Positions 1 through 64,000 of a stretch of DNA of 64,000 bases are shown here, one piece after another. The notes under the pieces are model-generated. The model did no database searches. It was not told the DNA's origin and saw only the letters and a program-made list of their open reading frames with translations. The translations under genes and the position numbers were made by a program. The DNA is from Methanoculleus caldifontis (GTDB lineage: Archaea > Halobacteriota > Methanomicrobia > Methanomicrobiales > Methanoculleaceae), in assembly GCF_032842345.1 (NCBI RefSeq), contig NZ_WBKO01000001.1:1426001-1490000 (forward strand), written 5' to 3'. Each line of letters begins with the position of its first letter. The stretch's first letter is position 1.

Positions 1-314
1 TCGTGGATCTCGTCGGGGTGGATGAGGTGTGGGGTGCAGACCGACCTGATCCTCTCCATCTGGACGAGCGGCATGCACCCGGTCACGTAGAGGTCCCGGT
101 CCGCGAAGACCGCAAGGCGCCGGAGCATCTTCCTCTCCGTCGCATCGATCACCGTGCAGGTGTTGACGATCACGGCCTCCGCGTCGTCCGGCCCGGTCAG
201 CGTGCAGCCGAGACCTTCCAGTATCGCTTCGAGCCTCCGGGTATCGGCGTGATTGTAGGTGCAGCCGTAACTCTCGATGTAGATCGCTCTTCCCCGCAGG
301 TCTTCAAGGGTCAT
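1..314 (-). CDS. tRNA methylthiotransferase (MiaB/CDKAL1-like), N-terminal part, cut by the window edge
   Basis: The reverse strand encodes 104 residues from an ATG at 314 and runs off the left edge. The visible part is the N-terminal UPF0004 domain of radical-SAM methylthiotransferases: ESYGCTYNHAD, then VNTCTV, then VTGCMP, supplying the three cysteines that hold the auxiliary [4Fe-4S] cluster. The radical-SAM CxxxCxxC motif and TRAM domain would lie outside the window. In archaea this family makes 2-methylthio-N6-threonylcarbamoyladenosine at tRNA position 37 (the e-MtaB/CDKAL1 branch); that branch is inferred from taxon, not proven by the fragment. It is transcribed divergently from nadX. 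Confidence 0.85.
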   Translation of the reverse strand, partial: MTLEDLRGRAIYIESYGCTYNHADTRRLEAILEGLGCTLTGPDDAEAVIVNTCTVIDATERKMLRRLAVFADRDLYVTGCMPLVQMERIRSVCTPHLIHPDEIH

Positions 315-426
315 GATGATCGACTCCCCGCGCGCGGCGGACGGCCGGCCCGGCCTTCCGACGGTCCGGTCCCCTCGCTCGCGGAAGGATGTTTTATCTC
401 TCTCCCGGCCGGTTTTGTGCGGAGCA

Positions 427-436
427 CAATACTTAA
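427..436 (+). promoter_or_regulatory. TATA-like box upstream of nadX
   Basis: An AT-rich stretch (CAATACTTAA) in otherwise GC-rich DNA ends 27 bases before the nadX ATG at 464. That distance is right for an archaeal TATA box driving a transcript with almost no leader. Confidence 0.4.
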
Positions 437-463
437 CCGCTGATATTACAACTTCTCTATTCA

Positions 464-1222
464 ATGATTAAAATAGGGTTGCTGGGATGCGGCAACGTCG
501 GGCATATTATCGCTGCGCACGCCGAGAGCATCCAGATTGTTGCGGTCTTCGATATCATCCCCGGCCGGGCGGCGGAGCTCGCGGCGCTCTGCCGTGCCCG
601 GCCCTATACGGACTTCGACGCCTTCATGCGGGAGGACTTCTCGATCGTCGTGGAAGCCGCCTCCGTCGATGCCGTCCGGCGCTACGGAGAGGCGGTTCTC
701 CGGGCAGGCCGGGATATCGTCGTCCTCTCCGGGGGAGCACTCGCGGACGAGGAGTTCCGCGAGCACCTCGTCGACGTGGCACGCGAGGCCGGAAAGAAGA
801 TCCGGATCCCGAGCGGCGCCATCGTCGGGCTCGACAACCTCAAGATCGGCCAGGTCTCGCCGCCGACAAAACTGCTTCTGCGGACGACGAAGCCCCCGGC
901 CTCGCTCGGCCTCCCCGTCACGGAGCGGATGGAGATATTTAAGGGGCTGGCGCACGATTGTATAAAGCAATACCCGAAGAACATCAACGTCGCTGTAGCG
1001 CTGGGACTCGCTGCCGGCAGGGACGCCGACGTGGAGCTCTGGGTCGACCCTGCAGCGGAGAGGAACGTCCACGAGATCTTCGTCGAGGGCGACTTCGGAG
1101 ACATCTACGTCCGGGTCAGGAATGTCCCGAGCCCGGACAACCCTGCGACGAGTTATATGGCAGCCCTCTCGATCCTGACGCTCTTGAAGAACCTCGAGAA
1201 CCCTCTGGTGGTGGGGACATAG
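464..1222 (+). CDS. nadX: L-aspartate dehydrogenase
   Basis: This 252-residue protein oxidises L-aspartate to iminoaspartate with NAD(P), the first step of de novo NAD synthesis, replacing the oxygen-dependent aspartate oxidase NadB. The N-terminus has a Rossmann nucleotide-binding turn (LGCGNVGH, about residues 7-14). The central SGGALAD and SGAIVGLDNL segments and the NVAVALGLAAG stretch are typical of the NadX family. The length is normal. The stop at 1220-1222 is two bases before the nadA start, and nadC overlaps nadA, so the three genes form one NAD operon. Confidence 0.93.
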   Translation: MIKIGLLGCGNVGHIIAAHAESIQIVAVFDIIPGRAAELAALCRARPYTDFDAFMREDFSIVVEAASVDAVRRYGEAVLRAGRDIVVLSGGALADEEFREHLVDVAREAGKKIRIPSGAIVGLDNLKIGQVSPPTKLLLRTTKPPASLGLPVTERMEIFKGLAHDCIKQYPKNINVAVALGLAAGRDADVELWVDPAAERNVHEIFVEGDFGDIYVRVRNVPSPDNPATSYMAALSILTLLKNLENPLVVGT

Positions 1223-1224
1223 CA

Positions 1225-2121
1225 ATGGACCAGGAGATTCGTGCGCTCAAAGCCGAAAAGAACGCCGTCGTCATGGCGCATAACTACCAGCCTCCCGAGA
1301 TCCAGGCGCTCGCCGACGTCGTGGGCGACAGCCTCGAACTCGCGGTGAAGGCGAAAGAGAGCCGGGCGGACCTGATCGTCGTCTGCGGCGTCCGGTTCAT
1401 GGCCGAGACGGCGAAGATCCTCAACCCGGAGCGGAAGGTGGTCATCCCGGTAAAGGACGCGGGCTGCCCCCTTGCCGACTTCCTGACCCCCGACCTGATC
1501 AGAGAGGCGCGGGGGCGGCACCCCGATGCGGCCGTTGTGGTCTACATCAACAGCACGGCGGAGAGCAAGGCGCTTGCCGACATCACCTGCACCTCCGCAA
1601 ACGCGGTCAGGGTCGTCGCGTCGCTCCCAAACGATACGATCCTCTTCGGGCCCGACGCGAACCTCGCTGCATACGTCCAGCGGCAACTCCCCAAAAAGAC
1701 TATCATCCCTCTGCCGCCCGGCGGCCACTGCTACGTCCACGCCGGGTTCACCCTTGCCGACGTCGAGTCAGCCAGAACGATGGGCGGCAGGATCGTCTGC
1801 CACCCCGAGTGCCCGCCCGAGGTCCAGGCAGAGGCCGATCTCATAGCCTCCACGGGTGGCATGGTCCGCGGGGCCGCCGCCGGCGGAGACGAGCCCTGGT
1901 CGGTCTTCACCGAGCGGGACATGGTCTCCCGTCTCCGGACCCTCTACCCCGGAAGGGTCTTTTACGAGAAACCCGAGGCTATCTGTGCCGATATGAAGAA
2001 GATCTCCCTCGCCGACCTCCGGCGGGCGCTTGAGTCCGGGGAGCACGAGGTCGTCCTCCCCACCGAAGTCATGGACCGGGCACGGCAGGCGATCGAGCGG
2101 ATGATCGCCGTCGGGGCGTGA
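1225..2121 (+). CDS. nadA: quinolinate synthase A
   Basis: The 298-residue enzyme condenses iminoaspartate with dihydroxyacetone phosphate to quinolinate using a [4Fe-4S] cluster. The open frame extends upstream into nadX, but the ATG at 1225, two bases after the nadX stop, gives the standard NadA N-terminus (AVVMAHNYQPPEIQ). Conserved segments include VVGDSLELA, VCGVRFMAETAKIL, the CTSANAV cysteine region, GPDANLAAYV and HPECPPEV; the three cluster cysteines fall in the VCGVRFMAE, CHPECPP and EAICADMKK regions. The final bases overlap the start of nadC (GTGA). Confidence 0.95.
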   Translation: MDQEIRALKAEKNAVVMAHNYQPPEIQALADVVGDSLELAVKAKESRADLIVVCGVRFMAETAKILNPERKVVIPVKDAGCPLADFLTPDLIREARGRHPDAAVVVYINSTAESKALADITCTSANAVRVVASLPNDTILFGPDANLAAYVQRQLPKKTIIPLPPGGHCYVHAGFTLADVESARTMGGRIVCHPECPPEVQAEADLIASTGGMVRGAAAGGDEPWSVFTERDMVSRLRTLYPGRVFYEKPEAICADMKKISLADLRRALESGEHEVVLPTEVMDRARQAIERMIAVGA

Positions 2122-2981
2122 GCGGCATGATCCCGATAGAAGACCTGCTCCGGTTCATCCGTGAAGACGCACCGTGGGGCGACGTCACCTCCGAGACGGT
2201 CGTCCCCGATATCGCCTGCCGGGCGGTGGTCCGGGCGAAGGACCGGGGAATCGTCGCCGGCCTTGAAGAGGCGCGAAGGCTCTTTGAGCACTTCGGGGTC
2301 ACGGTCCGCGAGCATACCGTCGACGGCAGGAAGGTCGCGCCGGGTGAGATCCTCCTCGAACTCGACGGGCCGGCGAGGGCGGTCCTCCTCGTCGAGCGGA
2401 CGGCGCTCAATATCGTCGGGCGGATGAGCGGGATCGCGACCCGGACCCGGGAGGCGGTCGATGCCGTCCGTGCGGTCTCGCCGCGGGTCCGGGTCGCCGC
2501 CACCCGGAAAACTGTACCGGGGCTCAGGATGCTCGACAAGAAGGCGGTGGTGCTCGGCGGGGGCGATCCGCACCGCTACTCTCTCTCGGACATGGTCCTG
2601 ATCAAGGACAACCATCTCGCCCTGGTGCCCCTCCCGGAGGCCGTCCGGCGGGCGAAGAGCGAGAGCCTCTACCGGACGGTCGAGGTGGAGGTCGAGACCG
2701 TCGAGGAGGCGGTCATTGCCGCCGGTGCCGGGGCCGATATCGTCCTGCTCGACAACATGACGGCAGACGCGGTCCGTGAGGCTGTCCGGGTGCTCACCGA
2801 CCGGGGCCTCCGGGAACGGGTGGCGCTCGAGGTCTCCGGGGGCGTCGCCGCCGCCGACCTTGCCGGGTACGCCGTAACCGGGATCGATATCATCAGCATG
2901 GGCGCGCTCACCCATACCGTCAGGAACTTCGACGTGAGCCTGGATATTCTAAAAGGGGCAGGGACGGTCCGGATTCCGTGA
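2118..2981 (+). CDS. nadC: nicotinate-nucleotide pyrophosphorylase (carboxylating)
   Basis: This is quinolinate phosphoribosyltransferase, which converts quinolinate and PRPP to nicotinate mononucleotide and CO2. It is the last gene of the nadX-nadA-nadC operon. Diagnostic segments are EDAPWGDVTSE at the N-terminus, RTALNIVGRMSGIAT, ATRKTVPGLRMLDKKAV, VLIKDNHLAL and LDNMTADAV, followed by the EVSGGV and GIDIISMGALTH barrel strands. The length of 287 residues is normal. The start may be the GTG at 2118, which overlaps the nadA stop, or the ATG at 2127; the difference is three residues. Confidence 0.95.
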   Translation: MSGMIPIEDLLRFIREDAPWGDVTSETVVPDIACRAVVRAKDRGIVAGLEEARRLFEHFGVTVREHTVDGRKVAPGEILLELDGPARAVLLVERTALNIVGRMSGIATRTREAVDAVRAVSPRVRVAATRKTVPGLRMLDKKAVVLGGGDPHRYSLSDMVLIKDNHLALVPLPEAVRRAKSESLYRTVEVEVETVEEAVIAAGAGADIVLLDNMTADAVREAVRVLTDRGLRERVALEVSGGVAAADLAGYAVTGIDIISMGALTHTVRNFDVSLDILKGAGTVRIP

Positions 2982-3005
2982 CCGCCGCCGGGAGACGGGC
3001 GGGGA

Positions 3006-3431
3006 TCAGGAGATCTCCGGCGTCTCCTCCATCGTGAGTTCGTCGAGAAACGGCATGACCCCTTTGACGTAGGGCACGGAGTTTCCTTCCCGCATCGTGA
3101 TCTCCCCGTAGGCAACGATCTCCACGACCAGCGGGAGTTCGTCCAGGCGGCGGGTGAAGAGGGGGTCCGACTCGGCGGCGAACTGGAGGAACGCCTCCAG
3201 CCTGATGAACGGGCGTTCGAGGTCCGGGACATCCTCGTACTCCTGCAGGTCTTTTCGGAGCGTGGAGTCCCGGGCCAGATCTTCCTCGAAGTAGAGAAAG
3301 ACCTGGAAGTTGTGGCGTTTTCCGAGCGTATTCAGATCCCTGATGTCGATCTTCGCCCCCGGGGCGATACCAAGACGTTCCAGGTCCGGGGGAAACGCCG
3401 TACCCTCCGGTGTGCCGGTCGGACTCTCCAT
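3006..3431 (-). CDS. conserved hypothetical protein, 141 aa
   Basis: The function is not recognised. The open frame runs far upstream across the antisense of the HEAT-repeat gene, but the ATG at 3431 in the divergent intergenic region gives a sensible protein. It is acidic and soluble, without a signal peptide or membrane segment. Repeated phrases such as FLYFEEDLARDSTL and FLQFAAESDPLFTRRL suggest a mixed alpha/beta fold, and MREGNSVPYVKGVMPFLDEL forms the C-terminus. It converges on nadC with 24 bases between stops. Codon use resembles neighbouring genes, so it is probably a real gene. Confidence 0.6.
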   Translation of the reverse strand: MESPTGTPEGTAFPPDLERLGIAPGAKIDIRDLNTLGKRHNFQVFLYFEEDLARDSTLRKDLQEYEDVPDLERPFIRLEAFLQFAAESDPLFTRRLDELPLVVEIVAYGEITMREGNSVPYVKGVMPFLDELTMEETPEIS

Positions 3432-3490
3432 ACTATGGTGATGGCCGGGAAAGTAGAAAAATGCACCTCCCTGCCGGGGCGCCGGGCCGG

Positions 3491-3506
3491 GCAAAACCTT
3501 ATACTC
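3491..3506 (+). promoter_or_regulatory. TATA-like box for the HEAT-repeat gene
   Basis: The sequence ACCTTATACT lies about 35 bases before the ATG at 3537 in the 105-base divergent spacer. A short leader would hold the GGAGGT ribosome site just before the start. Confidence 0.4.
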
Positions 3507-3536
3507 CGGCGGCCCAAGATGGGCCGGAGGTAGCCT

Positions 3537-4079
3537 ATGGCAGGGAGGGATTCGTCGATACCGGGAGACGAGACCGGCGGCCCCGGCAGGGAGACGAGGC
3601 TTCATCGTTACCTCGCCATGCTGGAGTCCGGAGACCTCAACGACCGCTGGCGGGCCGCGGAAGCCCTCGGTGAGATGGGCGACCGGCGTGCGGTGCAGCC
3701 CCTGATCCGGGCGCTGGACGACGAGTTCGTCGACGTGCGGTGGAAGGCGGCGAAAGCCCTCGGCCTCCTCAACGACCGCGAATCCGTGCTCCCGCTGATA
3801 CGGGGCCTGGAGGATAGGAGTCCCTGGGCCAGGGCGGGGTCGGCATGGGCGCTCGGCAAAATCGGCGATCCCCGGGCGGTCGAACCGCTGATCCGGGTGC
3901 TCGGCGATGAAAAACCCCGTGTCCGGATCACGGCGGCCCGGGCGCTCGGCCGGATCGGCAACCCGCGGGCCCGGGAACCCCTGGCCCGCCTCCTCGGCGA
4001 CGCAGACCGCGATGTCAGGGTTGCCGCCCGGGAGGCCCTCGACGACATCCCGACCGAGCGGGAGATCCCGAGTGTCTGA
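3537..4079 (+). CDS. HEAT-repeat protein (PBS-lyase type)
   Basis: A 180-residue protein made almost entirely of about five 31-residue HEAT-like helical repeats. The recurring signature is RWRAAEALGEMGDRRAV, RWKAAKALGLLNDRESV, RAGSAWALGKIGDPRAV, RITAARALGRIGNPRA, then RVAAREALDDI. Such repeats build a solenoid used for protein-protein contacts. In archaea many stand alone, and no enzymatic role can be read from this one. A GGAGGT ribosome site precedes the ATG. It is single and divergent from the hypothetical gene at 3006-3431. Confidence 0.85.
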   Translation: MAGRDSSIPGDETGGPGRETRLHRYLAMLESGDLNDRWRAAEALGEMGDRRAVQPLIRALDDEFVDVRWKAAKALGLLNDRESVLPLIRGLEDRSPWARAGSAWALGKIGDPRAVEPLIRVLGDEKPRVRITAARALGRIGNPRAREPLARLLGDADRDVRVAAREALDDIPTEREIPSV

Positions 4080-4200
4080 CGGGCAGCCGCCCGGGGTTTG
4101 AGCAGATCCCTGGTGCTGGATGCCGGTAGTGGCGTCTCCGTTTCGCATGTGTTTATAACATAGTAACGACCTCTCTTATCTGGCCGATTATTACGATCAG

Positions 4201-4210
4201 TTTATATACT
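4201..4210 (+). promoter_or_regulatory. TATA box for the deaminase / acetolactate decarboxylase pair
   Basis: TTTATATACT ends 26 bases before the ATG at 4237, a classic archaeal TATA position for a nearly leaderless transcript. A second AT-rich stretch (TGTTTATAAC, about 4149-4158) lies further upstream. Confidence 0.55.
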
Positions 4211-4236
4211 CATTCTGGTGTCCGGGGGTACGTCAT

Positions 4237-4671
4237 ATGGATCTCTTCATGAAATGTGCAATTGAGGAAGCAGAGGCGGGGCTGCAGGAAGGCGGGATTC
4301 CCATCGGTTCGGTGCTGGTGCGTAACGGCCGGATCGTCGGGCGGGGGAGAAACCGCCGGGTCCAGTGCAACGATCCCATCCTCCACGCTGAGATTGACTG
4401 TCTGAGAAACGCAGGGAGGATCGGCTCATACGCCGGCTGTACGCTCTACTCGACGCTGATGCCCTGCTACCTCTGTGCGGGAGCGATCGTCCAGTTCGGG
4501 ATCGGCAAAGTCGTGGCGGGAGAGTCGACAAACTTTTCCGGGGCACGAGAGTTTCTCGAGTCCCACGGCGTCGAGGTCCTCGACCTGGATCTCGATGTCT
4601 GCAAGGCGATGATGGGGACGTTCATCGAGAAGCATCCCGAGCTCTGGTATGAGGATATCGGAGATCTGTGA
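4237..4671 (+). CDS. cytosine deaminase, yeast Fcy1-like fold
   Basis: This 144-residue zinc deaminase has the cytidine-deaminase-fold signature: HAE (zinc ligand H50, catalytic E52) and PCYLC (zinc ligands C77 and C80). The C-terminal half matches fungal cytosine deaminase closely, including the GESTNFSGAREFL segment and the terminal HPELWYEDIGDL, where yeast Fcy1 has a similar WFEDIG ending. The likely reaction is cytosine to uracil (pyrimidine salvage); guanine or tRNA deamination is less likely because of that C-terminus. The next gene starts nine bases after its stop, so the two are probably co-transcribed. Confidence 0.8.
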   Translation: MDLFMKCAIEEAEAGLQEGGIPIGSVLVRNGRIVGRGRNRRVQCNDPILHAEIDCLRNAGRIGSYAGCTLYSTLMPCYLCAGAIVQFGIGKVVAGESTNFSGAREFLESHGVEVLDLDLDVCKAMMGTFIEKHPELWYEDIGDL

Positions 4672-4680
4672 GGAGGAACT

Positions 4681-5508
4681 ATGGCTGAAAGTCCGGTGCT
4701 TCGCTACGCCGCCGTTGCGGTCGTCTTCCTCCTCATCGGAGCCGGGATAGCCCTTGCGGCCGCACCCCGGTCCGCCGGGTCCGGTGATGACGCCGGGGCC
4801 GACCGGGATACGCTCTTCCAGGTCTCGACGATCGATGCGCTCCTGCAGGGCATGTACGACGGCAGCCTGACGTTCGATGAACTTGCAACGTACGGGGATC
4901 TCGGGATCGGGTGCGGCGACCGGCTGGACGGGGAGCTCGTCGGCGTCGACGGGGAATGGTACCTGATCCGGACCGACGGCCGGGCCTACCCGGTCACCGG
5001 GAGCGCGACGACGCCGTTTGCGGCCGCGACCTTCTTTGACCCGGACCTCACGATCACGGTCGGGGAGCCGACCAACCTGACCGGGTTCGGGCGCCACCTG
5101 GAGGCAGAGCTCCCGTCCAGGAACCTCTTTTACGCGATCCGGATGGATGGCACCTTCCCCAGGGTCGTGACCCGGAGCGTGCCCGTCCAGGAGAAGCCTT
5201 ACCCGCGGCTCGCCGACGTGACGGCAAACCAGACGGTCTTCACGTTCGAGAACGTCACCGGGACCGTCGTCGGGTTCTGGGCCCCTGAACTGGTGAAGGG
5301 GATCAACGTGCCTGGCTACCATCTCCACTTCATCACGAGAGACCGCACCGCCGGCGGGCATCTGCTCGATATGACGGTGCCTGAAGACAGCGTCGTGCAG
5401 ATCGACGTCACGACGAACTTCACCATGGTCCTCCCTGGGGCCGGCGACTTCTGGACGGTCGACCTATCAGACGATCTCTCAGACGACCTCGAGCGGGTTG
5501 AGAAATAG
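4681..5508 (+). CDS. alpha-acetolactate decarboxylase with N-terminal membrane anchor
   Basis: Residues about 8-28 form a hydrophobic anchor or signal (AAVAVVFLLIGAGIALAAA); the rest matches acetolactate decarboxylase (BudA/AlsD), which turns acetolactate into acetoin. Family landmarks are QGMYDGSLTFDEL, GVDGEWYLI, TTPFAAATFF and the zinc motif HLHFITRDRTAGGH. Its histidines (214, 216, 227) have the same spacing as the three zinc ligands of the Bacillus/Brevibacillus enzyme. The protein should act outside the membrane, which is odd for an enzyme whose substrate is a cytoplasmic valine-pathway intermediate. A GAGGAGG ribosome site spans the short gap from the deaminase gene. Confidence 0.85.
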   Translation: MAESPVLRYAAVAVVFLLIGAGIALAAAPRSAGSGDDAGADRDTLFQVSTIDALLQGMYDGSLTFDELATYGDLGIGCGDRLDGELVGVDGEWYLIRTDGRAYPVTGSATTPFAAATFFDPDLTITVGEPTNLTGFGRHLEAELPSRNLFYAIRMDGTFPRVVTRSVPVQEKPYPRLADVTANQTVFTFENVTGTVVGFWAPELVKGINVPGYHLHFITRDRTAGGHLLDMTVPEDSVVQIDVTTNFTMVLPGAGDFWTVDLSDDLSDDLERVEK

Positions 5509-5545
5509 TCCCTGCCCGTCAGTGAGGCGCTCCCGCTCCCCCTGC

Positions 5546-5551
5546 TTTTTT
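5546..5551 (+). terminator. T-run, possible archaeal terminator
   Basis: Six T residues follow a C-rich stretch 38 bases after the acetolactate decarboxylase stop, in the 135-base convergent spacer before the uspA-like gene. Oligo-T tracts end transcription in archaea. No strong hairpin is visible. Confidence 0.35.
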
Positions 5552-5643
5552 CCCCTCGTATAAAGACCGCGCCGCCCGGCACGTTCTCCCTGGAACGGGA
5601 AGAGACGGAACGCGGGGTGCCCCTGCCGGAAAAAAGTAGATGG

Positions 5644-6102
5644 TTACCGGACGATCAGCAGCGGCGGCCTGACCGCGCCGCCGATCCCCTCGATCAGGGC
5701 GCTGAGCCGGGTCTTCCCGCTCCTGCCGAAAGCGCCCATGACGACCAGCCCGTAGCCGTTGGAGTTCGCCTCTTTGAGCACCTCATCCCTGGCGTTGCCT
5801 TCCACGACCTTCGCGGAGGCCCGGACCCTCTCTCCCGCTGCGCGGGAGATGATGTGGCTCTGATCGTCCTGAATGCTCTTACGCATATCGGCCCAGATCC
5901 GGCCTTCGTAGTCCTTCAACTGGGCACAGATACCGCTCTGGGCGCAGAAGTTGAACGCCAGCGCCTTGGCCTCCGCGATATCCAGCACCGAGAAGAGGAC
6001 TATCTCGGCGTTCTTCCGCTTTGCCAGTTCAATCGCGTGGAAAGCCGCTTTCTGGCTCCACTTCGAACCATCGATGAGCACGAGAATCTTCATGTCACTC
6101 AC
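5644..6102 (-). CDS. universal stress protein (UspA family)
   Basis: A 152-residue single-domain UspA protein. The N-terminus MKILVLIDGSKWSQKAAFHA and the C-terminal VVMGAFGRSGKTRLSALIEGI are the standard first strand and the G-x2-G-x9-G(S/T) nucleotide-binding loop (here GAFGRSGKTRLSA), so ATP binding is plausible. The GTG at 6102 overlaps the stop of the upstream permease (GTGA); an ATG at 6093 would remove three residues. It is the last gene of a USP-permease-USP operon, implying it senses or tunes the transporter. Confidence 0.88.
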   Translation of the reverse strand: MSDMKILVLIDGSKWSQKAAFHAIELAKRKNAEIVLFSVLDIAEAKALAFNFCAQSGICAQLKDYEGRIWADMRKSIQDDQSHIISRAAGERVRASAKVVEGNARDEVLKEANSNGYGLVVMGAFGRSGKTRLSALIEGIGGAVRPPLLIVR

Positions 6103-7421
6103 ACCGCAAATTTCAGCCAGAGCATAACGAATCCTACTGCCACCGTCACGAAGAGGACCAGCATCCCGACCTTCAGGAACTCGATGAAGGAGATGTTGAT
6201 CCCCTCACGCTCGGCGATACCGATGACGACCACGTTTGCCGACGCCCCGATGGCGGTCCCGTTTCCGCCGAGGCACGCACCGAGGGCGAGCGACCACCAG
6301 AGCGGGTAGACGTCCATCGTCGTTCCCATGTCGTGGATGAGCGGGATCATCGCCGCGGTCAGGGGGATGTTGTCCACGATCGCCGAGGCGATAGCTGCAA
6401 ACCAGGCCACGATGAACATCGCCTCGCCGGTCGAGTCGACGTTCTCGACCATCACCGAGGCGATGCTCGAGATGATCCCGGTCTCGACGAGGGCGCCGAC
6501 GATGACGAAGAGCCCGCCGAAGAAGAAGAGGGCCGGCCACTCGATCTTCTCGAATATCTCCTCCGGCGACTGCCGGCTCCAGAAGAGGATGATCGCCGCC
6601 CCGATCAGGGCCACCTCCGCAGGTTCAAGCCCCATCGCCGGATCGACGAACGGCAGGACGACGTGCAGGAACTCGCCGATCCTGTCGTGGATGAAGAAGA
6701 GGAAGACCACGAAGGCGATGACGGCCACCGACTTGTTGAAGAGCGACCGATCGACGATCGCCGCCCGCTCGTCGAGGCCGTCGAGCGTCCGGACCATCTC
6801 TTTCCGCTCGTCGGGGCTCACCCTCATCGAGCGCCCGTAGATGACGTACATCATCAGGAGGAGGATCACCATGTTGACGATCATGATGGGGCCGAGGTGG
6901 ATCAGGAACTCGTTGAAGGTCAGTCCCGCCGACGACGCGATCATGATGTTCGGCGGGTCGCCGATGAGCGTCGCGGCCCCGCCGACGTTGGAGGCGAAGA
7001 TCTCCGTGACCAGGAACGGGATCGGGTTGAGGTTCATCACCCTCGCGACGTAGAGGAGCATCGGCGTGAGGAGAAGGACGGTGGTGACGTTGTCGAGGAA
7101 CGCGCTCACCACCGCGGTCACGAGCGCAAAGAGGACAAGCACGCGGATGGGACTCCCTCTCGCGAGTTTCGTCGTCTTTATCGCGATGAACTCGAAGAGA
7201 CCGCTCCCGCGGGCGGTGTTGACGATGATCATCATCCCGAGAAGTAAGAAGATCGTCCCGAAATCCACATGTTCGAGAAGCGATTCCCACGGGACGATCC
7301 CGAGGAAGACGACGATCGCCCCCCCGAGCATGGCGGCAACCGCCCGATGGATCCTCTCATCGATGATGAGCGCATAGGTGAAGAGAAAGACCGCTACGGC
7401 GATCAGTGCAAGTGCTTCCAT
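6099..7421 (-). CDS. SLC13/ArsB/NhaD-type ion transporter
   Basis: A 440-residue integral membrane protein with roughly eleven to twelve hydrophobic segments and no soluble domain. It belongs to the ion transporter superfamily (CitM/ArsB/NhaD/DASS). Diagnostic segments are FLDNVTTVLLLTPM, the GGAATLIGDPPNIMIASSAG loop and, in the second half, IVDNIPLTAAMIPL with GGNGTAIGASANVV; these form the two inverted-repeat substrate sites. Substrate cannot be assigned: arsenite, Na+/H+ or dicarboxylate are all possible. It lies between two universal stress genes, 10 bases after one and overlapping the other. Confidence 0.85.
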   Translation of the reverse strand: MEALALIAVAVFLFTYALIIDERIHRAVAAMLGGAIVVFLGIVPWESLLEHVDFGTIFLLLGMMIIVNTARGSGLFEFIAIKTTKLARGSPIRVLVLFALVTAVVSAFLDNVTTVLLLTPMLLYVARVMNLNPIPFLVTEIFASNVGGAATLIGDPPNIMIASSAGLTFNEFLIHLGPIMIVNMVILLLMMYVIYGRSMRVSPDERKEMVRTLDGLDERAAIVDRSLFNKSVAVIAFVVFLFFIHDRIGEFLHVVLPFVDPAMGLEPAEVALIGAAIILFWSRQSPEEIFEKIEWPALFFFGGLFVIVGALVETGIISSIASVMVENVDSTGEAMFIVAWFAAIASAIVDNIPLTAAMIPLIHDMGTTMDVYPLWWSLALGACLGGNGTAIGASANVVVIGIAEREGINISFIEFLKVGMLVLFVTVAVGFVMLWLKFAV

Positions 7422-7431
7422 TCAGGCACCG

Positions 7432-7974
7432 TCAGTAGATGAGCGCAGGCGTCTCAACCTGCTGGCAGATGCGCAGGACGACCGGGCTGATGGAGTCGCT
7501 GGTCGCTTCACCGTCGGCATAGCACCGGCAGAGCGCCACCATGTCGTGGTTCTTTGCCATGCGGATGACGTCGTCGCCCTTATGCCCGACAAAGATCCGC
7601 GTCCGGGTCGAGAATCCGTGCTCTTCGAGCCTTGCCGCCGTCTTATCGAGGATATTCCTGCCAGTCTCTTCCTTCCTGGCCCGGAACTCTTCCGCGGCTG
7701 CCTGGTCGAGTGCCTGCTCGAGGATCGCGACCACCGTGGCATCGGTGATATAGGCGAGCGAGATGGTGGCATTGTAGGCAGAGAGCACGTCCATGGCTTC
7801 GTCGGTGAGATCATGGACGAAGAGGTCGAGCGGCATCAGGATAGACCGGACCTCCGGGACGAGCGTCTCCTCGTCGGTCAGCAGAAACTCGCTGTAGTCC
7901 TTGAGGACCGCATCGTAGCGCCTCCCGACGATGTCTTTGAACTTTCGCTGAATCAAGGAAGAAGAGTATCCCAT
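7432..7974 (-). CDS. universal stress protein-like, 180 aa
   Basis: First gene of the USP-permease-USP operon. The strand VRSILMPLDLFVHDLTDEAMDVLSAYNATISLAYITD resembles the UspA core but is preceded by about 45 extra residues rich in charged helix (MGYSSSLIQRKFKDIVGRR). The nucleotide-binding glycine loop near the C-terminus is degenerate (LCRCYADGEATSDSISPVVLRI), so it may not bind ATP. The SISPVVLRICQQVETPALIY ending matches the usual USP C-terminus. A regulatory partner of the permease is the simplest guess. Confidence 0.72.
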   Translation of the reverse strand: MGYSSSLIQRKFKDIVGRRYDAVLKDYSEFLLTDEETLVPEVRSILMPLDLFVHDLTDEAMDVLSAYNATISLAYITDATVVAILEQALDQAAAEEFRARKEETGRNILDKTAARLEEHGFSTRTRIFVGHKGDDVIRMAKNHDMVALCRCYADGEATSDSISPVVLRICQQVETPALIY

Positions 7975-7980
7975 CGCAGA

Positions 7981-8018
7981 TCACTCCTAGGTTTTCCGGA
8001 ACAGTCGTTTAATACTTT
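7981..8018 (-). promoter_or_regulatory. promoter and ribosome site of the USP-permease-USP operon
   Basis: On the reverse strand a TATA-like AGTATTAAA (8009-8017) is followed about 20 bases later by AGGAGTGA (7981-7988), a strong Shine-Dalgarno six bases before the ATG at 7974. Confidence 0.5.
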
Positions 8019-8106
8019 TGCTCTGCCGGGCCGGCAGGGCTCTTCCTGCCCTGCCGGGAGAAGGGGAGTGGAGATCGCGGCAGGAGAGGGACAACGGGGC
8101 TTGCAG

Positions 8107-8646
8107 TCACTCCTTTCCCCGTAACCCGGGCGTCTCCGTGCAGGCCGGACAGAGCATCTTCCTCTTCCGGTCCAGTTCGTCGAGCGTCCGCGGCCGGAAC
8201 ATCACGCACTCGGGGTTATCGCAGTGGTCGAGGCCGAGGAGGTGCCCGATCTCGTGCGCTCCCTCCTTTGCGGTCCGGTCGATCAGGTCGGCATCGTCCG
8301 GTCTCCTGCCGTAGTACTCGTTCCCGAAGCGGGCGGTCGAGACGACGGCGACACCGCTCGCCGGCCTTGCGAGGCCGAAGACGAAGTCGCACGCACCGAC
8401 GTAGAGGTCGCGGGAGGTGACGAGGAGCAGCGGGCCGGAGATTGCGTACCTGCGGGTGACGGTGTCCTGCAGGCGATCCAGGATCTTTTGAGCATCGTGC
8501 TGGTTGCGGTTTCTGTCGTAGCCGTCGATGAGGAGCGGGTACTCGACGAACCTCGTCTCTCGACCCAGGATCATCGTGATCGACCGGGCGACCGGGAGTT
8601 CGAGGCCTTCCGGCGCCTGACGGTCCCAAAGAATATTGATGCCCAT
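8107..8646 (-). CDS. amzA: archaemetzincin metalloprotease
   Basis: A 179-residue zinc peptidase of family M54. The extended metzincin motif HEIGHLLGLDHC starts at residue 131 and supplies three zinc ligands and the catalytic glutamate. It runs into a second zinc knuckle, C142-x4-C147-x18-C166-x2-C169 (NPEC, then MLCPAC), the hallmark of archaemetzincins. The length is typical. The physiological substrate of the family is unknown. The start codon lies 17 bases from the divergent UPF0146 start, with both ATGs inside one inverted repeat. Confidence 0.93.
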   Translation of the reverse strand: MGINILWDRQAPEGLELPVARSITMILGRETRFVEYPLLIDGYDRNRNQHDAQKILDRLQDTVTRRYAISGPLLLVTSRDLYVGACDFVFGLARPASGVAVVSTARFGNEYYGRRPDDADLIDRTAKEGAHEIGHLLGLDHCDNPECVMFRPRTLDELDRKRKMLCPACTETPGLRGKE

Positions 8647-8680
8647 TACCTAATCTCTGGGTAATGTGTCAGTATAAACA
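8644..8680. promoter_or_regulatory. palindrome joining two divergent start codons, with embedded promoter
   Basis: CATTACC (8644-8650) and GGTAATG (8660-8666) form a perfect 7-base inverted repeat around a 9-base loop. Its outer ends are the reverse-strand ATG of the archaemetzincin gene and the forward ATG of the UPF0146 gene. A reverse-strand TATA-like TTTATACT (about 8671-8678) lies inside UPF0146 coding DNA at the right distance to serve the protease gene. The forward promoter must likewise lie inside the protease gene (AT-rich AAGAATATTGAT, about 8627-8638). Motif positions are seen; promoter roles are inferred. Confidence 0.5.
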
Positions 8681-9068
8681 TATTGAACGGAGTATCGGGG
8701 AGTATATCGCCGCCCGCTATCGCCGTGCCGTGGAGGTGGGGATCGGCAACAACCCCGACGCTGCGCGGATCGTCGCGGCTGCCGGGGCCCTCGCCCTCTG
8801 CACCGACATCCGGCCCGGCATCCGGCACGAGGGTCTCACTGTCGTGACCGACGACGTCTTCGAGCCCGATCTCCGGCTGTATGCGGGTGCGGACCTGATC
8901 TACGCCGTCCGCCCCGGCGTGGAGATGGTCCCGCCGCTGATTGCGCTTGCCCGCCGGATCGAGAGCGACCTCCTGGTCTACCACCTGGGGTGCGAGATCT
9001 ACGAGGACGGCGGCGAGGTCCTGGACTGCGGCCCGGTCCTCCTCCACCGCTACCACCGCCGCCCTTAA
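8664..9068 (+). CDS. UPF0146 family protein
   Basis: A 134-residue archaeal protein of uncharacterised family UPF0146. It has a Rossmann/methyltransferase-like beginning ([23 protein letters not shown]), then [37 protein letters not shown] and a C-terminal [15 protein letters not shown]. The pattern resembles a small SAM-binding fold lacking the usual catalytic C-terminal half, but no activity is known. It overlaps the convergent rfcL stop by four bases at 9065-9068. Confidence 0.85.
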
Positions 9069-10438
9069 AAGAGCGTCGCCTGGCCCGGCGGAGGGTTCTC
9101 GCGGGTCTCTTTCGTATCGGCAGGAGGTTCTTCGTCCCCGGCCTTCCTGCCCTTCTTCTCCTTCGTGGGCGCTTTCTCTTTGCCGGACGTCTTCTTCTCT
9201 TTCGCCTTCTCCTCTTTTGCCACGTCCTTGACCACCTTCGCGGCCCGGGTTTTGTCGTGTATGAAGAGGTTCAGTTCGTCGGCGTCGAGCCCGAACTCGC
9301 GGACGTAGCCCGCCGGGTCCTGCTCGACCAGGATGCCGATCGCGGTGAAGAAGTCCTCCCGGAGAGCATCCTCCGGGATATGGGTCATCTCGCTGAGCTT
9401 CCGGGTCAGGCCTGCCCGGACCATCTTCTGTTTCTTCGATGCCCCCATCTTCTGCCAGCGTGACGGCGGCATGATGCGGCCGTGGATACCGGCCCCGCCG
9501 GCGGCGTCGGCGACGCCGAGGAGCATCACGGCGCTCGCGTACCGCCAGAGGGTGTAGTACTGCCGCCGGTAGGTCCGGCCGATATACTCGTCTGCCCTCG
9601 AGAGGCAGGCGTAGCCCTGCGCCTTTGAGGCGAGATCGGGCATCTGGTCGAGGTTCCCTTCGAGCCACTGCTCGACGGCGTCGGGGGTGTCCTCGACCTC
9701 CACGGCCATGCGGAGCAGCTCGGCGTCTCTGCGCCCCTTGAACACCCCGCCGACAAGTTCGAAGATGGTGGACCGCTCGTCCTTTGAGGAGGTTTGGACG
9801 TCGCCCGCCACGAGGCGGTCTCTCCCGATGGCCGCGGCATAGAGCATGTTCACGGCGGCCCGCATGTCGCCGCCGGCGGCGTCGGCGATCCCCTCGAGCG
9901 CGGCAGGATCGCATGCCACGCCCTCCGCGGCGCAGATCTGGCGGAGGCGGGGGACGATCGAGCGGGCCTGGAGCGCCCGGAACTGCACCGGCTCCGTGGC
10001 GGTCTTGAGTTCTTTCGTGAGGGAGTAGTAGTCGTTTGCGATCAGGATGATCGGCTGTCTTGATTCGGCGATGATCTCCACGATCGCCTTCGCCCCGCCC
10101 CGGTCCGCCTGCCCGTGCAGGTTGTCGGCCTCGTCGAGCAGGATGAGTTTCCGGCTCGCGCCGGAGAGGCTGGCCGTGGTGGACCCCGAGCCCGCCACCC
10201 GCTCGAGGGCTGCCTTGGTCCGCTGGTCGGAGGCGTTCAGTTCCACGACCTCCCAGTTCATGTCGTTTGCGAGGGCGTGGGCGCTCGATGTCTTCCCCGT
10301 GCCGGGCTTCCCGTAGAGGATGAGCGGCTTCTTCTGCCGCGACCAGTCCTGCGCCCACTCGTACATCTGCCTGACGGCCCCGGAGTTCCCCACGACGTCC
10401 TGGAGGTGTTGCGGCCTGTACTTCTCCGTCCAGTCCAT
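9065..10438 (-). CDS. rfcL: replication factor C large subunit
   Basis: A 457-residue AAA+ clamp-loader subunit that, with RfcS, loads PCNA onto primed DNA. Walker A is GKPGTGKT at residues 43-50, Walker B is ILLDEADN, and sensor 1 is in [13 protein letters not shown]. The first ~10 residues ([17 protein letters not shown]) are the RFC box. The C-terminus carries a ~60-residue lysine/glutamate-rich tail and ends in GQATLF, a PCNA-interacting-peptide-like motif seen on archaeal RfcL. Monocistronic and divergent from the marker protein 2 gene. Confidence 0.95.
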
Positions 10439-10651
10439 ACCGATCTATTCGGTGCGGCGCATCAAAAATCCGACCCCGGGAGTGATGCGGCGATCTGTGC
10501 AGCCCGGCAGGCCCCTCTCCGGGATTGGGGGCGGTCTGGTCTGCGCCGTTGCCATCGGCTCCCAGAACAGAGTGCATAATACCGGTGAATCAAATACATT
10601 ATCTCTGATGAGGCTGAATAGCATAAAGAAAAGTAGATTGTTGGTGTTCTT

Positions 10652-11662
10652 GTGGTGAAGGATTGCTCCACCGATACGGTAGCACAGGCCGTCAGGGAAT
10701 ACGAGGGCGTCACCCGGAAGAAGATGATCGGGAACATGATCCGGTCTCTCCGCATCGAGAGCCCCGATGTCGTCGCCTCGTTCGGTGAGGATGCCGCTGT
10801 CATCCGGCATAACGCGGAGGATGCGCTGCTGCTCGCGGCAGACGGTATCTGGAGCAGACTCATGGAGGCCGACCCGTTCTGGGCGGGATACTGTGCCGTG
10901 CTCGTGAATGTTCACGACATCGCCGCCATGGGAGGAAGGCCCGTTGCGATGGTCGATATCCTCTCCGCCACGGACGACCGTATTCGCGACGAGGTGACCC
11001 GGGGGATGGTCGCCGCGTCCTCGCAGTTCGGGGTCCCGATCGTGGGCGGGCACCTGCACCCGGAGACGCCCTACAGCGTCGTGGACGTCGCGATCCTCGG
11101 GACGGCCCGGATGGACCAGCTCATCTTCTCGAACACGGCAGAGGAAGGGGACCGGGTGATCGCAGCGATCGACCTCGACGGCCGGGTGCACCCGTCGTGC
11201 TGCTTCAACTGGGACTCCGTCACGATGAAGTCGGCGGAGGCGGTGCGGGCCCAGATCCGGGTGATGGAGGACCTGGGGAGAGAGCACCTGGTGACGGCCG
11301 GCAAGGACATCAGCAACCCGGGGGTGATCGGGACCCTCGGCATGCTCCTTGAGGTGAGCGAGAAGGGCGCGGTGATCGACCTCGAGGCGATTCCCCGCCC
11401 GGACCTCGCGGCGATCGATCTCCCCTTCGAACAGTGGGTGCGCATGTATCCCGGCATGGGGTTCATCCTGACCGCAAAGGAGGAGCACGTGGAGGAGGTC
11501 TGCCGCCGGTTTGCCGCGGTCGGCATGGCGGCGTCCGCGATAGGCGAGGTCGACGGGAGCAGGCGGCTCGCCGTCAGGTACCTGGACCGGGAGACCCAGG
11601 TCTTCGATCTCGACCATAACGGCATCATGCGCATCTTCTCCGAAGGGGAGACATGCCGGTAA
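10652..11662 (+). CDS. methanogenesis marker protein 2 (AIR synthase/ThiL-like)
   Basis: A 336-residue protein of the PurM/AIR-synthase-related superfamily, found in all methanogens and of unknown function. The N-terminal ATP-binding half includes SFGEDAAVIRH, LLLAADGIWSRL and VNVHDIAAMGGRPVAMVDIL; the C-terminal half includes SNPGVIGTLGMLLEVSEKGA and MYPGMGFILTA. The start is one of two tandem GTG codons (10652, 10655). The next gene, marker protein 4, begins inside its last ten bases, so the two markers are co-translated. Confidence 0.9.
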   Translation: MVKDCSTDTVAQAVREYEGVTRKKMIGNMIRSLRIESPDVVASFGEDAAVIRHNAEDALLLAADGIWSRLMEADPFWAGYCAVLVNVHDIAAMGGRPVAMVDILSATDDRIRDEVTRGMVAASSQFGVPIVGGHLHPETPYSVVDVAILGTARMDQLIFSNTAEEGDRVIAAIDLDGRVHPSCCFNWDSVTMKSAEAVRAQIRVMEDLGREHLVTAGKDISNPGVIGTLGMLLEVSEKGAVIDLEAIPRPDLAAIDLPFEQWVRMYPGMGFILTAKEEHVEEVCRRFAAVGMAASAIGEVDGSRRLAVRYLDRETQVFDLDHNGIMRIFSEGETCR

Positions 11663-12414
11663 GGGTCGGGCTCGGGGCGGCGTCCCCTGACGAAAAGATC
11701 CTCGCGACCGTCCGGGCGGTCGCGGGGGAGGTCGATCTCATCATTTTTTCCTGTCCGGGTTCTATCGGTTCGTTCGGGGACGGCGTGACGGTCGTCGAGG
11801 CAGGGCATCCTGAAGAGGCCCTGATCGAGGCCCTCGCCGAAGGTCGGATCGATGCCGCCGTCAGGGGCACTCTCGCCGCCTCGTCCACGCTGAAAGCCCT
11901 CAAACGGGCCGAGAGCGTCGACCACCTGGAGCGGATCGCTCTCCTCGAGACCGCCGGCGGGCACCTCTTCCTCCTTGCCCCGGTCGGGGTCGACGAGGGC
12001 TGGACGGTGCAGGAGAAGGTCCGGTTCGTCGAGCGCGGCCGGGAGATCGCGCGGAGTTTCGGCCTCGCCGGGGGGGTGGCGGTCCTCTCGGGAGGAAGGC
12101 TCGGCGATATCGGGCGGCACCCGGTCGTCGACCGGACGATGGCGGACGCCGAACTCGTTGCCCGCCTGACCGGGGCGGAGCATACCGAGATCCTGATCGA
12201 GGAGGCGGCAGGGAGGTACGGGATGATCGTCGCTCCCGACGGGATCTCCGGGAACCTGATCTTCCGGACGCTCACGTTCCTCGGAGCCGGCGTCGGGCAC
12301 GGTGCTCCGGTCGTAAATATCGATGATATTTTCGTGGATACGTCGCGCGCCTCACCAGATTATACGAATGCAATAATGCTCGCGAAATCTCTGGCAGAAT
12401 CAAGATGCCGCTGA
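11653..12414 (+). CDS. mtxX: methanogenesis marker protein 4 (MtxX)
   Basis: A 253-residue protein matching the methanogen marker 4 / MtxX family, distantly related to phosphotransacetylase-type acyltransferases. Landmarks are DAAVRGTLAASSTLKAL, LETAGGHLFLLAPVGVDEG, VLSGGRLGDIGRHPVVDRT and the C-terminal SGNLIFRTLTFLGAG with VNIDDIFVDTSRAS. MtxX was originally named for a link to methyltransferase genes, but its reaction is unknown. The ten-base overlap with marker 2 suggests the products act together. Confidence 0.88.
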   Translation: MPVRVGLGAASPDEKILATVRAVAGEVDLIIFSCPGSIGSFGDGVTVVEAGHPEEALIEALAEGRIDAAVRGTLAASSTLKALKRAESVDHLERIALLETAGGHLFLLAPVGVDEGWTVQEKVRFVERGREIARSFGLAGGVAVLSGGRLGDIGRHPVVDRTMADAELVARLTGAEHTEILIEEAAGRYGMIVAPDGISGNLIFRTLTFLGAGVGHGAPVVNIDDIFVDTSRASPDYTNAIMLAKSLAESRCR

Positions 12415-12554
12415 ATCGTGGCGTCATAACCTGAAAGGGCCGATCTCCTGCGTCATTCCAATCGACACAGTTTTGTGCCGGGTATCCGGATGCCCTCTCC
12501 ATATGCATCCCCGATGGAGAAGAGAAACGCAAATATTGGAGATCAACCCGAAAT

Positions 12555-12566
12555 GTTTTTATACTA
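12555..12566 (+). promoter_or_regulatory. TATA box of the histone gene
   Basis: GTTTTTATACTA, preceded by the purine-rich BRE-like CCGAAA at about 12548-12553, lies 35 bases before the histone ATG. This is a strong archaeal core promoter as expected for an abundant chromatin protein, followed by a short leader (GAGGTGG about 12584-12590) that can serve as the ribosome site. Confidence 0.65.
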
Positions 12567-12600
12567 ACTCATACACCTCTTTTTAGAGGTGGAATTAGAT

Positions 12601-12807
12601 ATGGCAGACCTACCTATTGCTGCGGTTGTACGTATCGCAAAGAAGAATGGTGCTGAGAGGGTCGGCAGCGACGCTGCTGCCGCACTCGTTGTGAAGGCCG
12701 AGGCATACATTGCCGAGCTGACCAAGGAAGCCAACAGGCTTGCCCAGCACGCAGGACGCAAGACGATCAAGGCAGAAGACGTCGATCTCGCGGTCAAGTC
12801 CGCGTAA
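12601..12807 (+). CDS. archaeal histone
   Basis: A 68-residue histone-fold protein that wraps DNA as dimers and multimers. The standard motifs are all present: LPIAAVVRIAKKNGAERVGSD (helix 1 and loop), the long central helix AAAALVVKAEAYIAELTKEA, and AGRKTIKAEDVDLAVKSA at the end (RKTIKAEDV is the loop-2/helix-3 signature). No tail extensions. It is transcribed alone from a strong TATA promoter. Confidence 0.96.
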   Translation: MADLPIAAVVRIAKKNGAERVGSDAAAALVVKAEAYIAELTKEANRLAQHAGRKTIKAEDVDLAVKSA

Positions 12808-13395
12808 TTCGACCGATCTCTCTTCTCTTTACCGGGGGCTCATCAGGCCCCCTTCTCAGGTCTCGTGCATCGTCAACATCAGACGATGCCGTGTCTGTCG
12901 TACCAGGGACCCGCGCTCCGTTTGCGCTTGCAAGTCGCACCTGACGGTGCTCATGCTCCTGCCCTACAGGCAGTCGCACTTCGCGTGAGGCACTATCGTT
13001 ATCCGCACCAGCTACCTCACGCGAAGTGCGAGCGTAGCGAGCTTGAGAAGCCATCAGGCTTCGAGCCGCGAAGAACGCGAAGGGGAGTTTCTGATGTTGC
13101 CAATTCTTCGTTGGAGCGCCGCGTGAGACCACATCGTTGCCAGGTGCTAACTTAGCGGAGTGCCGGAACGGGAGCATGTAGTGATACCTGCTTCTCATCG
13201 TCAGACGGCCGGCCGCCGCGCTGGTCTCCCCCTAAACGCTTCTCTCTGCGATTTCGGCCGTGTTACGGCACGAAGTGATGAAATGAGATGATCCCGGCGG
13301 AGCATGGCCTCTGCGGCCCGCTACGCCGCTCTGGTGCCAACGGCCGGCGCCCGCGCCCGCGGCACCCCGAAAAAAAGTCGTTATGCCCCTCTGGT
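12808..13395. other. 588-base intergenic region between histone and hisB
   Basis: No supportable gene. It contains pyrimidine-rich DNA just after the histone stop (likely termination zone, 12815-12832) and copy A of a dispersed palindromic repeat (12934-13082). Short open frames here come from the repeat and share their peptide text with frames in the copy near 39.3 kb, so they are not independent genes. Confidence 0.7.
12934..13082 (+). repeat. dispersed palindromic repeat, copy A
   Basis: Perfect 15-base inverted arms (GCACTTCGCGTGAGG at 12976-12990 and its complement at 13015-13029) enclose a 24-base loop. The right flank to 13082 holds a small hairpin (GAAGCC-ATCA-GGCTTC). Positions 13016-13082 match copy C (39297-39363) at 66 of 67 bases; the left flank resembles copy B (27364-27477). 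Confidence 0.8.
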
Positions 13396-13980
13396 TCAGA
13401 GGGTTCCCTTGGTGCTCGGCACGTCCCCGCCGACCGCGGGGTCGATCGCCACGGCCGCGCGGAGGGTCCGGGCGAACGCCTTGAACGCCGCCTCGCAGAC
13501 ATGATGGTCGTTCCGGCCCGTCGCCGTGATGTGGGCGGTGATCCCCGCCTTCGTGCAGAGGCTGTAGAAGAAATGCTCGATGAGGTCGCCGGGGATGCCC
13601 CCCGGTCCCGCCGGCGAGAAGTCGGCCGCAAAGACGAGGTAGCCCCGCCCGCCCACGTCGAGCGCCACCCGCGCGAGCGCCTCGTCCATCGGGACGGCGG
13701 CGTCGGCGAACCGGGTGATCCCCCTCCCGTCCCCGACCGCCTCGGCAAGGGCCGCGCCGAGGACGATCCCGATGTCCTCGACGGTGTGGTGTGCGTCCAC
13801 GGGGAGGTCGCCGGTCGCCCGGACGGTGAGATCCATCCTGCCGTGCCGGGCAAACGATGTCAGCATGTGGTCGAAGAATGGTATCCCGGTCTCGATCGCC
13901 CCCGCCCCGCTCCCGTCGAGGTCGAGGGAGAGGCTGATATCGGTCTCCTTCGTTTTCCGGCGGATCTCACTCTTTCGCAT
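13396..13980 (-). CDS. hisB: imidazoleglycerol-phosphate dehydratase
   Basis: A 194-residue monofunctional HisB (no phosphatase domain) catalysing the sixth step of histidine synthesis. Manganese-binding histidine clusters are visible: [21 protein letters not shown] and [18 protein letters not shown], plus [15 protein letters not shown]. The open frame extends upstream within hisA, but the ATG at 13980 gives the normal HisB beginning ([15 protein letters not shown]). The start overlaps the hisA end by 14 bases, so the two are translationally coupled. Confidence 0.95.
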
Positions 13981-14686
13981 GCGCCGCCTCCAGAACCTCG
14001 GGGAGGTGCACCTTCCCCGCGTAGAGGGCCGAGCCGAGGACCGCCCCGGCCGCCCCCGCATTCCTGAGCGCCCGGACATCCGCGGCGGCCGAGATCCCAC
14101 CCGAGACGACGACCGGGACCCGTGCTCTCGCGAGGAGGTCTTTCACGGGCTCGATGGCGATCCCCTGCTGGAGCCCCTCCACGTCCACGTTCGTGTAGAG
14201 GAGGGCTCCCGCGCCGAGGGCCTCGAACCGCTCCGCCCAGGCAAGGTAACTGCCGGCCGGCTGCTCCCAGCCCTCGATCATCACCTCGCCGCCCCGGGCA
14301 TCGATCCCGGGCATCACCCGCTCGCTCCCGAACTCGTCGGCGAGCGTCTTAATCACTTCCGGTGAGCGGACGGCGAGGGTCGAGAGGATCACCCGGTCGA
14401 CGCCGGTATCGAGCCACCCGGCGGCGTCCTCCACGCTCCGGATCCCGCCGCCGAGTTCGACGAACGCGTTCGTCTCCTTAATAAGGTCCCGGATCAGGTC
14501 GGCGTTCTTCTGCGCCCGCCCGAACGCCCCGTCCAGGTTGACGATATGGAGGCCGTCCGCCCCCAGGTCAAGCCACCGGCGTCCCCAGGCGGCCGGTTCC
14601 CCGTAGACCGTCGCCGCCTCCGGCCGCCCCTGCACGAGCTGTACACATCGCCCGTCCAGGATATCGACTGCAGGATAGATCTCCAT
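13967..14686 (-). CDS. hisA: ProFAR isomerase
   Basis: A 239-residue (beta-alpha)8 barrel that isomerises ProFAR to PRFAR. The N-terminal catalytic aspartate is in [16 protein letters not shown]; phosphate loops include [11 protein letters not shown] and [12 protein letters not shown]; the second acid lies in [12 protein letters not shown]. The ATG at 14686 ([10 protein letters not shown]) matches HisA better than the upstream in-frame ATG at 14710, which lies within hisG. The end overlaps hisB and the start is five bases after the hisG stop. Confidence 0.95.
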
Positions 14687-14690
14687 GCTC

Positions 14691-15590
14691 TCAGCGTATG
14701 ATCCGTTCAATGGGCATGACTAATATGTCTTTTGCGCCCGCTCGCTTCAGCTGGTTGATCAACTGATAGACCCGCTCCTCTTTGACGACGGCGTGAACGG
14801 CGACCAGGTTCTCGTCGGATGCCACGTCCATCACCGTCGGGCCGGAGAGGCCGGGCAGTACCTGCCGGACATCCGCAAGGGCGCTCCGGTGGACGTTCAT
14901 CATCAGGTAGCACTGCCCCTTCGCCCGGATGACGCTCTCGAGGGCGAGGACGAGCTCGTCGATCTTCTCCCTCTTTGCCGCGAGCGAGGCGGGGTTTGCG
15001 ACCAGGATCGTCGTGGAGGTGAGGACCTCCTCGATGACGCGGAGGTGGTTCGTCCGCAACGTCGTCCCCGACGAAGAGAGGTCGACGATGGCGTCGGCGA
15101 TACCGAGATGCGGCGTCGCCTCGCAGGCCCCGCCGACGGTGACCACCGTCACGTTGATCCCCCGTCCGGCAAAGAACGAGCGGGTGATCGCGGGGAACTC
15201 TGTTGCCACCGTCGCCCCGTCGAGATCGGCGACGGCCTCGATACCGGACTCCTCCGGCACGGCGACGACGAGCGTCGCCTTCCCGGTCTGGAGGTCAAGG
15301 ACCTGCTCGACTGTTGAACCCCGCTCCATGACCATATCCCTCCCGGTAATACCGAGGTCGGCGACGCCGCTCGCCACGTACTCAGGGATATCGATCGGGC
15401 GGGCGAAGAGGATCTCCACGTTCGGATCGCGGGTCCGGGTGATCAGCCGGCGCTCTCCTCCTTCGGCAAGATGGAGGCCGCTCTTCTCGATCAGGTCGTT
15501 GATCGGCCCGGCGATTCTCCCCTTGTTCGGGATGGCGAGACGGACGAGTCCGGGTCCGGGCCCGGGCTCCCGGGATGATGGTTTCGTCAT
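14691..15590 (-). CDS. hisG: ATP phosphoribosyltransferase, long form
   Basis: A 299-residue HisG, the feedback-regulated first enzyme of histidine synthesis. The long form has a C-terminal ACT-like regulatory domain (from about residue 220, [14 protein letters not shown] through IERIIR) and needs no HisZ. Catalytic-domain segments are [26 protein letters not shown] and the PRPP loop [18 protein letters not shown]. It is 32 bases downstream of the S-adenosylmethionine synthetase gene and followed directly by hisA and hisB. Confidence 0.95.
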
Positions 15591-15622
15591 GGGTTACGAC
15601 AACTCCGGAGATTCAGAGAAGA

Positions 15623-16825
15623 TCAGAAGGTGGAGAGTTCTCCCCTGATGACCTTCTCGGTGATGGTGGTGGTCTTCTCCAGCCACGCGTCGATGACCCC
15701 CTCGACGTCGGGCTTGATGGACTTGATGTCATAGCCGGGCTTCGCGAGGATCTGGGCGCTTGCCACGTGGGGCTGGTCGATCGGGTAGCCGATCTGGGAG
15801 AGGATACGGACGTACATCTCCTCGATGCCGTCGACCTCCTTGACACAGTCCTGCGCGATCTGGGTCGCGAGGAGGTTGTAGATCTTGCCGATGTGGTTGA
15901 TCGGGTTCTTGCCGCTCGTCGCCTCCATGCTCATGGGGCGGTTCGGGGTGATCAGCCCGTTCGCGCGGTTGCCGCGGCCGACGGACCCGTCGTCGCCCAT
16001 CTCGGCAGAGGTTCCCGAGACCGTCAGGAAGATACTGCCGGCATCGAGGTCGTCGGCGGTGTTGATCGCGACGTTGACCTTCCTCTTCGTAAACTGCTTC
16101 GCAACGGCGGTGATCTGCTCCGTCAGCACGTTCTTCTGCTCGACGTACTCGGTGATGCTCGAGCAGTAGCGGTCCACGAACGCCATCGCGATCGTGAGGG
16201 TGATGGCGTCGCCGTCGCGCAGGCACATGATCTTGCAGTCCTGGCCGACCACGGGGCACTTCGGGCGGAGGGTGTTGTCGATATACGCCGCGACGCCCCT
16301 GACGATGCTCTCCGCCTCACTGAACGGCGCGTGCCCGACACCGAACGAGGTGTCGTTCGCCCGCGGGACCTTGCCCGCGCAGGACCGGAAGACGTCCTGC
16401 AGATCGGTCGACCCCTTCCCCATCCGGCAGTCGACGATGATGTCGCGCTCCATGTTGATGGTGGGGAGGATCTTCCTGACGTAGTCCCGTGCCGCCTCGA
16501 CGGCGATCGCGTCTGCGGGGATGTTTGCGCCGTTGAAGGTCTTCGTGGCCCTGCCCGAGATGAGGAAGTAGATCGGCCTCGTGATCCGGCCGCCGCCGAA
16601 CTTCGGGATCGACTCTCCCGCCACGACCTCGCCCTGGTCGGTATTGTGGTGCAGGACGCTGCCGCACTCCTCGAGATACGACCTGCTGAGCGCCCGGCTG
16701 ATCGACTCCGCGATGCCGTCTGCGAGGCTGTCGGGGTGGCCAAGGCACTTCCTCTCCACCAGTTCTATCCGCTGCTTCTCGATCGGGATCTGGTCAAGCC
16801 CTTCTACGCTGATATTCCTGGTCAT
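15623..16825 (-). CDS. mat: archaeal S-adenosylmethionine synthetase
   Basis: A 400-residue archaeal-type (COG1812) methionine adenosyltransferase making SAM from methionine and ATP. Family landmarks are [31 protein letters not shown], the [19 protein letters not shown] region, [13 protein letters not shown] and [22 protein letters not shown] at 16834 is in frame, but the ATG at 16825 sits six bases after a GGTGG ribosome site and gives MTRNISVEG. It has its own promoter after the c-di-AMP cyclase gene and may extend into hisG-hisA-hisB. Confidence 0.95.
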
Positions 16826-16869
16826 CAAATCCACCGTAGTTCTAAACTATGATAAGAGAAATGACTGCA

Positions 16870-16880
16870 ATTCATATAAC
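16870..16880 (-). promoter_or_regulatory. TATA-like box of the S-adenosylmethionine synthetase gene
   Basis: The reverse strand reads GTTATATGAATT about 45 bases upstream of the mat ATG, the only AT-rich site in the short spacer after the diadenylate cyclase gene. Confidence 0.45.
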
Positions 16881-16885
16881 CATTT

Positions 16886-17698
16886 CTAACCGTCGCTCCT
16901 GACGCGGATGTCGGAGCGGATGCCGATCTTGCAGTTGCCCTCCCTGAAGATGCGGACCATGCCCCCGCTCTCGGAGACGGTGATCCCGATGGCCGGGATC
17001 TCGTGGGTGATGGATGCGGTTGCCCGGTGCCGCCCCCCAAGACCGCCCGGCAGGGAGATACCCCGTCCGGTGACGTCGAGGTACCTTCCGGCCGCCCGCA
17101 CCTCGCCGTTCTTGTCGATGACGAAGACCCCGTCGAGCTGGGCGAACTCCTTGACGCTCTCCCAGTTGTCTCTGTTCTTGATGTCGCGGAGAGCGGGTGG
17201 CTGCCCCTGGTAGGGGTTGAGGATCGCCTGGTGGGAGTGCCTGAAGATCTCCTCCGGGTCCCCGATGATGAACGCGGTCCCGATAGACCGGCCCTCCCGG
17301 CCCTCGACCCCGATCTCGAGGGCCAGCGTGAGGGCGGCGTGGAGCACCTCGCGGGGGACGATGTCGGAGAAGTCCTTTAAGTTGATGAAGTTCTTCCCCT
17401 CCTCGATGTCGTAGATGATGACCGCGTAAGGAAAGACCCCGACGACGAGGCCGCTCTCGAGGCTTCGCCGGAGGTAGAGGTGGACGGCGGCATCGAGCAT
17501 ATGCCGCTCGCTCACCTCCAGGATGTCGTGCATCGTGAGGTCTTTTAAGACGTCGAGCTGGAGTTCCTGGACCCGGATGATCGGAATATCGGGGACGTCC
17601 GCGAGGACCGGGGCCGGCTCGACGAACGAGACGACCGCCCGTGCCCCGATCTTTACCGCCACTTCGCAGGCGGTGGCAAGCATCAGGTCGCCGTTCAT
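16886..17698 (-). CDS. diadenylate cyclase (DisA_N/DAC domain), archaeal DacZ-type
   Basis: A 270-residue protein with a C-terminal DAC domain: DGVFVIDKNG (residue 189 onward, the DGA-type motif) and GGRHRATASITHE (RHR at 223-225), the two signatures for making c-di-AMP from two ATP. The first ~115 residues, which carry LATACEVAVKIGARAVVSF, resemble a small alpha/beta (pyruvate-kinase-like) domain found in archaeal DacZ. The second DAC motif residue is valine rather than the usual alanine. The open frame extends into sucD, but the ATG at 17698 overlaps the sucD stop (ATGA). It is the last gene of the reductive-TCA operon. Confidence 0.85.
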   Translation of the reverse strand: MNGDLMLATACEVAVKIGARAVVSFVEPAPVLADVPDIPIIRVQELQLDVLKDLTMHDILEVSERHMLDAAVHLYLRRSLESGLVVGVFPYAVIIYDIEEGKNFINLKDFSDIVPREVLHAALTLALEIGVEGREGRSIGTAFIIGDPEEIFRHSHQAILNPYQGQPPALRDIKNRDNWESVKEFAQLDGVFVIDKNGEVRAAGRYLDVTGRGISLPGGLGGRHRATASITHEIPAIGITVSESGGMVRIFREGNCKIGIRSDIRVRSDG

Positions 17699-18561
17699 AA
17701 CACCTCGCGGATCAGCCCCGGAATCTCCGAGGGCCGTGACGCGACCGGGACATTGAGGGCGGCGAGCCGCCGCACCTTGGAGCGGGCGTCGCCCTCGCCG
17801 CCCTCGATGATCGCTCCCGCGTGGCCCATCCTCTTCTCGGGCGGGGCGCTGACGCCGGCGATGTAGGTGACGACCGGGAGGTCGGTCGACCGGACGCCTT
17901 CCTCCTCCAGGTTCCCACCGACCTCGCCGATGACGACGACGGCCTTCGTCTGCGGGTCCTCCTCGAACCGTGCGAGCACGTCCACGAACGTCTGGCCGAT
18001 CACCGGGTCGCCGCCGATCCCGACGACAGTGCTCTGGCCGATGCCGGCCCGGGTGAGCTCGTCGACGACCTCGTAGGTGAGGGTGCCGCTCCGGGAGACG
18101 ATGCCGACGTTCCCGCGGCTGGTGAGGTGGGCCGGCATGATCCCGAGCTTGCACTCGCCCGGCGAGAGGAGGCCCGGACAGTTCGGGCCGATGACCGCGC
18201 AGTCGTGGAGTTTCGCGTAAGCGATCGCCTTCATTGCATCGTGGACCGGGATGTGCTCGGTGATGACGACGGCAAGTTCGATCCCCGCGTGCGCCGCCTC
18301 CATGATCGAGTCGCCCGCGGCGCCGCCCGGCACGAAACAGACGCTCGCGGTCGCGTCGTGCTCGGCGAGCGCCTCGCGCACCGTGTTGTAGACCGGCACG
18401 CCGTGGACCTCCCGCCCGCCCTTGCCGGGCGCGACGCCCGCGACGACGCCCCGCCCGCCGACCTCGCGGGCGTAGGCGTTCATCAGTTCGGTGTGGAATG
18501 TTCCCTGCTTGCCGGTGATGTTCTGGACGATCACCCCGAGGTTCTTGTCGCCGTAGATCAT
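17695..18561 (-). CDS. sucD: succinyl-CoA synthetase, alpha subunit
   Basis: A 288-residue subunit carrying the CoA-binding domain ([28 protein letters not shown]) and the phosphohistidine ligase half ([17 protein letters not shown], with the histidine that is phosphorylated; [20 protein letters not shown] upstream). With SucC it interconverts succinate and succinyl-CoA; in a methanogen it should run toward succinyl-CoA to feed 2-oxoglutarate synthesis. It overlaps sucC and the cyclase gene by four bases each. Confidence 0.95.
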
Positions 18562-19631
18562 CTTCTCACCTCCATCGCTGCTTTCACGGCCGCATCCATG
18601 CTTTCGAGCATCTTATAGCCGCCTTCGGCGAGGAGCCTCCGTCCTTCCGCCTCGTTCGTCCCGGCCATCCGGACGATGACCGTCGGTGCGACGCCTGCGG
18701 CGATGATGCCCTTCGCGACCTCGTCGCACCGGGTGATCCCGCCGAGGAGGTTGACCACGATCACCGAGACCTTCGGCATGCTCGCGACGAGCCGGACGGC
18801 GTGCTTCACTCGCTCCTGGTCGGCGCCGCCTCCGACGTCGAGGAAGTTCGCCGCCTGCCCGTTGTAGTACTCGATGAGGTCGAGCGTCGACATCGTGAGC
18901 CCGGCACCGTTCCCGATGACTCCGATGGTCCCGTCGAGTTCCACGTAGGAGAACCCGTGCTGCTCGGCCTCGCGCTCGCGCTCCGAGAGGTCGCGGTTGA
19001 CCGCTATCCCCTGCCGGGCGAGGGCGTTGTCGTCGACGATCAGTTTCGCGTCCGCCGCGTAGACCCCCCGCGACGTCGTCACCAGGGGATTGATCTCCGC
19101 GAGCATGGCGTCCTTCTCCTGGAAGACGTGGTAGAGGCTGTTGATGACAGGTGCGAGTTCCTTCGGCGCGCCGCCGAGGATCTCCCGCATCAGAAACGGC
19201 GGGATGTCGTGGAGGAGCGGGGATACGACGACCTTACGGATGGCAGTTACATCGCTCTCGATCTCCACCCCGCCGGCATCGGCAAAGAGGACCACCGGCT
19301 GCTTGCTCGACCGGTCGATGGCGATGCTGACGTAGTACTCGTGCTCGATCGCCAGCCGCTCCTCGACCAGGATCTCCCTGACCGGGACGCCCTTGATCTC
19401 CCGCGAGAAGAGTTCGCGGGCGGTCTCGATCGCCGATCCGTTGTCGGCCATCAGGATGCCGCCGGCCTTCCCGCGGCCGCCGACGTCCACCTGCGCCTTC
19501 AGGACCACGCCGTCGCCCATCGCGGGCAGGTGTGCCGTGACCTCTTCCGGTGCCCGGATGAGAGCTCCCTTCGGGACCGGAATGCCATACGTCGAAAAGA
19601 CTGATTTTGCCTCGTACTCCAGCATCTTCAT
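18558..19631 (-). CDS. sucC: succinyl-CoA synthetase, beta subunit
   Basis: A 357-residue ATP-grasp subunit. MLEYEAKSVFSTYGIPVPKG opens the protein, VLKAQVDVGGRGKAGGI is the nucleotide-binding loop, EINPLV is the metal-binding segment, and VNLLGGITRCDEVAKGI with RMAGTNEAEGRRLL forms the C-terminal domain. It is slightly shorter than bacterial SucC, as common in archaea. It overlaps korC upstream and sucD downstream by four bases. Confidence 0.95.
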   Translation of the reverse strand: MKMLEYEAKSVFSTYGIPVPKGALIRAPEEVTAHLPAMGDGVVLKAQVDVGGRGKAGGILMADNGSAIETARELFSREIKGVPVREILVEERLAIEHEYYVSIAIDRSSKQPVVLFADAGGVEIESDVTAIRKVVVSPLLHDIPPFLMREILGGAPKELAPVINSLYHVFQEKDAMLAEINPLVTTSRGVYAADAKLIVDDNALARQGIAVNRDLSEREREAEQHGFSYVELDGTIGVIGNGAGLTMSTLDLIEYYNGQAANFLDVGGGADQERVKHAVRLVASMPKVSVIVVNLLGGITRCDEVAKGIIAAGVAPTVIVRMAGTNEAEGRRLLAEGGYKMLESMDAAVKAAMEVRR

Positions 19632-20167
19632 GATCTACACGCTCGTTCTCCCAGTTCGAATCCCCGTTTCAGTGCTTTGAGGTTCAACTCCTCGGTGCCT
19701 TTGGGGACGCTGTCGAGCACCGCGCGCTCGATCGCCTCCCTGCTCACGACCCCGGTCGCCGCCACGAGGGCGCCGATCATCACGATGTTCGCGACGATCT
19801 CCCGGCGGAGGGCGGTCTTCGCCTCCGTCGTCGCCGGGATCTCGTAAGCCCGGCAGGCCGGGCGGGACCGGACCAGGTCGGAATCGATGAGCATGACTGC
19901 GTCCTTCCCGGCACGGACCCCGTACTTCTCGAACCCCTGCTGGGACATGATGACGTAGATGTCGGGGTCCACCACCTCGGGGTAGAGGATCGGCGCGTCG
20001 TCGATCACCACCTGTCCCATCGAGGCCCCGCCCCGGGCCTCCGGGCCGTAGACCTGCGTCTGGACGGCGTACTTCCCATCGTAGAGCGCCGCCGCTCTCC
20101 CGAGGATGACCGCGGAGAGGATGATCCCCTGCCCGCCGTAGCCCGAGAATCTCACTTCGTGCCTCAT
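19628..20167 (-). CDS. korC: 2-oxoglutarate:ferredoxin oxidoreductase, gamma subunit
   Basis: A 179-residue gamma subunit with the family opening FSGYGGQGIILSAVILGRAA and the QTQVYGPEARGGASMGQVV segment that distinguishes 2-oxoacid oxidoreductase gamma chains. VMSQQGFEKY follows. It works with KorA, KorB and KorD; in methanogens the complex carboxylates succinyl-CoA to 2-oxoglutarate using reduced ferredoxin. It is joined to korB and sucC by ATGA overlaps. Confidence 0.93.
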   Translation of the reverse strand: MRHEVRFSGYGGQGIILSAVILGRAAALYDGKYAVQTQVYGPEARGGASMGQVVIDDAPILYPEVVDPDIYVIMSQQGFEKYGVRAGKDAVMLIDSDLVRSRPACRAYEIPATTEAKTALRREIVANIVMIGALVAATGVVSREAIERAVLDSVPKGTEELNLKALKRGFELGERACRS

Positions 20168-20952
20168 CGCCGCACCCCCATCGCCGGCCGGTTCCGCCGG
20201 ACCAGCTCCCCGACGGTGAAGGTGCCTTCGGGGATCGGCTTACCTTCTGCCGTGAGGCGGTTATACTTCTCGACAAGCATCGCGTGGCTCCGGATGTACT
20301 CAACCATGGCCGAAACGGTCCGGAGCTTGTTGTGGCGGCCGTAGTTCGTCGGGCACTGGGTCCGTACCTCGATGAATGAGAGCCCCGGCGTCTGCATCCC
20401 GACGGCGACGGCCTTCGTCAGTTCCTTGACGTGGTAGGACGTCCAGCGGGCGACGTGGTTTGCCCCGGCGGCGATGGCGAGTTCGGCAAGGTCGAAGGCC
20501 GGCTCGCTCGCCCCGTAGGGCGTCGTCGACGAGATGGCCCCCGGCGGCGTCGTCGGGCTCCCCTGGCCGCCGGTCATGCCGTAGATATGGTTGTTCATGC
20601 ATACCACGGTCATATCCACGTTCCGGCGGCAGGCGTGGATGAAGTGGTTCCCGCCGATGGCGGCGAGATCCCCGTCGCCCGTGAAGACGACGACGTTGAA
20701 CTCCGGCCGCGCCATCTTCACCCCGGTGGCAAACGCGAGCGCCCGCCCGTGGGTGGTGTGGAGCGAGTCGGCGAGGATGTAGCCGGGGGCGCGGGAGGAG
20801 CACCCGATCCCCGAGACGAAGACCGTCTCGTCGCGCTTCCAGCCCATCTCCTCGACCGCCGCGAGGGTGCAGTTGATGACCGTTCCGTTGCCGCACCCGG
20901 TGCAGTAGATGTGGGGCAGGCGGTCTTCCCTGAACCAGTCGGGCGCGATCAT
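20164..20952 (-). CDS. korB: 2-oxoglutarate:ferredoxin oxidoreductase, beta subunit
   Basis: A 262-residue thiamine-diphosphate-binding beta subunit. YCTGCGNGTVINC and GIGCSSRAPGYI supply cluster or structural cysteines, and the TPP motif runs from FTGDGDLAAIGGNHFIHA to CMNNHIYGMTGGQ. The PTTPPGA segment and the overall length fit KorB better than pyruvate oxidoreductase beta. Overlaps korA and korC by four bases each. Confidence 0.93.
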   Translation of the reverse strand: MIAPDWFREDRLPHIYCTGCGNGTVINCTLAAVEEMGWKRDETVFVSGIGCSSRAPGYILADSLHTTHGRALAFATGVKMARPEFNVVVFTGDGDLAAIGGNHFIHACRRNVDMTVVCMNNHIYGMTGGQGSPTTPPGAISSTTPYGASEPAFDLAELAIAAGANHVARWTSYHVKELTKAVAVGMQTPGLSFIEVRTQCPTNYGRHNKLRTVSAMVEYIRSHAMLVEKYNRLTAEGKPIPEGTFTVGELVRRNRPAMGVRR

Positions 20953-22049
20953 CGGTGCGCCTCCAGGGCCCGCACGAGTTCGGCGGGGGTATGGAGTTCG
21001 CCCCCGATCTTTGGCAGGGAGACGACTGGCTGGTCCACGTGGCGCTGGACCTCCCGGACCATCTGGCCCATGTTCAGTTCCGGCATCAGGAAGACCTTTG
21101 CGTTCGGGAACTCCTCGAGAGCGAACTCCGGGAACGGCCAGACCAGCCTGAGCCGGAGGTGGCCGATCGAGTCGTCGGACCGGTCCTGGATCACCTGCTC
21201 CACCGTCCGTGACGGCGGGCCGTAGGTGACGAAGACCGTCTCGGCATCGGGGTTCTTCACCTCGTAGTCGGCGATCTCGCGGCGGGCAGACTCTATCTTG
21301 GTGATCAGGCGCCGCACCAGTTTATCGTGCGCCTCCGGGTCGGTCGTGTCCGGGTAGCCCCGCTCGTTGTGGGTGAGCCCGGTCACGTGGACCGATCGCC
21401 CCGAACCGAAGGGCGCAAAGCCGGGGACGCCGTCCTCACCGGCCTCGAAGGGAAGGCTCCCCTCCGCGAGCGGCCGGGGGGGGACGATCGCGGCCGGGTC
21501 GCGGATGGTCACCCGCTCCCGCATGTGGCCGACGATCTCGTCGGCCATCAGGAAGGTGGGGACCCTGAACCGGTCCGCGAGGTCAAACGCCTTCACGGTC
21601 AGGTCGAACATCTCCTGGACGGAGTTCGGGGTGAGCGCGATGGTGCTGTAGTCGCCGTGCGACCCGAACCGGCACTGGAGCATGTCGCCCTGCGCCGCCC
21701 GGGTCGGCTGGCCGGTGCTTGGCCCGCCCCGCTGGACGTTGACGACGACGCACGGCGTCTCGGTCATGGCCGCGTAGCCGATGTTCTCCATCATCAGCGA
21801 GAACCCGGGACCGCTCGTCGCGGTCATGGACCGAACGCCGGTCCAGGCGGCGCCGATGACCGCGGCCATGCTCGCGAGTTCGTCTTCCATCGAGATGAAG
21901 ACTCCGCCGGCCTTCGGGAGTCTCCGGGCCATCGCCTCGGCGACCTCGGTCGACGGCGTGATCGGGTAGCCGCCGAAGAACCGGCACCCGGCGGCGAGGG
22001 CGCCCTCCGCGCAGGCGGTGTTGCCCTGCATGAACTCAACCTTGCTCAA
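20949..22049 (-). CDS. korA: 2-oxoglutarate:ferredoxin oxidoreductase, alpha subunit
   Basis: A 366-residue alpha subunit. The start MSKVEFMQGNTACAEGALAA followed by FFGGYPITPSTEVAEAMARR is characteristic of KorA. TATSGPGFSLMMENIGYA and VNVQRGGPSTGQPTRAAQGD are the substrate and dimer-interface loops. The C-terminal half contains the transketolase C-like domain (VFVTYGPPSRTVEQVI). It lies between korD and korB with ATGA overlaps. Confidence 0.94.
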   Translation of the reverse strand: MSKVEFMQGNTACAEGALAAGCRFFGGYPITPSTEVAEAMARRLPKAGGVFISMEDELASMAAVIGAAWTGVRSMTATSGPGFSLMMENIGYAAMTETPCVVVNVQRGGPSTGQPTRAAQGDMLQCRFGSHGDYSTIALTPNSVQEMFDLTVKAFDLADRFRVPTFLMADEIVGHMRERVTIRDPAAIVPPRPLAEGSLPFEAGEDGVPGFAPFGSGRSVHVTGLTHNERGYPDTTDPEAHDKLVRRLITKIESARREIADYEVKNPDAETVFVTYGPPSRTVEQVIQDRSDDSIGHLRLRLVWPFPEFALEEFPNAKVFLMPELNMGQMVREVQRHVDQPVVSLPKIGGELHTPAELVRALEAHR

Positions 22050-22318
22050 AACTCCACCTCCACCCGGTGCGGCTCAAACGGCCTCTCCTCGACCCAGGAG
22101 ATCGCCTGGTCGGGGCAGATCATATGGCAGACCCCGCAGAGCATCCGCCCGTAGAGAGCCTGCAGCCTGCAGTTCGTACACCGTTCGGGGCGGTCGAGGA
22201 CCGGGGAGACGATCCCCCGGCTGTTGAGCGCCGTCCCTTCCTGAAAGATCCCGTAGGGGCAGACCAGCACGCAGAGGTTGCACCCCTTGCAGCGGCTTTC
22301 ATCGATGACGAGTTTCAT
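22046..22318 (-). CDS. korD: 2-oxoglutarate:ferredoxin oxidoreductase, delta (ferredoxin) subunit
   Basis: A 90-residue bacterial-type ferredoxin. The first cluster motif is standard (CKGCNLCVLVCP). The second is stretched: CTNC, then an insertion of about eleven residues, then CGVCHMICPDQA. The longer second loop is a known feature of KorD chains. It should pass electrons between external ferredoxin and KorABC. It begins 11 bases after fumB and overlaps korA. Confidence 0.92.
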   Translation of the reverse strand: MKLVIDESRCKGCNLCVLVCPYGIFQEGTALNSRGIVSPVLDRPERCTNCRLQALYGRMLCGVCHMICPDQAISWVEERPFEPHRVEVEF

Positions 22319-22329
22319 GAGACCGTATC

Positions 22330-22875
22330 CTACCTGATATTGAATCGCTGGTGAAATTGTGTTTTCGCTTTCTGTCGTACTGCCTGAAAGAGATCCCCGC
22401 CGTGGGCATCGATCCCGACGGTTAGGGGCAGGTGGTCGGCCTCGATGACCCAGACCGCCTCGGCCATGCCGAGGTCTTCAAAATAGACGCCGGAGAGGCT
22501 CATGCGGGCGGCCGCGAGCGCGGCGCACCCGCCCGTGAGCGCGAGGTAGACCCCGCGCCCCCGGAGTTCTTCGACCACCTCGGGGCCCATGCCGCCTTTC
22601 CCGATAAGGGCGCGGACGCCCGCGTCGATGAGAAAGCCCGTGAGCGCGTTCATCCGGGCGGACGTGGTGGGGCCGGCGACGACGAGGCGGCCGTCCTGGA
22701 TGACCGGGCCGCAGTGGTAGACCGCCGCGCCCTCCGGATCGAAGGGTATCCCTTCCTCGATCATCCGCATGTGGGCCTCGTCCCGCGCGGTGTAGATCGT
22801 CCCGGAGAGGGTGACCTGGTCGCCCGCCCGGAGCGCGAGGACCTCGTCGCCGAGGGGTGTTGCGAGGTCCGTCAC
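22330..22875 (-). CDS. fumB: fumarate hydratase class I, beta subunit
   Basis: A 181-residue C-terminal half of a two-subunit class I fumarase. YHCGPVIQDGRLVVAGPTTSARMN and LIGKGGMGPEVVEEL are the swivelling-domain signatures; LTGGCAALAAARM and DLGMAEAVWVIEADHLPL follow. The GTG at 22875 overlaps the fumA stop (GTGA) and is preferred over the longer in-frame start at 22914. With FumA it interconverts malate and fumarate. Confidence 0.92.
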   Translation of the reverse strand: MTDLATPLGDEVLALRAGDQVTLSGTIYTARDEAHMRMIEEGIPFDPEGAAVYHCGPVIQDGRLVVAGPTTSARMNALTGFLIDAGVRALIGKGGMGPEVVEELRGRGVYLALTGGCAALAAARMSLSGVYFEDLGMAEAVWVIEADHLPLTVGIDAHGGDLFQAVRQKAKTQFHQRFNIR

Positions 22876-23708
22876 CGCCGCACCTCCACGGTCGCCCGGC
22901 GGCAGGCCCAGCACTGGACGTTCACCGCCACCGGGAGGGATGCGGTGTGGCAGTCCGCCCGCTTCACCTTCACCGCGAGCGCGGTCGTGTCGCCGCCAAG
23001 ACCCATCGGACCGATGCCGAGGGCGTTGACGGCATCGCAGAGCTCCTGCTCGTAGGCGTCCATGGTGTCGACCGGGAGGAGGAGGGCTTCTTTTGCGAGC
23101 GCTGCGGCCATATCGAACGTCCCGCCGATCCCGACGCCGAGGAAGACCGGCGGGCAGGGCTTCCCGCCCGCAATAAGCATCGTCTCCGCGACGAACTTCG
23201 GGATCTCCCCTGCCTGCGAGGGGAGGAGCATCCCGATCCTCGAGGTGTTCTCGGAACCCGCGCCCTTCGGGAGGACCGTCACCTCGAACCGGTCGCCGGG
23301 GACGACGTGGATCGCCGGCATCCCCTCACCGGTGTTGTCGCCGGTGTTCTCGCGGGTGAGCGGGTCGACGACGTTCGGGCGGAGGGGGATGCTGGCCGTC
23401 GCACGGCGCACCCCTTCCCGCACCGCGTCGAAGAGGTCGGGCGTGAACGGGACGTCGGGAGGGAGGGTGAGGTAGACGACCGGCACGCCGGTGTCCTGGC
23501 AGATCGGCACCCGTCGCTCTCCGGCGAGTGCGATGTTCTCAAGGATGTTCTCGAGCTCTCGCCGTGCAACGGTATCCCTTTCGGCCGCGGCCGCCCTCTC
23601 GATCGCCGCGAGCACGTCGGCGGGGAGCCGGATCTCGGCCTCTGCGAGGGCTTTTTCTGTGGCGTCCGCGAGCGCGCCCGGAAGTATCGGGTCTGCCGGA
23701 TTCATCAT
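22872..23708 (-). CDS. fumA: fumarate hydratase class I, alpha subunit
   Basis: A 278-residue iron-sulfur hydratase subunit and the first gene of the nine-gene fum-kor-suc-cyclase operon. Cluster cysteines are visible in PICQDTGVPVVYL, GGKPCPPVFLGVGIGG and CHTASLPVAVNVQCWACRR. Other family landmarks are RPNVVDPLTRENTGDNTG and the PKGAGSENTSRIGML loop. The normal length and conserved residues support activity. Two tandem ATGs lie at the start; the nearby promoter implies a leaderless message. Confidence 0.94.
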   Translation of the reverse strand: MMNPADPILPGALADATEKALAEAEIRLPADVLAAIERAAAAERDTVARRELENILENIALAGERRVPICQDTGVPVVYLTLPPDVPFTPDLFDAVREGVRRATASIPLRPNVVDPLTRENTGDNTGEGMPAIHVVPGDRFEVTVLPKGAGSENTSRIGMLLPSQAGEIPKFVAETMLIAGGKPCPPVFLGVGIGGTFDMAAALAKEALLLPVDTMDAYEQELCDAVNALGIGPMGLGGDTTALAVKVKRADCHTASLPVAVNVQCWACRRATVEVRR

Positions 23709-23728
23709 TGTTTATAATGGTGGGAGGC

Positions 23729-23742
23729 GACTATAAATAACC
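23729..23742 (-). promoter_or_regulatory. TATA box of the fum-kor-suc-cyclase operon
   Basis: The reverse strand reads TTATTTATAGTC, ending about 23 bases before the fumA ATG at 23708. It is the only strong TATA site for the operon, so one leaderless transcript of nearly 7 kb is likely. Confidence 0.6.
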
Positions 23743-23812
23743 TATATTCCTGCCGGTATCGGATCTACTGCCTGCGGGCCATGCCCTGGGAAAAAAGATA
23801 GGCGGGGTGGCG

Positions 23813-24325
23813 TTACGCTACCGGTACCTGTTCCTGGACGATTCTTGCGGGGGTCGGAATCTTGTAGGTGCCGCGCTTGAGGGAGATCTTTGCCTTCTCC
23901 ACATACTGCGGGGTTGTCCAGACGGAGAAGACCTTCTGGCCTCTCTCGACCCGCGCCGCGGTGCCGACGGCCTTCCCGAAGGCAAGACGCATGCCTTCCG
24001 AGACACGGTCGGCTCCTGCGCCGGTTGCCTGCTTGTTCTCACGGAGAACATGGTGCGGGAAGGTCCGAATCTTCAGGTGATAGTTCGCTCTCCCGACCTC
24101 TTTCAAGAGCTGCCGGTTGATACCGATACGGGCGGCCTCAAGGGCCGTGTGCCGTATCTGACAGGCCTCGTCGACGACGATGGAGAGCTCGACCGGGAAG
24201 TCCTGGCTGAGGTTGCCCATATCGAACTGCACGATCTTGCTGCCCGGCACGCCGCCCATATATTCTCTGCGTGTATATGCTTTCTTTGCGAGATTCCTGT
24301 ACATCTTCGCTGGTTTTCGTACCAT
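23813..24325 (-). CDS. rpl10e: 50S ribosomal protein L10e (uL16 family)
   Basis: A 170-residue archaeal ribosomal protein equivalent to bacterial L16. Landmarks are the basic opening [49 protein letters not shown], then [20 protein letters not shown] and [21 protein letters not shown]. The length is normal. It is monocistronic here, separate from the ABC transporter genes that end upstream. Confidence 0.97.
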
Positions 24326-24352
24326 CGTTAAGAACTCCTGCCGATCTTTGAG

Positions 24353-24366
24353 TGCTTTATAAAATG
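24353..24366 (-). promoter_or_regulatory. TATA box of rpl10e
   Basis: The reverse strand reads CATTTTATAAAGC about 35 bases upstream of the ATG at 24325, followed by CAGGAG as the ribosome site. A textbook archaeal promoter for a ribosomal protein gene. Confidence 0.65.
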
Positions 24367-24386
24367 GAGATCTCTTCTAATAAACC

Positions 24387-25148
24387 TTACTGGAGGCTTT
24401 CCGTCTCGTCGATCATCCGGAGCACCCTCCGGCGGACCTCCGCGAACGCGGCGCTGGTGCGGTCCCGGGGCCGGGGCCAGGGGATCTCGACGACTTCGCG
24501 GACCGATCCCGGCCTTGGAGAGAGGACGACGATCTTGTCGGAGAGGTAGACCGCCTCGTCGACGCTGTGCGTGACAAAGACGATAGTCTTCTTCGTCTGC
24601 TCCCAGAGAGAGAGAAGCTCCTTCTGCATTCTGTTCCGGGTCTGGGCGTCGAGCGCCCCGAACGGCTCGTCCATGAGGAGGACGTCGGGGTCGTTTGCGA
24701 GCGCTCGTGCGATCGCCACCCGCTGCCGCATCCCGCCGGAGAGTTCGTAGGGGTAGGCGTCACGGAACTGGGAGAGGCCGACCATCTCGATGTAGCGGCC
24801 TGCCGTCTTCCGCCGCTCCTCCTTGCCGACGCCTTTCATCTCGAGACCGAAGGCGACGTTGTCGACCACCCTCCGCCAGGGGAAGAGGGAGTACTCCTGA
24901 AAGACCATCCCGCGCTTGGGGTCCGGGCCGGTGACGGCGCGGCCTTCGACGGTGACGCTCCCGGTGGTCGCGGTCTCGAGCCCGGCGATGATCCGGAGAA
25001 GCGTCGTCTTCCCGCACCCCGACGGCCCGACAAGGCAGACGAACTCCTCATCGGCGATCTCCAGGTTGACGTTCTTAAGCGCCTGCGTCGCGGTGCCGTC
25101 TTCCTTGGGAAAGACCTTGCCGAGATCCCGGATCGTTACGCCGCTCAT
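24387..25148 (-). CDS. ABC transporter ATPase, NitT/TauT (SsuB-like) family
   Basis: A 253-residue ABC ATPase: Walker A GPSGCGKTTLLR, Q-loop FQEYSLFPWRRV, signature LSGGMRQRVAIARAL, Walker B VLLMDEPFGALD and switch histidine in FVTHSVDEAVYL. These match the nitrate/sulfonate/taurine type of importer. An in-frame upstream ATG exists, but the ATG at 25148, just after the permease stop, gives the usual MSGVTIRDLGKVF opening. Last gene of the binding protein-permease-ATPase set. Confidence 0.93.
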   Translation of the reverse strand: MSGVTIRDLGKVFPKEDGTATQALKNVNLEIADEEFVCLVGPSGCGKTTLLRIIAGLETATTGSVTVEGRAVTGPDPKRGMVFQEYSLFPWRRVVDNVAFGLEMKGVGKEERRKTAGRYIEMVGLSQFRDAYPYELSGGMRQRVAIARALANDPDVLLMDEPFGALDAQTRNRMQKELLSLWEQTKKTIVFVTHSVDEAVYLSDKIVVLSPRPGSVREVVEIPWPRPRDRTSAAFAEVRRRVLRMIDETESLQ

Positions 25149-25149
25149 A

Positions 25150-25926
25150 TCAGGCCACCTCGCCTGCCCGCCACCGGAGGAGTTGCTTATCGACGTAGTT
25201 CCTGAAGATACGGTCGATGATGAGGCCCGCAAGGCCAAGGATCAGCATGTAGACGACGACGTTGGGCATCTGGTGGAGATAGTAGTTGTGCCAGAGCTGG
25301 TACCCGAGGCCGTATCTTGAGACGCCGAACATCTCGGCGGCCACGAGACACATCCACCCGACGCCCATAGCGATCCTGATGCCGGAGGCTATCCCCGGGA
25401 TGGCGGCGGGAAGGGCGACGTGGCGGATCAGTTCAAGGGAGGTATCGCAGCCGAGCACCTTGCCCGCCTCCACAAAGACCCTCGGGACGTCGCGGAACGC
25501 GGAGTAGGTCGCGGTCAGGATCGGGAAGAAGGCTCCCGCAAAGATGACGAAGCCCGCCGCCTGGGTGGTGAGCCCGAACCAGATGATGGCGAACGGGATC
25601 CAGGCCAGCGGCGGTATGGGGCGGAGGATCTCGATGATCGGGTCGAGGAGGAAGTCCGCAACCCGGAACCACCCCATCAGGATCCCGATGGGGACGCCGA
25701 GGAGGAGCGCCGCGATGAGCCCGATCCCGAAATGCTCGAGGCTGACCATGGTGTCGGCAAAGAGGGTGCCTGAGCCGAGGAGGTTGATGAATGCGCCGGC
25801 GACGTCGGTGAAGCTCGGGAGGATAAAGGACCGGCCTACTATATACTCGGCGATGATCTGCCATATCACCGCCGCGATGACGAGCGCTACGGCGCCGAGG
25901 AGTTGTTTCTGTGTCTGTCGGTTCAT
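25150..25926 (-). CDS. ABC transporter permease, NitT/TauT family
   Basis: A 258-residue inner-membrane permease with about six hydrophobic helices. The EAA coupling loop reads FVEAGKVLGCDTSLELIRHVALPAAIPGIASG (about residues 155-186). The early segment IPIGILMGWFRVADFLLDP and ILRPIPPLAWIPFAIIWFG are typical of SsuC/TauC. It lies between the binding-protein gene and the ATPase gene, on the same strand. Confidence 0.93.
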   Translation of the reverse strand: MNRQTQKQLLGAVALVIAAVIWQIIAEYIVGRSFILPSFTDVAGAFINLLGSGTLFADTMVSLEHFGIGLIAALLLGVPIGILMGWFRVADFLLDPIIEILRPIPPLAWIPFAIIWFGLTTQAAGFVIFAGAFFPILTATYSAFRDVPRVFVEAGKVLGCDTSLELIRHVALPAAIPGIASGIRIAMGVGWMCLVAAEMFGVSRYGLGYQLWHNYYLHQMPNVVVYMLILGLAGLIIDRIFRNYVDKQLLRWRAGEVA

Positions 25927-26054
25927 GTCTCTGTTCCGCTGCTCATGATTGGTGCCGGAGCGGATCGCTGGTCGGTCTGCTCCGGAATCTTATCTTATAT
26001 TTCATCGGCATCGCCGTAAAAGATACTTTTGTAGAAAAACGGGGAGGTCCCGGG

Positions 26055-27035
26055 TTATGCCCGGGCCCTGTCGTAGAACGAGAGGTCGAAGAGGTCGTCC
26101 TGCGTGAGCGGCCTGCTGATGTAGCCGAGCTCGTGCTGGAGGTTCGTGTACTCCACGACCGAGGTCGTGATGACGTGCGGGTCGGCGGTCCAGGAGCCGT
26201 CCCAGTCCCTGAAGGACGCCTTCACGGTCTCGACGTTCTGTCCGGTCTTTGCGGAGTAGATGGATGCAGCCTCGTCCGGGTGTTCGAGGTTGTACTCCGT
26301 CGCCCTGATGTGGGTCTTCACGATCTGCTCGACGATCTCGGGGTGATCGCGGATCAGGGAGCCGCTCGCAACGAGAACACAGCAGGCGTGGTCTTTCATC
26401 ATCTCGCCCGACTTCACGACGGTCCTTCCCACGCCCTCCGCCACGATGATGGACGGGGACGGGTGGGGCAGGAAGACGCCGTCGACCTGGCCGGCGGAGA
26501 TGGCGGTGGTTGCGGCGCCGGGGTCCATGGCGACGATGGTGACGCTCGCGGGGTCGACGCCGTTCTCCTCAAGCCAGGTCCGGAGGATGGTGTCCTGGAT
26601 GGTTCCGGGCGGGAAGGTGGCGATCTTCTTCCCTGCGAGGTCGGCAGGAGTCGAATACGCGACCCCGTTCCTGATGACGAGGTCGGAGCCCTGGGTCTGG
26701 ACCGCTGCAACGATCTTTGCGTCGAGCCCGTTGCTGACGGCCGCGATGAACGGGGCGGAGCCGACGTAGGCGATGTCAAGGTCCCCGGAGAGCATCGCCT
26801 GCATCTCGGGCGCGCCGGTGCCGAACTGGTAGTCGGTCACCCGCGTGATGCCGAGGTTCGCGAGGTCCTCCTGCCACCACCCCTTCTCCATCGCGGTGAA
26901 GTGGGCGGTCTGGTGAGTGCTCGGCTGGTAGCCGATCCGAAGGTTCGAGACGTCGCCGGTGCCCGTGCACCCGGCGGCGAGGATGAATGCCGCGACGAGG
27001 GCCGCGGCCAGAAGGGTTGCGGTTAGTGATCTCAT
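26055..27035 (-). CDS. ABC transporter substrate-binding lipoprotein, NitT/TauT family
   Basis: A 326-residue exported binding protein. The signal peptide ends in a lipobox (ILAAGC, lipidated C23). The mature protein has LRIGYQPSTHQTAHFTAMEKGWW and GDLDIAYVGSAPFIAAVSNG, the hallmark first lobe of aliphatic sulfonate/taurine/nitrate binding proteins, and DLAGKKIATFPPGTIQDTIL. The true substrate is unknown; in a methanogen sulfonates such as taurine or coenzyme M, or a thiamine precursor, are all conceivable. A 128-base gap separates it from the permease gene. Confidence 0.9.
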   Translation of the reverse strand: MRSLTATLLAAALVAAFILAAGCTGTGDVSNLRIGYQPSTHQTAHFTAMEKGWWQEDLANLGITRVTDYQFGTGAPEMQAMLSGDLDIAYVGSAPFIAAVSNGLDAKIVAAVQTQGSDLVIRNGVAYSTPADLAGKKIATFPPGTIQDTILRTWLEENGVDPASVTIVAMDPGAATTAISAGQVDGVFLPHPSPSIIVAEGVGRTVVKSGEMMKDHACCVLVASGSLIRDHPEIVEQIVKTHIRATEYNLEHPDEAASIYSAKTGQNVETVKASFRDWDGSWTADPHVITTSVVEYTNLQHELGYISRPLTQDDLFDLSFYDRARA

Positions 27036-27580
27036 AATCTCTCCATCTGTATAATGGTATACGGTTAGTCTTGACGTCGAGGGTATATAGTATTGTCGAA
27101 AAACGGGGATTATGTTATATTGTAGTATAAATCCATGTGCAGAAATTCTCCTTATGGGGGTGATTCATGGAAGTTGAAAAGGTCGGTTGGGCGTACTTTT
27201 GGGGATGGGGGGTACGATTACCAGGGTGGCGTTTGCTGGTGGCACGGTGGGGGTTTGGGCATCACGGGGCATGTTTTGTCGAGTGGAACACTGGAACGAG
27301 GAAAGAATCCCATACACTAGACCGTGGGTGTATCGCCTTTAGGGTGGAGGGGGATGCTCCCCCCTCGCACCTCTCGGTGCTCAAGCTTGCTCCGCTCGCA
27401 CTTCGCGGCTTCGCGCCTTCGCGTGAGGTTTTGCCCGTACTATAGGCTTCACGCGAAGCCGCGAAGAGCGCGAAGGAGTATATGGGTGCTGGTTCCCGCC
27501 GGTTACAGAACCCACCGGCCCCCCGTGCGTGGTTTTAATCTCCCTCGCGGCCAAACGGTACAGACAGGACTGTTGATAGA
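27036..27580. other. 545-base intergenic region between the ABC operon and argH
   Basis: No confident gene. Next to the binding-protein start the DNA is AT-rich (27050-27135) and should hold that operon's promoter. 27155-27363 is unusually G-rich on the forward strand; a 92-codon open frame begins at 27167 (ATG) but ends inside the repeat and looks non-coding. Copy B of the dispersed repeat follows (27364-27477). A TATA-like GGTTTTAATC at 27531-27540 may serve argH. Confidence 0.6.
27364..27477 (-). repeat. dispersed palindromic repeat, copy B (reverse orientation)
   Basis: 27364-27426 resembles the left flank of copy A and the reverse complement of its right flank (CTCAAGCTTGCTCCGCTCG). 27447-27477 is the reverse complement of the left end of copy C (CTCCTTCGCG arm). 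The two GC-rich arms can pair imperfectly around a loop at about 27429-27446. Confidence 0.7.
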
Positions 27581-29059
27581 ATGCGTTCGGATCAGATTCG
27601 GCAGGGCCGTCTTTCCGGCGAGCGTTCGGGCGACCTCGAGCACTTTCTTGCATCGATGGAGGCCGACCGCTGGATTGCGGAGGCGGACCTCCTCGTGGAT
27701 ATGGCGCACCTCCTCGGCCTTCGCCGGCAGGGGATCATCGACGAGGCCCCGGCACGGGCGCTGATGGCGGCGCTCCTCGACCTCCACGACCACGGGCTCC
27801 CGGAGGAGGCGTTCGACGAGAAGTTCGAGGACATCCACGCCGGGAAGGAGGCCTACCTCATCGACCGGGTCGGCGAGGACTTCGGCGGCCGCCTCCATAT
27901 GGGCCGGTCCCGGAACGACGAGGTCGCGACCTGCATACGGGTTCGGTTGAAGCAGGAGCTTATCGCCCTCGTGCGGTCGCTAGACGATCTCCGGCGGACC
28001 CTGCTCGACGTCGCCGCCGCCCACACGGAGACGGTGATGCCGGGCTTCACCCACCTCCAGCACGCCCAGCCCACGACGCTGGCCCACTACCTCCTCGCCT
28101 ACGAGCAGGCCTTCTCGCGGGATACGGCCAGATTGCGCGAAGCATACGCACGGGTGGACGTATCGCCCCTCGGTTCCGCGGCGTTCGCCTCGACCGGCTT
28201 TCCCCTCGACCGCGTCTACACGGCCGGACTCCTCGGCTTCTCCCGGCCGGCGCCAAACAGCATGGACGCGGTCGCCGCCCGGGACTTCGCGATCGAGGTG
28301 CTTGCCGGCGTAGCCGTCTCGATGACGACGGCGAGCCGGCTCTGCGAGGAACTGGTCATCTGGAGCACCGCGTTCGTCGGGTTCGTCCAGCTCGACGACG
28401 CCTACTGCTCCACCTCCTCGATCATGCCCCAGAAGAAGAACCCTGACGTGGCGGAGATCATGCGGGCGAAGGCCGGATCGGCCGCAGGTTCGCTCGCCGC
28501 GGCGATCACGATCGTCAAGGGCCTCCCCATGAGCTACAACCGCGACCTCCAGGAACTGACCCCGCACCTCTGGCGGGGCGTGGAGTCCGCCCGGCAGAGC
28601 ATCCCCCTCCTTGCCGGCATGATCGGCACCGCGACCTTCCGGACGGAGCGGATGGCTGCCGAGGCGGGCAGGGGCTTCTCGACCGCAACGGAGCTCGCCG
28701 ACGTCCTGGTCAGGGAGTACGGGCTTCCCTTCCGCACCGCCCACCGGATCGTCGGGCGGGCGGTGAGGCACGGGTCGCTCGACCTCGCCACCGTCGAGGC
28801 CGCCGCACGGGAGGCCGCCGGGATCTCGGTCGTGGAGCTGGGCGTGACGGAGGAGAAGATCGCCTCCGTCCTCGACCCCGTCCACGCAGTCGCGGTCCGG
28901 AATATCGTCGGCGGCCCGGCGCCCGCGGCGGTCGCGGTGCAACTTTCGGAGCAGCAGGACCTCCTCGCCCGGGATACGGCATGGGCGGAGGAGACCGGTG
29001 CGGCGTTATCGAGCGCATTCGAACACCTTATCCTTGAATCACGGAGGCTGATAGCATAA
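27581..29059 (+). CDS. argH: argininosuccinate lyase
   Basis: A 492-residue enzyme of the fumarase/aspartase superfamily, splitting argininosuccinate into arginine and fumarate. The active-site signature SSIMPQKKNPDVAEIMRAK is complete. Other landmarks are HMGRSRNDEVATCIRVRLK, TVMPGFTHLQHAQPTTLAHYL and SPLGSAAFASTGFPLDR. The length is a little above the ~460 usual. The fumarate product is also a substrate of the fum operon 4 kb away. Its stop codon abuts or overlaps the gatD beginning. Confidence 0.96.
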   Translation: MRSDQIRQGRLSGERSGDLEHFLASMEADRWIAEADLLVDMAHLLGLRRQGIIDEAPARALMAALLDLHDHGLPEEAFDEKFEDIHAGKEAYLIDRVGEDFGGRLHMGRSRNDEVATCIRVRLKQELIALVRSLDDLRRTLLDVAAAHTETVMPGFTHLQHAQPTTLAHYLLAYEQAFSRDTARLREAYARVDVSPLGSAAFASTGFPLDRVYTAGLLGFSRPAPNSMDAVAARDFAIEVLAGVAVSMTTASRLCEELVIWSTAFVGFVQLDDAYCSTSSIMPQKKNPDVAEIMRAKAGSAAGSLAAAITIVKGLPMSYNRDLQELTPHLWRGVESARQSIPLLAGMIGTATFRTERMAAEAGRGFSTATELADVLVREYGLPFRTAHRIVGRAVRHGSLDLATVEAAAREAAGISVVELGVTEEKIASVLDPVHAVAVRNIVGGPAPAAVAVQLSEQQDLLARDTAWAEETGAALSSAFEHLILESRRLIA

Positions 29060-29085
29060 CCGAGACACTTCAGACCGGCGATCTG

Positions 29086-30288
29086 GTGCGGTACGTGAAC
29101 GGCGGGACCGCCCTCACCGGCACCTACATCACCGAGCGGGATGGGATGGCCGTCGTCAAACTGGGGAACGGCTATAACATCGGGACATCCCCCGAAAAGA
29201 TCGAGTTCGTCGGGCGGGCAGCTCCGCAGCCGCCGGCAGGCGCGGGGGTCGTCGTCCAGAACCCCGACCTCCCGGACCTCGCCGTCATATCCACCGGCGG
29301 GACGATCGCGAGCCGGGTGGACTACCGGACGGGAGCGGTGATGAGCCAGTTCTCGGCAAGCGATATCCTGCGGGCGATCCCCGAACTCGGGGATATCGCC
29401 CGCTACCGCGACCGGCAGGTCGCGAGCATCCTCTCGGAGAACATGCGCCCGGACCTCTGGCAGAGCCTTGCCCGGGCGGTCTATGAGGAGGTCCGGAACG
29501 GCGTCGCCGGGGTGATCGTCACTCACGGCACCGACACGATGGCCTACTCGGCGGCGGCGGTCCGGTTCATGCTCAGGACCCCGGTGCCGGTCGTCTTCGT
29601 CGGCTCTCAGCGGTCCGCCGACCGGCCGAGCTCCGACAACGCCATGAACGCTCTCTGCAGCGCCGCCGTCGCCGCAGGCGACCTCGGCGAGGTCGCGGTC
29701 GTGATGCACGCGACGACGAACGACGACCGATGCGCCATCCACCGTGCGACGAGAGTCCGCAAGATGCACACCTCGCGGCGGGACGCCTTCCAGAGCATGG
29801 GGATGGAGCCTCTCGGCTATGTCGACTACCCCACCCTCTCCGTCGGCCTCTCGGACGAGGCGGTCCGGCGGGGTGCAGAGGAGCCGGAACTCCGCGACGC
29901 GCTCGAGGAGCGGTGCGCTCTCCTCCACTTCTATCCCGGCATGCCTCCCGCAGTCCTTGACGCCTTCGAGGGCTATAAGGGCCTGGTCCTCTCGGGAACG
30001 GGCCTCGGCCACGTCTCGACGGAGTGGATACCCCGGCTTACCGAGATGATCGAGGGCGGGACGACCGTCGTCATGACCTCCCAGTGCCTCCACGGCCGGG
30101 TCTGCGACCGGGTCTACAACACGGGGAGAGACCTCCTTGCCGCCGGCGTCGTCGAGGGCGAGGATATGCTTCCCGAGGCGGCGCTCGTCAAGCTGATGTG
30201 GGTGCTCGGGAACGAACCCGACCCCGAGAAGGCACGAGCGCTGATGCGGACCGACCTTGCGGGCGAGATCCGGCGGAGGTCGATATGA
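29086..30288 (+). CDS. gatD: glutamyl-tRNA(Gln) amidotransferase subunit D
   Basis: An asparaginase-like subunit that releases ammonia from glutamine or asparagine for GatE. The two threonine motifs are STGGTIASRVDY and VTHGTDTMAYSAAA; the active-site lysine region is VVMHATTNDDR. The first ~60 residues form the GatD-specific barrel (TYITERDGMAVVKLGNGYNIG). The first canonical start is GTG 29086, but homology appears to begin earlier (ETLQTGDLV from about 29062), where there is no ATG, GTG or TTG. An ATA codon overlaps the argH stop at 29056. The stop overlaps gatE (ATGA). Confidence 0.92.
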   Translation: MRYVNGGTALTGTYITERDGMAVVKLGNGYNIGTSPEKIEFVGRAAPQPPAGAGVVVQNPDLPDLAVISTGGTIASRVDYRTGAVMSQFSASDILRAIPELGDIARYRDRQVASILSENMRPDLWQSLARAVYEEVRNGVAGVIVTHGTDTMAYSAAAVRFMLRTPVPVVFVGSQRSADRPSSDNAMNALCSAAVAAGDLGEVAVVMHATTNDDRCAIHRATRVRKMHTSRRDAFQSMGMEPLGYVDYPTLSVGLSDEAVRRGAEEPELRDALEERCALLHFYPGMPPAVLDAFEGYKGLVLSGTGLGHVSTEWIPRLTEMIEGGTTVVMTSQCLHGRVCDRVYNTGRDLLAAGVVEGEDMLPEAALVKLMWVLGNEPDPEKARALMRTDLAGEIRRRSI

Positions 30289-32147
30289 TGGATTACCAGA
30301 ACCTCGGCCTCAAGGCCGGTATCGAGATCCACCAGCAGCTCGACACTGCCGAGAAACTCTTCTGCCGGTGCCCCACCTGCCTCAGGGAGACCGCCGAGCG
30401 GACGGGTGAGTTCCACCGCTACCTCCGGGCGACGGAGAGCGAGCTCGGGGAGATCGACCGGGCGGCACGGGAAGAGATGCGGCTTGTGCGGAAGTTCTGC
30501 TACTACACCTACGACACGGTCTGCCTGGTGGAGCACGACGAGGAGCCCCCGACCCCGATGAACCCCGAGGCGCTCGAGGTCTGCCTCACGATCGCAAAGA
30601 TGCTCGGCATGACGCCCGTCGAGCAGGTCCACACGATGCGCAAACTCGTCATCGACGGCTCGAACACCAGCGGGTTCCAGCGGACGGCGCTCGTCGCGCT
30701 CTCCGGCGCCCTCCCCGACGGCTGCCGGATCGAGACGATCTGCCTCGAGGAGGAGGCGGCCCAGCGCGTGGAGGGCGAGACCTTCTCCCTCGACCGCCTG
30801 GGGATCCCGCTCGTCGAGATCACGACCGCCCCCGACATGCACACCCCCGAGGCCGTCCAGCAGGTCGCCGAGTACATCGGGATGGTCCTCCGCTCGACCG
30901 GCCGGGTGAAGCGCGGCCTCGGCACGATCCGGCAGGACGTCAACATCTCGATCGCGGGCGGCGCCCGGGTCGAGATCAAGGGCGTTCAGGAGCTCGGCCT
31001 GATCGCCGAGGTCGTCCGCCGCGAGGTCGAGCGGCAGACGAGCCTCCTTGCGATCCGTGACGAACTCCGGGAGAGGGGCGCCACGGTCGACCGTAACGTC
31101 GTCGACGTCACAGCCCTCTTTGCCGAGACGAAATCCGCCATCTTAAAGAAGGCGAAGGCCGTCCTCGCCATCCGGCTCTGCGGGTTTGCCGGACTTGTCG
31201 GGCGGGAGATCCAGCCCGGCCGCCGGCTCGGGAGCGAGATGTCGGACTACGCGAAGAAGTGCGGCGTCGGCGGGATCTTCCACACCGACGAGCTCCCCGC
31301 CTACGGCGTCACCGCCGACGAGGTGGAGCGCCTGCGTTCGCTCGTCGGTGCGGAGGAGAACGACTGCGTCGTCATCGTGGCGGCAGGGCGCGAGCGTGCC
31401 GGCTGCGCGATCGAGCAGGTCATCGTCCGGGCGGAGATGGCCCTATCGGGCGTCCCCGAAGAGACCCGGAAGATGCTCGAAGAGGGGAGTACGGCCTACA
31501 TGCGCCCGCTCCCCGGCGCCGCCCGGATGTATCCCGAGACCGACGTCTTCTCGGTCGCAATCGACGCCGACCGCTGGGACCGGACTGCCGTCCCCGAACT
31601 TCTCACCGGCCGTGCGGCCCGGTTCGTCCGGGAGTTCGGGCTCGACGAGGCTCTGGCGCGGCAGGTTGCGTTCTCCGAGCGGCTGCCGATCTTCGAGAGA
31701 GCGGTCGCCGCCGGCGTCCGTCCCACCCTCGCGGCCCGGACGCTCCTTGCCACCTGCCGGGAGCTCGCCCGCGACGGCGTCGCCGTCGACCGGGTGGACG
31801 AAGAGACCCTCCTCGCCCTCCTCTCGGCCGTCGAGGCCGGCGGAGCCGCCAAGGAGGCGATCCCCGACCTCATCACCGAGCTCGCAAAGACAGCGGGCGC
31901 CGGCGCCGGGAAACCGCGCGAGCGGGTGGATGCCGCCATCGCAAAGATGGCCCCCGCCGTCTCGCAGGCGGACGTGGAGGCGATCGTCCGCCGGGTCGTG
32001 GCCGAACGGGAGGCGTTCGCCCGCGAGCGGGGTATGGGCGCGCTCGGTCCCCTGATGGGTATCGTCATGCAGGAGGTCCGGGGGAGCGTGGACGGGAAAG
32101 TCGTCAGCGAGGCCCTCCGGCGGGAGCTCAAGCACCTCCTCTCGTGA
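30285..32147 (+). CDS. gatE: glutamyl-tRNA(Gln) amidotransferase subunit E
   Basis: A 620-residue kinase-amidase subunit that activates and amidates Glu-tRNA(Gln), the archaeal route to Gln-tRNA. The GatB-like core starts LGLKAGIEIHQQLDT with a zinc cluster CRCPTC, then SGFQRTALVALSG, RLGIPLVEITTAPDMHTPEA and GTIRQDVNISIAGG. An AspRS-type insertion (about residues 280-410) separates it from the YqeY-like tail (AAKEAIPDLITELA). The open frame extends far upstream within gatD; the ATG at 30285 is correct. Confidence 0.95.
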   Translation: MMDYQNLGLKAGIEIHQQLDTAEKLFCRCPTCLRETAERTGEFHRYLRATESELGEIDRAAREEMRLVRKFCYYTYDTVCLVEHDEEPPTPMNPEALEVCLTIAKMLGMTPVEQVHTMRKLVIDGSNTSGFQRTALVALSGALPDGCRIETICLEEEAAQRVEGETFSLDRLGIPLVEITTAPDMHTPEAVQQVAEYIGMVLRSTGRVKRGLGTIRQDVNISIAGGARVEIKGVQELGLIAEVVRREVERQTSLLAIRDELRERGATVDRNVVDVTALFAETKSAILKKAKAVLAIRLCGFAGLVGREIQPGRRLGSEMSDYAKKCGVGGIFHTDELPAYGVTADEVERLRSLVGAEENDCVVIVAAGRERAGCAIEQVIVRAEMALSGVPEETRKMLEEGSTAYMRPLPGAARMYPETDVFSVAIDADRWDRTAVPELLTGRAARFVREFGLDEALARQVAFSERLPIFERAVAAGVRPTLAARTLLATCRELARDGVAVDRVDEETLLALLSAVEAGGAAKEAIPDLITELAKTAGAGAGKPRERVDAAIAKMAPAVSQADVEAIVRRVVAEREAFARERGMGALGPLMGIVMQEVRGSVDGKVVSEALRRELKHLLS

Positions 32148-32171
32148 GGTGCGGGGCGACCCGTTCCGGGT

Positions 32172-32209
32172 AACTTTTATCATCGGGTCTGCTCATAAAT
32201 ATAAAGGAG
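32172..32209 (+). promoter_or_regulatory. promoter and ribosome site of the RGG-protein gene
   Basis: AACTTTTATC at about 32172-32181 fits a TATA box, and AAAGGAG at 32203-32209 is a good ribosome site nine bases before the ATG at 32218. The gene is thus likely transcribed independently of gatE. Confidence 0.45.
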
Positions 32210-32217
32210 TTTTACCC

Positions 32218-32532
32218 ATGGGAAAGACAGGAACTGTTCAGTGGGCCCAGGTCAAGGGCGTGAAGGGGCAGATAAGGCTCGTCCCCGCAAGTGAAGGCGA
32301 AGTGAAGAGACCCGGCCCGAACCAGCGGTTCAAGCCGGCAGCAGACATCCAGAAGCGTGCGAACCGGGAAGGCCAGGACCCCCGGCGCGGCGGACGCGGC
32401 GGACGCGGCGGACGTGGCGGACGCGGCGGGAGCAGAGGTGGAGCAGGCGGCCCGACGGTCGACCCGCGGGTACGCAAGTGCGTGCGGCGCGCCAAGGTCT
32501 CGGCTCTCGGAACCAAGCAGAAATCGAGATAA
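32218..32532 (+). CDS. small basic RGG-rich protein (DUF5350-like)
   Basis: A 104-residue, very basic protein. The N-terminal half (MGKTGTVQWAQVKGVKGQIR, then KRPGPNQRFKPAADIQKR) matches a small conserved Methanomicrobiales/methanogen family that I recall as DUF5350. A middle tract of about five RGG units plus SRGGAGG resembles RNA-binding RGG boxes, and the tail KCVRRAKVSALGTKQKSR is again basic. Nucleic-acid binding, perhaps to ribosomes or RNA, is inferred from composition only. A strong ribosome site implies high expression. Confidence 0.75.
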   Translation: MGKTGTVQWAQVKGVKGQIRLVPASEGEVKRPGPNQRFKPAADIQKRANREGQDPRRGGRGGRGGRGGRGGSRGGAGGPTVDPRVRKCVRRAKVSALGTKQKSR

Positions 32533-32556
32533 GCCGTCTCCTTCTTCTCTTCAATA

Positions 32557-32566
32557 CTTTTTATAG
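32557..32566 (+). promoter_or_regulatory. TATA box of a leaderless gene
   Basis: CTTTTTATAG ends 21 bases before the ATG at 32588, the spacing expected for a leaderless message. The preceding pyrimidine-rich stretch (32537-32553) may end the RGG-protein transcript. Confidence 0.6.
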
Positions 32567-32587
32567 TTGCGAGTTCCAGTATGTGGT

Positions 32588-32944
32588 ATGGATCTCAAAA
32601 CGGCCATCAGGACGTACCAGTTTGCTGAACGGGCGAAATCGGAACTGATTGTCGGGTCGCATCTGACGACGGCCCTGATCCAGTTTCCGGTCCAGGAGAA
32701 GCCCGGCGGGAAACGGATGCTCCTGATGGTGCTCGAGTCGATCCGCTCGGAGCTCGAGTTTGCTCACGGCGACACGGGGCACAGTGAATTCCGGAAGGCC
32801 ATCGACCACCTCAACGAGGCGATCAGCCTGACCGAGAGCATGGAACTCGGCGCCGCGTCGGAGCGGATGAGCAGGGCCGTCAGCGCCGCCACGACCGCTG
32901 CCCAGGAAGCATGGGAAATGCTCAAGGAACATGAACTCCTCTGA
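32588..32944 (+). CDS. conserved hypothetical helical protein, 118 aa
   Basis: Function not recognised. The protein is predicted all-helical from its heptad-like text (AIRTYQFAERAKSELIVGSH, KAIDHLNEAISLTESMEL, SAATTAAQEAWEMLKEHELL) and has no signal or membrane segment. A TTG 21 bases upstream is in frame, but the TATA spacing points to the ATG at 32588. It overlaps the nitroreductase gene by 14 bases, so the two are co-expressed and may interact. Confidence 0.7.
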   Translation: MDLKTAIRTYQFAERAKSELIVGSHLTTALIQFPVQEKPGGKRMLLMVLESIRSELEFAHGDTGHSEFRKAIDHLNEAISLTESMELGAASERMSRAVSAATTAAQEAWEMLKEHELL

Positions 32945-33458
32945 TCTCTTCCGCTTCCTGAAAGCGCGGTCGTCGGTCCGGGAATACTCCGGGGAGCCGC
33001 TCGACCCCGAGGATATCGAGTATATCCTCGCCGCCGCGAGCACGGCGCCGAGCGCCGGCAACCGGGAGGCCTGGGACGTCGTCGTCGTCACCGACGAGGA
33101 CATCAGGCTGGAGCTCGCGCTCGCGGCGCTCGAGCAGGTGCACGTCCGGGACGCTCCCGCAGTCTTCGTGGTCTGCGCGAACTATGTCCGATCCATGACG
33201 CAGTACGGGGAGCGGGGAATCCTCTACGCGGTCGAGGACGCTGCAATCGCCTGCACCTACATGATGCTTGCCGCCCACGCCCGCGACCTGCACTCGTGCT
33301 GGACCGGGGCGTTCGAAGAGGACGAGGTCAGAGAACTCCTCGGCCTCCCGCAGCATATCCGCCCCGTCGCGCTCCTTGCGGTCGGGAAGGGGACGCCGCC
33401 GCTCGAACCCATGAAACGGATGCCGGTGGACGAGCACGTACACCGTGAGACCTGGTAG
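32931..33458 (+). CDS. nitroreductase-family flavoprotein
   Basis: A 175-residue nitroreductase-fold oxidoreductase that would bind FMN as a dimer. KARSSVREYSGEPLDPEDIEYILAAASTAPSAGNREAW is the FMN-phosphate region (described at about residues 9-46), AIACTYMMLAAHARDLHSCWTGAF is the isoalloxazine-side helix, and RPVALLAVGKG forms the last strand. Substrate unknown. It starts within the preceding small gene and is followed after 21 bases by the UPF0212 gene. Confidence 0.88.
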   Translation: MNSSDLFRFLKARSSVREYSGEPLDPEDIEYILAAASTAPSAGNREAWDVVVVTDEDIRLELALAALEQVHVRDAPAVFVVCANYVRSMTQYGERGILYAVEDAAIACTYMMLAAHARDLHSCWTGAFEEDEVRELLGLPQHIRPVALLAVGKGTPPLEPMKRMPVDEHVHRETW

Positions 33459-33479
33459 GATAACACTCTTGGAGAGATT

Positions 33480-33818
33480 ATGCCGGATTATTTGGTTACG
33501 CTTGAGTCAGCGTGGATACTGAAAGATGTCAAGTCCTTAGACGACGCCGTGAGCATCGCGATCAGCGAGGCCGGGAAACGGCTCAACCCCTCGGCGAAGT
33601 TCGTCGAGATCGAGGCCGGGATGAGCGCCTGCCCCTTCTGCGAGGGAGAACTCGATAGCGCCCTCGTCGTGGCGAACACCGCCCTCGTCGGGCTCGTGCT
33701 CCAGATGAAGGTCTTCCGTGCGGAGTCGGGGGAGCACGCGGCCCGGATCGCGAAGTCGGTCGTCGGGAAAGCGCTCCGCGACGTCCCGCTGAAAGTCCAG
33801 GATGTGCAAGAACTATGA
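33480..33818 (+). CDS. UPF0212 family protein (DUF555)
   Basis: A 112-residue archaeal protein of UPF0212/DUF555. The characteristic text is [39 protein letters not shown], then [20 protein letters not shown]. The CPFC pair could bind metal but there is only one pair. Function unknown. Its final four bases overlap the PfkB kinase start (ATGA), so the two are translationally coupled. Confidence 0.9.
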
Positions 33819-34705
33819 TCGCCGTCGTCGGGCATACCGCCATCGACCACCTCTTCCGGGTGCCGAAACTTCCCGGGCGGCACAACTCGACCTATATCAC
33901 CGATCATAAGGTCTACTTCGGCGGCGGGGCGGCGAACATCGCGGCGGGAATTGCGATGCTCGGCGAGCGCTGCCGCCTGGTCTCCACGGTCGGCGGGGAC
34001 TTCCCGGGGAGCGACTACGACCTCTGGCTGCACGACCTCGGGATCGTGCAGGACTTCACCCAGGTGAAGGACACCCGCACCGCGACCGCGTTCATCTTCA
34101 CGGATGACGGGGGCGACCAGGAGACCTTCTTTGAGTGGGGGGCGTCCGTCGCGTTCGCTACGGCGGAGGCTCCCGCCCTCGATTTCGTCCACATGGCGAC
34201 GGCCGACCCCGACTTCAACGTCCGGGTCGCCCAGACGAGCACGTTCGCATCATTCGACCCGGGACAGGACCTCCTCCGCTACACCCCGGACCAGCTCGAG
34301 ATCATCCTCGCGAACATCGACATCCTCTTCTCGAACAACCACGAGATGGACCGGATGTGCGAGATGCTCGGGATGGAGCGCCGGGCGCTCGTCGCCTCGG
34401 TCCCGATGGTCGTCACGACCCGGGGATCGGAGGGGAGCCTCCTCTGCATGGACGGCGAGGAGCACCACGTCCCGGCCGTCCGGGTGGATGCCGTCGACCC
34501 CACCGGGGCCGGCGACGGCTACCGGGCCGGTTTCCTCACGGCATTCCGGAAGGGCTACGCCCCGATCGACTGCTGCCGCGCGGGTGCGGTGGTCTCGTCC
34601 TTCGTCGTAGAGAGGACGGGCACCCAGACGAACCTTCCCGACTGGGGCAGGATGCTTGAGCGATACCGGAAGGTCTTTGGCGAGCCCGGGAAAATAATTT
34701 CCTGA
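33815..34705 (+). CDS. PfkB-family carbohydrate/nucleoside kinase
   Basis: A 296-residue ribokinase-fold kinase. The N-terminal [15 protein letters not shown] loop and the C-terminal [17 protein letters not shown] (anion hole and catalytic aspartate) are intact. The opening [20 protein letters not shown] and the [10 protein letters not shown] segment resemble the archaeal nucleoside kinase type (as in M. jannaschii), but ribose, adenosine or another substrate cannot be told apart by eye. Coupled to UPF0212. Confidence 0.88.
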
Positions 34706-34782
34706 ATTATGGGGTATAACGTGCGGTCTGCCGGCCGGATGGTGCCGGCGTTACCTCCCGGCCTAAAACCCGGGGGCGTCTG

Positions 34783-36522
34783 ATGGACTCCGGCCCCGAC
34801 GTGCGTGTCGAGCGGCTCACCCGCTACATCTTCTCCGCCCCGTCCTGGCCGCGGTCGCTGGCGCTCATCGTCGTGCTCGGCCTCGCCATCGACGCCGCCA
34901 CCTACCGGGTCGGGCACGAGTTCTTCCTGCTCGGCAGCCTCGGCTTTGCGGTCCCGGCACTGGTCGCCTTCCTGCTGACCGTGCCGCTGGTCCGGGCCTC
35001 CGGCCGGCAGATCACCTGGAACCGCTCGGCCCTCCTCGCCCTGGCCTGCATGGTCCTTATGGTCATCCTGAGCCTCTCGCCGACCCTGGTCTTCGGGCGG
35101 GCGCTCTTTCCCGCACTCTACGCGATCGCGCTCGGCCTGGCCTTCGGGCTGCGGCTGCTGGTCCTCGTGGCCGTGGCCGACTACCGGATCAGCCGGATGG
35201 TGCTCCCTGCGTTCTTCCAGGGCGCGGCGGGGATAGCGGTCGGTGCCTGGCTCTTCACGCCCGGCTTCGCCCCCTACGCCCTCCTCCTCCAGGCGGTCTT
35301 CGGGATGGTCTTCGTCTTCCTGATCTGGCTGATCGAGCGGCCGCTGAAGCGTGCGTTCCAGATCAGCGGGCTCAACTTCCTCAACACCTTCATCGCCCAC
35401 CTGACCGACGGCTCGAAGAACATGGAGGACTTCTTCCGCGAGATCGGCGAGGAGGTCTACGTCCCGGAGGTCTCGCTCTTCTTCTCCCGCGAGACGGGCA
35501 GGGGCGTCCTCTTCACGGTCCCGAACGTCCATCCCGGTCCGATGGGCGACGTCGGCGGCGGCAACCTCCCCCGGATCCTCCACGACACCTTCCCCGAAGA
35601 GACGCTGGTCGCCCACGGCTGCGCCACCCACGACTTCAACCTGGTCTCGGAGAGCGAGATCGCCAAGATCGCCCGGGCCGTGGAGGCGTCGCGGAAGGGG
35701 CTCGCCTTCTCCGCCACCGCGAGCCGGCCGGTCCGGGTCTCGGCGGGCTCGGTCTCGATCCTCTGCCAGCGGTTCGGGAACGCCCTCCTGATGGTGAGCA
35801 CCCGGTCGCCGGAGCGCACGGAGGACCTCGACTACTCGATCGGGATGGCGATCATGGCCGAAGGACGATGCGCCTTCTCGGAGATCGCGTTCGTCGACGC
35901 CCACAACTGCATGACCTCCGTGGGCTCCCCGGTCCTCCCGGCGACAAAGATCGCGACGGAGTACATCGCGGCCGCCCGCGAGGGCTTTGCCGCCGCCCGC
36001 GATCTCCCCCACGAGCCGCTGGCGGTCGGGGTCTCGCATGTCCGGGTCCCGTTCACCCGCGAGCAGGGGTTCGGGTCGCTCGGAGTGCAGGTGATGGCGA
36101 CGGAGGTCGGGGGGAAGAAAGTGGCCTACGTCCTTGTCGACGGGAACAACATGGCGCAGGGCGTCCGGGAGCGTCTGCTGCCCACGGTTCTCGCCCACGT
36201 CGACGAGGGCGAGATCATGACGACCGATACGCACACGGTGAACACGATCAGCGGGAAGAACCCGGTCGGCTACACGGTGCCTGCGGAGGAGATCGTCCCC
36301 TACATCGAGCAGGCGGTCAGGGAGGCGGTCGCCGACCTCGCGCCGGCCCGGGTGGGGGCGGCGACGGCCTCGTGCGAGGGGATCACGGTCTTCGGGTCGC
36401 AGCGGGTCTCGCAGCTCGCAAGCACCGTCAACGCGATGCTCGCGTTCATCGCCCCGCTGAGCCTCATGATCCTCGTCCTCGCGTTCCTGCTCTCGGTATT
36501 TGCCTACCTCCTGCTCCAGTAG
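34783..36522 (+). CDS. DUF2070 family membrane protein
   Basis: A 579-residue archaeal protein with about six N-terminal membrane helices (residues ~20-180) and a large C-terminal domain. The soluble domain carries ETGRGVLFTVPNVHPGPMGD, GGGNLPRILHD, a VDAHNCM motif and TDTHTVNTISGKNPVGY, histidine- and aspartate-rich segments that look metal-binding. One further helix (LMILVLAFLLSVFAYLLL) closes the protein. Family function is unknown; a membrane-bound hydrolase is conceivable. Confidence 0.88.
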   Translation: MDSGPDVRVERLTRYIFSAPSWPRSLALIVVLGLAIDAATYRVGHEFFLLGSLGFAVPALVAFLLTVPLVRASGRQITWNRSALLALACMVLMVILSLSPTLVFGRALFPALYAIALGLAFGLRLLVLVAVADYRISRMVLPAFFQGAAGIAVGAWLFTPGFAPYALLLQAVFGMVFVFLIWLIERPLKRAFQISGLNFLNTFIAHLTDGSKNMEDFFREIGEEVYVPEVSLFFSRETGRGVLFTVPNVHPGPMGDVGGGNLPRILHDTFPEETLVAHGCATHDFNLVSESEIAKIARAVEASRKGLAFSATASRPVRVSAGSVSILCQRFGNALLMVSTRSPERTEDLDYSIGMAIMAEGRCAFSEIAFVDAHNCMTSVGSPVLPATKIATEYIAAAREGFAAARDLPHEPLAVGVSHVRVPFTREQGFGSLGVQVMATEVGGKKVAYVLVDGNNMAQGVRERLLPTVLAHVDEGEIMTTDTHTVNTISGKNPVGYTVPAEEIVPYIEQAVREAVADLAPARVGAATASCEGITVFGSQRVSQLASTVNAMLAFIAPLSLMILVLAFLLSVFAYLLLQ

Positions 36523-36564
36523 GACAGGAACGGCTTTTTTCTTTTCGCGTGCCCAATATCTTCT

Positions 36565-37743
36565 ATGAACTACCGGTTCGCTGGTCGGATGGGGCGTGTC
36601 CCGGAGTCGTTTCTTGCAGAACTCTTCCGGGTCTCGGCGGTCCCCGGGGTGATATCGTTTGCAGGAGGCCTGCCGGGCTCGGCCTATATCGACGTCGAGG
36701 GGATCCGGGAGGCTGCCCGCGAGGTCTTTGCCGACGAGGGACGGACGGCGCTCCAGTATACGACGACGGACGGCTACCTCCCGCTCCGCGAGTTCATCGC
36801 CGGCCGCTACCGGCAGCGGCTCGGCCTCCCGGCGACGGCCGAAGAGATCCAGATCGTGAACGGCTCCCAGCAGTGCCTGGACCTCGTCGCGAAGATCTTC
36901 CTCGACCCCGGCGACGCCGTCGGGATGGAGCGGCCCGGCTATCTCGGCGCGATCGAGGCCTTCTCCCTCTACGAGCCGGTCTTTCATTCGGTCCCGCTCG
37001 ATGAGAACGGGCCGGACCTTGAGGCGTTTGGATCGCTCATCCGCGATCACGCGCCGAAGTTCTTCTACGGCATCCCGAACTCGCAGAACCCGTCGGGGAG
37101 GACGTATTCGCAGGAGAGGCGGCGGGGGATCGCGGAGATCCTCGATGAGACGGAGACGGTCTTTTACGAGGACGACGCCTTCGGGGAGCTCTTCTTCGAC
37201 GGGCAGCCGCGGCTGCCGGTGAAGCGTTATCTCCCCGACCAGACGGTGATATCAGGCTCGTTCTCGAAGATCGTCGCTCCCGGGATGCGGATCGGCTGGA
37301 TCTATGCTCCGGCGCCGGTCCTCCGGGAGTTCAACGTCGCAAAGCAGGCGGCCGACCTCCACTCGAACTTCCTCTGCCAGGTGATCCTCCACCGCTACCT
37401 CGCGACCCACGACCTCGACGCCCACGTCCGGCGGGTCTCGGCGGTCTACGGGAGGCACTGCCGGCTGATGTGCGACCTCCTCGACGACCTGATGCCGCCG
37501 GGCGCGACTCACACGAACCCCGAGGGCGGGATGTTCATGACCGCTGCCCTCCCCTCCGGGGTCTCGTCTATGGACGTCTTCCGCGAGGGCGTGCGTGAGG
37601 GCGTCGCGGTCCTCCCCGGTACGCCGTTCTACGTCAACGGCGGCGGGGAGGATACGATCCGCCTGAACTTCTCGGCGGCGGGCGAGGAGGAGATCACGGA
37701 GGGGATGCACCGGCTGGCGCGGGTGGTGCGGCGGCTGGTCTGA
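36565..37743 (+). CDS. PLP-dependent aminotransferase, class I (2-aminoadipate/aromatic type)
   Basis: A 392-residue fold-type I aminotransferase. ISFAGGLPGSAYIDVEGI and ALQYTTTDGYLPLREFIA are hallmarks of the LysN/MocR-like subgroup; NGSQQCLDLVAKIFLDPGD, PNSQNPSGRTYSQERR and the PLP lysine in SGSFSKIVAPGMRIGW complete the active site. It probably handles aromatic or branched amino acids or 2-aminoadipate; context does not decide. Monocistronic, 42 bases after DUF2070 with a T-rich spacer. Confidence 0.9.
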   Translation: MNYRFAGRMGRVPESFLAELFRVSAVPGVISFAGGLPGSAYIDVEGIREAAREVFADEGRTALQYTTTDGYLPLREFIAGRYRQRLGLPATAEEIQIVNGSQQCLDLVAKIFLDPGDAVGMERPGYLGAIEAFSLYEPVFHSVPLDENGPDLEAFGSLIRDHAPKFFYGIPNSQNPSGRTYSQERRRGIAEILDETETVFYEDDAFGELFFDGQPRLPVKRYLPDQTVISGSFSKIVAPGMRIGWIYAPAPVLREFNVAKQAADLHSNFLCQVILHRYLATHDLDAHVRRVSAVYGRHCRLMCDLLDDLMPPGATHTNPEGGMFMTAALPSGVSSMDVFREGVREGVAVLPGTPFYVNGGGEDTIRLNFSAAGEEEITEGMHRLARVVRRLV

Positions 37744-37758
37744 TCTCCCCCCGTTTCG

Positions 37759-37769
37759 CAATATTTAAC
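37759..37769 (+). promoter_or_regulatory. TATA box of the TPR-protein gene
   Basis: CAATATTTAAC ends 25 bases before the ATG at 37795, matching a leaderless archaeal promoter. Confidence 0.55.
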
Positions 37770-37794
37770 GGCCGAGAAAACCCTGTATTCTTCA

Positions 37795-38529
37795 ATGGCT
37801 CCTATCCGTTTTCTTCCTGCCTGCACCGCTCTCCTTCTCCTCCTCTTCCTCGTCCCCTGCTGTTCTCTCGCCGCCGACGGCCCCGGCGCCCGTGCCGCGT
37901 CCGCCGTCGCGGAGAGGGACTGGGACGGCGTCCTCGCCGCGGCCGACGAAGGGCTGGCCGCCGAGCCCGGCAACGTCACTCTCCTCTGCATGCGGGGCTA
38001 CGCGCTGCGCAAACTCGGGAATTACCTGGAGGCGGCGGCCGTGGTGAGCGAGGCGATCGCCCTCGACCCGAAACCCGTCCGCTACTCGAACAGGGGCTAC
38101 GCCTACCTCGCGATGGGGAACTACTCCGCCGCGCTCGCCGATGCGGAGGCCGCGCTCCTCCTCGACCCCGCGGACGCCACCTCCTGGGGCGTGAAGGCGA
38201 TGGCGCTCGCCGGAGCGGGCGAACTTGCCGGTGCGGAGTCGGCCGTCGACCGGGGACTCGCCCTCGCCCCGGCGAGCGCCCACCTCTGGCACGTCCGGGG
38301 CGAGATCCTCCTTGCCGCCGGGAACGCCACGGGGGCGGCCGCGGCGCTGAACCGTTCGCTCGACCTCGACCCCGGCTACAGCCTCCCCTGGCCGGGCATG
38401 CCGACCACCCAGGACGACCTGGCGGCGGCGATGCAGGCGGCCGCCCCCACCCCCGCGGCGCCGGTCGGCGCGGTGCTCGCGGTCGCCGGGATTCTTATGG
38501 CCTCGGCGTGGTCGCTCCGGCGGCGGTGA
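37795..38529 (+). CDS. exported TPR-repeat protein with C-terminal membrane anchor
   Basis: A 244-residue surface protein. Residues 1-27 form a signal peptide (FLPACTALLLLLFLVPCCSL). About five tetratricopeptide units follow (for example LLCMRGYALRKLGNYLEAAA, YSNRGYAYLAMGNYSAALAD, WGVKAMALAGAGELAGAESA, LWHVRGEILLAAGNATGAAA). A proline/alanine spacer leads to a C-terminal helix (AVLAVAGILMASAWSL) ending in RRR, the usual archaeal surface anchor. Role: protein-protein scaffold outside the cell, partner unknown. Confidence 0.85.
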   Translation: MAPIRFLPACTALLLLLFLVPCCSLAADGPGARAASAVAERDWDGVLAAADEGLAAEPGNVTLLCMRGYALRKLGNYLEAAAVVSEAIALDPKPVRYSNRGYAYLAMGNYSAALADAEAALLLDPADATSWGVKAMALAGAGELAGAESAVDRGLALAPASAHLWHVRGEILLAAGNATGAAAALNRSLDLDPGYSLPWPGMPTTQDDLAAAMQAAAPTPAAPVGAVLAVAGILMASAWSLRRR

Positions 38530-38564
38530 GGGTTAGGCCGGCCGCCGTAGTGTGCCGCCTTTCA

Positions 38565-39209
38565 TCAGTCTCTTTTTCCCGGTTTTGACCTCACCATGCC
38601 CCACGCCACGAGCCAGCATCCGACCAGGACCAGCAGCCCGTGGGCGACCCGGACCGCCGGAGGCGTGAAGAACTGCGGGAGAAAGAGCGCGAAGCCGAGC
38701 GCGAGAGGGATGCCGCTCCATCGAGCGAAGAGACCCGACCGCCAGATCGCGACCGCAAACAGGATCGTGCCGGCGGCAAGAGCGAGGAGGCCCGCCCCGA
38801 AGAACCAGACGCCATCCCCGAACCGGATCGCGTCCGTGAGCGTGACAAGCAGGTCGACGCTGCCCTGCCGGATCGCCTCCCGGCCCACGGCGTCGAGTGC
38901 GAAGGTCTCGGCCCCGTAATAGGGCTGGACCAGCCCGACGCCGGCCCAGGTCAGGACGAGGGCAGCGAGGCCCCAGGGTTCGGCCTTCGTCTCGCGGAGA
39001 CGGCCGTAGAGGCCGAGCAGCCCGAGCGTGAGCAGGATGAACCCGATCATGGCGAGCGAGTGCGAGAGAAGCCAGGCGGGAGAGGCGAACGCCCCGGCGC
39101 CCGCAAGGGAGGCTTCGTCGGTGTATGGCCGGATCGCGGGGTACACGAGGAAGCAGACGCCTGCGATCACGAGCGAGAGCACCGCGAGATGGGTCCTGGT
39201 CCCTGTCAT
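38565..39209 (-). CDS. integral membrane protein, 214 aa, unknown function
   Basis: A hydrophobic protein with about six membrane segments (for example THLAVLSLVIAGVCFLVYPA, WLLSHSLAMIGFILLTLGLL, GIPLALGFALFLPQFF, VAHGLLVLVGCWLVAWGM). No enzyme motif is visible, and loops are short. The ATG at 39209 was chosen because it precedes the first helix and has GGAGAGAAC ahead of it; the repeat copy C lies directly upstream at 39230. It converges with the TPR gene. Confidence 0.72.
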   Translation of the reverse strand: MTGTRTHLAVLSLVIAGVCFLVYPAIRPYTDEASLAGAGAFASPAWLLSHSLAMIGFILLTLGLLGLYGRLRETKAEPWGLAALVLTWAGVGLVQPYYGAETFALDAVGREAIRQGSVDLLVTLTDAIRFGDGVWFFGAGLLALAAGTILFAVAIWRSGLFARWSGIPLALGFALFLPQFFTPPAVRVAHGLLVLVGCWLVAWGMVRSKPGKRD

Positions 39210-39229
39210 CGTTCTCTCCTGGTTTGTAT

Positions 39230-39363
39230 CTCCTTCGCGGCTTCGCGCTTTTCGCGGCTTCGCGTGAGGCCCGTATCATCGCTCATAAACTGCCATCTCA
39301 CGCGAAGTGCGAGCGAAGCGAGCTTGAGAAGCCATCAGGCTTCGAGCCGCGAAGAACGCGAAG
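39230..39363 (+). repeat. dispersed palindromic repeat, copy C
   Basis: Left arm 39230-39269 (CTCCTTCGCGGCTTCGCG...) and right part 39297-39363 flank a 27-base loop; CTTCGCGTGAG (39259-39269) pairs with CTCACGCGAAG (39297-39307). The right part matches copy A at 66 of 67 bases, the one difference being A39316 versus T13035. It fills the gap between two minus-strand genes. Confidence 0.8.
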
Positions 39364-39400
39364 TTCAGTAGATGGGTGTGTGTCTCCCTATCAGGTCTTG

Positions 39401-39868
39401 CTATTCCGGCAGGCAGGGCCGGCCGGGGGCGGGTCCCCCCTTCATCTGGACGAGCATCAGCACCGCCGGTTCGTCGCCCACCGTCCCCGACCGGTGGCCC
39501 CTGCGCCCCTGCCCGTCGGGCCGGGTCTTCTGGTCGTTCCCAAACGAGAGCTCCCCCGGCCCCATCTCCACGCGGGTGCCGTCCATCGTCTCGACGAACC
39601 AGCGGCCCGATAGAGGGACGATCCACTGCGGCTCCGGGTTCTCGTGCCACTCGCCCACCCAGCCCGCGGGGAGGACGAGGACGACCACCCGGGCGGCCGG
39701 GCCGGCGAGCCTCTCGATCCACGACGGCGCCGCGCCCTCCGATACGCTCGCGAACGAGAAATTAGCAAGCCGGCAGCGGTCCTGCCGGCTCACGCCGTCC
39801 TCGTCGGTCCGGACGTGCCAGTAGGGAACTTCGGGCCTGTCGTCCTGCGGGTTACGATCGGTCTTCAT
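39401..39868 (-). CDS. cupin-domain protein
   Basis: A 155-residue single cupin. The core reads VLVLPAGWVGEWHENPEPQWIVPLSGRW, then VEMGPGELSFGNDQKT, with a late histidine in GRRGHRSGTVGDEP; the metal-ligand pattern (His, Glu, His) is partly conserved. The N-terminal text EVPYWHVRTDEDGVSRQ resembles cupins that bind small acids. Reaction unknown. The ATG at 39868 is preferred over the longer frame. It is monocistronic on the minus strand. Confidence 0.75.
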   Translation of the reverse strand: MKTDRNPQDDRPEVPYWHVRTDEDGVSRQDRCRLANFSFASVSEGAAPSWIERLAGPAARVVVLVLPAGWVGEWHENPEPQWIVPLSGRWFVETMDGTRVEMGPGELSFGNDQKTRPDGQGRRGHRSGTVGDEPAVLMLVQMKGGPAPGRPCLPE

Positions 39869-40060
39869 GGTGACCCCTGTTTGCGTTACGGATGTGCCGG
39901 AGATCGGGAGCCTGCCCCAAATACTTTCCGGCTGCCCGATGCTTCCCGGCACCCGGCGTCGCGGTGGAGAAAGGCGGCCGCTCCCTTCGGGTTAGGCGGG
40001 GGCTTTGCCGGGCGTTGGGCTTAATACCTGCAACGGATAATAGGTATAGGATCTTTTAGA

Positions 40061-40145
40061 GCGAGGGTAGCCAAGCCCGGCCAAAGGCGGTGGACTTAAG
40101 ATCCACTCCCGCAGGGGTCCATGGGTTCGAATCCCATCCCTCGCA
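40061..40145 (+). tRNA. tRNA-Leu, anticodon TAA
   Basis: The acceptor arms GCGAGGG (40061-40067) and CCCTCGC (40138-40144) pair, with discriminator A40145. The anticodon stem GTGGA/TCCAC holds loop CTTAAGA, anticodon TAA at 40097-40099. The T arm is ATGGG-TTCGAAT-CCCAT. A long variable arm (CCCGCAGGGG region) is the class II feature of leucine tRNAs. No CCA is encoded and no intron is present. The AT-rich CTTAATACC about 40 bases upstream is the likely TATA site. Confidence 0.95.
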
Positions 40146-40549
40146 TTCCGGATTCATTGAGTATCGAAAATCTCTTATGTTACAGGGCAGAATGCGTACC
40201 TGTTATACGCGCTACCGTCCTCGTCTGGGACGGTAGTTTCTTCTTCTGAATTGCCCTTCCATGATCCGTCACGTATTGAACTGCCATCTTCATCGGCGAT
40301 GGATGTCTGCCCGGAGAATCCCAACAATATGAGGGTCGATCTCGAACGATGTTGTGACGCTACCTCTCCGGCACGGAGCCGCCGCATCCCGGTCTTGCCG
40401 TTCACGATCACCGCCGCACCGTAAGCGGTCGAACCGGGCGAGTGCTCCGCCCCCCTTCAGCATCACCCCCGTGAAGCCATGCCGACGAGGTTGATGGAGA
40501 TAACACGCCGATACAAAATTTATTATACTTATTTTATAATTGCTGACGT
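40146..40549. other. 404-base intergenic region after tRNA-Leu
   Basis: No confident gene. On the minus strand a 78-codon frame (40175-40411) repeats an acidic phrase (ADEDGSS and PDEDGSA) and could be a remnant of a low-GC gene. A 94-codon minus frame (40290-40574) has no coding look. Base composition is lower in G+C than flanking genes. A promoter for the next gene is at the right end. Confidence 0.5.
40518..40536 (+). promoter_or_regulatory. TATA region for a leaderless gene
   Basis: TTTATTATACTTATTTTA is the strongest AT-rich site in this area. Its first TATA core (about 40521-40528) lies 22-29 bases before the ATG at 40550, so the message should be leaderless. Confidence 0.6.
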
Positions 40550-40933
40550 ATGTCCACCACCTACCGGCCTGCAACGATCAATGCCGTCGAAGCACGTGCA
40601 ACGGTCAGCGGAAGTAAGGACGGCGGTCTCGACGAGAGCGGCAACCCGTACTACTTCCCGAACGCCTCGGTGAGCATCGGCTACTGGTTCGATAACGAGG
40701 GCGTCCCCTCCTCGAACTGGGACACGTTCTTCACGGCGGAGTTGTGGATCAACGGCAAACCGGCCGGCAAGAAACAGGAACTTGCGGGCAGCGGTCCGCA
40801 GACCTACACGTTCTTTGCGCACAAGTTCCCCGAACCGGGCGCCTACAAAGTGGAGATTCGCGGCAAAAACTCGAAGACGCTTGACGTGACGATCAAGAAC
40901 CGTCCGGTGGAGGAGAAGCGAGCGGCGCAGTGA
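40550..40933 (+). CDS. hypothetical beta-sandwich protein, 127 aa
   Basis: Function not recognised. The text alternates polar and hydrophobic residues in the manner of an immunoglobulin-like beta sandwich (ASVSIGYWFDNEG, TAELWINGKPAGKKQELA, QTYTFFAHKFPEPGAYKVEIRG, KTLDVTIKN). It resembles CARDB-type adhesion modules but has no signal peptide, so the usual surface role is uncertain. The basic tail NRPVEEKRAAQ follows the fold. The strong promoter argues for real expression. Confidence 0.65.
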   Translation: MSTTYRPATINAVEARATVSGSKDGGLDESGNPYYFPNASVSIGYWFDNEGVPSSNWDTFFTAELWINGKPAGKKQELAGSGPQTYTFFAHKFPEPGAYKVEIRGKNSKTLDVTIKNRPVEEKRAAQ

Positions 40934-41178
40934 TCGGGTCGGGCACCCGGTCTTTTCGCTCAACCGATCCCTCGCACCGGTCTTCCTGCTTCCGGCGAGC
41001 CGGAAGAGCCGGCTCCTGGCTGCCCTGATCAGCGGTGTCGCCGGTTCCGGCCCGCTCCCCGGGGCCTCGACGCCAACAGCACCCGCCGGTCTGCCGCAAA
41101 GGTATACGTATCGGCGCATCGAACCCTTTGTATGGACGCACCGGGCCCGGGCAGGCGGCGATAGGTACGGGCGGCAGC

Positions 41179-41649
41179 GTGAAGACCCCGGTGCTGGCCC
41201 TCGCCTTCGTATGCGGCATCCTTGCAGGATTCGGCGTATACGCAGTTCTATCTCCCGTCCCGTCGGACCCGCAGCAAACCGCTCTCTACACGGCGGACGC
41301 GCCGGAGCCCATCGGGCCGTACAGCCAGGCCGTACGCTGCGGGTCCTACCTCTTCATGTCGGGACAGATCGGCCTGGACCTGGCCACCGGCAACCTCTCC
41401 GATACCGTTGCCTGCGAGGCGAGGCAGACGATGGAGAACCTGCGGGCGGTCCTCCTCGAAGCAGGTCTCGACTTTTCCGATGTCGTCCAGACCCGGATCT
41501 ACTTAACGGACCTCGCGGAGTTCAGTACGGTCAACGCAGTCTACGCAGAGTACTTCAATGAGCCGTACCCCGCATGGGCGACGGTGCAGGTCGCCGGCCT
41601 CCCGAAGGGGGCAAGGGTCGAGATCGAGATGGTCGCGAAGGTGCGGTAG
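41179..41649 (+). CDS. RidA/YjgF-family protein with N-terminal membrane anchor
   Basis: A 156-residue protein. Residues 4-25 are hydrophobic (VLALAFVCGILAGFGVYAVL) and look like a signal anchor. The rest is a complete RidA domain: APEPIGPYSQAVRCG, LFMSGQIGLDLATGNL, EARQTMENLRAVLLEAGLDF, VVQTRIYLTDLAEFSTVN and PAWATVQVAGLPKGARVEIE, including the arginine (R in VVQTRIYL) that binds imine acids. RidA normally works in the cytosol on 2-aminoacrylate; this one would face outside. The GTG at 41179 gives the anchor; longer frames upstream lack support. Confidence 0.82.
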   Translation: MKTPVLALAFVCGILAGFGVYAVLSPVPSDPQQTALYTADAPEPIGPYSQAVRCGSYLFMSGQIGLDLATGNLSDTVACEARQTMENLRAVLLEAGLDFSDVVQTRIYLTDLAEFSTVNAVYAEYFNEPYPAWATVQVAGLPKGARVEIEMVAKVR

Positions 41650-41870
41650 CCCGGCCGCGGGCCCCCGCTCTGCCGGGACTCCCGGTGCGCTCCGCCGATG
41701 CCGTCACCGGTGTTTCCGGAAACAGGTGTTTGTGAAGGGGTGCCCGATCGTGCTTGCGCGGGGACGGATCGCACTCACTCTATCTCGGCGTTAAGGGCCG
41801 ATTCATATAAAAATGCCTTATATTATACTCATATAATTGCAAAATCCGTCTCAACCTGGGTTTTGTTATC

Positions 41871-41886
41871 CGAAACGTATAAACGA
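41871..41886 (+). promoter_or_regulatory. BRE and TATA box of the PocR-PAS kinase gene
   Basis: CGAAACGTATAAACG combines a purine-rich BRE with a TATA core 31-37 bases before the GTG at 41916, a strong archaeal promoter for a regulatory gene. Confidence 0.6.
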
Positions 41887-41915
41887 CATTCGAGCCCTTC
41901 CTCATTAGGTACATC

Positions 41916-44900
41916 GTGCATACCCTCGCCAGCCCCGACCACATCCTCTACGTCGACGACGAGGAGGCGCTACTCGATATCGGCCGTATATTCCTCGAGC
42001 GAGCGGGCGGCATCGTCGTCGATATCACTGCAAGCCCCCTTGAGGCGCTTCGCATGATTCTCTCCGGCCGGTACGACGCGATCGTCTCGGACTACCAGAT
42101 GCCGGAGATGGACGGAATCGCCCTCTTAAAGGAGGTCCGGAAAGCAGGATCCCGGGTACCCTTCATCATCTTCACCGGCAGGGGGCGCGAGGAGGTGGCG
42201 ATCGAGGCGCTGAACAACGGCGCCGACTTTTACATCCAGAAAGGCGGCAACCCGAAGACGCAGTTTGCCGAGCTTGCAAACGCGGTCAGGCAGCTGGCCG
42301 GGAGGCGGAGGGCAGAGGCAGCGTTCCGTGAGAGCGAAGAGATGCTGCATAAGGCCGAGAGTCTCGCGCACCTCGGCAGCTGGGAGTTCGACCACAGGGC
42401 CGGGCGGCTTGTCTGGTCGGACGAAGTCTACCACATCTTCGGCCTTGATCCGGCAGGGCAGCCGCCAAGTTACGAGACGTTCCTTTCTATGGTCCACCCG
42501 GACGATCGGACCCTTTTCGATACTACGTACTTCGCCTCGATCGCGGACGGAGAGAGTACCTATGAGATCGAGCACCGGCTCCTCCGCAGCGATACCGGGG
42601 AGTCCCGGTATGTCATCGAACGGTGCGAGCATATCAGGGACGATTCCGGCGATATCGTCCGCTCCGTCGGGATGGTGCACGACATCACGGTCCGTAAACT
42701 CGCCGAACTTGAGTTGCTGTCCCGGCACGAGGAACTCCAGGCGGCGTACGAGCAGCTCGCCGCCATCGAGGAGGAACTCCGGACGAGCTTCGACGACCTT
42801 GCGGAAAGCCAGCACAGGCTCCAGGAGAGTGAACGCAGGTTTGCCGACATCATTGAGTTCCTCCCGGACGCTGCCTTTGTCATCGACACGGACGGCCACG
42901 TTGTCGCCTGGAACCGTGCAGTCGAGGAGCTGACCGGCGTTCCGAAAGCGGAAGTGCTTGGCAGGGGCGATCATGCGTATGCGGTTCCGTTCTATGGCGA
43001 GGCACGCCCGGGCCTGATCGACTACGTCCTCCATCCCGACAGAATGGCTGACTGCCCCTACCGGATCATAGCGAGGGATGGAGAGCTCCTTGAAAGCGAG
43101 ACGTCTCTCGCCCGCCCCGGCGGCAAGGACACAGTCCTCAGGCTCAGGGCTTCGCCCCTCTATGACCGGAAGGGCAGGTGTGTCGGTGCGGTCGAGACGA
43201 TCCGGGATATCACCGGGCAGAAACGGGTTGAGGCCGACCTGCGGACGACGAAAGACTATCTTGAGAACCTGATCGATCGCGCCAACGCCCCAATCATCGT
43301 CTGGAGCCCTGAGTGCGTCATCACCCGGTTCAACCGGGCCTTTGAGAGCCTGACCGGTATTCCTGCGGACGAAGCCGTCGGAGCGAGGCTTGAGATCCTC
43401 TTTCCGGAAGAGAGCCGGAGTGAATCGATGGAGCAGATCCGGCGGGCAATGGCAGGCGAGCAGTGGGATGACGTGGAGATCCCGATCCAGAACCGGTCGG
43501 GCAGTGCCAGGACGGTGCTCTGGAGTTCTGCAAACGTCACCCAGAACGGCACGGATCGACCTATTGCAACGATTGCGCAGGGAACGGACATCACCGCCCG
43601 TAAACAGGCACAGGTCGAGCTCCTGCAAAGGCACGAAGAACTGCAGGCCGCTTACGAGCAGCTCGCCTCCATCGAGGAAGAACTCCGGACGAGCTTCGAT
43701 GACCTTGCCGGGAGCCAGCGGCACCTCAAAGAGAGCGAGGGGCGCTACCGCCGCCTCGCGGAGAATGCGGAGGACATCATCTACCGGATCGAGTTCCTGC
43801 CGGAGGTGCGGTTTGCGTACGTGAACCCGGCGATCACCAGGATGCTCGGGTACATGCCGGAAGAGTACTACGCCGATGCAAGTCTTGCGGAACGGACGAT
43901 CCATCCTGACGATCGCAACCGGATTGCATCCCTTGGTGTGGGTTCGATCGCAGACCGGCCGCTCACGCTGAGATGGGTCCGCAAAGACGGAGGTACCGTC
44001 TGGGTCGAGCAGCGCAACATCCCGGTCCTCGACTCCGCAGGAAGGGTCATCGGACTTGAAGGGATCGGCAGAGACGTCACCGAAGCGAAACAGGCAGAAG
44101 AGCGGCTCGTAGAGAGCGAAGGAAGCGTACGGAAGAAACTTGAGAGCATCCTCTCCCCCAGAGGCGATATCGGCAGCCTGGACCTCGCCGAGATCATCGA
44201 TGTGCCCGCGGTCCAGTCGCTCATGGATGACTTCTACGGCCTTACGAAGATCCCGGTGGCCATCGCCGACACCCGGGGCCGAGTGCTGATCGATGCCGGG
44301 TGGCAGGAGATCTGCACGAAGTACCACCGGGCTCACCCCGAGACCTGCAGGCACTGTACGGAGAGCGACACCGTCCTCTCCGCAGGGATCCCCGCCGGCG
44401 AATCGAGGATGTACCGGTGCCGGAACAATATGTGGGATGTGGCAACGCCGATCGTCGTGGGCGAGAGGCATCTTGGCAACGTCTACACCGGGCAGTTCTT
44501 CTTCGAGGGCGAAGAGCCGGATTACGAGATCTTCCGGTCGCAGGCGCGACGGTACGGCTTCGATGAGGAGGGGTATCTCACCGCGCTCAGGGCCGTTCCC
44601 CGGCTGAGCAAAGCGCATATAGACGCCGCCCTGGCATTTCTGCGGGAGTTTGCCGGCCTCATCTCGCGCCTGAGTTACAGCAACATCACCCTGGCCCGGT
44701 CGCTCGCGGAGCGGGACGCCCTGACAAGGACGCTCGAGGAGACCGCGGGCAGGCTCGCCCGGACACAGGAGATCGCCCATATCGGCAGCTGGGAGTTCGA
44801 CCACCGGACCCGGCGGCTGACCTGGTCGGATGAGACCTTCCAGATCTTCGGCGTCAACCCCGCGGGGGGGGCGCCGGGCTACGAGATGTTCCTCTCGTTG

Positions 44901-46664
44901 GTCCACCCGGACGACCGGGCCCTGGTCGATACCACCTACTCCACCTCGATCGCGGACGGCGGGGAGACCTACGAGATCGAGCACCGGATCCTCCGCAACG
45001 ATACCGGCGAGGTCCGGCATGTCGTCGAGCGGTGCGAGCATCTCCGGGACGGGTCCGGAGCGATCGTCCGCTCTGTGGGGATGGTGCACGACGTCACCGA
45101 CCGTAAACTCGCCGAACTCGAACGGCTGCACAGGCACGAGGAGCTCCAGGTAGCCTACGCGCAGCTCGCCTCCGTCGAGGAGGAGCTCCGGACGGGCTTT
45201 GACGACCTCGCAAGGAGCCAGCACCGGCTCCTGGAGAGCAAAGAGCGCTACCGGCGGATCTCCGAGAGCATCTCGGACGTCGTGTACTCCTGCGTCCTTC
45301 CGGATATGGGCGGGTACGCCCTCGACTGGATCGCCGGGGCGGTGCACGAGATCACCGGGTATACCGAAGAGCAACTTCTTGCGATGCGGTGCTGGCGGGC
45401 TATCGTCCATCCAGACGATCTGCCTATCTTTGAGCGCGAGACCCTCGGTCTTTTTCCGGGCAAGTCATCGCTCTTTGAGATCCGGATCGTTCGCCGGGAC
45501 GGTTCCGTCCGGTGGCTCCGCGCTTCGGCCAACTGCATCGGAGGAGAAGATGGCCACGTCCGGCTCTACGGCGGGTGGCAGGACATCACGGAGCAGAAGG
45601 AGACCGAGGAAGCGCTGCGGGAGACTGCAGAGAGGATGGAGAGCATCTTCCGCGCCGCCCCCACCGGTATCGGCATGGTGGTGGACGGAGTCCTCAGGGA
45701 GGTCAACGGGCGGCTCTGCGATATCGTCGGCTACACCCGCGACGAACTCATCGGCCGGCCTGCACGGCTGCTCTACCCGGACGACGCGAAGTATGAATCT
45801 GCCCTGCAGCAGATGCGCACACAGATCCGGGAGACCGGGACGTGTACGCTTGAGGCCCGTGCACGGCGCAAGGACGGTACGATCATCGATGTGCTGCTCT
45901 CGGGCACGCCTCTCGATTCGGGGGCTTTTTTCCGGGGCGTGACATTCACCGTCCTGGACATCACCGAGCGCAAGGCGATGGAGCGCGAGATCGAGTATCA
46001 CGCCGGGGAGCTTGCCCGGCAGACGAACAGCCTCGCGGTCGCGAACAGGAAACTCAGCCTGATGAGCAGCATCACCCGGCACGACATCCTGAACCAGCTG
46101 ACGATCCTCCTCGGCAACCTCTCGTTTGCAGAGGAGGCCGTGCAGGACCTGAAGATCTCGGAGTACCTCGCCCGGGTGCAGAGCGCCGCCGACCGGATAC
46201 GCCGCCAGATCGAGTTCACCCGGGACTACACCGAGCTCGGCGTTCGGTCGCCGGAATGGCAGCGGGTCGGCGACGCGATCGGGTCTGCGGCGCTTCACGG
46301 GCTGCCGGTCGAGGAAGAGGCCGGGGACCTTGTCGTCTACGCGGATCCCATGCTTGCGACGGTCTTCTCGAACCTGATGGACAACACTATTCGGCACGGA
46401 GAGTCGGCGACCCGGGTCCGCGTCCGGTATCGGCCGGAGGAGGACGGGAGCCTCGCCCTCATCTGGGAGGACGACGGCGTCGGCGTTCCTGCAGGGGAGA
46501 AGAAGCAGATCTTTAACCGGGGTGTCGGGAAGAATACGGGGTTCGGCCTCTTCCTGATCCGGGAGATCCTCGGGATCACCGGGATCGGCATCAGGGAGAC
46601 GGGAGAGCCCGGGAAGGGGGCACGGTTTGAGATGCGCGTGCCCCGCGGGGCATACCGGCTCTGA
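41916..46664 (+). CDS. hybrid sensor histidine kinase: receiver, multiple PAS, PocR, kinase (1582 aa)
   Basis: A very large soluble kinase. In order: receiver domain (~8-125, phospho-acceptor D59 in SDYQMPEMDG), PAS (~145-265), coiled coil, PAS (~310-430), PAS (~440-560), coiled coil, PAS (~605-725), PocR sensory domain (~755-930, with ETCRHCTESD and VATPIVVGERHLGNVYTGQF), PAS (~955-1080), coiled coil, PAS (~1110-1240), PAS (~1250-1365), DHp with acceptor H1389 (ITRHDILNQ) and HATPase (EDDGVGVP, GFGLFLIREIL). The HEELQAAYEQLASIEEELR linker recurs three times. No membrane segment. The start is GTG. Confidence 0.9.
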   Translation: MHTLASPDHILYVDDEEALLDIGRIFLERAGGIVVDITASPLEALRMILSGRYDAIVSDYQMPEMDGIALLKEVRKAGSRVPFIIFTGRGREEVAIEALNNGADFYIQKGGNPKTQFAELANAVRQLAGRRRAEAAFRESEEMLHKAESLAHLGSWEFDHRAGRLVWSDEVYHIFGLDPAGQPPSYETFLSMVHPDDRTLFDTTYFASIADGESTYEIEHRLLRSDTGESRYVIERCEHIRDDSGDIVRSVGMVHDITVRKLAELELLSRHEELQAAYEQLAAIEEELRTSFDDLAESQHRLQESERRFADIIEFLPDAAFVIDTDGHVVAWNRAVEELTGVPKAEVLGRGDHAYAVPFYGEARPGLIDYVLHPDRMADCPYRIIARDGELLESETSLARPGGKDTVLRLRASPLYDRKGRCVGAVETIRDITGQKRVEADLRTTKDYLENLIDRANAPIIVWSPECVITRFNRAFESLTGIPADEAVGARLEILFPEESRSESMEQIRRAMAGEQWDDVEIPIQNRSGSARTVLWSSANVTQNGTDRPIATIAQGTDITARKQAQVELLQRHEELQAAYEQLASIEEELRTSFDDLAGSQRHLKESEGRYRRLAENAEDIIYRIEFLPEVRFAYVNPAITRMLGYMPEEYYADASLAERTIHPDDRNRIASLGVGSIADRPLTLRWVRKDGGTVWVEQRNIPVLDSAGRVIGLEGIGRDVTEAKQAEERLVESEGSVRKKLESILSPRGDIGSLDLAEIIDVPAVQSLMDDFYGLTKIPVAIADTRGRVLIDAGWQEICTKYHRAHPETCRHCTESDTVLSAGIPAGESRMYRCRNNMWDVATPIVVGERHLGNVYTGQFFFEGEEPDYEIFRSQARRYGFDEEGYLTALRAVPRLSKAHIDAALAFLREFAGLISRLSYSNITLARSLAERDALTRTLEETAGRLARTQEIAHIGSWEFDHRTRRLTWSDETFQIFGVNPAGGAPGYEMFLSLVHPDDRALVDTTYSTSIADGGETYEIEHRILRNDTGEVRHVVERCEHLRDGSGAIVRSVGMVHDVTDRKLAELERLHRHEELQVAYAQLASVEEELRTGFDDLARSQHRLLESKERYRRISESISDVVYSCVLPDMGGYALDWIAGAVHEITGYTEEQLLAMRCWRAIVHPDDLPIFERETLGLFPGKSSLFEIRIVRRDGSVRWLRASANCIGGEDGHVRLYGGWQDITEQKETEEALRETAERMESIFRAAPTGIGMVVDGVLREVNGRLCDIVGYTRDELIGRPARLLYPDDAKYESALQQMRTQIRETGTCTLEARARRKDGTIIDVLLSGTPLDSGAFFRGVTFTVLDITERKAMEREIEYHAGELARQTNSLAVANRKLSLMSSITRHDILNQLTILLGNLSFAEEAVQDLKISEYLARVQSAADRIRRQIEFTRDYTELGVRSPEWQRVGDAIGSAALHGLPVEEEAGDLVVYADPMLATVFSNLMDNTIRHGESATRVRVRYRPEEDGSLALIWEDDGVGVPAGEKKQIFNRGVGKNTGFGLFLIREILGITGIGIRETGEPGKGARFEMRVPRGAYRL

Positions 46665-46887
46665 GGGAAATACGGGTTGTCCGTGGGCAACGGGGCGGCG
46701 ATGACTCCGGGCACAGTGGGTCAGGCGATCCGGCCCCCGCACGGAGAAGGGGGCGGAGCGATGCAGGTGCGAAAGGGGCAGCGGCAACCGGGCGGGACTG
46801 CATGCCTCCGGCCGGTCGGAGAGGAGCAAAACCTGAGCGAAAGCGCTCGAAGCGCGTCGTTAGTGGCGGCGTTGCGGCACGCCGCAG

Positions 46888-49800
46888 TTATGCGGCCTTC
46901 TTCAATGTGAACCGGAACGCCGCCCCGCACTCCGGGTGGCCCGGTATGCGGTCCTCGACCCGGACCCTCCCGCCGTACCTCTCCACCAATGTCCGGACGA
47001 TGAAGAGGCCGAGCCCCTGGCCCCTCCCCCGTGCCATACCCCGCTCGAACCGGGTGAAGAGCTTCCCCTTCACCTCGTCCTGGATGCCGGGGCCGGTGTC
47101 TTCGACCGAGACCAGCACTTCGCCGTCCTGCTCCTCGACCCGGACCACGATCTCAACGTCGGGACCGCCGAACTTGACGGCGTTGCCGATGAGGTTCGTG
47201 AAGACGGTCGGGAGGAGGCCGTCCGCCAGCACCTCGACGCGGGTGCCCCGGTACCGGATCGCTGCATCGGGGAAGCCCGCGATCTCGCTCTGGATGACCG
47301 CATCGAGGTTCACCGGCACCAGGTTGCCGGGTTCCTCGGAAGCCCGCCGGATGGTGGCGACGTTCATGAGGATCTCGCTGCTCCGGTCGATGCTCGCATG
47401 CAACTTCTCGGCATAGGTCTTCAGGTTGCCTTCGGAGAGATCCATCAGGAGGTCGGCGTACATGCTCGAGACGTTGTTCGCGTTCCGGACGTCGTGGGTC
47501 ATGATGTCGAGGTATACATTCGCCTCGTCGCGGGCCGCCTCGACCTCCCGGTTCGCCCTGATGAGGTCGTCGGTGCGGCGCACCAGGGCTTCTTCCGCCT
47601 TTTTGCGATCGGTGATGTCGCGTGCGTTCACCAGGAGCCCCCGGACGGCTGGCTCTCTCAGGAGGTTGGCGCCGGTGACCTCGAGATACGACCAGTAGCC
47701 CGAGGCATGCCGGATCCTGACTTCGAGGGTGACCCGCCCCTTCGGATGGGCGGTAGCAGTGCGGAGGGCGTCCAGCACGAGTGCCAGATCGTCCGGATGC
47801 GTCAGTTCGAGGACGCTTCTCCCGATGAGGTCTTTTGGCGCATACCCTCCGACCGTCTTCACCGACGGGCTCGCATACCGGATGCGTCCTTCGTGATCGA
47901 GGACGACGACGATGTCCGAGGCATTCTCGGTGAGCAGCCGGAACCGCTCCTCGCTCTGTCGCACGGCCTCCTCAGCCCGCTTTCGTTCGGTGATGTCCCG
48001 GACGATGGAGAGGACTGCAGGCCTCCCCTGGTAAGAGATGAGCCGCGCCGAGACCTCAGCAGGAATATGCCTCCCCTTGCGGGTCACATCGGCGGTCTCA
48101 AAGACCGTGTGGCCTTTCTCGACAACCTCCCCGATTCGTTCGGGCACGAGAGCGGCGAACTCCGGCGTAACGATCATCGAGAGATTCATGGTCAGCAGTT
48201 CTTCCCGCGAGTAGCCGAGGCGTTCCGTCGCCACCCTGTTCGCATCGAGAAACTTCCCATCGAGATCGTGGATGATGATGATGTCGCTTGCGCTGTCAAA
48301 GAGGGTCCGGTATTTCTCTTCGCTCTGCCGGATCGCCTCTTCTACCCGCTGCCGCTCGGTGATGTCCCGTAGCGAGATGAGGATTGCCGGAGCCCCCTCA
48401 AAGACAATGGATTTCCCGATACTCTCGAACCACCGCTCCGCCCCGGCCACCGTGAGGACCTTATAGCGTGCAATAAACGCGTCAATTCCTTTTGCCACCT
48501 CCCCGAAGTCTTTGATGGCATCGCCCTGTGACTCGGGGGCGATAAATTCCATGACGTTTCTTCTCCCGATCGCCTCGCCGGGATCTTTGATTCCCACGAG
48601 CCGGGCTGCAGCATGGTTCGCGAAGAGGATCTTTCCCATCGGATCAAGGATGAGAGTCCCGTCAAGGGAGTGTTCGACAAGAGCCCGGAACTTCTCCTCA
48701 CTCTCCCGCAGGGCTCCTTCCGCCCGCCTCCGATCGGTGACGTCACGGATGATTCCCACCAGCGCTACGGGGTGCCCCCGTTCGTCGAGGACGACCTTGC
48801 GGCTGTCGCTGAACCAGTGGTACTCGCCGCTCTTGACCTTCCAGCGGTACTCGACGATGCTGGACGGTTCCAGCCCTGCTGCCAGCACCTCCTGCTGGGT
48901 GATCGCGATCTCGCGGTCGGCGGGATGCACGCGGCTAAAGACCTCCTCGGCGGAGATATTGTCGATCTCTTCGGCAGAAAAGCCGGTTATTTCTGCCAGG
49001 GATGGACTTATGAAGATATAACGCCCTGTCTTGAGGTCGAGCATGTTGATGCCGTCACGGGAGTGTTCGATGATCGTGCGGAGCAGTTCCTCGTTCTTGC
49101 GCAACGCTTCCTCCGTGTGCTTCCTGTCGGTGATATCGGTGAAGATGAATGCACACCGGTCTTTCCCGGGTATCGGACCGGCGTGGATGCCGTACCACCG
49201 GTCCCTGATCGAGTTATACTCTTCAAACCGCACTGGCCTGTCGGCGCCGAGACCTTCAGTGCAGCGCTCAACCCAGTTCCTCCCGATACCCGGTGCGACC
49301 TCGGAGACACGCCTGCCGATGACCTGATCGCGCTTCGAACCCGTGATGCTCTCGTAGGCGGGGTCGACGTCGAGAATGATGAAGTCGGCAGGTTGCTCCT
49401 TATCACCATAGACCGCCTCGAGAATCACAAATCCCGCTCCCATCGATTCGAAGACCTGCCGGAACTTCTCCTCGCTCTCACGCAGCCTGTCTTCCGCCTG
49501 TTTCCGGTCGGTGATATCATCGAAGAGAACAGCCACCCTGTTGCCGTCCGGCCCCTCGAACGGGAAGGCGTAGACCTCGTACCACCCCTCCTTAAGGAAT
49601 TTTGCAGTCTGGACGAAGCGTCTGGCCTCACCGGTTCTGGCAACGGCGCCGAAGATCTCAAACCAGCGCTCTTCGTGGCCCGGGGCAAGCTCCCGCATCG
49701 TCTTTCCTACGACGTCGGAGAGGCCCGTCAGCCTCTCGAACGCCCGGTTTGTCTCCTGGAAGCGGTAATCGACCGGTCGACCGCCGGGATCAAAGATCAT

Positions 49801-50280
49801 CTCGATGATGCAGAACCCTGAGTCGAGGGAATCGAATATGGTCCGGTACTTCTTCCTGCTCTCTAGCAGCTCCTCTTCTGTGCGCTTCAGTTCGGTGATG
49901 TCCTGGAGTCGGACGACTCGGGTACCCCGGAGCAGTCCTTCCCGGATGCCGTTACTGGAGATGGAAAACCGGCGCTCCTGGTTGCCAGCGGTGCGGATGG
50001 TGCAGGCGAGGCCGGCGACGTCGTGCCGGTTCGAGAGCAATGCCACAATCCCCGCCGTGCTCTCCCCGTCCGTGACGCGCGGCGTCAGGTACCGGTGCAC
50101 GAAACGGTCGATATCGCTGCTGCAGAAGGCGTCTTTGTCGATGCCGAGAAGATGCTCGAGCGGGCGGTTGACTCCGGCCACCCGGTCGGTACGATCGATG
50201 AGGAGCGCCCCCTCGCCGAGTGCGTCGAGTACAGCCAGTGCCGATAGCACTTCCGGTGGGAGTGGGCAGGGTGGATCCAT
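46888..50280 (-). CDS. sensor histidine kinase with seven PAS domains (1130 aa)
   Basis: A soluble kinase with seven PAS repeats (about residues 15-125, 140-260, 265-385, 390-510, 515-630, 640-755, 765-880), separated by ITDRKQAEDRLRESEEKF-like linkers. The DHp helix carries acceptor H929 in YLDIMTHDVRNANN, and the HATPase has NLIGNAVKFGG, VEDTGPGIQDEV and GQGLGLFIVRTLVERYGG. The kinase core is nearly a copy of the one at 57034-58923. The longer frame upstream lacks a coding look, so the ATG at 50280 is used. It converges on the PocR kinase gene. Confidence 0.9.
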   Translation of the reverse strand: MDPPCPLPPEVLSALAVLDALGEGALLIDRTDRVAGVNRPLEHLLGIDKDAFCSSDIDRFVHRYLTPRVTDGESTAGIVALLSNRHDVAGLACTIRTAGNQERRFSISSNGIREGLLRGTRVVRLQDITELKRTEEELLESRKKYRTIFDSLDSGFCIIEMIFDPGGRPVDYRFQETNRAFERLTGLSDVVGKTMRELAPGHEERWFEIFGAVARTGEARRFVQTAKFLKEGWYEVYAFPFEGPDGNRVAVLFDDITDRKQAEDRLRESEEKFRQVFESMGAGFVILEAVYGDKEQPADFIILDVDPAYESITGSKRDQVIGRRVSEVAPGIGRNWVERCTEGLGADRPVRFEEYNSIRDRWYGIHAGPIPGKDRCAFIFTDITDRKHTEEALRKNEELLRTIIEHSRDGINMLDLKTGRYIFISPSLAEITGFSAEEIDNISAEEVFSRVHPADREIAITQQEVLAAGLEPSSIVEYRWKVKSGEYHWFSDSRKVVLDERGHPVALVGIIRDVTDRRRAEGALRESEEKFRALVEHSLDGTLILDPMGKILFANHAAARLVGIKDPGEAIGRRNVMEFIAPESQGDAIKDFGEVAKGIDAFIARYKVLTVAGAERWFESIGKSIVFEGAPAILISLRDITERQRVEEAIRQSEEKYRTLFDSASDIIIIHDLDGKFLDANRVATERLGYSREELLTMNLSMIVTPEFAALVPERIGEVVEKGHTVFETADVTRKGRHIPAEVSARLISYQGRPAVLSIVRDITERKRAEEAVRQSEERFRLLTENASDIVVVLDHEGRIRYASPSVKTVGGYAPKDLIGRSVLELTHPDDLALVLDALRTATAHPKGRVTLEVRIRHASGYWSYLEVTGANLLREPAVRGLLVNARDITDRKKAEEALVRRTDDLIRANREVEAARDEANVYLDIMTHDVRNANNVSSMYADLLMDLSEGNLKTYAEKLHASIDRSSEILMNVATIRRASEEPGNLVPVNLDAVIQSEIAGFPDAAIRYRGTRVEVLADGLLPTVFTNLIGNAVKFGGPDVEIVVRVEEQDGEVLVSVEDTGPGIQDEVKGKLFTRFERGMARGRGQGLGLFIVRTLVERYGGRVRVEDRIPGHPECGAAFRFTLKKAA

Positions 50281-50510
50281 TGGGTGCCGACCATCCTCTG
50301 CGGGACCCGTTATTATAGTAGTGCATGAATGTTTCAAAGGCCGGGCAAAACGAGATCTCTCCGGTCGTTTTGCCAAAACGACAGTCAGAGCGTCCGGGCG
50401 CTCCCTGCCTGCACTATCCCTTTCGCCCCCGGTGCCCGCTCTAACCTTTCCGCCGGGAACACCGGGGCCGGTGGCAAGCGTCCGTTTGAAGGGCAGGTAT
50501 GCGTCCTGGG

Positions 50511-50880
50511 TCACGCCATCTCGTTGCGCCGGAGGAACCTCCGTATCGCCCGGGACTCCACCCACCCGCGGTCGAGCGGTCTGATGATATCGTTGATCCG
50601 CCGCACCTGCTCACCGATACTTGCCGCGGTCTCTGCATCATCGAGCAGGTCCGCTCTCGCCAGGATCACCTAGAGTGGGGCGGATGTGATCGCCCAGGAT
50701 CGCGAACTGCTCCATATTATGTTCGATCTGAGCGTATGCCTGCCGTCGGACCTTCTCGTGGTGCTTCTGATCGGTGATGTCGTATATGATCCCGTGGCTT
50801 GCGACGGCACGGCCGTCGGTGTCGTAGGTGAACCTGCGGACGGAGTGGATCCAGCGGCCCTCCCCTGCTGCCCGCAGCAT
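50511..50880 (-). pseudogene. decayed fragment of a GAF/PAS sensor protein
   Basis: The reverse strand matches the last ~120 residues of the protein at 55185-56837: SVRRFTYDTDGRAVASHGIIYDIT and AYAQIEHNMEQFAILGDHIR agree closely, then a frameshift near 50680 (CACCTAGAGTGGGG versus CACCTGGAGCGGGTG) moves the match ILARADLLDDAETAASIGEQ to another frame. It ends at the same point as the intact gene (RRNEMA then stop, versus KRNERA then stop). The N-terminal GAF and first PAS are missing. A truncated duplicate. Confidence 0.8.
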
Positions 50881-51184
50881 GAGCGACGGCTATCCCGGGT
50901 GTGGTACGCGATTTGAACGATATCCTCCCCGGGTCATGGCCGGCACCGTGAGAGGGGAAACTGATATGGGGAGACAGACTATCTCACGCTCTCCACCCCT
51001 GAAGGAAATGGATACGCTCATGGCTGCACCATTGTGTCGCCGGAAAACAGGCGGGGTTGGCGATCCCGGCGAGCGGGCCGGGATGAAGGGTCGCCCGGAT
51101 AATGGGTACGTTGCCCGGTTCCGCGCAGAGGCCGGGGAACGGTAGGCGAGGCCCCGGTCGGGAGTACGCCGGTGAGGAAGGAGC
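50881..51184. other. 304-base intergenic region before the membrane kinase gene
   Basis: No supportable gene. It follows the truncated end of the sensor pseudogene and may contain further decayed sequence without recognisable similarity. A strong ribosome site AGGAAGGAG (51175-51183) precedes the kinase ATG at 51185. No clear TATA box was seen. Confidence 0.5.
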
Positions 51185-53176
51185 ATGATGGCCGAAAACG
51201 TCGACGATCAAAAATCTGCGGACTGGCTGTACCGGGCTATCGTCGGTATGGCTGCCGGGCTTGCAGTCCTCCTCATAGTCCTGTTCCTCCGCGGAGAGGA
51301 GGTGGGGCCCACGCTTGCCGTCATCCCCTGGTTCATCCCCGTGATCAGCCTGTTCCAGGCGCTCATCCTCTTCTCGGTGGGGTTCCTGGCGCTGGGACGC
51401 TACAGCGTGCTAAAAGACGCAGCCTCCTTCTGGATTGGGATGGGCGCGGCAGGTTTCGCCGTCGCGCTCGTCTTTTACGCCCTCAGCGGGGCAAGTCTCC
51501 TGTCAGACGGCGGATCTGTCGTCGCGAGGCTTTCCGGTACCTCGGCATGGTTCCTGCAGCTCGGCATCACCATTCTCGGCACCTTCCTCCTCGTGGCCGT
51601 TCTGGCCCGGCGGCCGGGGGGCGAAGACCTGGCGGGCCGGCGCCTGCCCGGGCTCGCGGCTGCCTGGATAGTCTCCCTGGCGATCGCGTTCACGCTCGTC
51701 GTCCGGGTCGAACAATCTCTGCCTGCACTCGTCACCCCAACCGGCGTCTTCACCGAGTTCGTCCTCGTCTGGAACGCAGTCGTGGCGGTCCTGTTTGCCG
51801 GAGGCGCTGTGCTCTCAACCCGGCGTTACCTGCGTACCGGGGACGCGCTTGTCGGGTACGTCGCCTTTGCCCAGACGGCGCTTGCCTTCGCCCTGCTCAC
51901 GACGCTGAGCGGAATGAGGCGTTACGATCTCTGGTGGTACCTGCTCCGGGCCATTCTCATGGGGGGCGGCCTGATCGTCCTCTATGGTCTATTCTATGAG
52001 TACGTGCAGATGTTCCGGCGCGAGAAGGAGAGGACTGTCCGGTTACTGCGCGCCGAGGAGTCCGTGAAAGAGCGTGAGAGGCAGCTGCGGGACCTGATCG
52101 AAAGTTCCGCGGACGGCATCATCATCACCGATGAGACCGGACGGATCACCACCTGGAACAGGGGCATGGAGATGATCACCGGCCTTGCGGCCAGCGATGC
52201 ACTGGGGAAGCCGGCATGGGAAGTCCAGTCGTGGATGGCAGATGAGGAGTGGTCGGGGCCCGATCCTCGCGCCCAATACCGCGCATCCTGGGAAGGGTTG
52301 TTGCAGGAGGGTACGCTTCCGTCGCACGACACGCTCCTTGACGTGCAGATCCGCATCCCGCCGGGAGACGTCCGGTATCTCCAGCAGCGGGTATTCACGA
52401 CGAAGACACGGCAGGGATACCGTGCCGGGGGCATCCTGCGGGACGTCACCGATCGTACGCGGGCCGAAGAAGCCCTCAGGACCCGCGCTGAAGACCTCGC
52501 CCGGGCCCAGCGGGACCTGGGATCGGCGAACCGGGAGGCAAACCTCTACCTGGACATCTTGTCCCACGATCTCGGGAACACCAACAACGTCGCGAACCTC
52601 TACGCCGACCTGCTCGCCGACTGTCTGGACGGCGAGGCAGCCGGGTATGCGGAGAACCTCCGGCGGAGCATCGGGAGGAGCATCAAGATCCTGGGCACCG
52701 TCGGAAAGATCCGCCGGATTCATCACGCCCCGTCACACCTCAGACCGGTCGAACTCGAAGAGGTCGTACGTAGAGAGATCGACCGCTACCCCGACAGGAG
52801 CATCCGCTACATGGGCGGTTCCGTCCGGGTCCGGGCCGACGACCTTCTCCCGGAGATCTTTTCAAACCTCATCGACAACGCGGTCAAGTTCGGCGGCCCC
52901 GGCGTGGCGGTCACCGTCCGGACGGAGGAGGACGGCGCAGTAACGGTATCGGTGGAGGATACTGGCCCCGGGATACCGGACGACCGGAAGGAAGATATAT
53001 TCCACCTCTACGAACAGCAGAAACGGGGCGTCGGCGAGGGGCTCGGCCTCTACCTCGTGCAGATCCTGGTCGAGCGCTACGGCGGCCGGATCTGGGTCGA
53101 GGACCGGGTGCCGGGTTATCCCGAACGCGGGGCGGCGTTCCGGTTCACGCTTACAAAAACAGCGGAGAACCGCTGA
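51185..53176 (+). CDS. membrane sensor histidine kinase with one PAS (663 aa)
   Basis: About eight hydrophobic helices fill residues ~15-275 (LYRAIVGMAAGLAVLLIVLF, ISLFQALILFSVGFLALG and others). A coiled linker leads to one PAS (~300-425, SSADGIIITDETGRITTWNRG), then the DHp with acceptor H461 in LDILSHDLGNTNNVANLYADLL, and HATPase (FSNLIDNAVKFGG, VEDTGPGIPDDRK, GEGLGLYLVQILVERYGG). The membrane part should sense something in or near the membrane. Start is ATG 51185 or 51188. Related in its kinase core to those at 46888 and 57034. Confidence 0.9.
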   Translation: MMAENVDDQKSADWLYRAIVGMAAGLAVLLIVLFLRGEEVGPTLAVIPWFIPVISLFQALILFSVGFLALGRYSVLKDAASFWIGMGAAGFAVALVFYALSGASLLSDGGSVVARLSGTSAWFLQLGITILGTFLLVAVLARRPGGEDLAGRRLPGLAAAWIVSLAIAFTLVVRVEQSLPALVTPTGVFTEFVLVWNAVVAVLFAGGAVLSTRRYLRTGDALVGYVAFAQTALAFALLTTLSGMRRYDLWWYLLRAILMGGGLIVLYGLFYEYVQMFRREKERTVRLLRAEESVKERERQLRDLIESSADGIIITDETGRITTWNRGMEMITGLAASDALGKPAWEVQSWMADEEWSGPDPRAQYRASWEGLLQEGTLPSHDTLLDVQIRIPPGDVRYLQQRVFTTKTRQGYRAGGILRDVTDRTRAEEALRTRAEDLARAQRDLGSANREANLYLDILSHDLGNTNNVANLYADLLADCLDGEAAGYAENLRRSIGRSIKILGTVGKIRRIHHAPSHLRPVELEEVVRREIDRYPDRSIRYMGGSVRVRADDLLPEIFSNLIDNAVKFGGPGVAVTVRTEEDGAVTVSVEDTGPGIPDDRKEDIFHLYEQQKRGVGEGLGLYLVQILVERYGGRIWVEDRVPGYPERGAAFRFTLTKTAENR

Positions 53177-53367
53177 GACGTTCCGGTAGATCGTACATCA
53201 CCTGCCGGTATCCATTGCGAGCTCCCTCTTCGTCTGCACCTGCCTCCGGATCTCCGCTGAAACCTTTCCATGTCGATGGTCGGCCTGATCGCTCCCGTCT
53301 TTGGTACGCTACGCTCCCTCTGCGGTTCAATCCGTATGTTAATCACCCTCCTGTCCGATTCTTTATC

Positions 53368-53814
53368 ATGGGTCTATCTCACATCCCGTTACTCGCCGTC
53401 CTGGTAGTCTTCGCCACTGTTTCGGCATGCGGCTGCATGAGCCCGGAGACCGTGGTCTCCGGCGAGGAGGCGGCAGAGGTGCTTGCCTACGCCGAACCGA
53501 TCGCCGAGAACGTCATGCAGGGCTTCAACGAAGGCAACTATACGATGTACTCCCGCGACTTCTCCGCAGAGATGAAGCGGAGCCTGGATGCGGCCGCGTT
53601 TGAGCGGAACCGCGACCTCACCAGATCGAAGATCGGGCTGTACGTCGCAAAGGAGAGCCCCGTCGTCACGGATGCCGGCGAGTATATCGCTGTCAATTAC
53701 AGGGCGAAGTTCGAGGGGGAGGACGGCGTGGCGCTCCGGTTCGTCTTCCGGAAGGATGATCCGTCGCACGAACTCCACGGGCTCTGGTTCAACTCCCCGA
53801 AACTGCGGGGTTGA
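53368..53814 (+). CDS. small exported lipoprotein-like protein (DUF3887-type)
   Basis: A 148-residue protein with a signal peptide ending near VSACGC, a plausible lipobox. The mature domain (EEAAEVLAYAEPIAENVMQGFNEGNYTMYSRDFSAEMK, described at about residues 33-70) resembles the DUF3887/NTF2-like fold found on exported archaeal and Bacillus proteins; the region VNYRAKFEGEDGVALRFVFRKDD continues the sheet. Function unknown. It precedes the alcohol dehydrogenase by 119 bases and shares its direction. Confidence 0.75.
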   Translation: MGLSHIPLLAVLVVFATVSACGCMSPETVVSGEEAAEVLAYAEPIAENVMQGFNEGNYTMYSRDFSAEMKRSLDAAAFERNRDLTRSKIGLYVAKESPVVTDAGEYIAVNYRAKFEGEDGVALRFVFRKDDPSHELHGLWFNSPKLRG

Positions 53815-53883
53815 GACGGCCCGGCGGCGGTATGCCGCAACGGACCGCTCTTCATGAAGCCGGCATCTCCCCCGGATCCTGTT

Positions 53884-53893
53884 CTTTTTATAG
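53884..53893 (+). promoter_or_regulatory. TATA box of the alcohol dehydrogenase gene
   Basis: CTTTTTATAG lies 40 bases before the ATG at 53934, and AGAGAGGTAG about 53920-53929 supplies a ribosome site, so the gene has its own promoter. Confidence 0.6.
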
Positions 53894-53933
53894 TACCCCG
53901 TCCTTACCGCCGCGACCAAGAGAGGTAGGGATC

Positions 53934-55007
53934 ATGAAAGGCCTGGCAATGTTAAAGATCGGCGAGATCGGATGGATCGAGAAAGAGCGGCCCGCCTGCG
54001 GGCCGAGGGACGCCGTCGTGAGACCTCTGGCGCTCGCGCCCTGCACCTCCGACATCCACACCGTCTGGGAAGGGGCGATCGGGGACCGGCACAACCTCAT
54101 CCTGGGGCACGAGGCGCTCGGGATCGTCGACGAAGTGGGCAGCGAGGTCAAAGACTTCAAGTCCGGCGACCGGGTTATCGTCCCGGCCATCACGCCCGAC
54201 TGGGAGACGGATGCCGCACAGCGCGGGTTCCCGTCGCAGACCGGCGGCCCGCTCGGGGGCTGGAAGTTCTCGAACTCCAAGGACGGTGTCTTTGGGGAGT
54301 TCTTCCACGTGAACCTGGCGGACTACAACCTCGCGCACCTGCCGAAGGGGATGTCGCTTGAGGCCGGGGTCATGCTCCCGGATATGCTCAGCACCGGCTT
54401 TGCAGGCGCCGAGAACGCAAACATCAAGTTCGGGTCCACGGTCGCGGTCCTCGGCATCGGGCCGGTCGGCCTCTCCGCCATCGCCGGTGCGAAACTCCGG
54501 GGCGCCGGGAGGATCTTTGCCGTCGGCACGAGGCCCGCTTCGGTGAAGGTCGCAAAGGAGTACGGCGCCACGCATATCGTCAATTACAAGGAAGGAGACA
54601 CCGTCGAGCAGATCCGGAACGCGACCAACGGCGAGGGCGTCGACGCCGTCATCGTGGCCGGCGGCGGATATGAGGTGATGATGGACGCGATCAACGTGGC
54701 AAAACCCGGCTCGGTCGTCTCGAACATCAACTACTTCGGTTCGGGCATGGGCGACCAGGACGTCATACCCCTCCCCCGGATCGGCTGGGGCTTTGGCATG
54801 GCCGACAAGAACATCATGACCGGACTCTGCCCCGGCGGAAGGGTGCGGATGGAGCGGCTGGCCGAGGTGGTGATGTGCGGGCGCATGGACCCCGCCCTCA
54901 TGGCGACGCATGTCTTCAAGGGCTTTGACAAGCTCGAGGAGGCTCTCCTCCTGATGAAGGAGAAGCCAAAGGACCTGATCAAACCGGTCGTCATCGTGGA
55001 GGAGTGA
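53934..55007 (+). CDS. NADP-dependent secondary alcohol (isopropanol) dehydrogenase
   Basis: A 357-residue zinc alcohol dehydrogenase very close to the Clostridium beijerinckii / Thermoanaerobacter brockii enzymes. The catalytic zinc ligands fall at the same numbers: C37 (APCTSDIHT), H59 and E60 (LGHEALG) and the Asp in LPDMLSTGF. The cofactor loop GTRPASVKVAKEYG keeps the arginine and the later NYK tyrosine that bind the NADP 2'-phosphate. It should oxidise 2-propanol or 2-butanol. Methanogens that grow on alcohols use such enzymes as a source of reductant; F420-dependent enzymes belong to another family. Confidence 0.92.
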   Translation: MKGLAMLKIGEIGWIEKERPACGPRDAVVRPLALAPCTSDIHTVWEGAIGDRHNLILGHEALGIVDEVGSEVKDFKSGDRVIVPAITPDWETDAAQRGFPSQTGGPLGGWKFSNSKDGVFGEFFHVNLADYNLAHLPKGMSLEAGVMLPDMLSTGFAGAENANIKFGSTVAVLGIGPVGLSAIAGAKLRGAGRIFAVGTRPASVKVAKEYGATHIVNYKEGDTVEQIRNATNGEGVDAVIVAGGGYEVMMDAINVAKPGSVVSNINYFGSGMGDQDVIPLPRIGWGFGMADKNIMTGLCPGGRVRMERLAEVVMCGRMDPALMATHVFKGFDKLEEALLLMKEKPKDLIKPVVIVEE

Positions 55008-55184
55008 CCGGCCGGGACCTTCTCTTTTTCAGGGCCGAACCCCGCTCGCGCCTCCGGGTACGGCGGGGGCCGGGGATATGGCCTCACGCAACCTTCGAGC
55101 GGAGGTTTGAGCACCTCCCGGTGCTGCCGCTCCCCTGCGGCCCCCCGGACTCCCGGCCGTCGCCGTCTGGCCCGGCGGCCGGCG

Positions 55185-56837
55185 TCATGCCCTCTCGTTG
55201 CGCTTGAGGAACCTTCGTATCGAGCGGGACTCCACCCATCCCCGGTCGAGTTGCCTGACGATACCGTTGATCCGTTGCACCTGCTCCTGGATGCTCGCCG
55301 CGGCCGTGGCGTCCTCGAGCAGATCCGCTCTCGCCAGGATCACCTGGAGCGGGTGACGGATGTGATCGCCCAGGACTGCGAACTGTTCGATATTCCTCTC
55401 GATCTGGGCGTATGCCTCCTGCCGGATCGCCTCATACCGCTTCCGGTAGGTGATGTCGTACATGATGCCGTGGCTGGCTACGGGGCGGTCTTCGGCATCA
55501 TAGGCGAACTTGCGAACGGAATGGACCCAGCGTTCCTCGTCGCCGGGCAGACTGACGCGGTAGTCCATCGCGTAGTCCTTCTGTTCGCGGATAGACCGGT
55601 CGAGCTCCGCGATGACCCGGTCGCGGTCGCCGGGATGCACCCGCTCAAGCAGCGCGTCAAGACCGGGCTCGACGGTTCCGGGCGCATACCCCAGGATCTC
55701 GTACTGCCGGTGGTTCCACTCGGACCAGCCGTGCTCGATGTTCCAGAACGAGACCCCTGCCGAGATGGCGTCCAGCGCCAGCGCCAGCCGGTCCAGGCTT
55801 GTGTGCAGTTCATCCTCGGTCTGCCTCCGGCGGGTGATGTCCTGCACCACCGTGAGCACGTACTGCTCTCCGTCCACGGTCACGATATCCAGGTTGTTTG
55901 AGATGATACGTGCCTCCCCGGCCTTCGTGAACCGGGTGAGTTCCAGGTCCCGCACCGTCCCGTCCCGGAGGAGCCCGGTGCGGATGCGGGAGAGGGTGCC
56001 GGGATCCCGGTCGATGCCCAGCGCAAGAGAGGTCTTCCCCCGCGCCTCCTCCCGGGTGTGGCCGAACGTCTTCACCCACTCCTCGTTGACGTCGACGAAC
56101 GTGTCATCGCTCTGCCGGAGCAGGGCGATCGGGAAGGACGCTCTGTCGAATATGACGAAGAACCTCTCCTCGCTCTCCTCAAGGGCACGCTTCGAGATGA
56201 GGCGGTGCATGGCGATGGCGATGTAGTCGGCGACGGTCTTCATCACCTCGAGATCCCGGTCACGGAACCGGGTTCGAGAACGGGTTCCAAAGGAGAGCGT
56301 GCCGAGGACGACTCCCTCGACGACGAGGGGGTGGCACGCATACGCCTGCACGCCGTAGGACCTGACCAGGTCTGTCCGGGGATCGAGTGTGGCCGGGATA
56401 TCCTCCGCAACGATCCGGCACCCGTCCCGGGCCGCACACCCGCAGACGGCGACGCCGTAGTCGAGCCAGGCGATCCGCTCCGCCTCCTCCTCCGGAATGC
56501 CCTCCGAGGCGTTCAGGTACATGCAGTCCCTCTCCGCATCCACAAGGTAGTTGAAGAAGACGTCGCACTCCAGGAAGGCCATGGTCTTCCCGCAGAGGTC
56601 GTTGACGATCTGCTGGGGCTCTTCGGTCGAGAGGAGCCGGCTCGCTACGTCCGCCAGGAGCTCCTCACGGCGCCTGCGCCAGAGAAGGCTCTCTTCCGCC
56701 CGCCTGCGCCCGGATTCCGCCTGCCTGAACTCCGCGTTTTCCCGGCGAAGAGCCTCGTTCTCAGCCTGCAGCCGGGCGATGAGTTCGGCGTCAGGACAGT
56801 CTCCCGCCGGCCCTCTCTCGCTCTGTCTACTACTCAT
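55185..56837 (-). CDS. GAF-PAS-PAS sensor protein ending in a DHp-like helix, no ATPase domain
   Basis: A 550-residue soluble protein: N-terminal coiled coil (~15-60), GAF domain (~65-215, cysteines in VAVCGCAARDGC), PAS (~225-345), PAS (~355-480), then a short segment like a histidine-kinase dimerisation helix (VLGDHIRHPLQVILARADLL) and the ending RFLKRNERA. There is no HATPase domain in any frame downstream. The pseudogene at 50511-50880 ends at the same residue, so this is the natural C-terminus of a subfamily, not a truncation. Confidence 0.85.
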   Translation of the reverse strand: MSSRQSERGPAGDCPDAELIARLQAENEALRRENAEFRQAESGRRRAEESLLWRRRREELLADVASRLLSTEEPQQIVNDLCGKTMAFLECDVFFNYLVDAERDCMYLNASEGIPEEEAERIAWLDYGVAVCGCAARDGCRIVAEDIPATLDPRTDLVRSYGVQAYACHPLVVEGVVLGTLSFGTRSRTRFRDRDLEVMKTVADYIAIAMHRLISKRALEESEERFFVIFDRASFPIALLRQSDDTFVDVNEEWVKTFGHTREEARGKTSLALGIDRDPGTLSRIRTGLLRDGTVRDLELTRFTKAGEARIISNNLDIVTVDGEQYVLTVVQDITRRRQTEDELHTSLDRLALALDAISAGVSFWNIEHGWSEWNHRQYEILGYAPGTVEPGLDALLERVHPGDRDRVIAELDRSIREQKDYAMDYRVSLPGDEERWVHSVRKFAYDAEDRPVASHGIMYDITYRKRYEAIRQEAYAQIERNIEQFAVLGDHIRHPLQVILARADLLEDATAAASIQEQVQRINGIVRQLDRGWVESRSIRRFLKRNERA

Positions 56838-57033
56838 GCTCTTTCTTCAGAATCGGGGTTGGTGCTGCCATGCGTCTCGATATCCATCGGAAGGTTTCTG
56901 GAGGCAGGTTAGACCTCTATTCACATAGTAATGCCGATCGCCCTCAACGGTGCGGGCATACCGGGCGGAGCGTCTCAGGCGCAAGCAACCCCGGCGAACG
57001 GGACGGAGAGACCCGTGCCCCCTCTCCCGCGTC

Positions 57034-58923
57034 TCATGCCTTCACCAGCGTGAACCGGAAGACCGCCCCCTCCCCGGGGTGTCCGGGTATGCGGTCCTCG
57101 ACCCAGACCCTGCCGCCATAGCGTTCCACCAGGGTCCGGACGATGAAGAGGCCGAGCCCCTGGCCGCTCTCCCTCGCCATGCCCCGCCCGAACCGGGAAA
57201 AAAGCCTCTCTTTCAGTTCGTCCGGGACACCGGGGCCGGTATCCTCGACCGAGACCAGCACCCCGTCGCTCTGCTCCTCGACCCGGACGGTGATCTCGGT
57301 GTCGGGACCCCCGAACTTGACCGCGTTGCCGATGAGGTTGTTAAAGACGGTCGGGAGGAGGCCGTCCGCCAGCACCTCGGCATGAGCGCCCGGATACCGG
57401 ATCGATGCGTCGGGGAAGCTCCCGAGCTCCTCTCTGATGGCCGCATCGAGGTCCACGGGCGCGAGGTTCCCCGGCTCCTCCGAGGCCCGCCGGATGGTGG
57501 CGACGTTCTGGAGGATCTCGTTGCTCCGGTCGATGCTTGCGTACAGCTTCTCTGCATATCCGGCCGCCTCGCCGTCCAGGCAGCCAAGGAGGAGGTCGGC
57601 GTAGAGGTTCGCGACGTTGTTTGCGTTTCGCACATCGTGGGTCAGAATGTCGAGGTAGATGTTCGCCTCGCCGCGTGCCGCCTCGACCTCCCTGTTGACC
57701 CGGATGAGGTCTTCTGTACGGCGCTCCAGCGCTTCTTCCGCCTGCTTGCGTCCCGTGATGTCTATGATGTTGACGGTGGCGATCGGGTGCCCGCGTACGG
57801 TGCCGTGCGCCACGGAGATCGAGAGCCACACCTCCCTGCCGTCCCGCCGCCGAAAGAGCAGTTCCCGTCGCCCGCCCGGGGAGGCCTCCGGCTCTCCCGA
57901 GAACCGGAGGCCGATCAGGTCCTCAAGGGGTCTGCCCACCGCCTCACCGCTGCTGTAGCCGAGGATGCTCTCCGCCGCGGAGTTCCAGACCAGCACGGTC
58001 CCCCCGGTATCCAGGCCGATGATCGCATCGGGGGAGGCCTCGATCAGGAACCTGTAGCCTTCGCCGGAGGGGGGAAAGACGCTGTCCAGCACCTGGTGGA
58101 CGTTTGCCTGACGGCTGCGCGAGAGGTGCAGCACCAGGATCAGGCCTATCAGGAGATAGATGGAGGCCCCCCACTGGCCCGCTCTGCCGATCCAGGCCAT
58201 GATATCCCCGCGGGTCACCGTCATCAGGTATGCGATCTGGCCGAGGCTCAGGAACGCCAGCGCCAGGCCGTACATATACAGGAACGGTGAGCGCGACCGG
58301 ACATACTGCATGAAGACGACCAGCGCGGAGATGGCGAAGAGGGCTGCAGCGAGGCTGATGACCACCTGCCGGATCGGGGTGCCTCCTTCGCCGACGATGA
58401 AGAACTCGGGAAGCACCTCTGTTCTGGCAAGGATGACGATCAGCAGCACCGCTGTTATCCCGCCCCCGTAGCCTGCTGTGAGATCTATGAGCCGCTGCCG
58501 GAGACCGGTCCTGACGAGGCCGGTCGAGAAGAGGGCAATCAGGGCGCCGACCAGGTGCAGGGCTCCGGCGAGAAGGGCACCGAGGTTCTGGATCTGCACG
58601 CCGGCGTTCAGGCTGAACGGGGTCCCGAACGCGTTCGCCAGGAGGATGGCGAGGCCCAGGACGAGAACGCCCGATCCCATCCAGACGAGCTGCGACCGGC
58701 CGGTCTTCATCATGACCCATGCCGCGAGTACGGCGAGGATGATGAAACCGATGTTGGGGAGAATATTGAGTTCCGCCTGGAAGGAGACGACGTGGTCGAA
58801 CGGGATATTCACGGCGGACTGGACGATGAGAACTGTTGCCAGCAGAATTACGGGGACGGCGGCAAGCAGGTGCTGGATAGGCCGCCAGTTGATCCGCCTG
58901 TCGGTGCTGCTTACCGGTGCCAT
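57034..58923 (-). CDS. membrane sensor histidine kinase with one PAS (629 aa)
   Basis: Seven to eight membrane helices occupy residues ~15-270 (HLLAAVPVILLATVLIVQSA, WMGSGVLVLGLAILLANAFG, ASIYLLIGLILVLHLSRS). One PAS follows (~295-405, IEASPDAIIGLDTGGTVLVWN), then the DHp with H429 in YLDILTHDVRNANNVANLYADLL (acceptor in THD) and HATPase (FNNLIGNAVKFGG, VEDTGPGVPDEL, GQGLGLFIVRTLVERYGG). The kinase core is almost the same as that of the seven-PAS protein at 46888, so only the sensory half was exchanged. Confidence 0.9.
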   Translation of the reverse strand: MAPVSSTDRRINWRPIQHLLAAVPVILLATVLIVQSAVNIPFDHVVSFQAELNILPNIGFIILAVLAAWVMMKTGRSQLVWMGSGVLVLGLAILLANAFGTPFSLNAGVQIQNLGALLAGALHLVGALIALFSTGLVRTGLRQRLIDLTAGYGGGITAVLLIVILARTEVLPEFFIVGEGGTPIRQVVISLAAALFAISALVVFMQYVRSRSPFLYMYGLALAFLSLGQIAYLMTVTRGDIMAWIGRAGQWGASIYLLIGLILVLHLSRSRQANVHQVLDSVFPPSGEGYRFLIEASPDAIIGLDTGGTVLVWNSAAESILGYSSGEAVGRPLEDLIGLRFSGEPEASPGGRRELLFRRRDGREVWLSISVAHGTVRGHPIATVNIIDITGRKQAEEALERRTEDLIRVNREVEAARGEANIYLDILTHDVRNANNVANLYADLLLGCLDGEAAGYAEKLYASIDRSNEILQNVATIRRASEEPGNLAPVDLDAAIREELGSFPDASIRYPGAHAEVLADGLLPTVFNNLIGNAVKFGGPDTEITVRVEEQSDGVLVSVEDTGPGVPDELKERLFSRFGRGMARESGQGLGLFIVRTLVERYGGRVWVEDRIPGHPGEGAVFRFTLVKA

Positions 58924-59351
58924 GGGCGTTGCCTGCTCCTGAGTGCTTGTAAATGTAACTTCCGGGCCGATCTATTGACGGGGGGTTCGCCGGTATCAAT
59001 TATAGTTAACCATAATCGGGCATAAATCATGCTTATCCGGCTGCGTCGCCATCGCCGCCGGGAACGTCTCCTCTGTTTTCCCGGTGGGAGGGGGCCGGGG
59101 GGCGCCTCTCCTGCGCCGGTGCAAATAAGTTAACTATCGCAGCAGTCGTTATGCCTCCCGGCGACTGCAAGGGGATGGGACTCGTATGGCTGGAACGACG
59201 CCCCGCGGCGCGGCCACGGAAAGCAGGCTCGCGAGAATTTTGCGTGGCAGAGACCGAGTCTGCGGCTGGTTTCTGCGTTGTCGCCGCACAGAAGGGCTGG
59301 ACGGTCCTGCCGGGGCTAAAAAGGAGAATAGGCCTCTTCCTGTGACGCTTA
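58924..59351. other. 428-base intergenic region upstream of the membrane kinase
   Basis: No confident gene; a 131-codon minus frame (59033-59428) overlaps the methyltransferase and is not coding-like. Two GTTAAC-bearing sites (about 59001-59013 and 59124-59137) are set in AT-rich DNA; the reverse strand of the first reads GGTTAACTATAATTG and may be the kinase promoter. Confidence 0.45.
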
Positions 59352-60146
59352 TCACCGGTTGGAGCTACCCTCCGGCTTTTGGAAGCAGAGGAAGCGGTGC
59401 CGGCACCGGACGATGCTGTGCCCGGCAAGGAACTGCATCAGTCTCGTGGTCAGGCCCTCACCTGCGAGGCTCAGGGAGACGAGCGGGGGAGCCAGAGGCG
59501 ACAGGTCCGGCAGGTTCCTGCGTTTTGCAGCGTTGCGGGCGGCGACGTAGGGCCAGTACAGGGGCGATGCGCTTGAGACCGCGCTCTCCTGCACCGTCAT
59601 GCCGCATCCCTCAAAGAGCGAGCGGTACTGCTCCAGTTGCCGGTAGACCGCTGCCCCGGTGAATTCACCCTCGTGCTCCTTGAACTCCCGCTCTCTGTCG
59701 GCGATCATCTCGATGAACGTGACGTGGCCCCCCGGCCGGACCACGCGGCAGATCTCCTGGACGGTGCGTACAAGTTCCCCATCGTCCGTAATGTATCGCA
59801 GAACCCAGACGGCATTGACGAGGTCGAACGCACCGTCCTCGAAGGGCAGCGGCATCCCCTCGACGGCACGGTGCTCGACGTTGCGGATGCCTGCCTGCTC
59901 CGCCGCCTGCCGTGCCGCTTCCACCATCTTCGGCGAGAGGTCCACCCCGACGACACGCTGCACCTGCGGCGCGAACCAGAGCGTCCACCGGCCGACGCCG
60001 CACCCGTAGTCGAGCACGGAGAAGTGCGGCTCCAGCCTGACCGCCCTTGAGACGAGGCGCTTCTGGCTGCCGTCGATGTACGCGTTGTTCTGGTCGTCGA
60101 CGCTGATCACTGCTCTGAGCGGATGGTGGAGATGCCGCGCATTCAC
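59352..60146 (-). CDS. class I SAM-dependent methyltransferase (UbiE/Coq5-like)
   Basis: A 264-residue methyltransferase. SAM motif I is VLDYGCGVGRWTLWF, the acidic loop VVGVDLSPKMVEAARQAAEQ, motif II EGMPLPFEDGAFDLVNAVWV and motif III CRVVRPGGHVTFIEM. The C-terminal part has no recognised substrate domain. The first usable codon is GTG at 60146; upstream in the same frame the text DYQRDAWDEVNARH looks like a normal methyltransferase start but contains no ATG, GTG or TTG before an in-frame stop. Confidence 0.85.
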   Translation of the reverse strand: MNARHLHHPLRAVISVDDQNNAYIDGSQKRLVSRAVRLEPHFSVLDYGCGVGRWTLWFAPQVQRVVGVDLSPKMVEAARQAAEQAGIRNVEHRAVEGMPLPFEDGAFDLVNAVWVLRYITDDGELVRTVQEICRVVRPGGHVTFIEMIADREREFKEHEGEFTGAAVYRQLEQYRSLFEGCGMTVQESAVSSASPLYWPYVAARNAAKRRNLPDLSPLAPPLVSLSLAGEGLTTRLMQFLAGHSIVRCRHRFLCFQKPEGSSNR

Positions 60147-60302
60147 CTCGTCCCAGGCGTCGCGTTGATAATCTGAATCCTGCGTGAACTCACCTCGTTT
60201 GACTCACTCCTGAGTCTCAGGCGAGTATTTAGTGTTTTCGCTTGCACGGCGAACGGGATTGCTGTAGGGGTATTCCGCGGGTTCTCTTTCTGCCGGAGAG
60301 GA

Positions 60303-61148
60303 TCAGTATACGCCCTCGCCTGTCACAAGGATCCCCCTTGCCAGGTACGTGCCGTTGCACGGACCCGTGAACTCGTGATGCACCCTCTCGCGGTACGAAT
60401 TCGACTGCCAGCCCAAAACCCACCACTGGTTTGCCCCCTGAAAATAGGACGAGATAGTGAGGACGTTCCCATCCTCGGCGTCGAACGAGAGGATGAACGG
60501 GACCTCGACGATATACCCGGAGGAACCGGGGCTCACGTAATAATCGTCGACGGGTCCGCCGGAATCGTTGAGGGTGCCGACGATCCGGTACGGCATGAAG
60601 AGGGGCTCGGCTCCTACCGGCGTTCTGGTCTCGATCTCGTGGCCGGGGCTGGTATCGAGCATGGAGAGTTCCATCCCGACGAGCACCGGCGTCTCTTCCG
60701 AGTACCGGTCGGAGTAGATATGGGTCGGCACCGGGAGTTCGGACTCGTTCTGCCCCGGCATGATCGCGATCGGCTCGATGCGGTTTTTGTAGACCGGGTC
60801 GATCCGGTCGGCCGAGATATTCAGCATGGGGATCCCGTCGACGTCCTCGATCCGTACCGATATCCCGCTCCTGTCGAAATTGCTGAAACTCGCACGAGAG
60901 AGGTCGATGGGAGTGACGTTTGCCCCGGTCTCCGGGTCGTAACGGGATGGGATGGGGATCAGGAGAACCGCGTCTTCGATGGGGCCTGTCGTCGAGATCT
61001 GCAACTCGTAGTGATACATCGAACTGAAGCTCTCCGATGACGACTGGCCCAGAAACCCGGCAAGCAGCACCAGACATATGAACAGGAGCGCTACGAGGAT
61101 ACCCGCCCCGGCGAGCACCAGACCCAGCGCATTCGACCATTTTCCCAT
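60303..61148 (-). CDS. membrane-anchored exported protein, unknown function, 281 aa
   Basis: Function not recognised. One N-terminal helix (ALGLVLAGAGILVALLFICL) anchors a large beta-rich exterior domain: YHYELQISTTGPIEDAVLLIPIPSRYD, FSNFDRSGISVRIEDVDGIP, then VPFILSFDAEDGNVLTISSYFQGANQWWVL. The late text includes NGT and NDS sequons that archaea may glycosylate. It looks like a surface protein with a jelly-roll-like fold. It is monocistronic, divergent from the alpha/beta hydrolase. Confidence 0.72.
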   Translation of the reverse strand: MGKWSNALGLVLAGAGILVALLFICLVLLAGFLGQSSSESFSSMYHYELQISTTGPIEDAVLLIPIPSRYDPETGANVTPIDLSRASFSNFDRSGISVRIEDVDGIPMLNISADRIDPVYKNRIEPIAIMPGQNESELPVPTHIYSDRYSEETPVLVGMELSMLDTSPGHEIETRTPVGAEPLFMPYRIVGTLNDSGGPVDDYYVSPGSSGYIVEVPFILSFDAEDGNVLTISSYFQGANQWWVLGWQSNSYRERVHHEFTGPCNGTYLARGILVTGEGVY

Positions 61149-61278
61149 TGCTGATGAGGGGATCTGGGAGTTGCCGGTATTATACCTATCTGTTTTTGAA
61201 GAATACGTCTATCATCGGTTCGTGAGCAGGGAGATGCCTTCGGCTGGCTGGGGTCCCGAACCACTCCGCGACCGCATC

Positions 61279-61319
61279 GTTATATAGTATGGCCGGCGTG
61301 GGGAGCCCGTAGAGGAGAT
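61279..61319 (+). promoter_or_regulatory. promoter and ribosome site of the alpha/beta hydrolase gene
   Basis: A TATA core GTTATATAGT at 61279-61288 and an AGAGGAGAT ribosome site at 61311-61319 precede the ATG at 61325 with normal spacing, supporting that start. Confidence 0.6.
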
Positions 61320-61324
61320 AACCT

Positions 61325-62194
61325 ATGTCCTACATCACTGTCGGTAAGGAAAATTCAGGCACCATCGACCTCTACTACGAGGACCATGGCACAGGCAAGC
61401 CGGTCGTCCTGATCCACGGCTGGCCGCTCTCGAGCAAGTCCTGGGAGAAGCAGGTCCCGGCGCTGCTTGAATCGGGCTACCGCGTCGTCGCCTACGACCG
61501 GAGAGGGTTCGGCAACTCCGCGAAACCGGCCACCGGCTACGACTACGACACCCTGGCCGAAGACCTGCACAGGCTCATGACGGAACTCGACCTCACCGGC
61601 GCCACGCTCGTCGGGTTCTCGATGGGCGGCGGCGAGGTGGCCCGCTATCTCGGCACCTACGGGAGCGACCGCGTGGAGAAGGCCGTCTTCATCTCCGCGG
61701 TCCCGCCGTTCCTCCTGAAGACTTCCGAGAACCCCGAAGGGGTCGAGGGGAGCGTATTCGACGGGATCATGGAGAGCATCGCCGCCGACCGCCCGGCGTT
61801 CCTCTCCGGGTTCCTCTCGAACTTCTACAACGTCGACGCCCTCGGGGGCGACCGCGTCAGCGACGAGGTCGTCCGTCTCAGCTGGAACGTCGCGGCGGCC
61901 GCCTCCCCGATAGGCACGCTCGACTGCGTTCCCGCGTGGCTGACCGACTTCCGCAGCGATCTCGCGAGCATCGACGTGCCGGTCCTCGTCATCCACGGCG
62001 ACGCCGACCGGATCGTCCCCTTCGCCGCGTCGGGGAAGCGCACCCCCGGCCTGGTCCGGGAAGGGCGCCTCGTGGTGGTTGAGGGCGGGCCGCACGGGAT
62101 CACGTGGACCCACGCCGCGGAGGTCAACCGGGAGTTGCTGGACTTCCTCAGAGAGCGGGCCCGGCCGCTGGAGCCGGTTGCCGGACTCTCGTGA
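61325..62194 (+). CDS. alpha/beta hydrolase, non-haem chloroperoxidase-like
   Basis: A 289-residue hydrolase. VVLIHGWPLSSKSWE holds the oxyanion region, VGFSMGGGEVARYL the catalytic serine elbow, VIHGDADRIVPF the aspartate and VEGGPHGITWTH the histidine. The pattern matches the haloperoxidase/esterase group, whose in vivo role is usually ester hydrolysis rather than halogenation. There is no signal peptide. Substrate unknown. Confidence 0.88.
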   Translation: MSYITVGKENSGTIDLYYEDHGTGKPVVLIHGWPLSSKSWEKQVPALLESGYRVVAYDRRGFGNSAKPATGYDYDTLAEDLHRLMTELDLTGATLVGFSMGGGEVARYLGTYGSDRVEKAVFISAVPPFLLKTSENPEGVEGSVFDGIMESIAADRPAFLSGFLSNFYNVDALGGDRVSDEVVRLSWNVAAAASPIGTLDCVPAWLTDFRSDLASIDVPVLVIHGDADRIVPFAASGKRTPGLVREGRLVVVEGGPHGITWTHAAEVNRELLDFLRERARPLEPVAGLS

Positions 62195-62202
62195 GCGTGC
62201 GC

Positions 62203-63402
62203 TCAGTATACCGGGACCAGCCCGGCGTTATTCCCGGTGATGCACCGGCCCCCGCCGCGGGTGACGACGAAGGTGTTCTCGATCCCGACCATCCCGACGC
62301 CCCGGACCCCTTTCTTGGGCTCGAGGGCGAAGACCATCCCCTCCTCGAGCGGCTCGTCGAAGCCTCTCGCGATCACCGGCGTCTCGTCGACGGCGAGACC
62401 GATCCCGTGGCCCAGGAACTGCGCCCGCCGGTCACCGTAGCCCATGAAGTTCTCGAGGAACGCGGGGTCGAGACCACCGAGGATCGTCTCGTAGATCTCG
62501 GAGGGCGCGATTCCCGGCCGCAGGAGCGCGGCCGCCTCGTCCTGAACCTCCACGCACCGCCGGTGGGCCTCGATAGCCTCGTCGCGGACCGCCTGCCCGA
62601 ACATATACGTCACGGTTTTGTCGGTGTGGTAGCCCTGCACCCCGCAGGCGCAGTCGACGAAGACCAGGTCCCCGCTCTTGAGTTTCCGGTCATGGCTGCC
62701 GAGGACCGGGGCGCCGGGGGCCGCCCCCCGGCACCCGCCGGGCCCGTCGAAACCGGTCGGGTAGAGGGAGTTCTCCCCGAAGCCGAGCTGCCCGAGGATC
62801 ATCTCCGTCCCGAACCTCTCGAACCGGGCGATCCCGTGATGCCCTTCTCTGACCATGCGGGAGAAGACCTCGCCGCCGAGTTCGGCCTCGCTCATCCCCT
62901 CCCGGAGCATCGCGGGGACACAGTCCTCGAGCACGTGCCGGTGGATCCTCCCCGCTCGCTCCATGATCTCGAGTTCGTAAGGGCTCTTTCTTGCCCGAAC
63001 CCCTGCTGCCTGTGAATCGAGCGATCGCGTCTCGCGGACGGGGAAGTACTTTCGGAACCGCTCGAGCAGGCCGAGGGGCACCACCTCCGTCTCCACGTGG
63101 ACCGTCGCCGGGCACGCCCCCATCCCGCCGGCGGCGTCGCGGAAGCTCTTCATCGGCCGGATATCGGGGAAGAGCGACTCATCGAGCGCCCGCTCATAAC
63201 TCCGGCGCACCCAGAGGACGGCCTCGCCGTTTTTGGGGACGAGGAGGACCCCGTCCTGCATCGTCCCGGTGAAGTAGAACTGGTTTGTCCTCCCAAAGAT
63301 CGCGGCAAACTCCCACGACGGATCTTCCCTGTCCATGCGGAGCCGGAACCGCTCCATGCGGTCCCGGAGTTCGAGGGCAGGGGTCTTTTGCTCCATACGC
63401 AT
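62203..63402 (-). CDS. M24 metallopeptidase, Xaa-Pro aminopeptidase type
   Basis: A 399-residue pita-bread peptidase of the PepP group. All five metal ligands are visible: Asp in LVFVDCACGVQGYHTDKTV (the two aspartates about 11 apart), His in FLGHGIGLAVDETPVI, Glu in EGMVFALEPKKG and Glu in GIENTFVVT. An N-terminal domain (about residues 1-165) precedes the catalytic one. The frame extends upstream; tandem ATGs at 63402 and 63396 are both possible, and the first was used. It converges with the hydrolase gene. Confidence 0.9.
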   Translation of the reverse strand: MRMEQKTPALELRDRMERFRLRMDREDPSWEFAAIFGRTNQFYFTGTMQDGVLLVPKNGEAVLWVRRSYERALDESLFPDIRPMKSFRDAAGGMGACPATVHVETEVVPLGLLERFRKYFPVRETRSLDSQAAGVRARKSPYELEIMERAGRIHRHVLEDCVPAMLREGMSEAELGGEVFSRMVREGHHGIARFERFGTEMILGQLGFGENSLYPTGFDGPGGCRGAAPGAPVLGSHDRKLKSGDLVFVDCACGVQGYHTDKTVTYMFGQAVRDEAIEAHRRCVEVQDEAAALLRPGIAPSEIYETILGGLDPAFLENFMGYGDRRAQFLGHGIGLAVDETPVIARGFDEPLEEGMVFALEPKKGVRGVGMVGIENTFVVTRGGGRCITGNNAGLVPVY

Positions 63403-63487
63403 GATTGGGCGGCGATGGTATTTACGATGGACGGCAGCGGTCGCTTCATGCGGGTTTATGAGGTCGCGCGGCGCACGTATCCCCATC

Positions 63488-64000
63488 ATGGAAACTCCCT
63501 TTATCTTTACCATGCACGAGGGCCTGCCCCGCCAGGGGCCGGGCAGTAACGAGTGTACCAGAAAGGCCTTTTCGATACTTGCCGATCTTCCGGCCCAGCC
63601 GGAGGTCCTGGACATCGGGTGCGGTGCCGGGATGCAGACGGTTGAGGTGGCCCGGGTCTGCCCCGGCTGCCGCATCACCGCCACCGACGTCCACCAGCCC
63701 TACCTCGATCAACTTGCCGGGAGCGCGGCATCGGCGGGGGTGAGGGACCGGATCACCACGGTCCGGGCCTCGATGGACGACCTGCCGTTTCCCGACGCGT
63801 CGTTCGACGTCCTCTGGGCAGAGGGCTCGATCTTCATCATAGGATTCCGGGAAGGGCTTGCCGCCTGGAGGCGGCTCCTCCGGGCGGGCGGCTACCTCTG
63901 TCTCACCGAGGCCGCCTGGTTTGTCAAAGACCCCTCGCCGGAGGCGGCGGCGTTCTGGAACGACTGCTACCCGGCGATAAAAACGGTCGCGGCAAACCGC
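63488..64000 (+). CDS. class I SAM-dependent methyltransferase, 5' part, cut by the window edge
   Basis: The frame is open from the ATG at 63488 to the window edge (171 codons). SAM motif I VLDIGCGAGMQTVEVARV is followed by ITATDVHQPYLDQLAG (acidic loop) and DDLPFPDASFDVLWAEGSIF (motif II), then WRRLLRAGGYLCLTEAAWF. It resembles the UbiE/arsenite-type branch, but no substrate can be named. It is divergent from the M24 peptidase with 85 bases between starts. Confidence 0.88.
   Translation, partial: METPFIFTMHEGLPRQGPGSNECTRKAFSILADLPAQPEVLDIGCGAGMQTVEVARVCPGCRITATDVHQPYLDQLAGSAASAGVRDRITTVRASMDDLPFPDASFDVLWAEGSIFIIGFREGLAAWRRLLRAGGYLCLTEAAWFVKDPSPEAAAFWNDCYPAIKTVAANR

Follow-up and report, generated by a model that had tools for sequence, protein, structure and literature searches.

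Probable crossed core promoters nested in the coding sequences of the divergent amzA and UPF0146 genes of Methanoculleus caldifontis and its relatives

Divergent transcription from archaeal promoters is reportedly widespread, as Warman et al. are said to have described in 2021 in work that concerns the symmetry of shared promoter elements. In Pyrococcus furiosus, bidirectional BRE-TATA-BRE promoters contain one shared TATA box between start sites that are 49 bp apart, according to an excerpt of the source (PMC6640164). The start sites of the haloarchaeal gvpA and gvpD genes are located 108 bp apart, with TATA-BRE elements at a distance of 35 bp and activator sites between them (excerpt of PMC4390858). 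Moreover, polymerase bound in one direction to bidirectional promoters of Escherichia coli prevents the opposite event, and competition has been described for these promoters (excerpt of PMC12825309).

This paper describes the divergent amzA and UPF0146 genes of Methanoculleus caldifontis, which are encountered in the 64,000-nucleotide stretch of contig NZ_WBKO01000001.1 that was analysed as a whole (the window), and which are probably served by crossed, mutually nested archaeal core promoters that give rise to near-leaderless transcripts. The arrangement resembles that of P. furiosus in that archaeal core elements serve both strands from a short stretch, but differs from what the excerpt of PMC6640164 describes in having two separate boxes, which are located in coding sequence and outside start sites predicted to be 8-18 bp apart. 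Likewise, the gvpA/gvpD pair combines two archaeal BRE/TATA promoters with divergent genes, but these promoters stand back to back in the described part of that system (PMC4390858), whereas those of amzA and UPF0146 are predicted to cross. The elements of the E. coli promoters are bacterial and symmetric and their exclusion has been described, at least in the portion of the source considered (PMC12825309), whereas for amzA/UPF0146 we infer exclusion from the layout of the elements. Promoters that cross and are each nested in the opposite coding sequence were not encountered in the titles and abstract openings among the matches listed from the open-licence literature. On UPF0146 nothing was found in that literature, and transcript 5' ends of this organism were not encountered among the matches listed from it.

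The two genes were assigned as follows:

8107..8646, minus strand: amzA, encoding an archaemetzincin (peptidase family M54); open reading frame with a match to PF07998 Peptidase_M54 (E 1.6e-21)
8664..9068, plus strand: UPF0146 gene; match to PF03686 (E 2.1e-20), with a solved relative, 2k4m UPF0146 MTH_1000 (E 1.7e-6)

The start codons at 8646 (minus strand) and 8664 (plus strand) are divergent and separated by 17 bases, a spacing that had been given in a preliminary description of the sequence and that was confirmed from the open reading frames and domain matches. For comparison, a simple hexamer caller was applied to 464 kb of the genome (the window and 20 further stretches), which yielded 438 genes and 63 divergent pairs; 17 bp was the smallest positive gap among these sampled pairs and represents the unusual trait of this locus, while some of the called starts will be wrong, probably including one behind the single negative gap (-14). 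Of the 199 genomes of the order that were searched, 191 carried UPF0146, and 160 of these contributed one locus each to a survey of the gene pair. The genes were head-to-head in 157 of the 160 loci, and the three without a usable divergent pair displayed a tandem arrangement (L097), no UPF0146 match in the slice (L130) or a contig end (L191). The gap measured 14-22 bp in 146 loci, with a mode of 17 (80 loci) and a minimum of 14, and the 11 loci with a gap above 22 bp were treated separately from these close-gap loci. The start codons that had been proposed beforehand also held in the 146 close-gap loci, in which the aligned first codon of amzA was ATG in 145 and that of UPF0146 was ATG in 132 and GTG in 3. 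The head-to-head layout is thus conserved in relatives, and the palindrome that spans the gap, described below, is not.

Promoter elements were predicted with a motif derived from the upstream regions of 218 other genes of the genome, seeded with an archaeal consensus, while the amzA/UPF0146 pair was left out. The learned motif consists of a BRE-like and a TATA-like part, and its best matches exceeded 6 bits in 130 of the 218 genes, with a peak at 20-27 nt before the start codon (38/130). For both genes of the pair the best match ends 25 nt before the own start codon, on opposite strands:

8672..8685, minus strand: predicted BRE/TATA box of amzA, CAATATGTTTATAC, with the TATA core at 8673-8678; inside UPF0146 codons 3-8
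8625..8638, plus strand: predicted BRE/TATA box of UPF0146, CCCAAAGAATATTG, with the TATA-like core at 8632-8637; inside amzA codons 3-8

The amzA box scored 11.7 bits, which was exceeded in 12 of the 218 genes and reached by none of 2080 random coding 31-mers. The UPF0146 box scored 7.5 bits, a value reached by 0.34% of the coding 31-mers, and is the weaker of the two, as the best box of 103 of the 218 genes scores higher. Across the order, 142 of the 146 loci have a match above 5 bits for amzA, which is positioned 22-27 nt before the start in 132, and 98 of the 146 have one for UPF0146, at scattered positions (48 at 22-27 nt, and another 19 grouped at 19 nt), as compared to 12.5% of control coding 60-mers (n = 1152). 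The predicted amzA promoter is therefore firmly placed by the sequence comparison inside the UPF0146 coding sequence, and the predicted UPF0146 promoter is probably located inside that of amzA. A single shared TATA box between the start sites was not found at this locus; the two cores flank the gap from outside.

The codons that overlap the boxes are frozen at synonymous sites. UPF0146 codons 4-8 read ..TAA[AG]..TATTGA in 139 of the 146 close-gap loci (122 with AAA alone), the element being absent from the remaining seven, and codon 4, which encodes any of six residues, has T as its third base in all but one of the 146 loci. Synonymous freezing was counted by genus, with the remaining codons of both genes as the expectation. 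In UPF0146, Ile7 is ATT in 32.0 of 34 genera (7.8 expected) and Tyr4 is TAT in 25.0 of 25 (11.8 expected); in amzA, the corresponding values are 16.4 of 29 for ATT at Ile5 (7.0 expected), 23.7 of 24 for TTT at Phe6 (11.1 expected), and 30.7 of 34 for GAT at Asp8 (16.0 expected). The own family forms the exception at Asp8 with GAC, a codon used at this position in 34 of 145 loci, that of the window included. When third bases were ranked by freezing regardless of the residue over 172 columns, those following Trp were UPF0146 codons 6 and 4, amzA codon 6, UPF0146 codon 7, and amzA codon 8; four of these five wobble bases are inside the predicted boxes and the fifth (8623, amzA Asp8) is two bases outside, while the control columns UPF0146 14 and 19 and amzA 51 likewise had z values of 3.0-4.0. 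A general early-codon bias was considered as the source of the frozen codons and rejected: codons 2-10 of the other genes of the genome display a real bias (e.g., ATT in 41 of 287 Ile codons), which is too weak.

The frozen codons could also be the sites of another DNA-binding protein, in which case their likeness to BRE/TATA elements would be secondary. Such a protein is favored by the length and strictness of the amzA element (minus-strand consensus, weighted by genus, tTCAATAngtTTAta), which is stricter than the average box of the genome. However, both elements are the best matches to the promoter motif of the genome, at equal distance and on opposite strands, and no other strong box is present nearby, the next non-overlapping matches scoring 5.2 bits for amzA and 0.8 bits for UPF0146, which makes this explanation an unlikely one as compared to core promoters.

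Loci with enlarged or rearranged gaps provide natural controls for the core-promoter reading, and represent about three independent events. The 10 loci of genus g20 have gaps of 40-64 bp. In none of them do the aligned codons of UPF0146 retain the element, while the amzA box is kept at 26-27 nt from amzA in eight; the best match of the other two (L129 and L171) is located elsewhere. In the four loci with a gap of 40 bp, the gap itself holds both predicted boxes. The element is absent from the tandem locus L097. Inspection by eye of the g20 loci indicated that the old UPF0146 start region persists upstream of a stop codon in L116 and L123, with CATAAACATATTGAA, and out of frame in L124, and the relic GTGACGGGACATAAACATATTGAAC in the enlarged gap of these three loci looks as if it had been retained solely as amzA promoter. 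In L119, also by eye, an open frame runs across the old element, and this region may still be coding. Against the core-promoter reading, locus L185 (genome G178), with a gap of 119 bp, has kept TTTAAACATATTGAA in UPF0146 codons 4-8 despite the distant amzA start; possibly, the gap was recently enlarged by an insertion, or amzA has a long leader in this genome. Overall, the motif boxes, the frozen codons and the enlarged-gap loci give good support to the earlier proposal that each promoter would be located within the other gene.

The archaeal TATA box is positioned approximately 28 nt before the transcription start site, as given in an excerpt of the source (PMC8553660), and both TATA cores are centred 29.5 nt from their own start codons by coordinates. 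Combination of the box spacing with this distance leads to the following predictions:

8646..8651, minus strand: predicted transcription start region of amzA
8659..8664, plus strand: predicted transcription start region of UPF0146

Both mRNAs would begin at the start codon or within about five bases of it, either in the 17-bp gap or at its edge. Since each box ends 25 nt before its own start codon, both mRNAs should be leaderless or nearly so. With a gap much shorter than 14 bp, the start site would be displaced into the gene, and this would account for the minimum of 14 in the survey. A polymerase departing from one promoter would pass over the TATA box of the other, and because the TATA boxes sit outside both start sites, assembly on one promoter should exclude the other. 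It is conceivable, albeit rather doubtful, that this makes the locus an obligate either/or device, in which either the protease gene or the UPF0146 gene, but not both, can initiate at a time, and that such coupling has fixed the 14-22 bp gap and the codons across most of the order. The pair offers a clear example of regulatory DNA that appears to set the codons of two proteins together, with the enlarged-gap relatives as natural controls, and predicts leaderless starts in the Methanomicrobiales. Moreover, it provides a defined locus for studies of promoter collision in archaea, and a warning that conservation at the start of a gene need not mirror the protein.

The gap and both start codons are spanned by a palindrome, in which 8644-8666 reads CATTACC TAATCTCTG GGTAATG with a nine-base spacer:

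8644..8650, no strand: left palindrome arm CATTACC, which includes the start codon of amzA; not conserved beyond the family
8660..8666, no strand: right palindrome arm GGTAATG, which includes the start codon of UPF0146; not conserved beyond the family

The palindrome with arms that end in both start codons is present as had been described. Because the genes are divergent, CAT and ATG are given at the ends of the arms, and therefore only four further bases per arm are informative. In random pairs of start contexts from the 438 predicted genes all four informative bases were shared in 0.54%, and approximately 1.9 full arm matches are expected among the extrapolated ~355 divergent pairs of the genome; the 63 sampled pairs included one with a 4/4 and one with a 3/4 arm match. 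The palindrome is genuine yet within chance expectation. The possibility that GGTA is a genome-wide start context or translation signal was rejected, as GGTA or GGTG precedes just 4 of 334 ATG starts.

The preliminary description had suggested that one protein bound to the palindrome could block both genes at once. In such a reading, CATTACC-N9-GGTAATG would be the operator of a dimeric regulator. The site covers both start codons, the four informative arm positions all match in 24 of 38 own-family loci, and the intergenic columns are 72-100% identical in the 36 own-family loci with a gap of 17, a conservation that equally fits either constraint on the start sites together with recent common descent, or an operator. 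Conservation of the dyad between orthologous sites, as expected for the operator of a dimeric regulator, was not observed across the order: the arms are intact in only 3 of 96 loci of other families (the comparison used the 146 close-gap loci less 12 in which the aligned first codon was other than ATG/GTG or the amzA codon other than CAT), and over 31 genera the own pairs matched at 1.54 of 4 positions, no better than the 1.62 (sd 0.16) obtained by cross-genus pairing. The inspection of relatives with the same gene pair, which the preliminary description had put forward as a check, thus went against a conserved site. Moreover, a fully complementary replacement was found in none of the 14 imperfect own-family loci, and the exact palindrome is present as a single copy in the 2.62-Mb genome, as is ATTACC-N5..14-GGTAAT (reversed-pattern control, 0), so that further sites of a regulon were not found with exact or variable spacer, a search that a single-target operator would escape. 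An operator was rejected as the main explanation, given the conservation of the arms, the cross-genus comparison, the number of copies in the genome and the matches expected by chance, and has a low probability overall, while a regulator peculiar to the own family may exist. The palindrome is probably a lineage-level coincidence that covers the two start codons and the predicted start sites.

Alternatively, the arms could pair within the mRNA and mask the start codon in a hairpin. On its own, the 31-mer has a folding energy of -10.7 kcal/mol (z -4.2), and the arms are still paired in a 61-nt context of the minus strand; however, this 61-nt fold is no stabler than shuffled sequences (z -0.33), the arms are unpaired in the 61-nt context of the plus strand, and they lack conservation across relatives. 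A translational block of this kind is also unlikely if the mRNAs are leaderless, because neither mRNA would then carry both arms. Taken together, these data make the hairpin a highly improbable explanation.

In the wider phylum, outside the order, amzA was head-to-head with UPF0146 in five of 30 loci, all of family f11. Upstream of UPF0146, these five loci (L133, L138, L147, L155, and L161) share a string that reads GCATAAACA or ACATAAACA. At its other end, the UPF0146 gene of the window overlaps a convergent replication-factor-C-like gene (minus strand, 9065-10438) by 4 bp at the stop codons (9065-9068). Among such convergent pairs in relatives the overlap was exactly 4 bp in 27 of 75, and the others varied widely.
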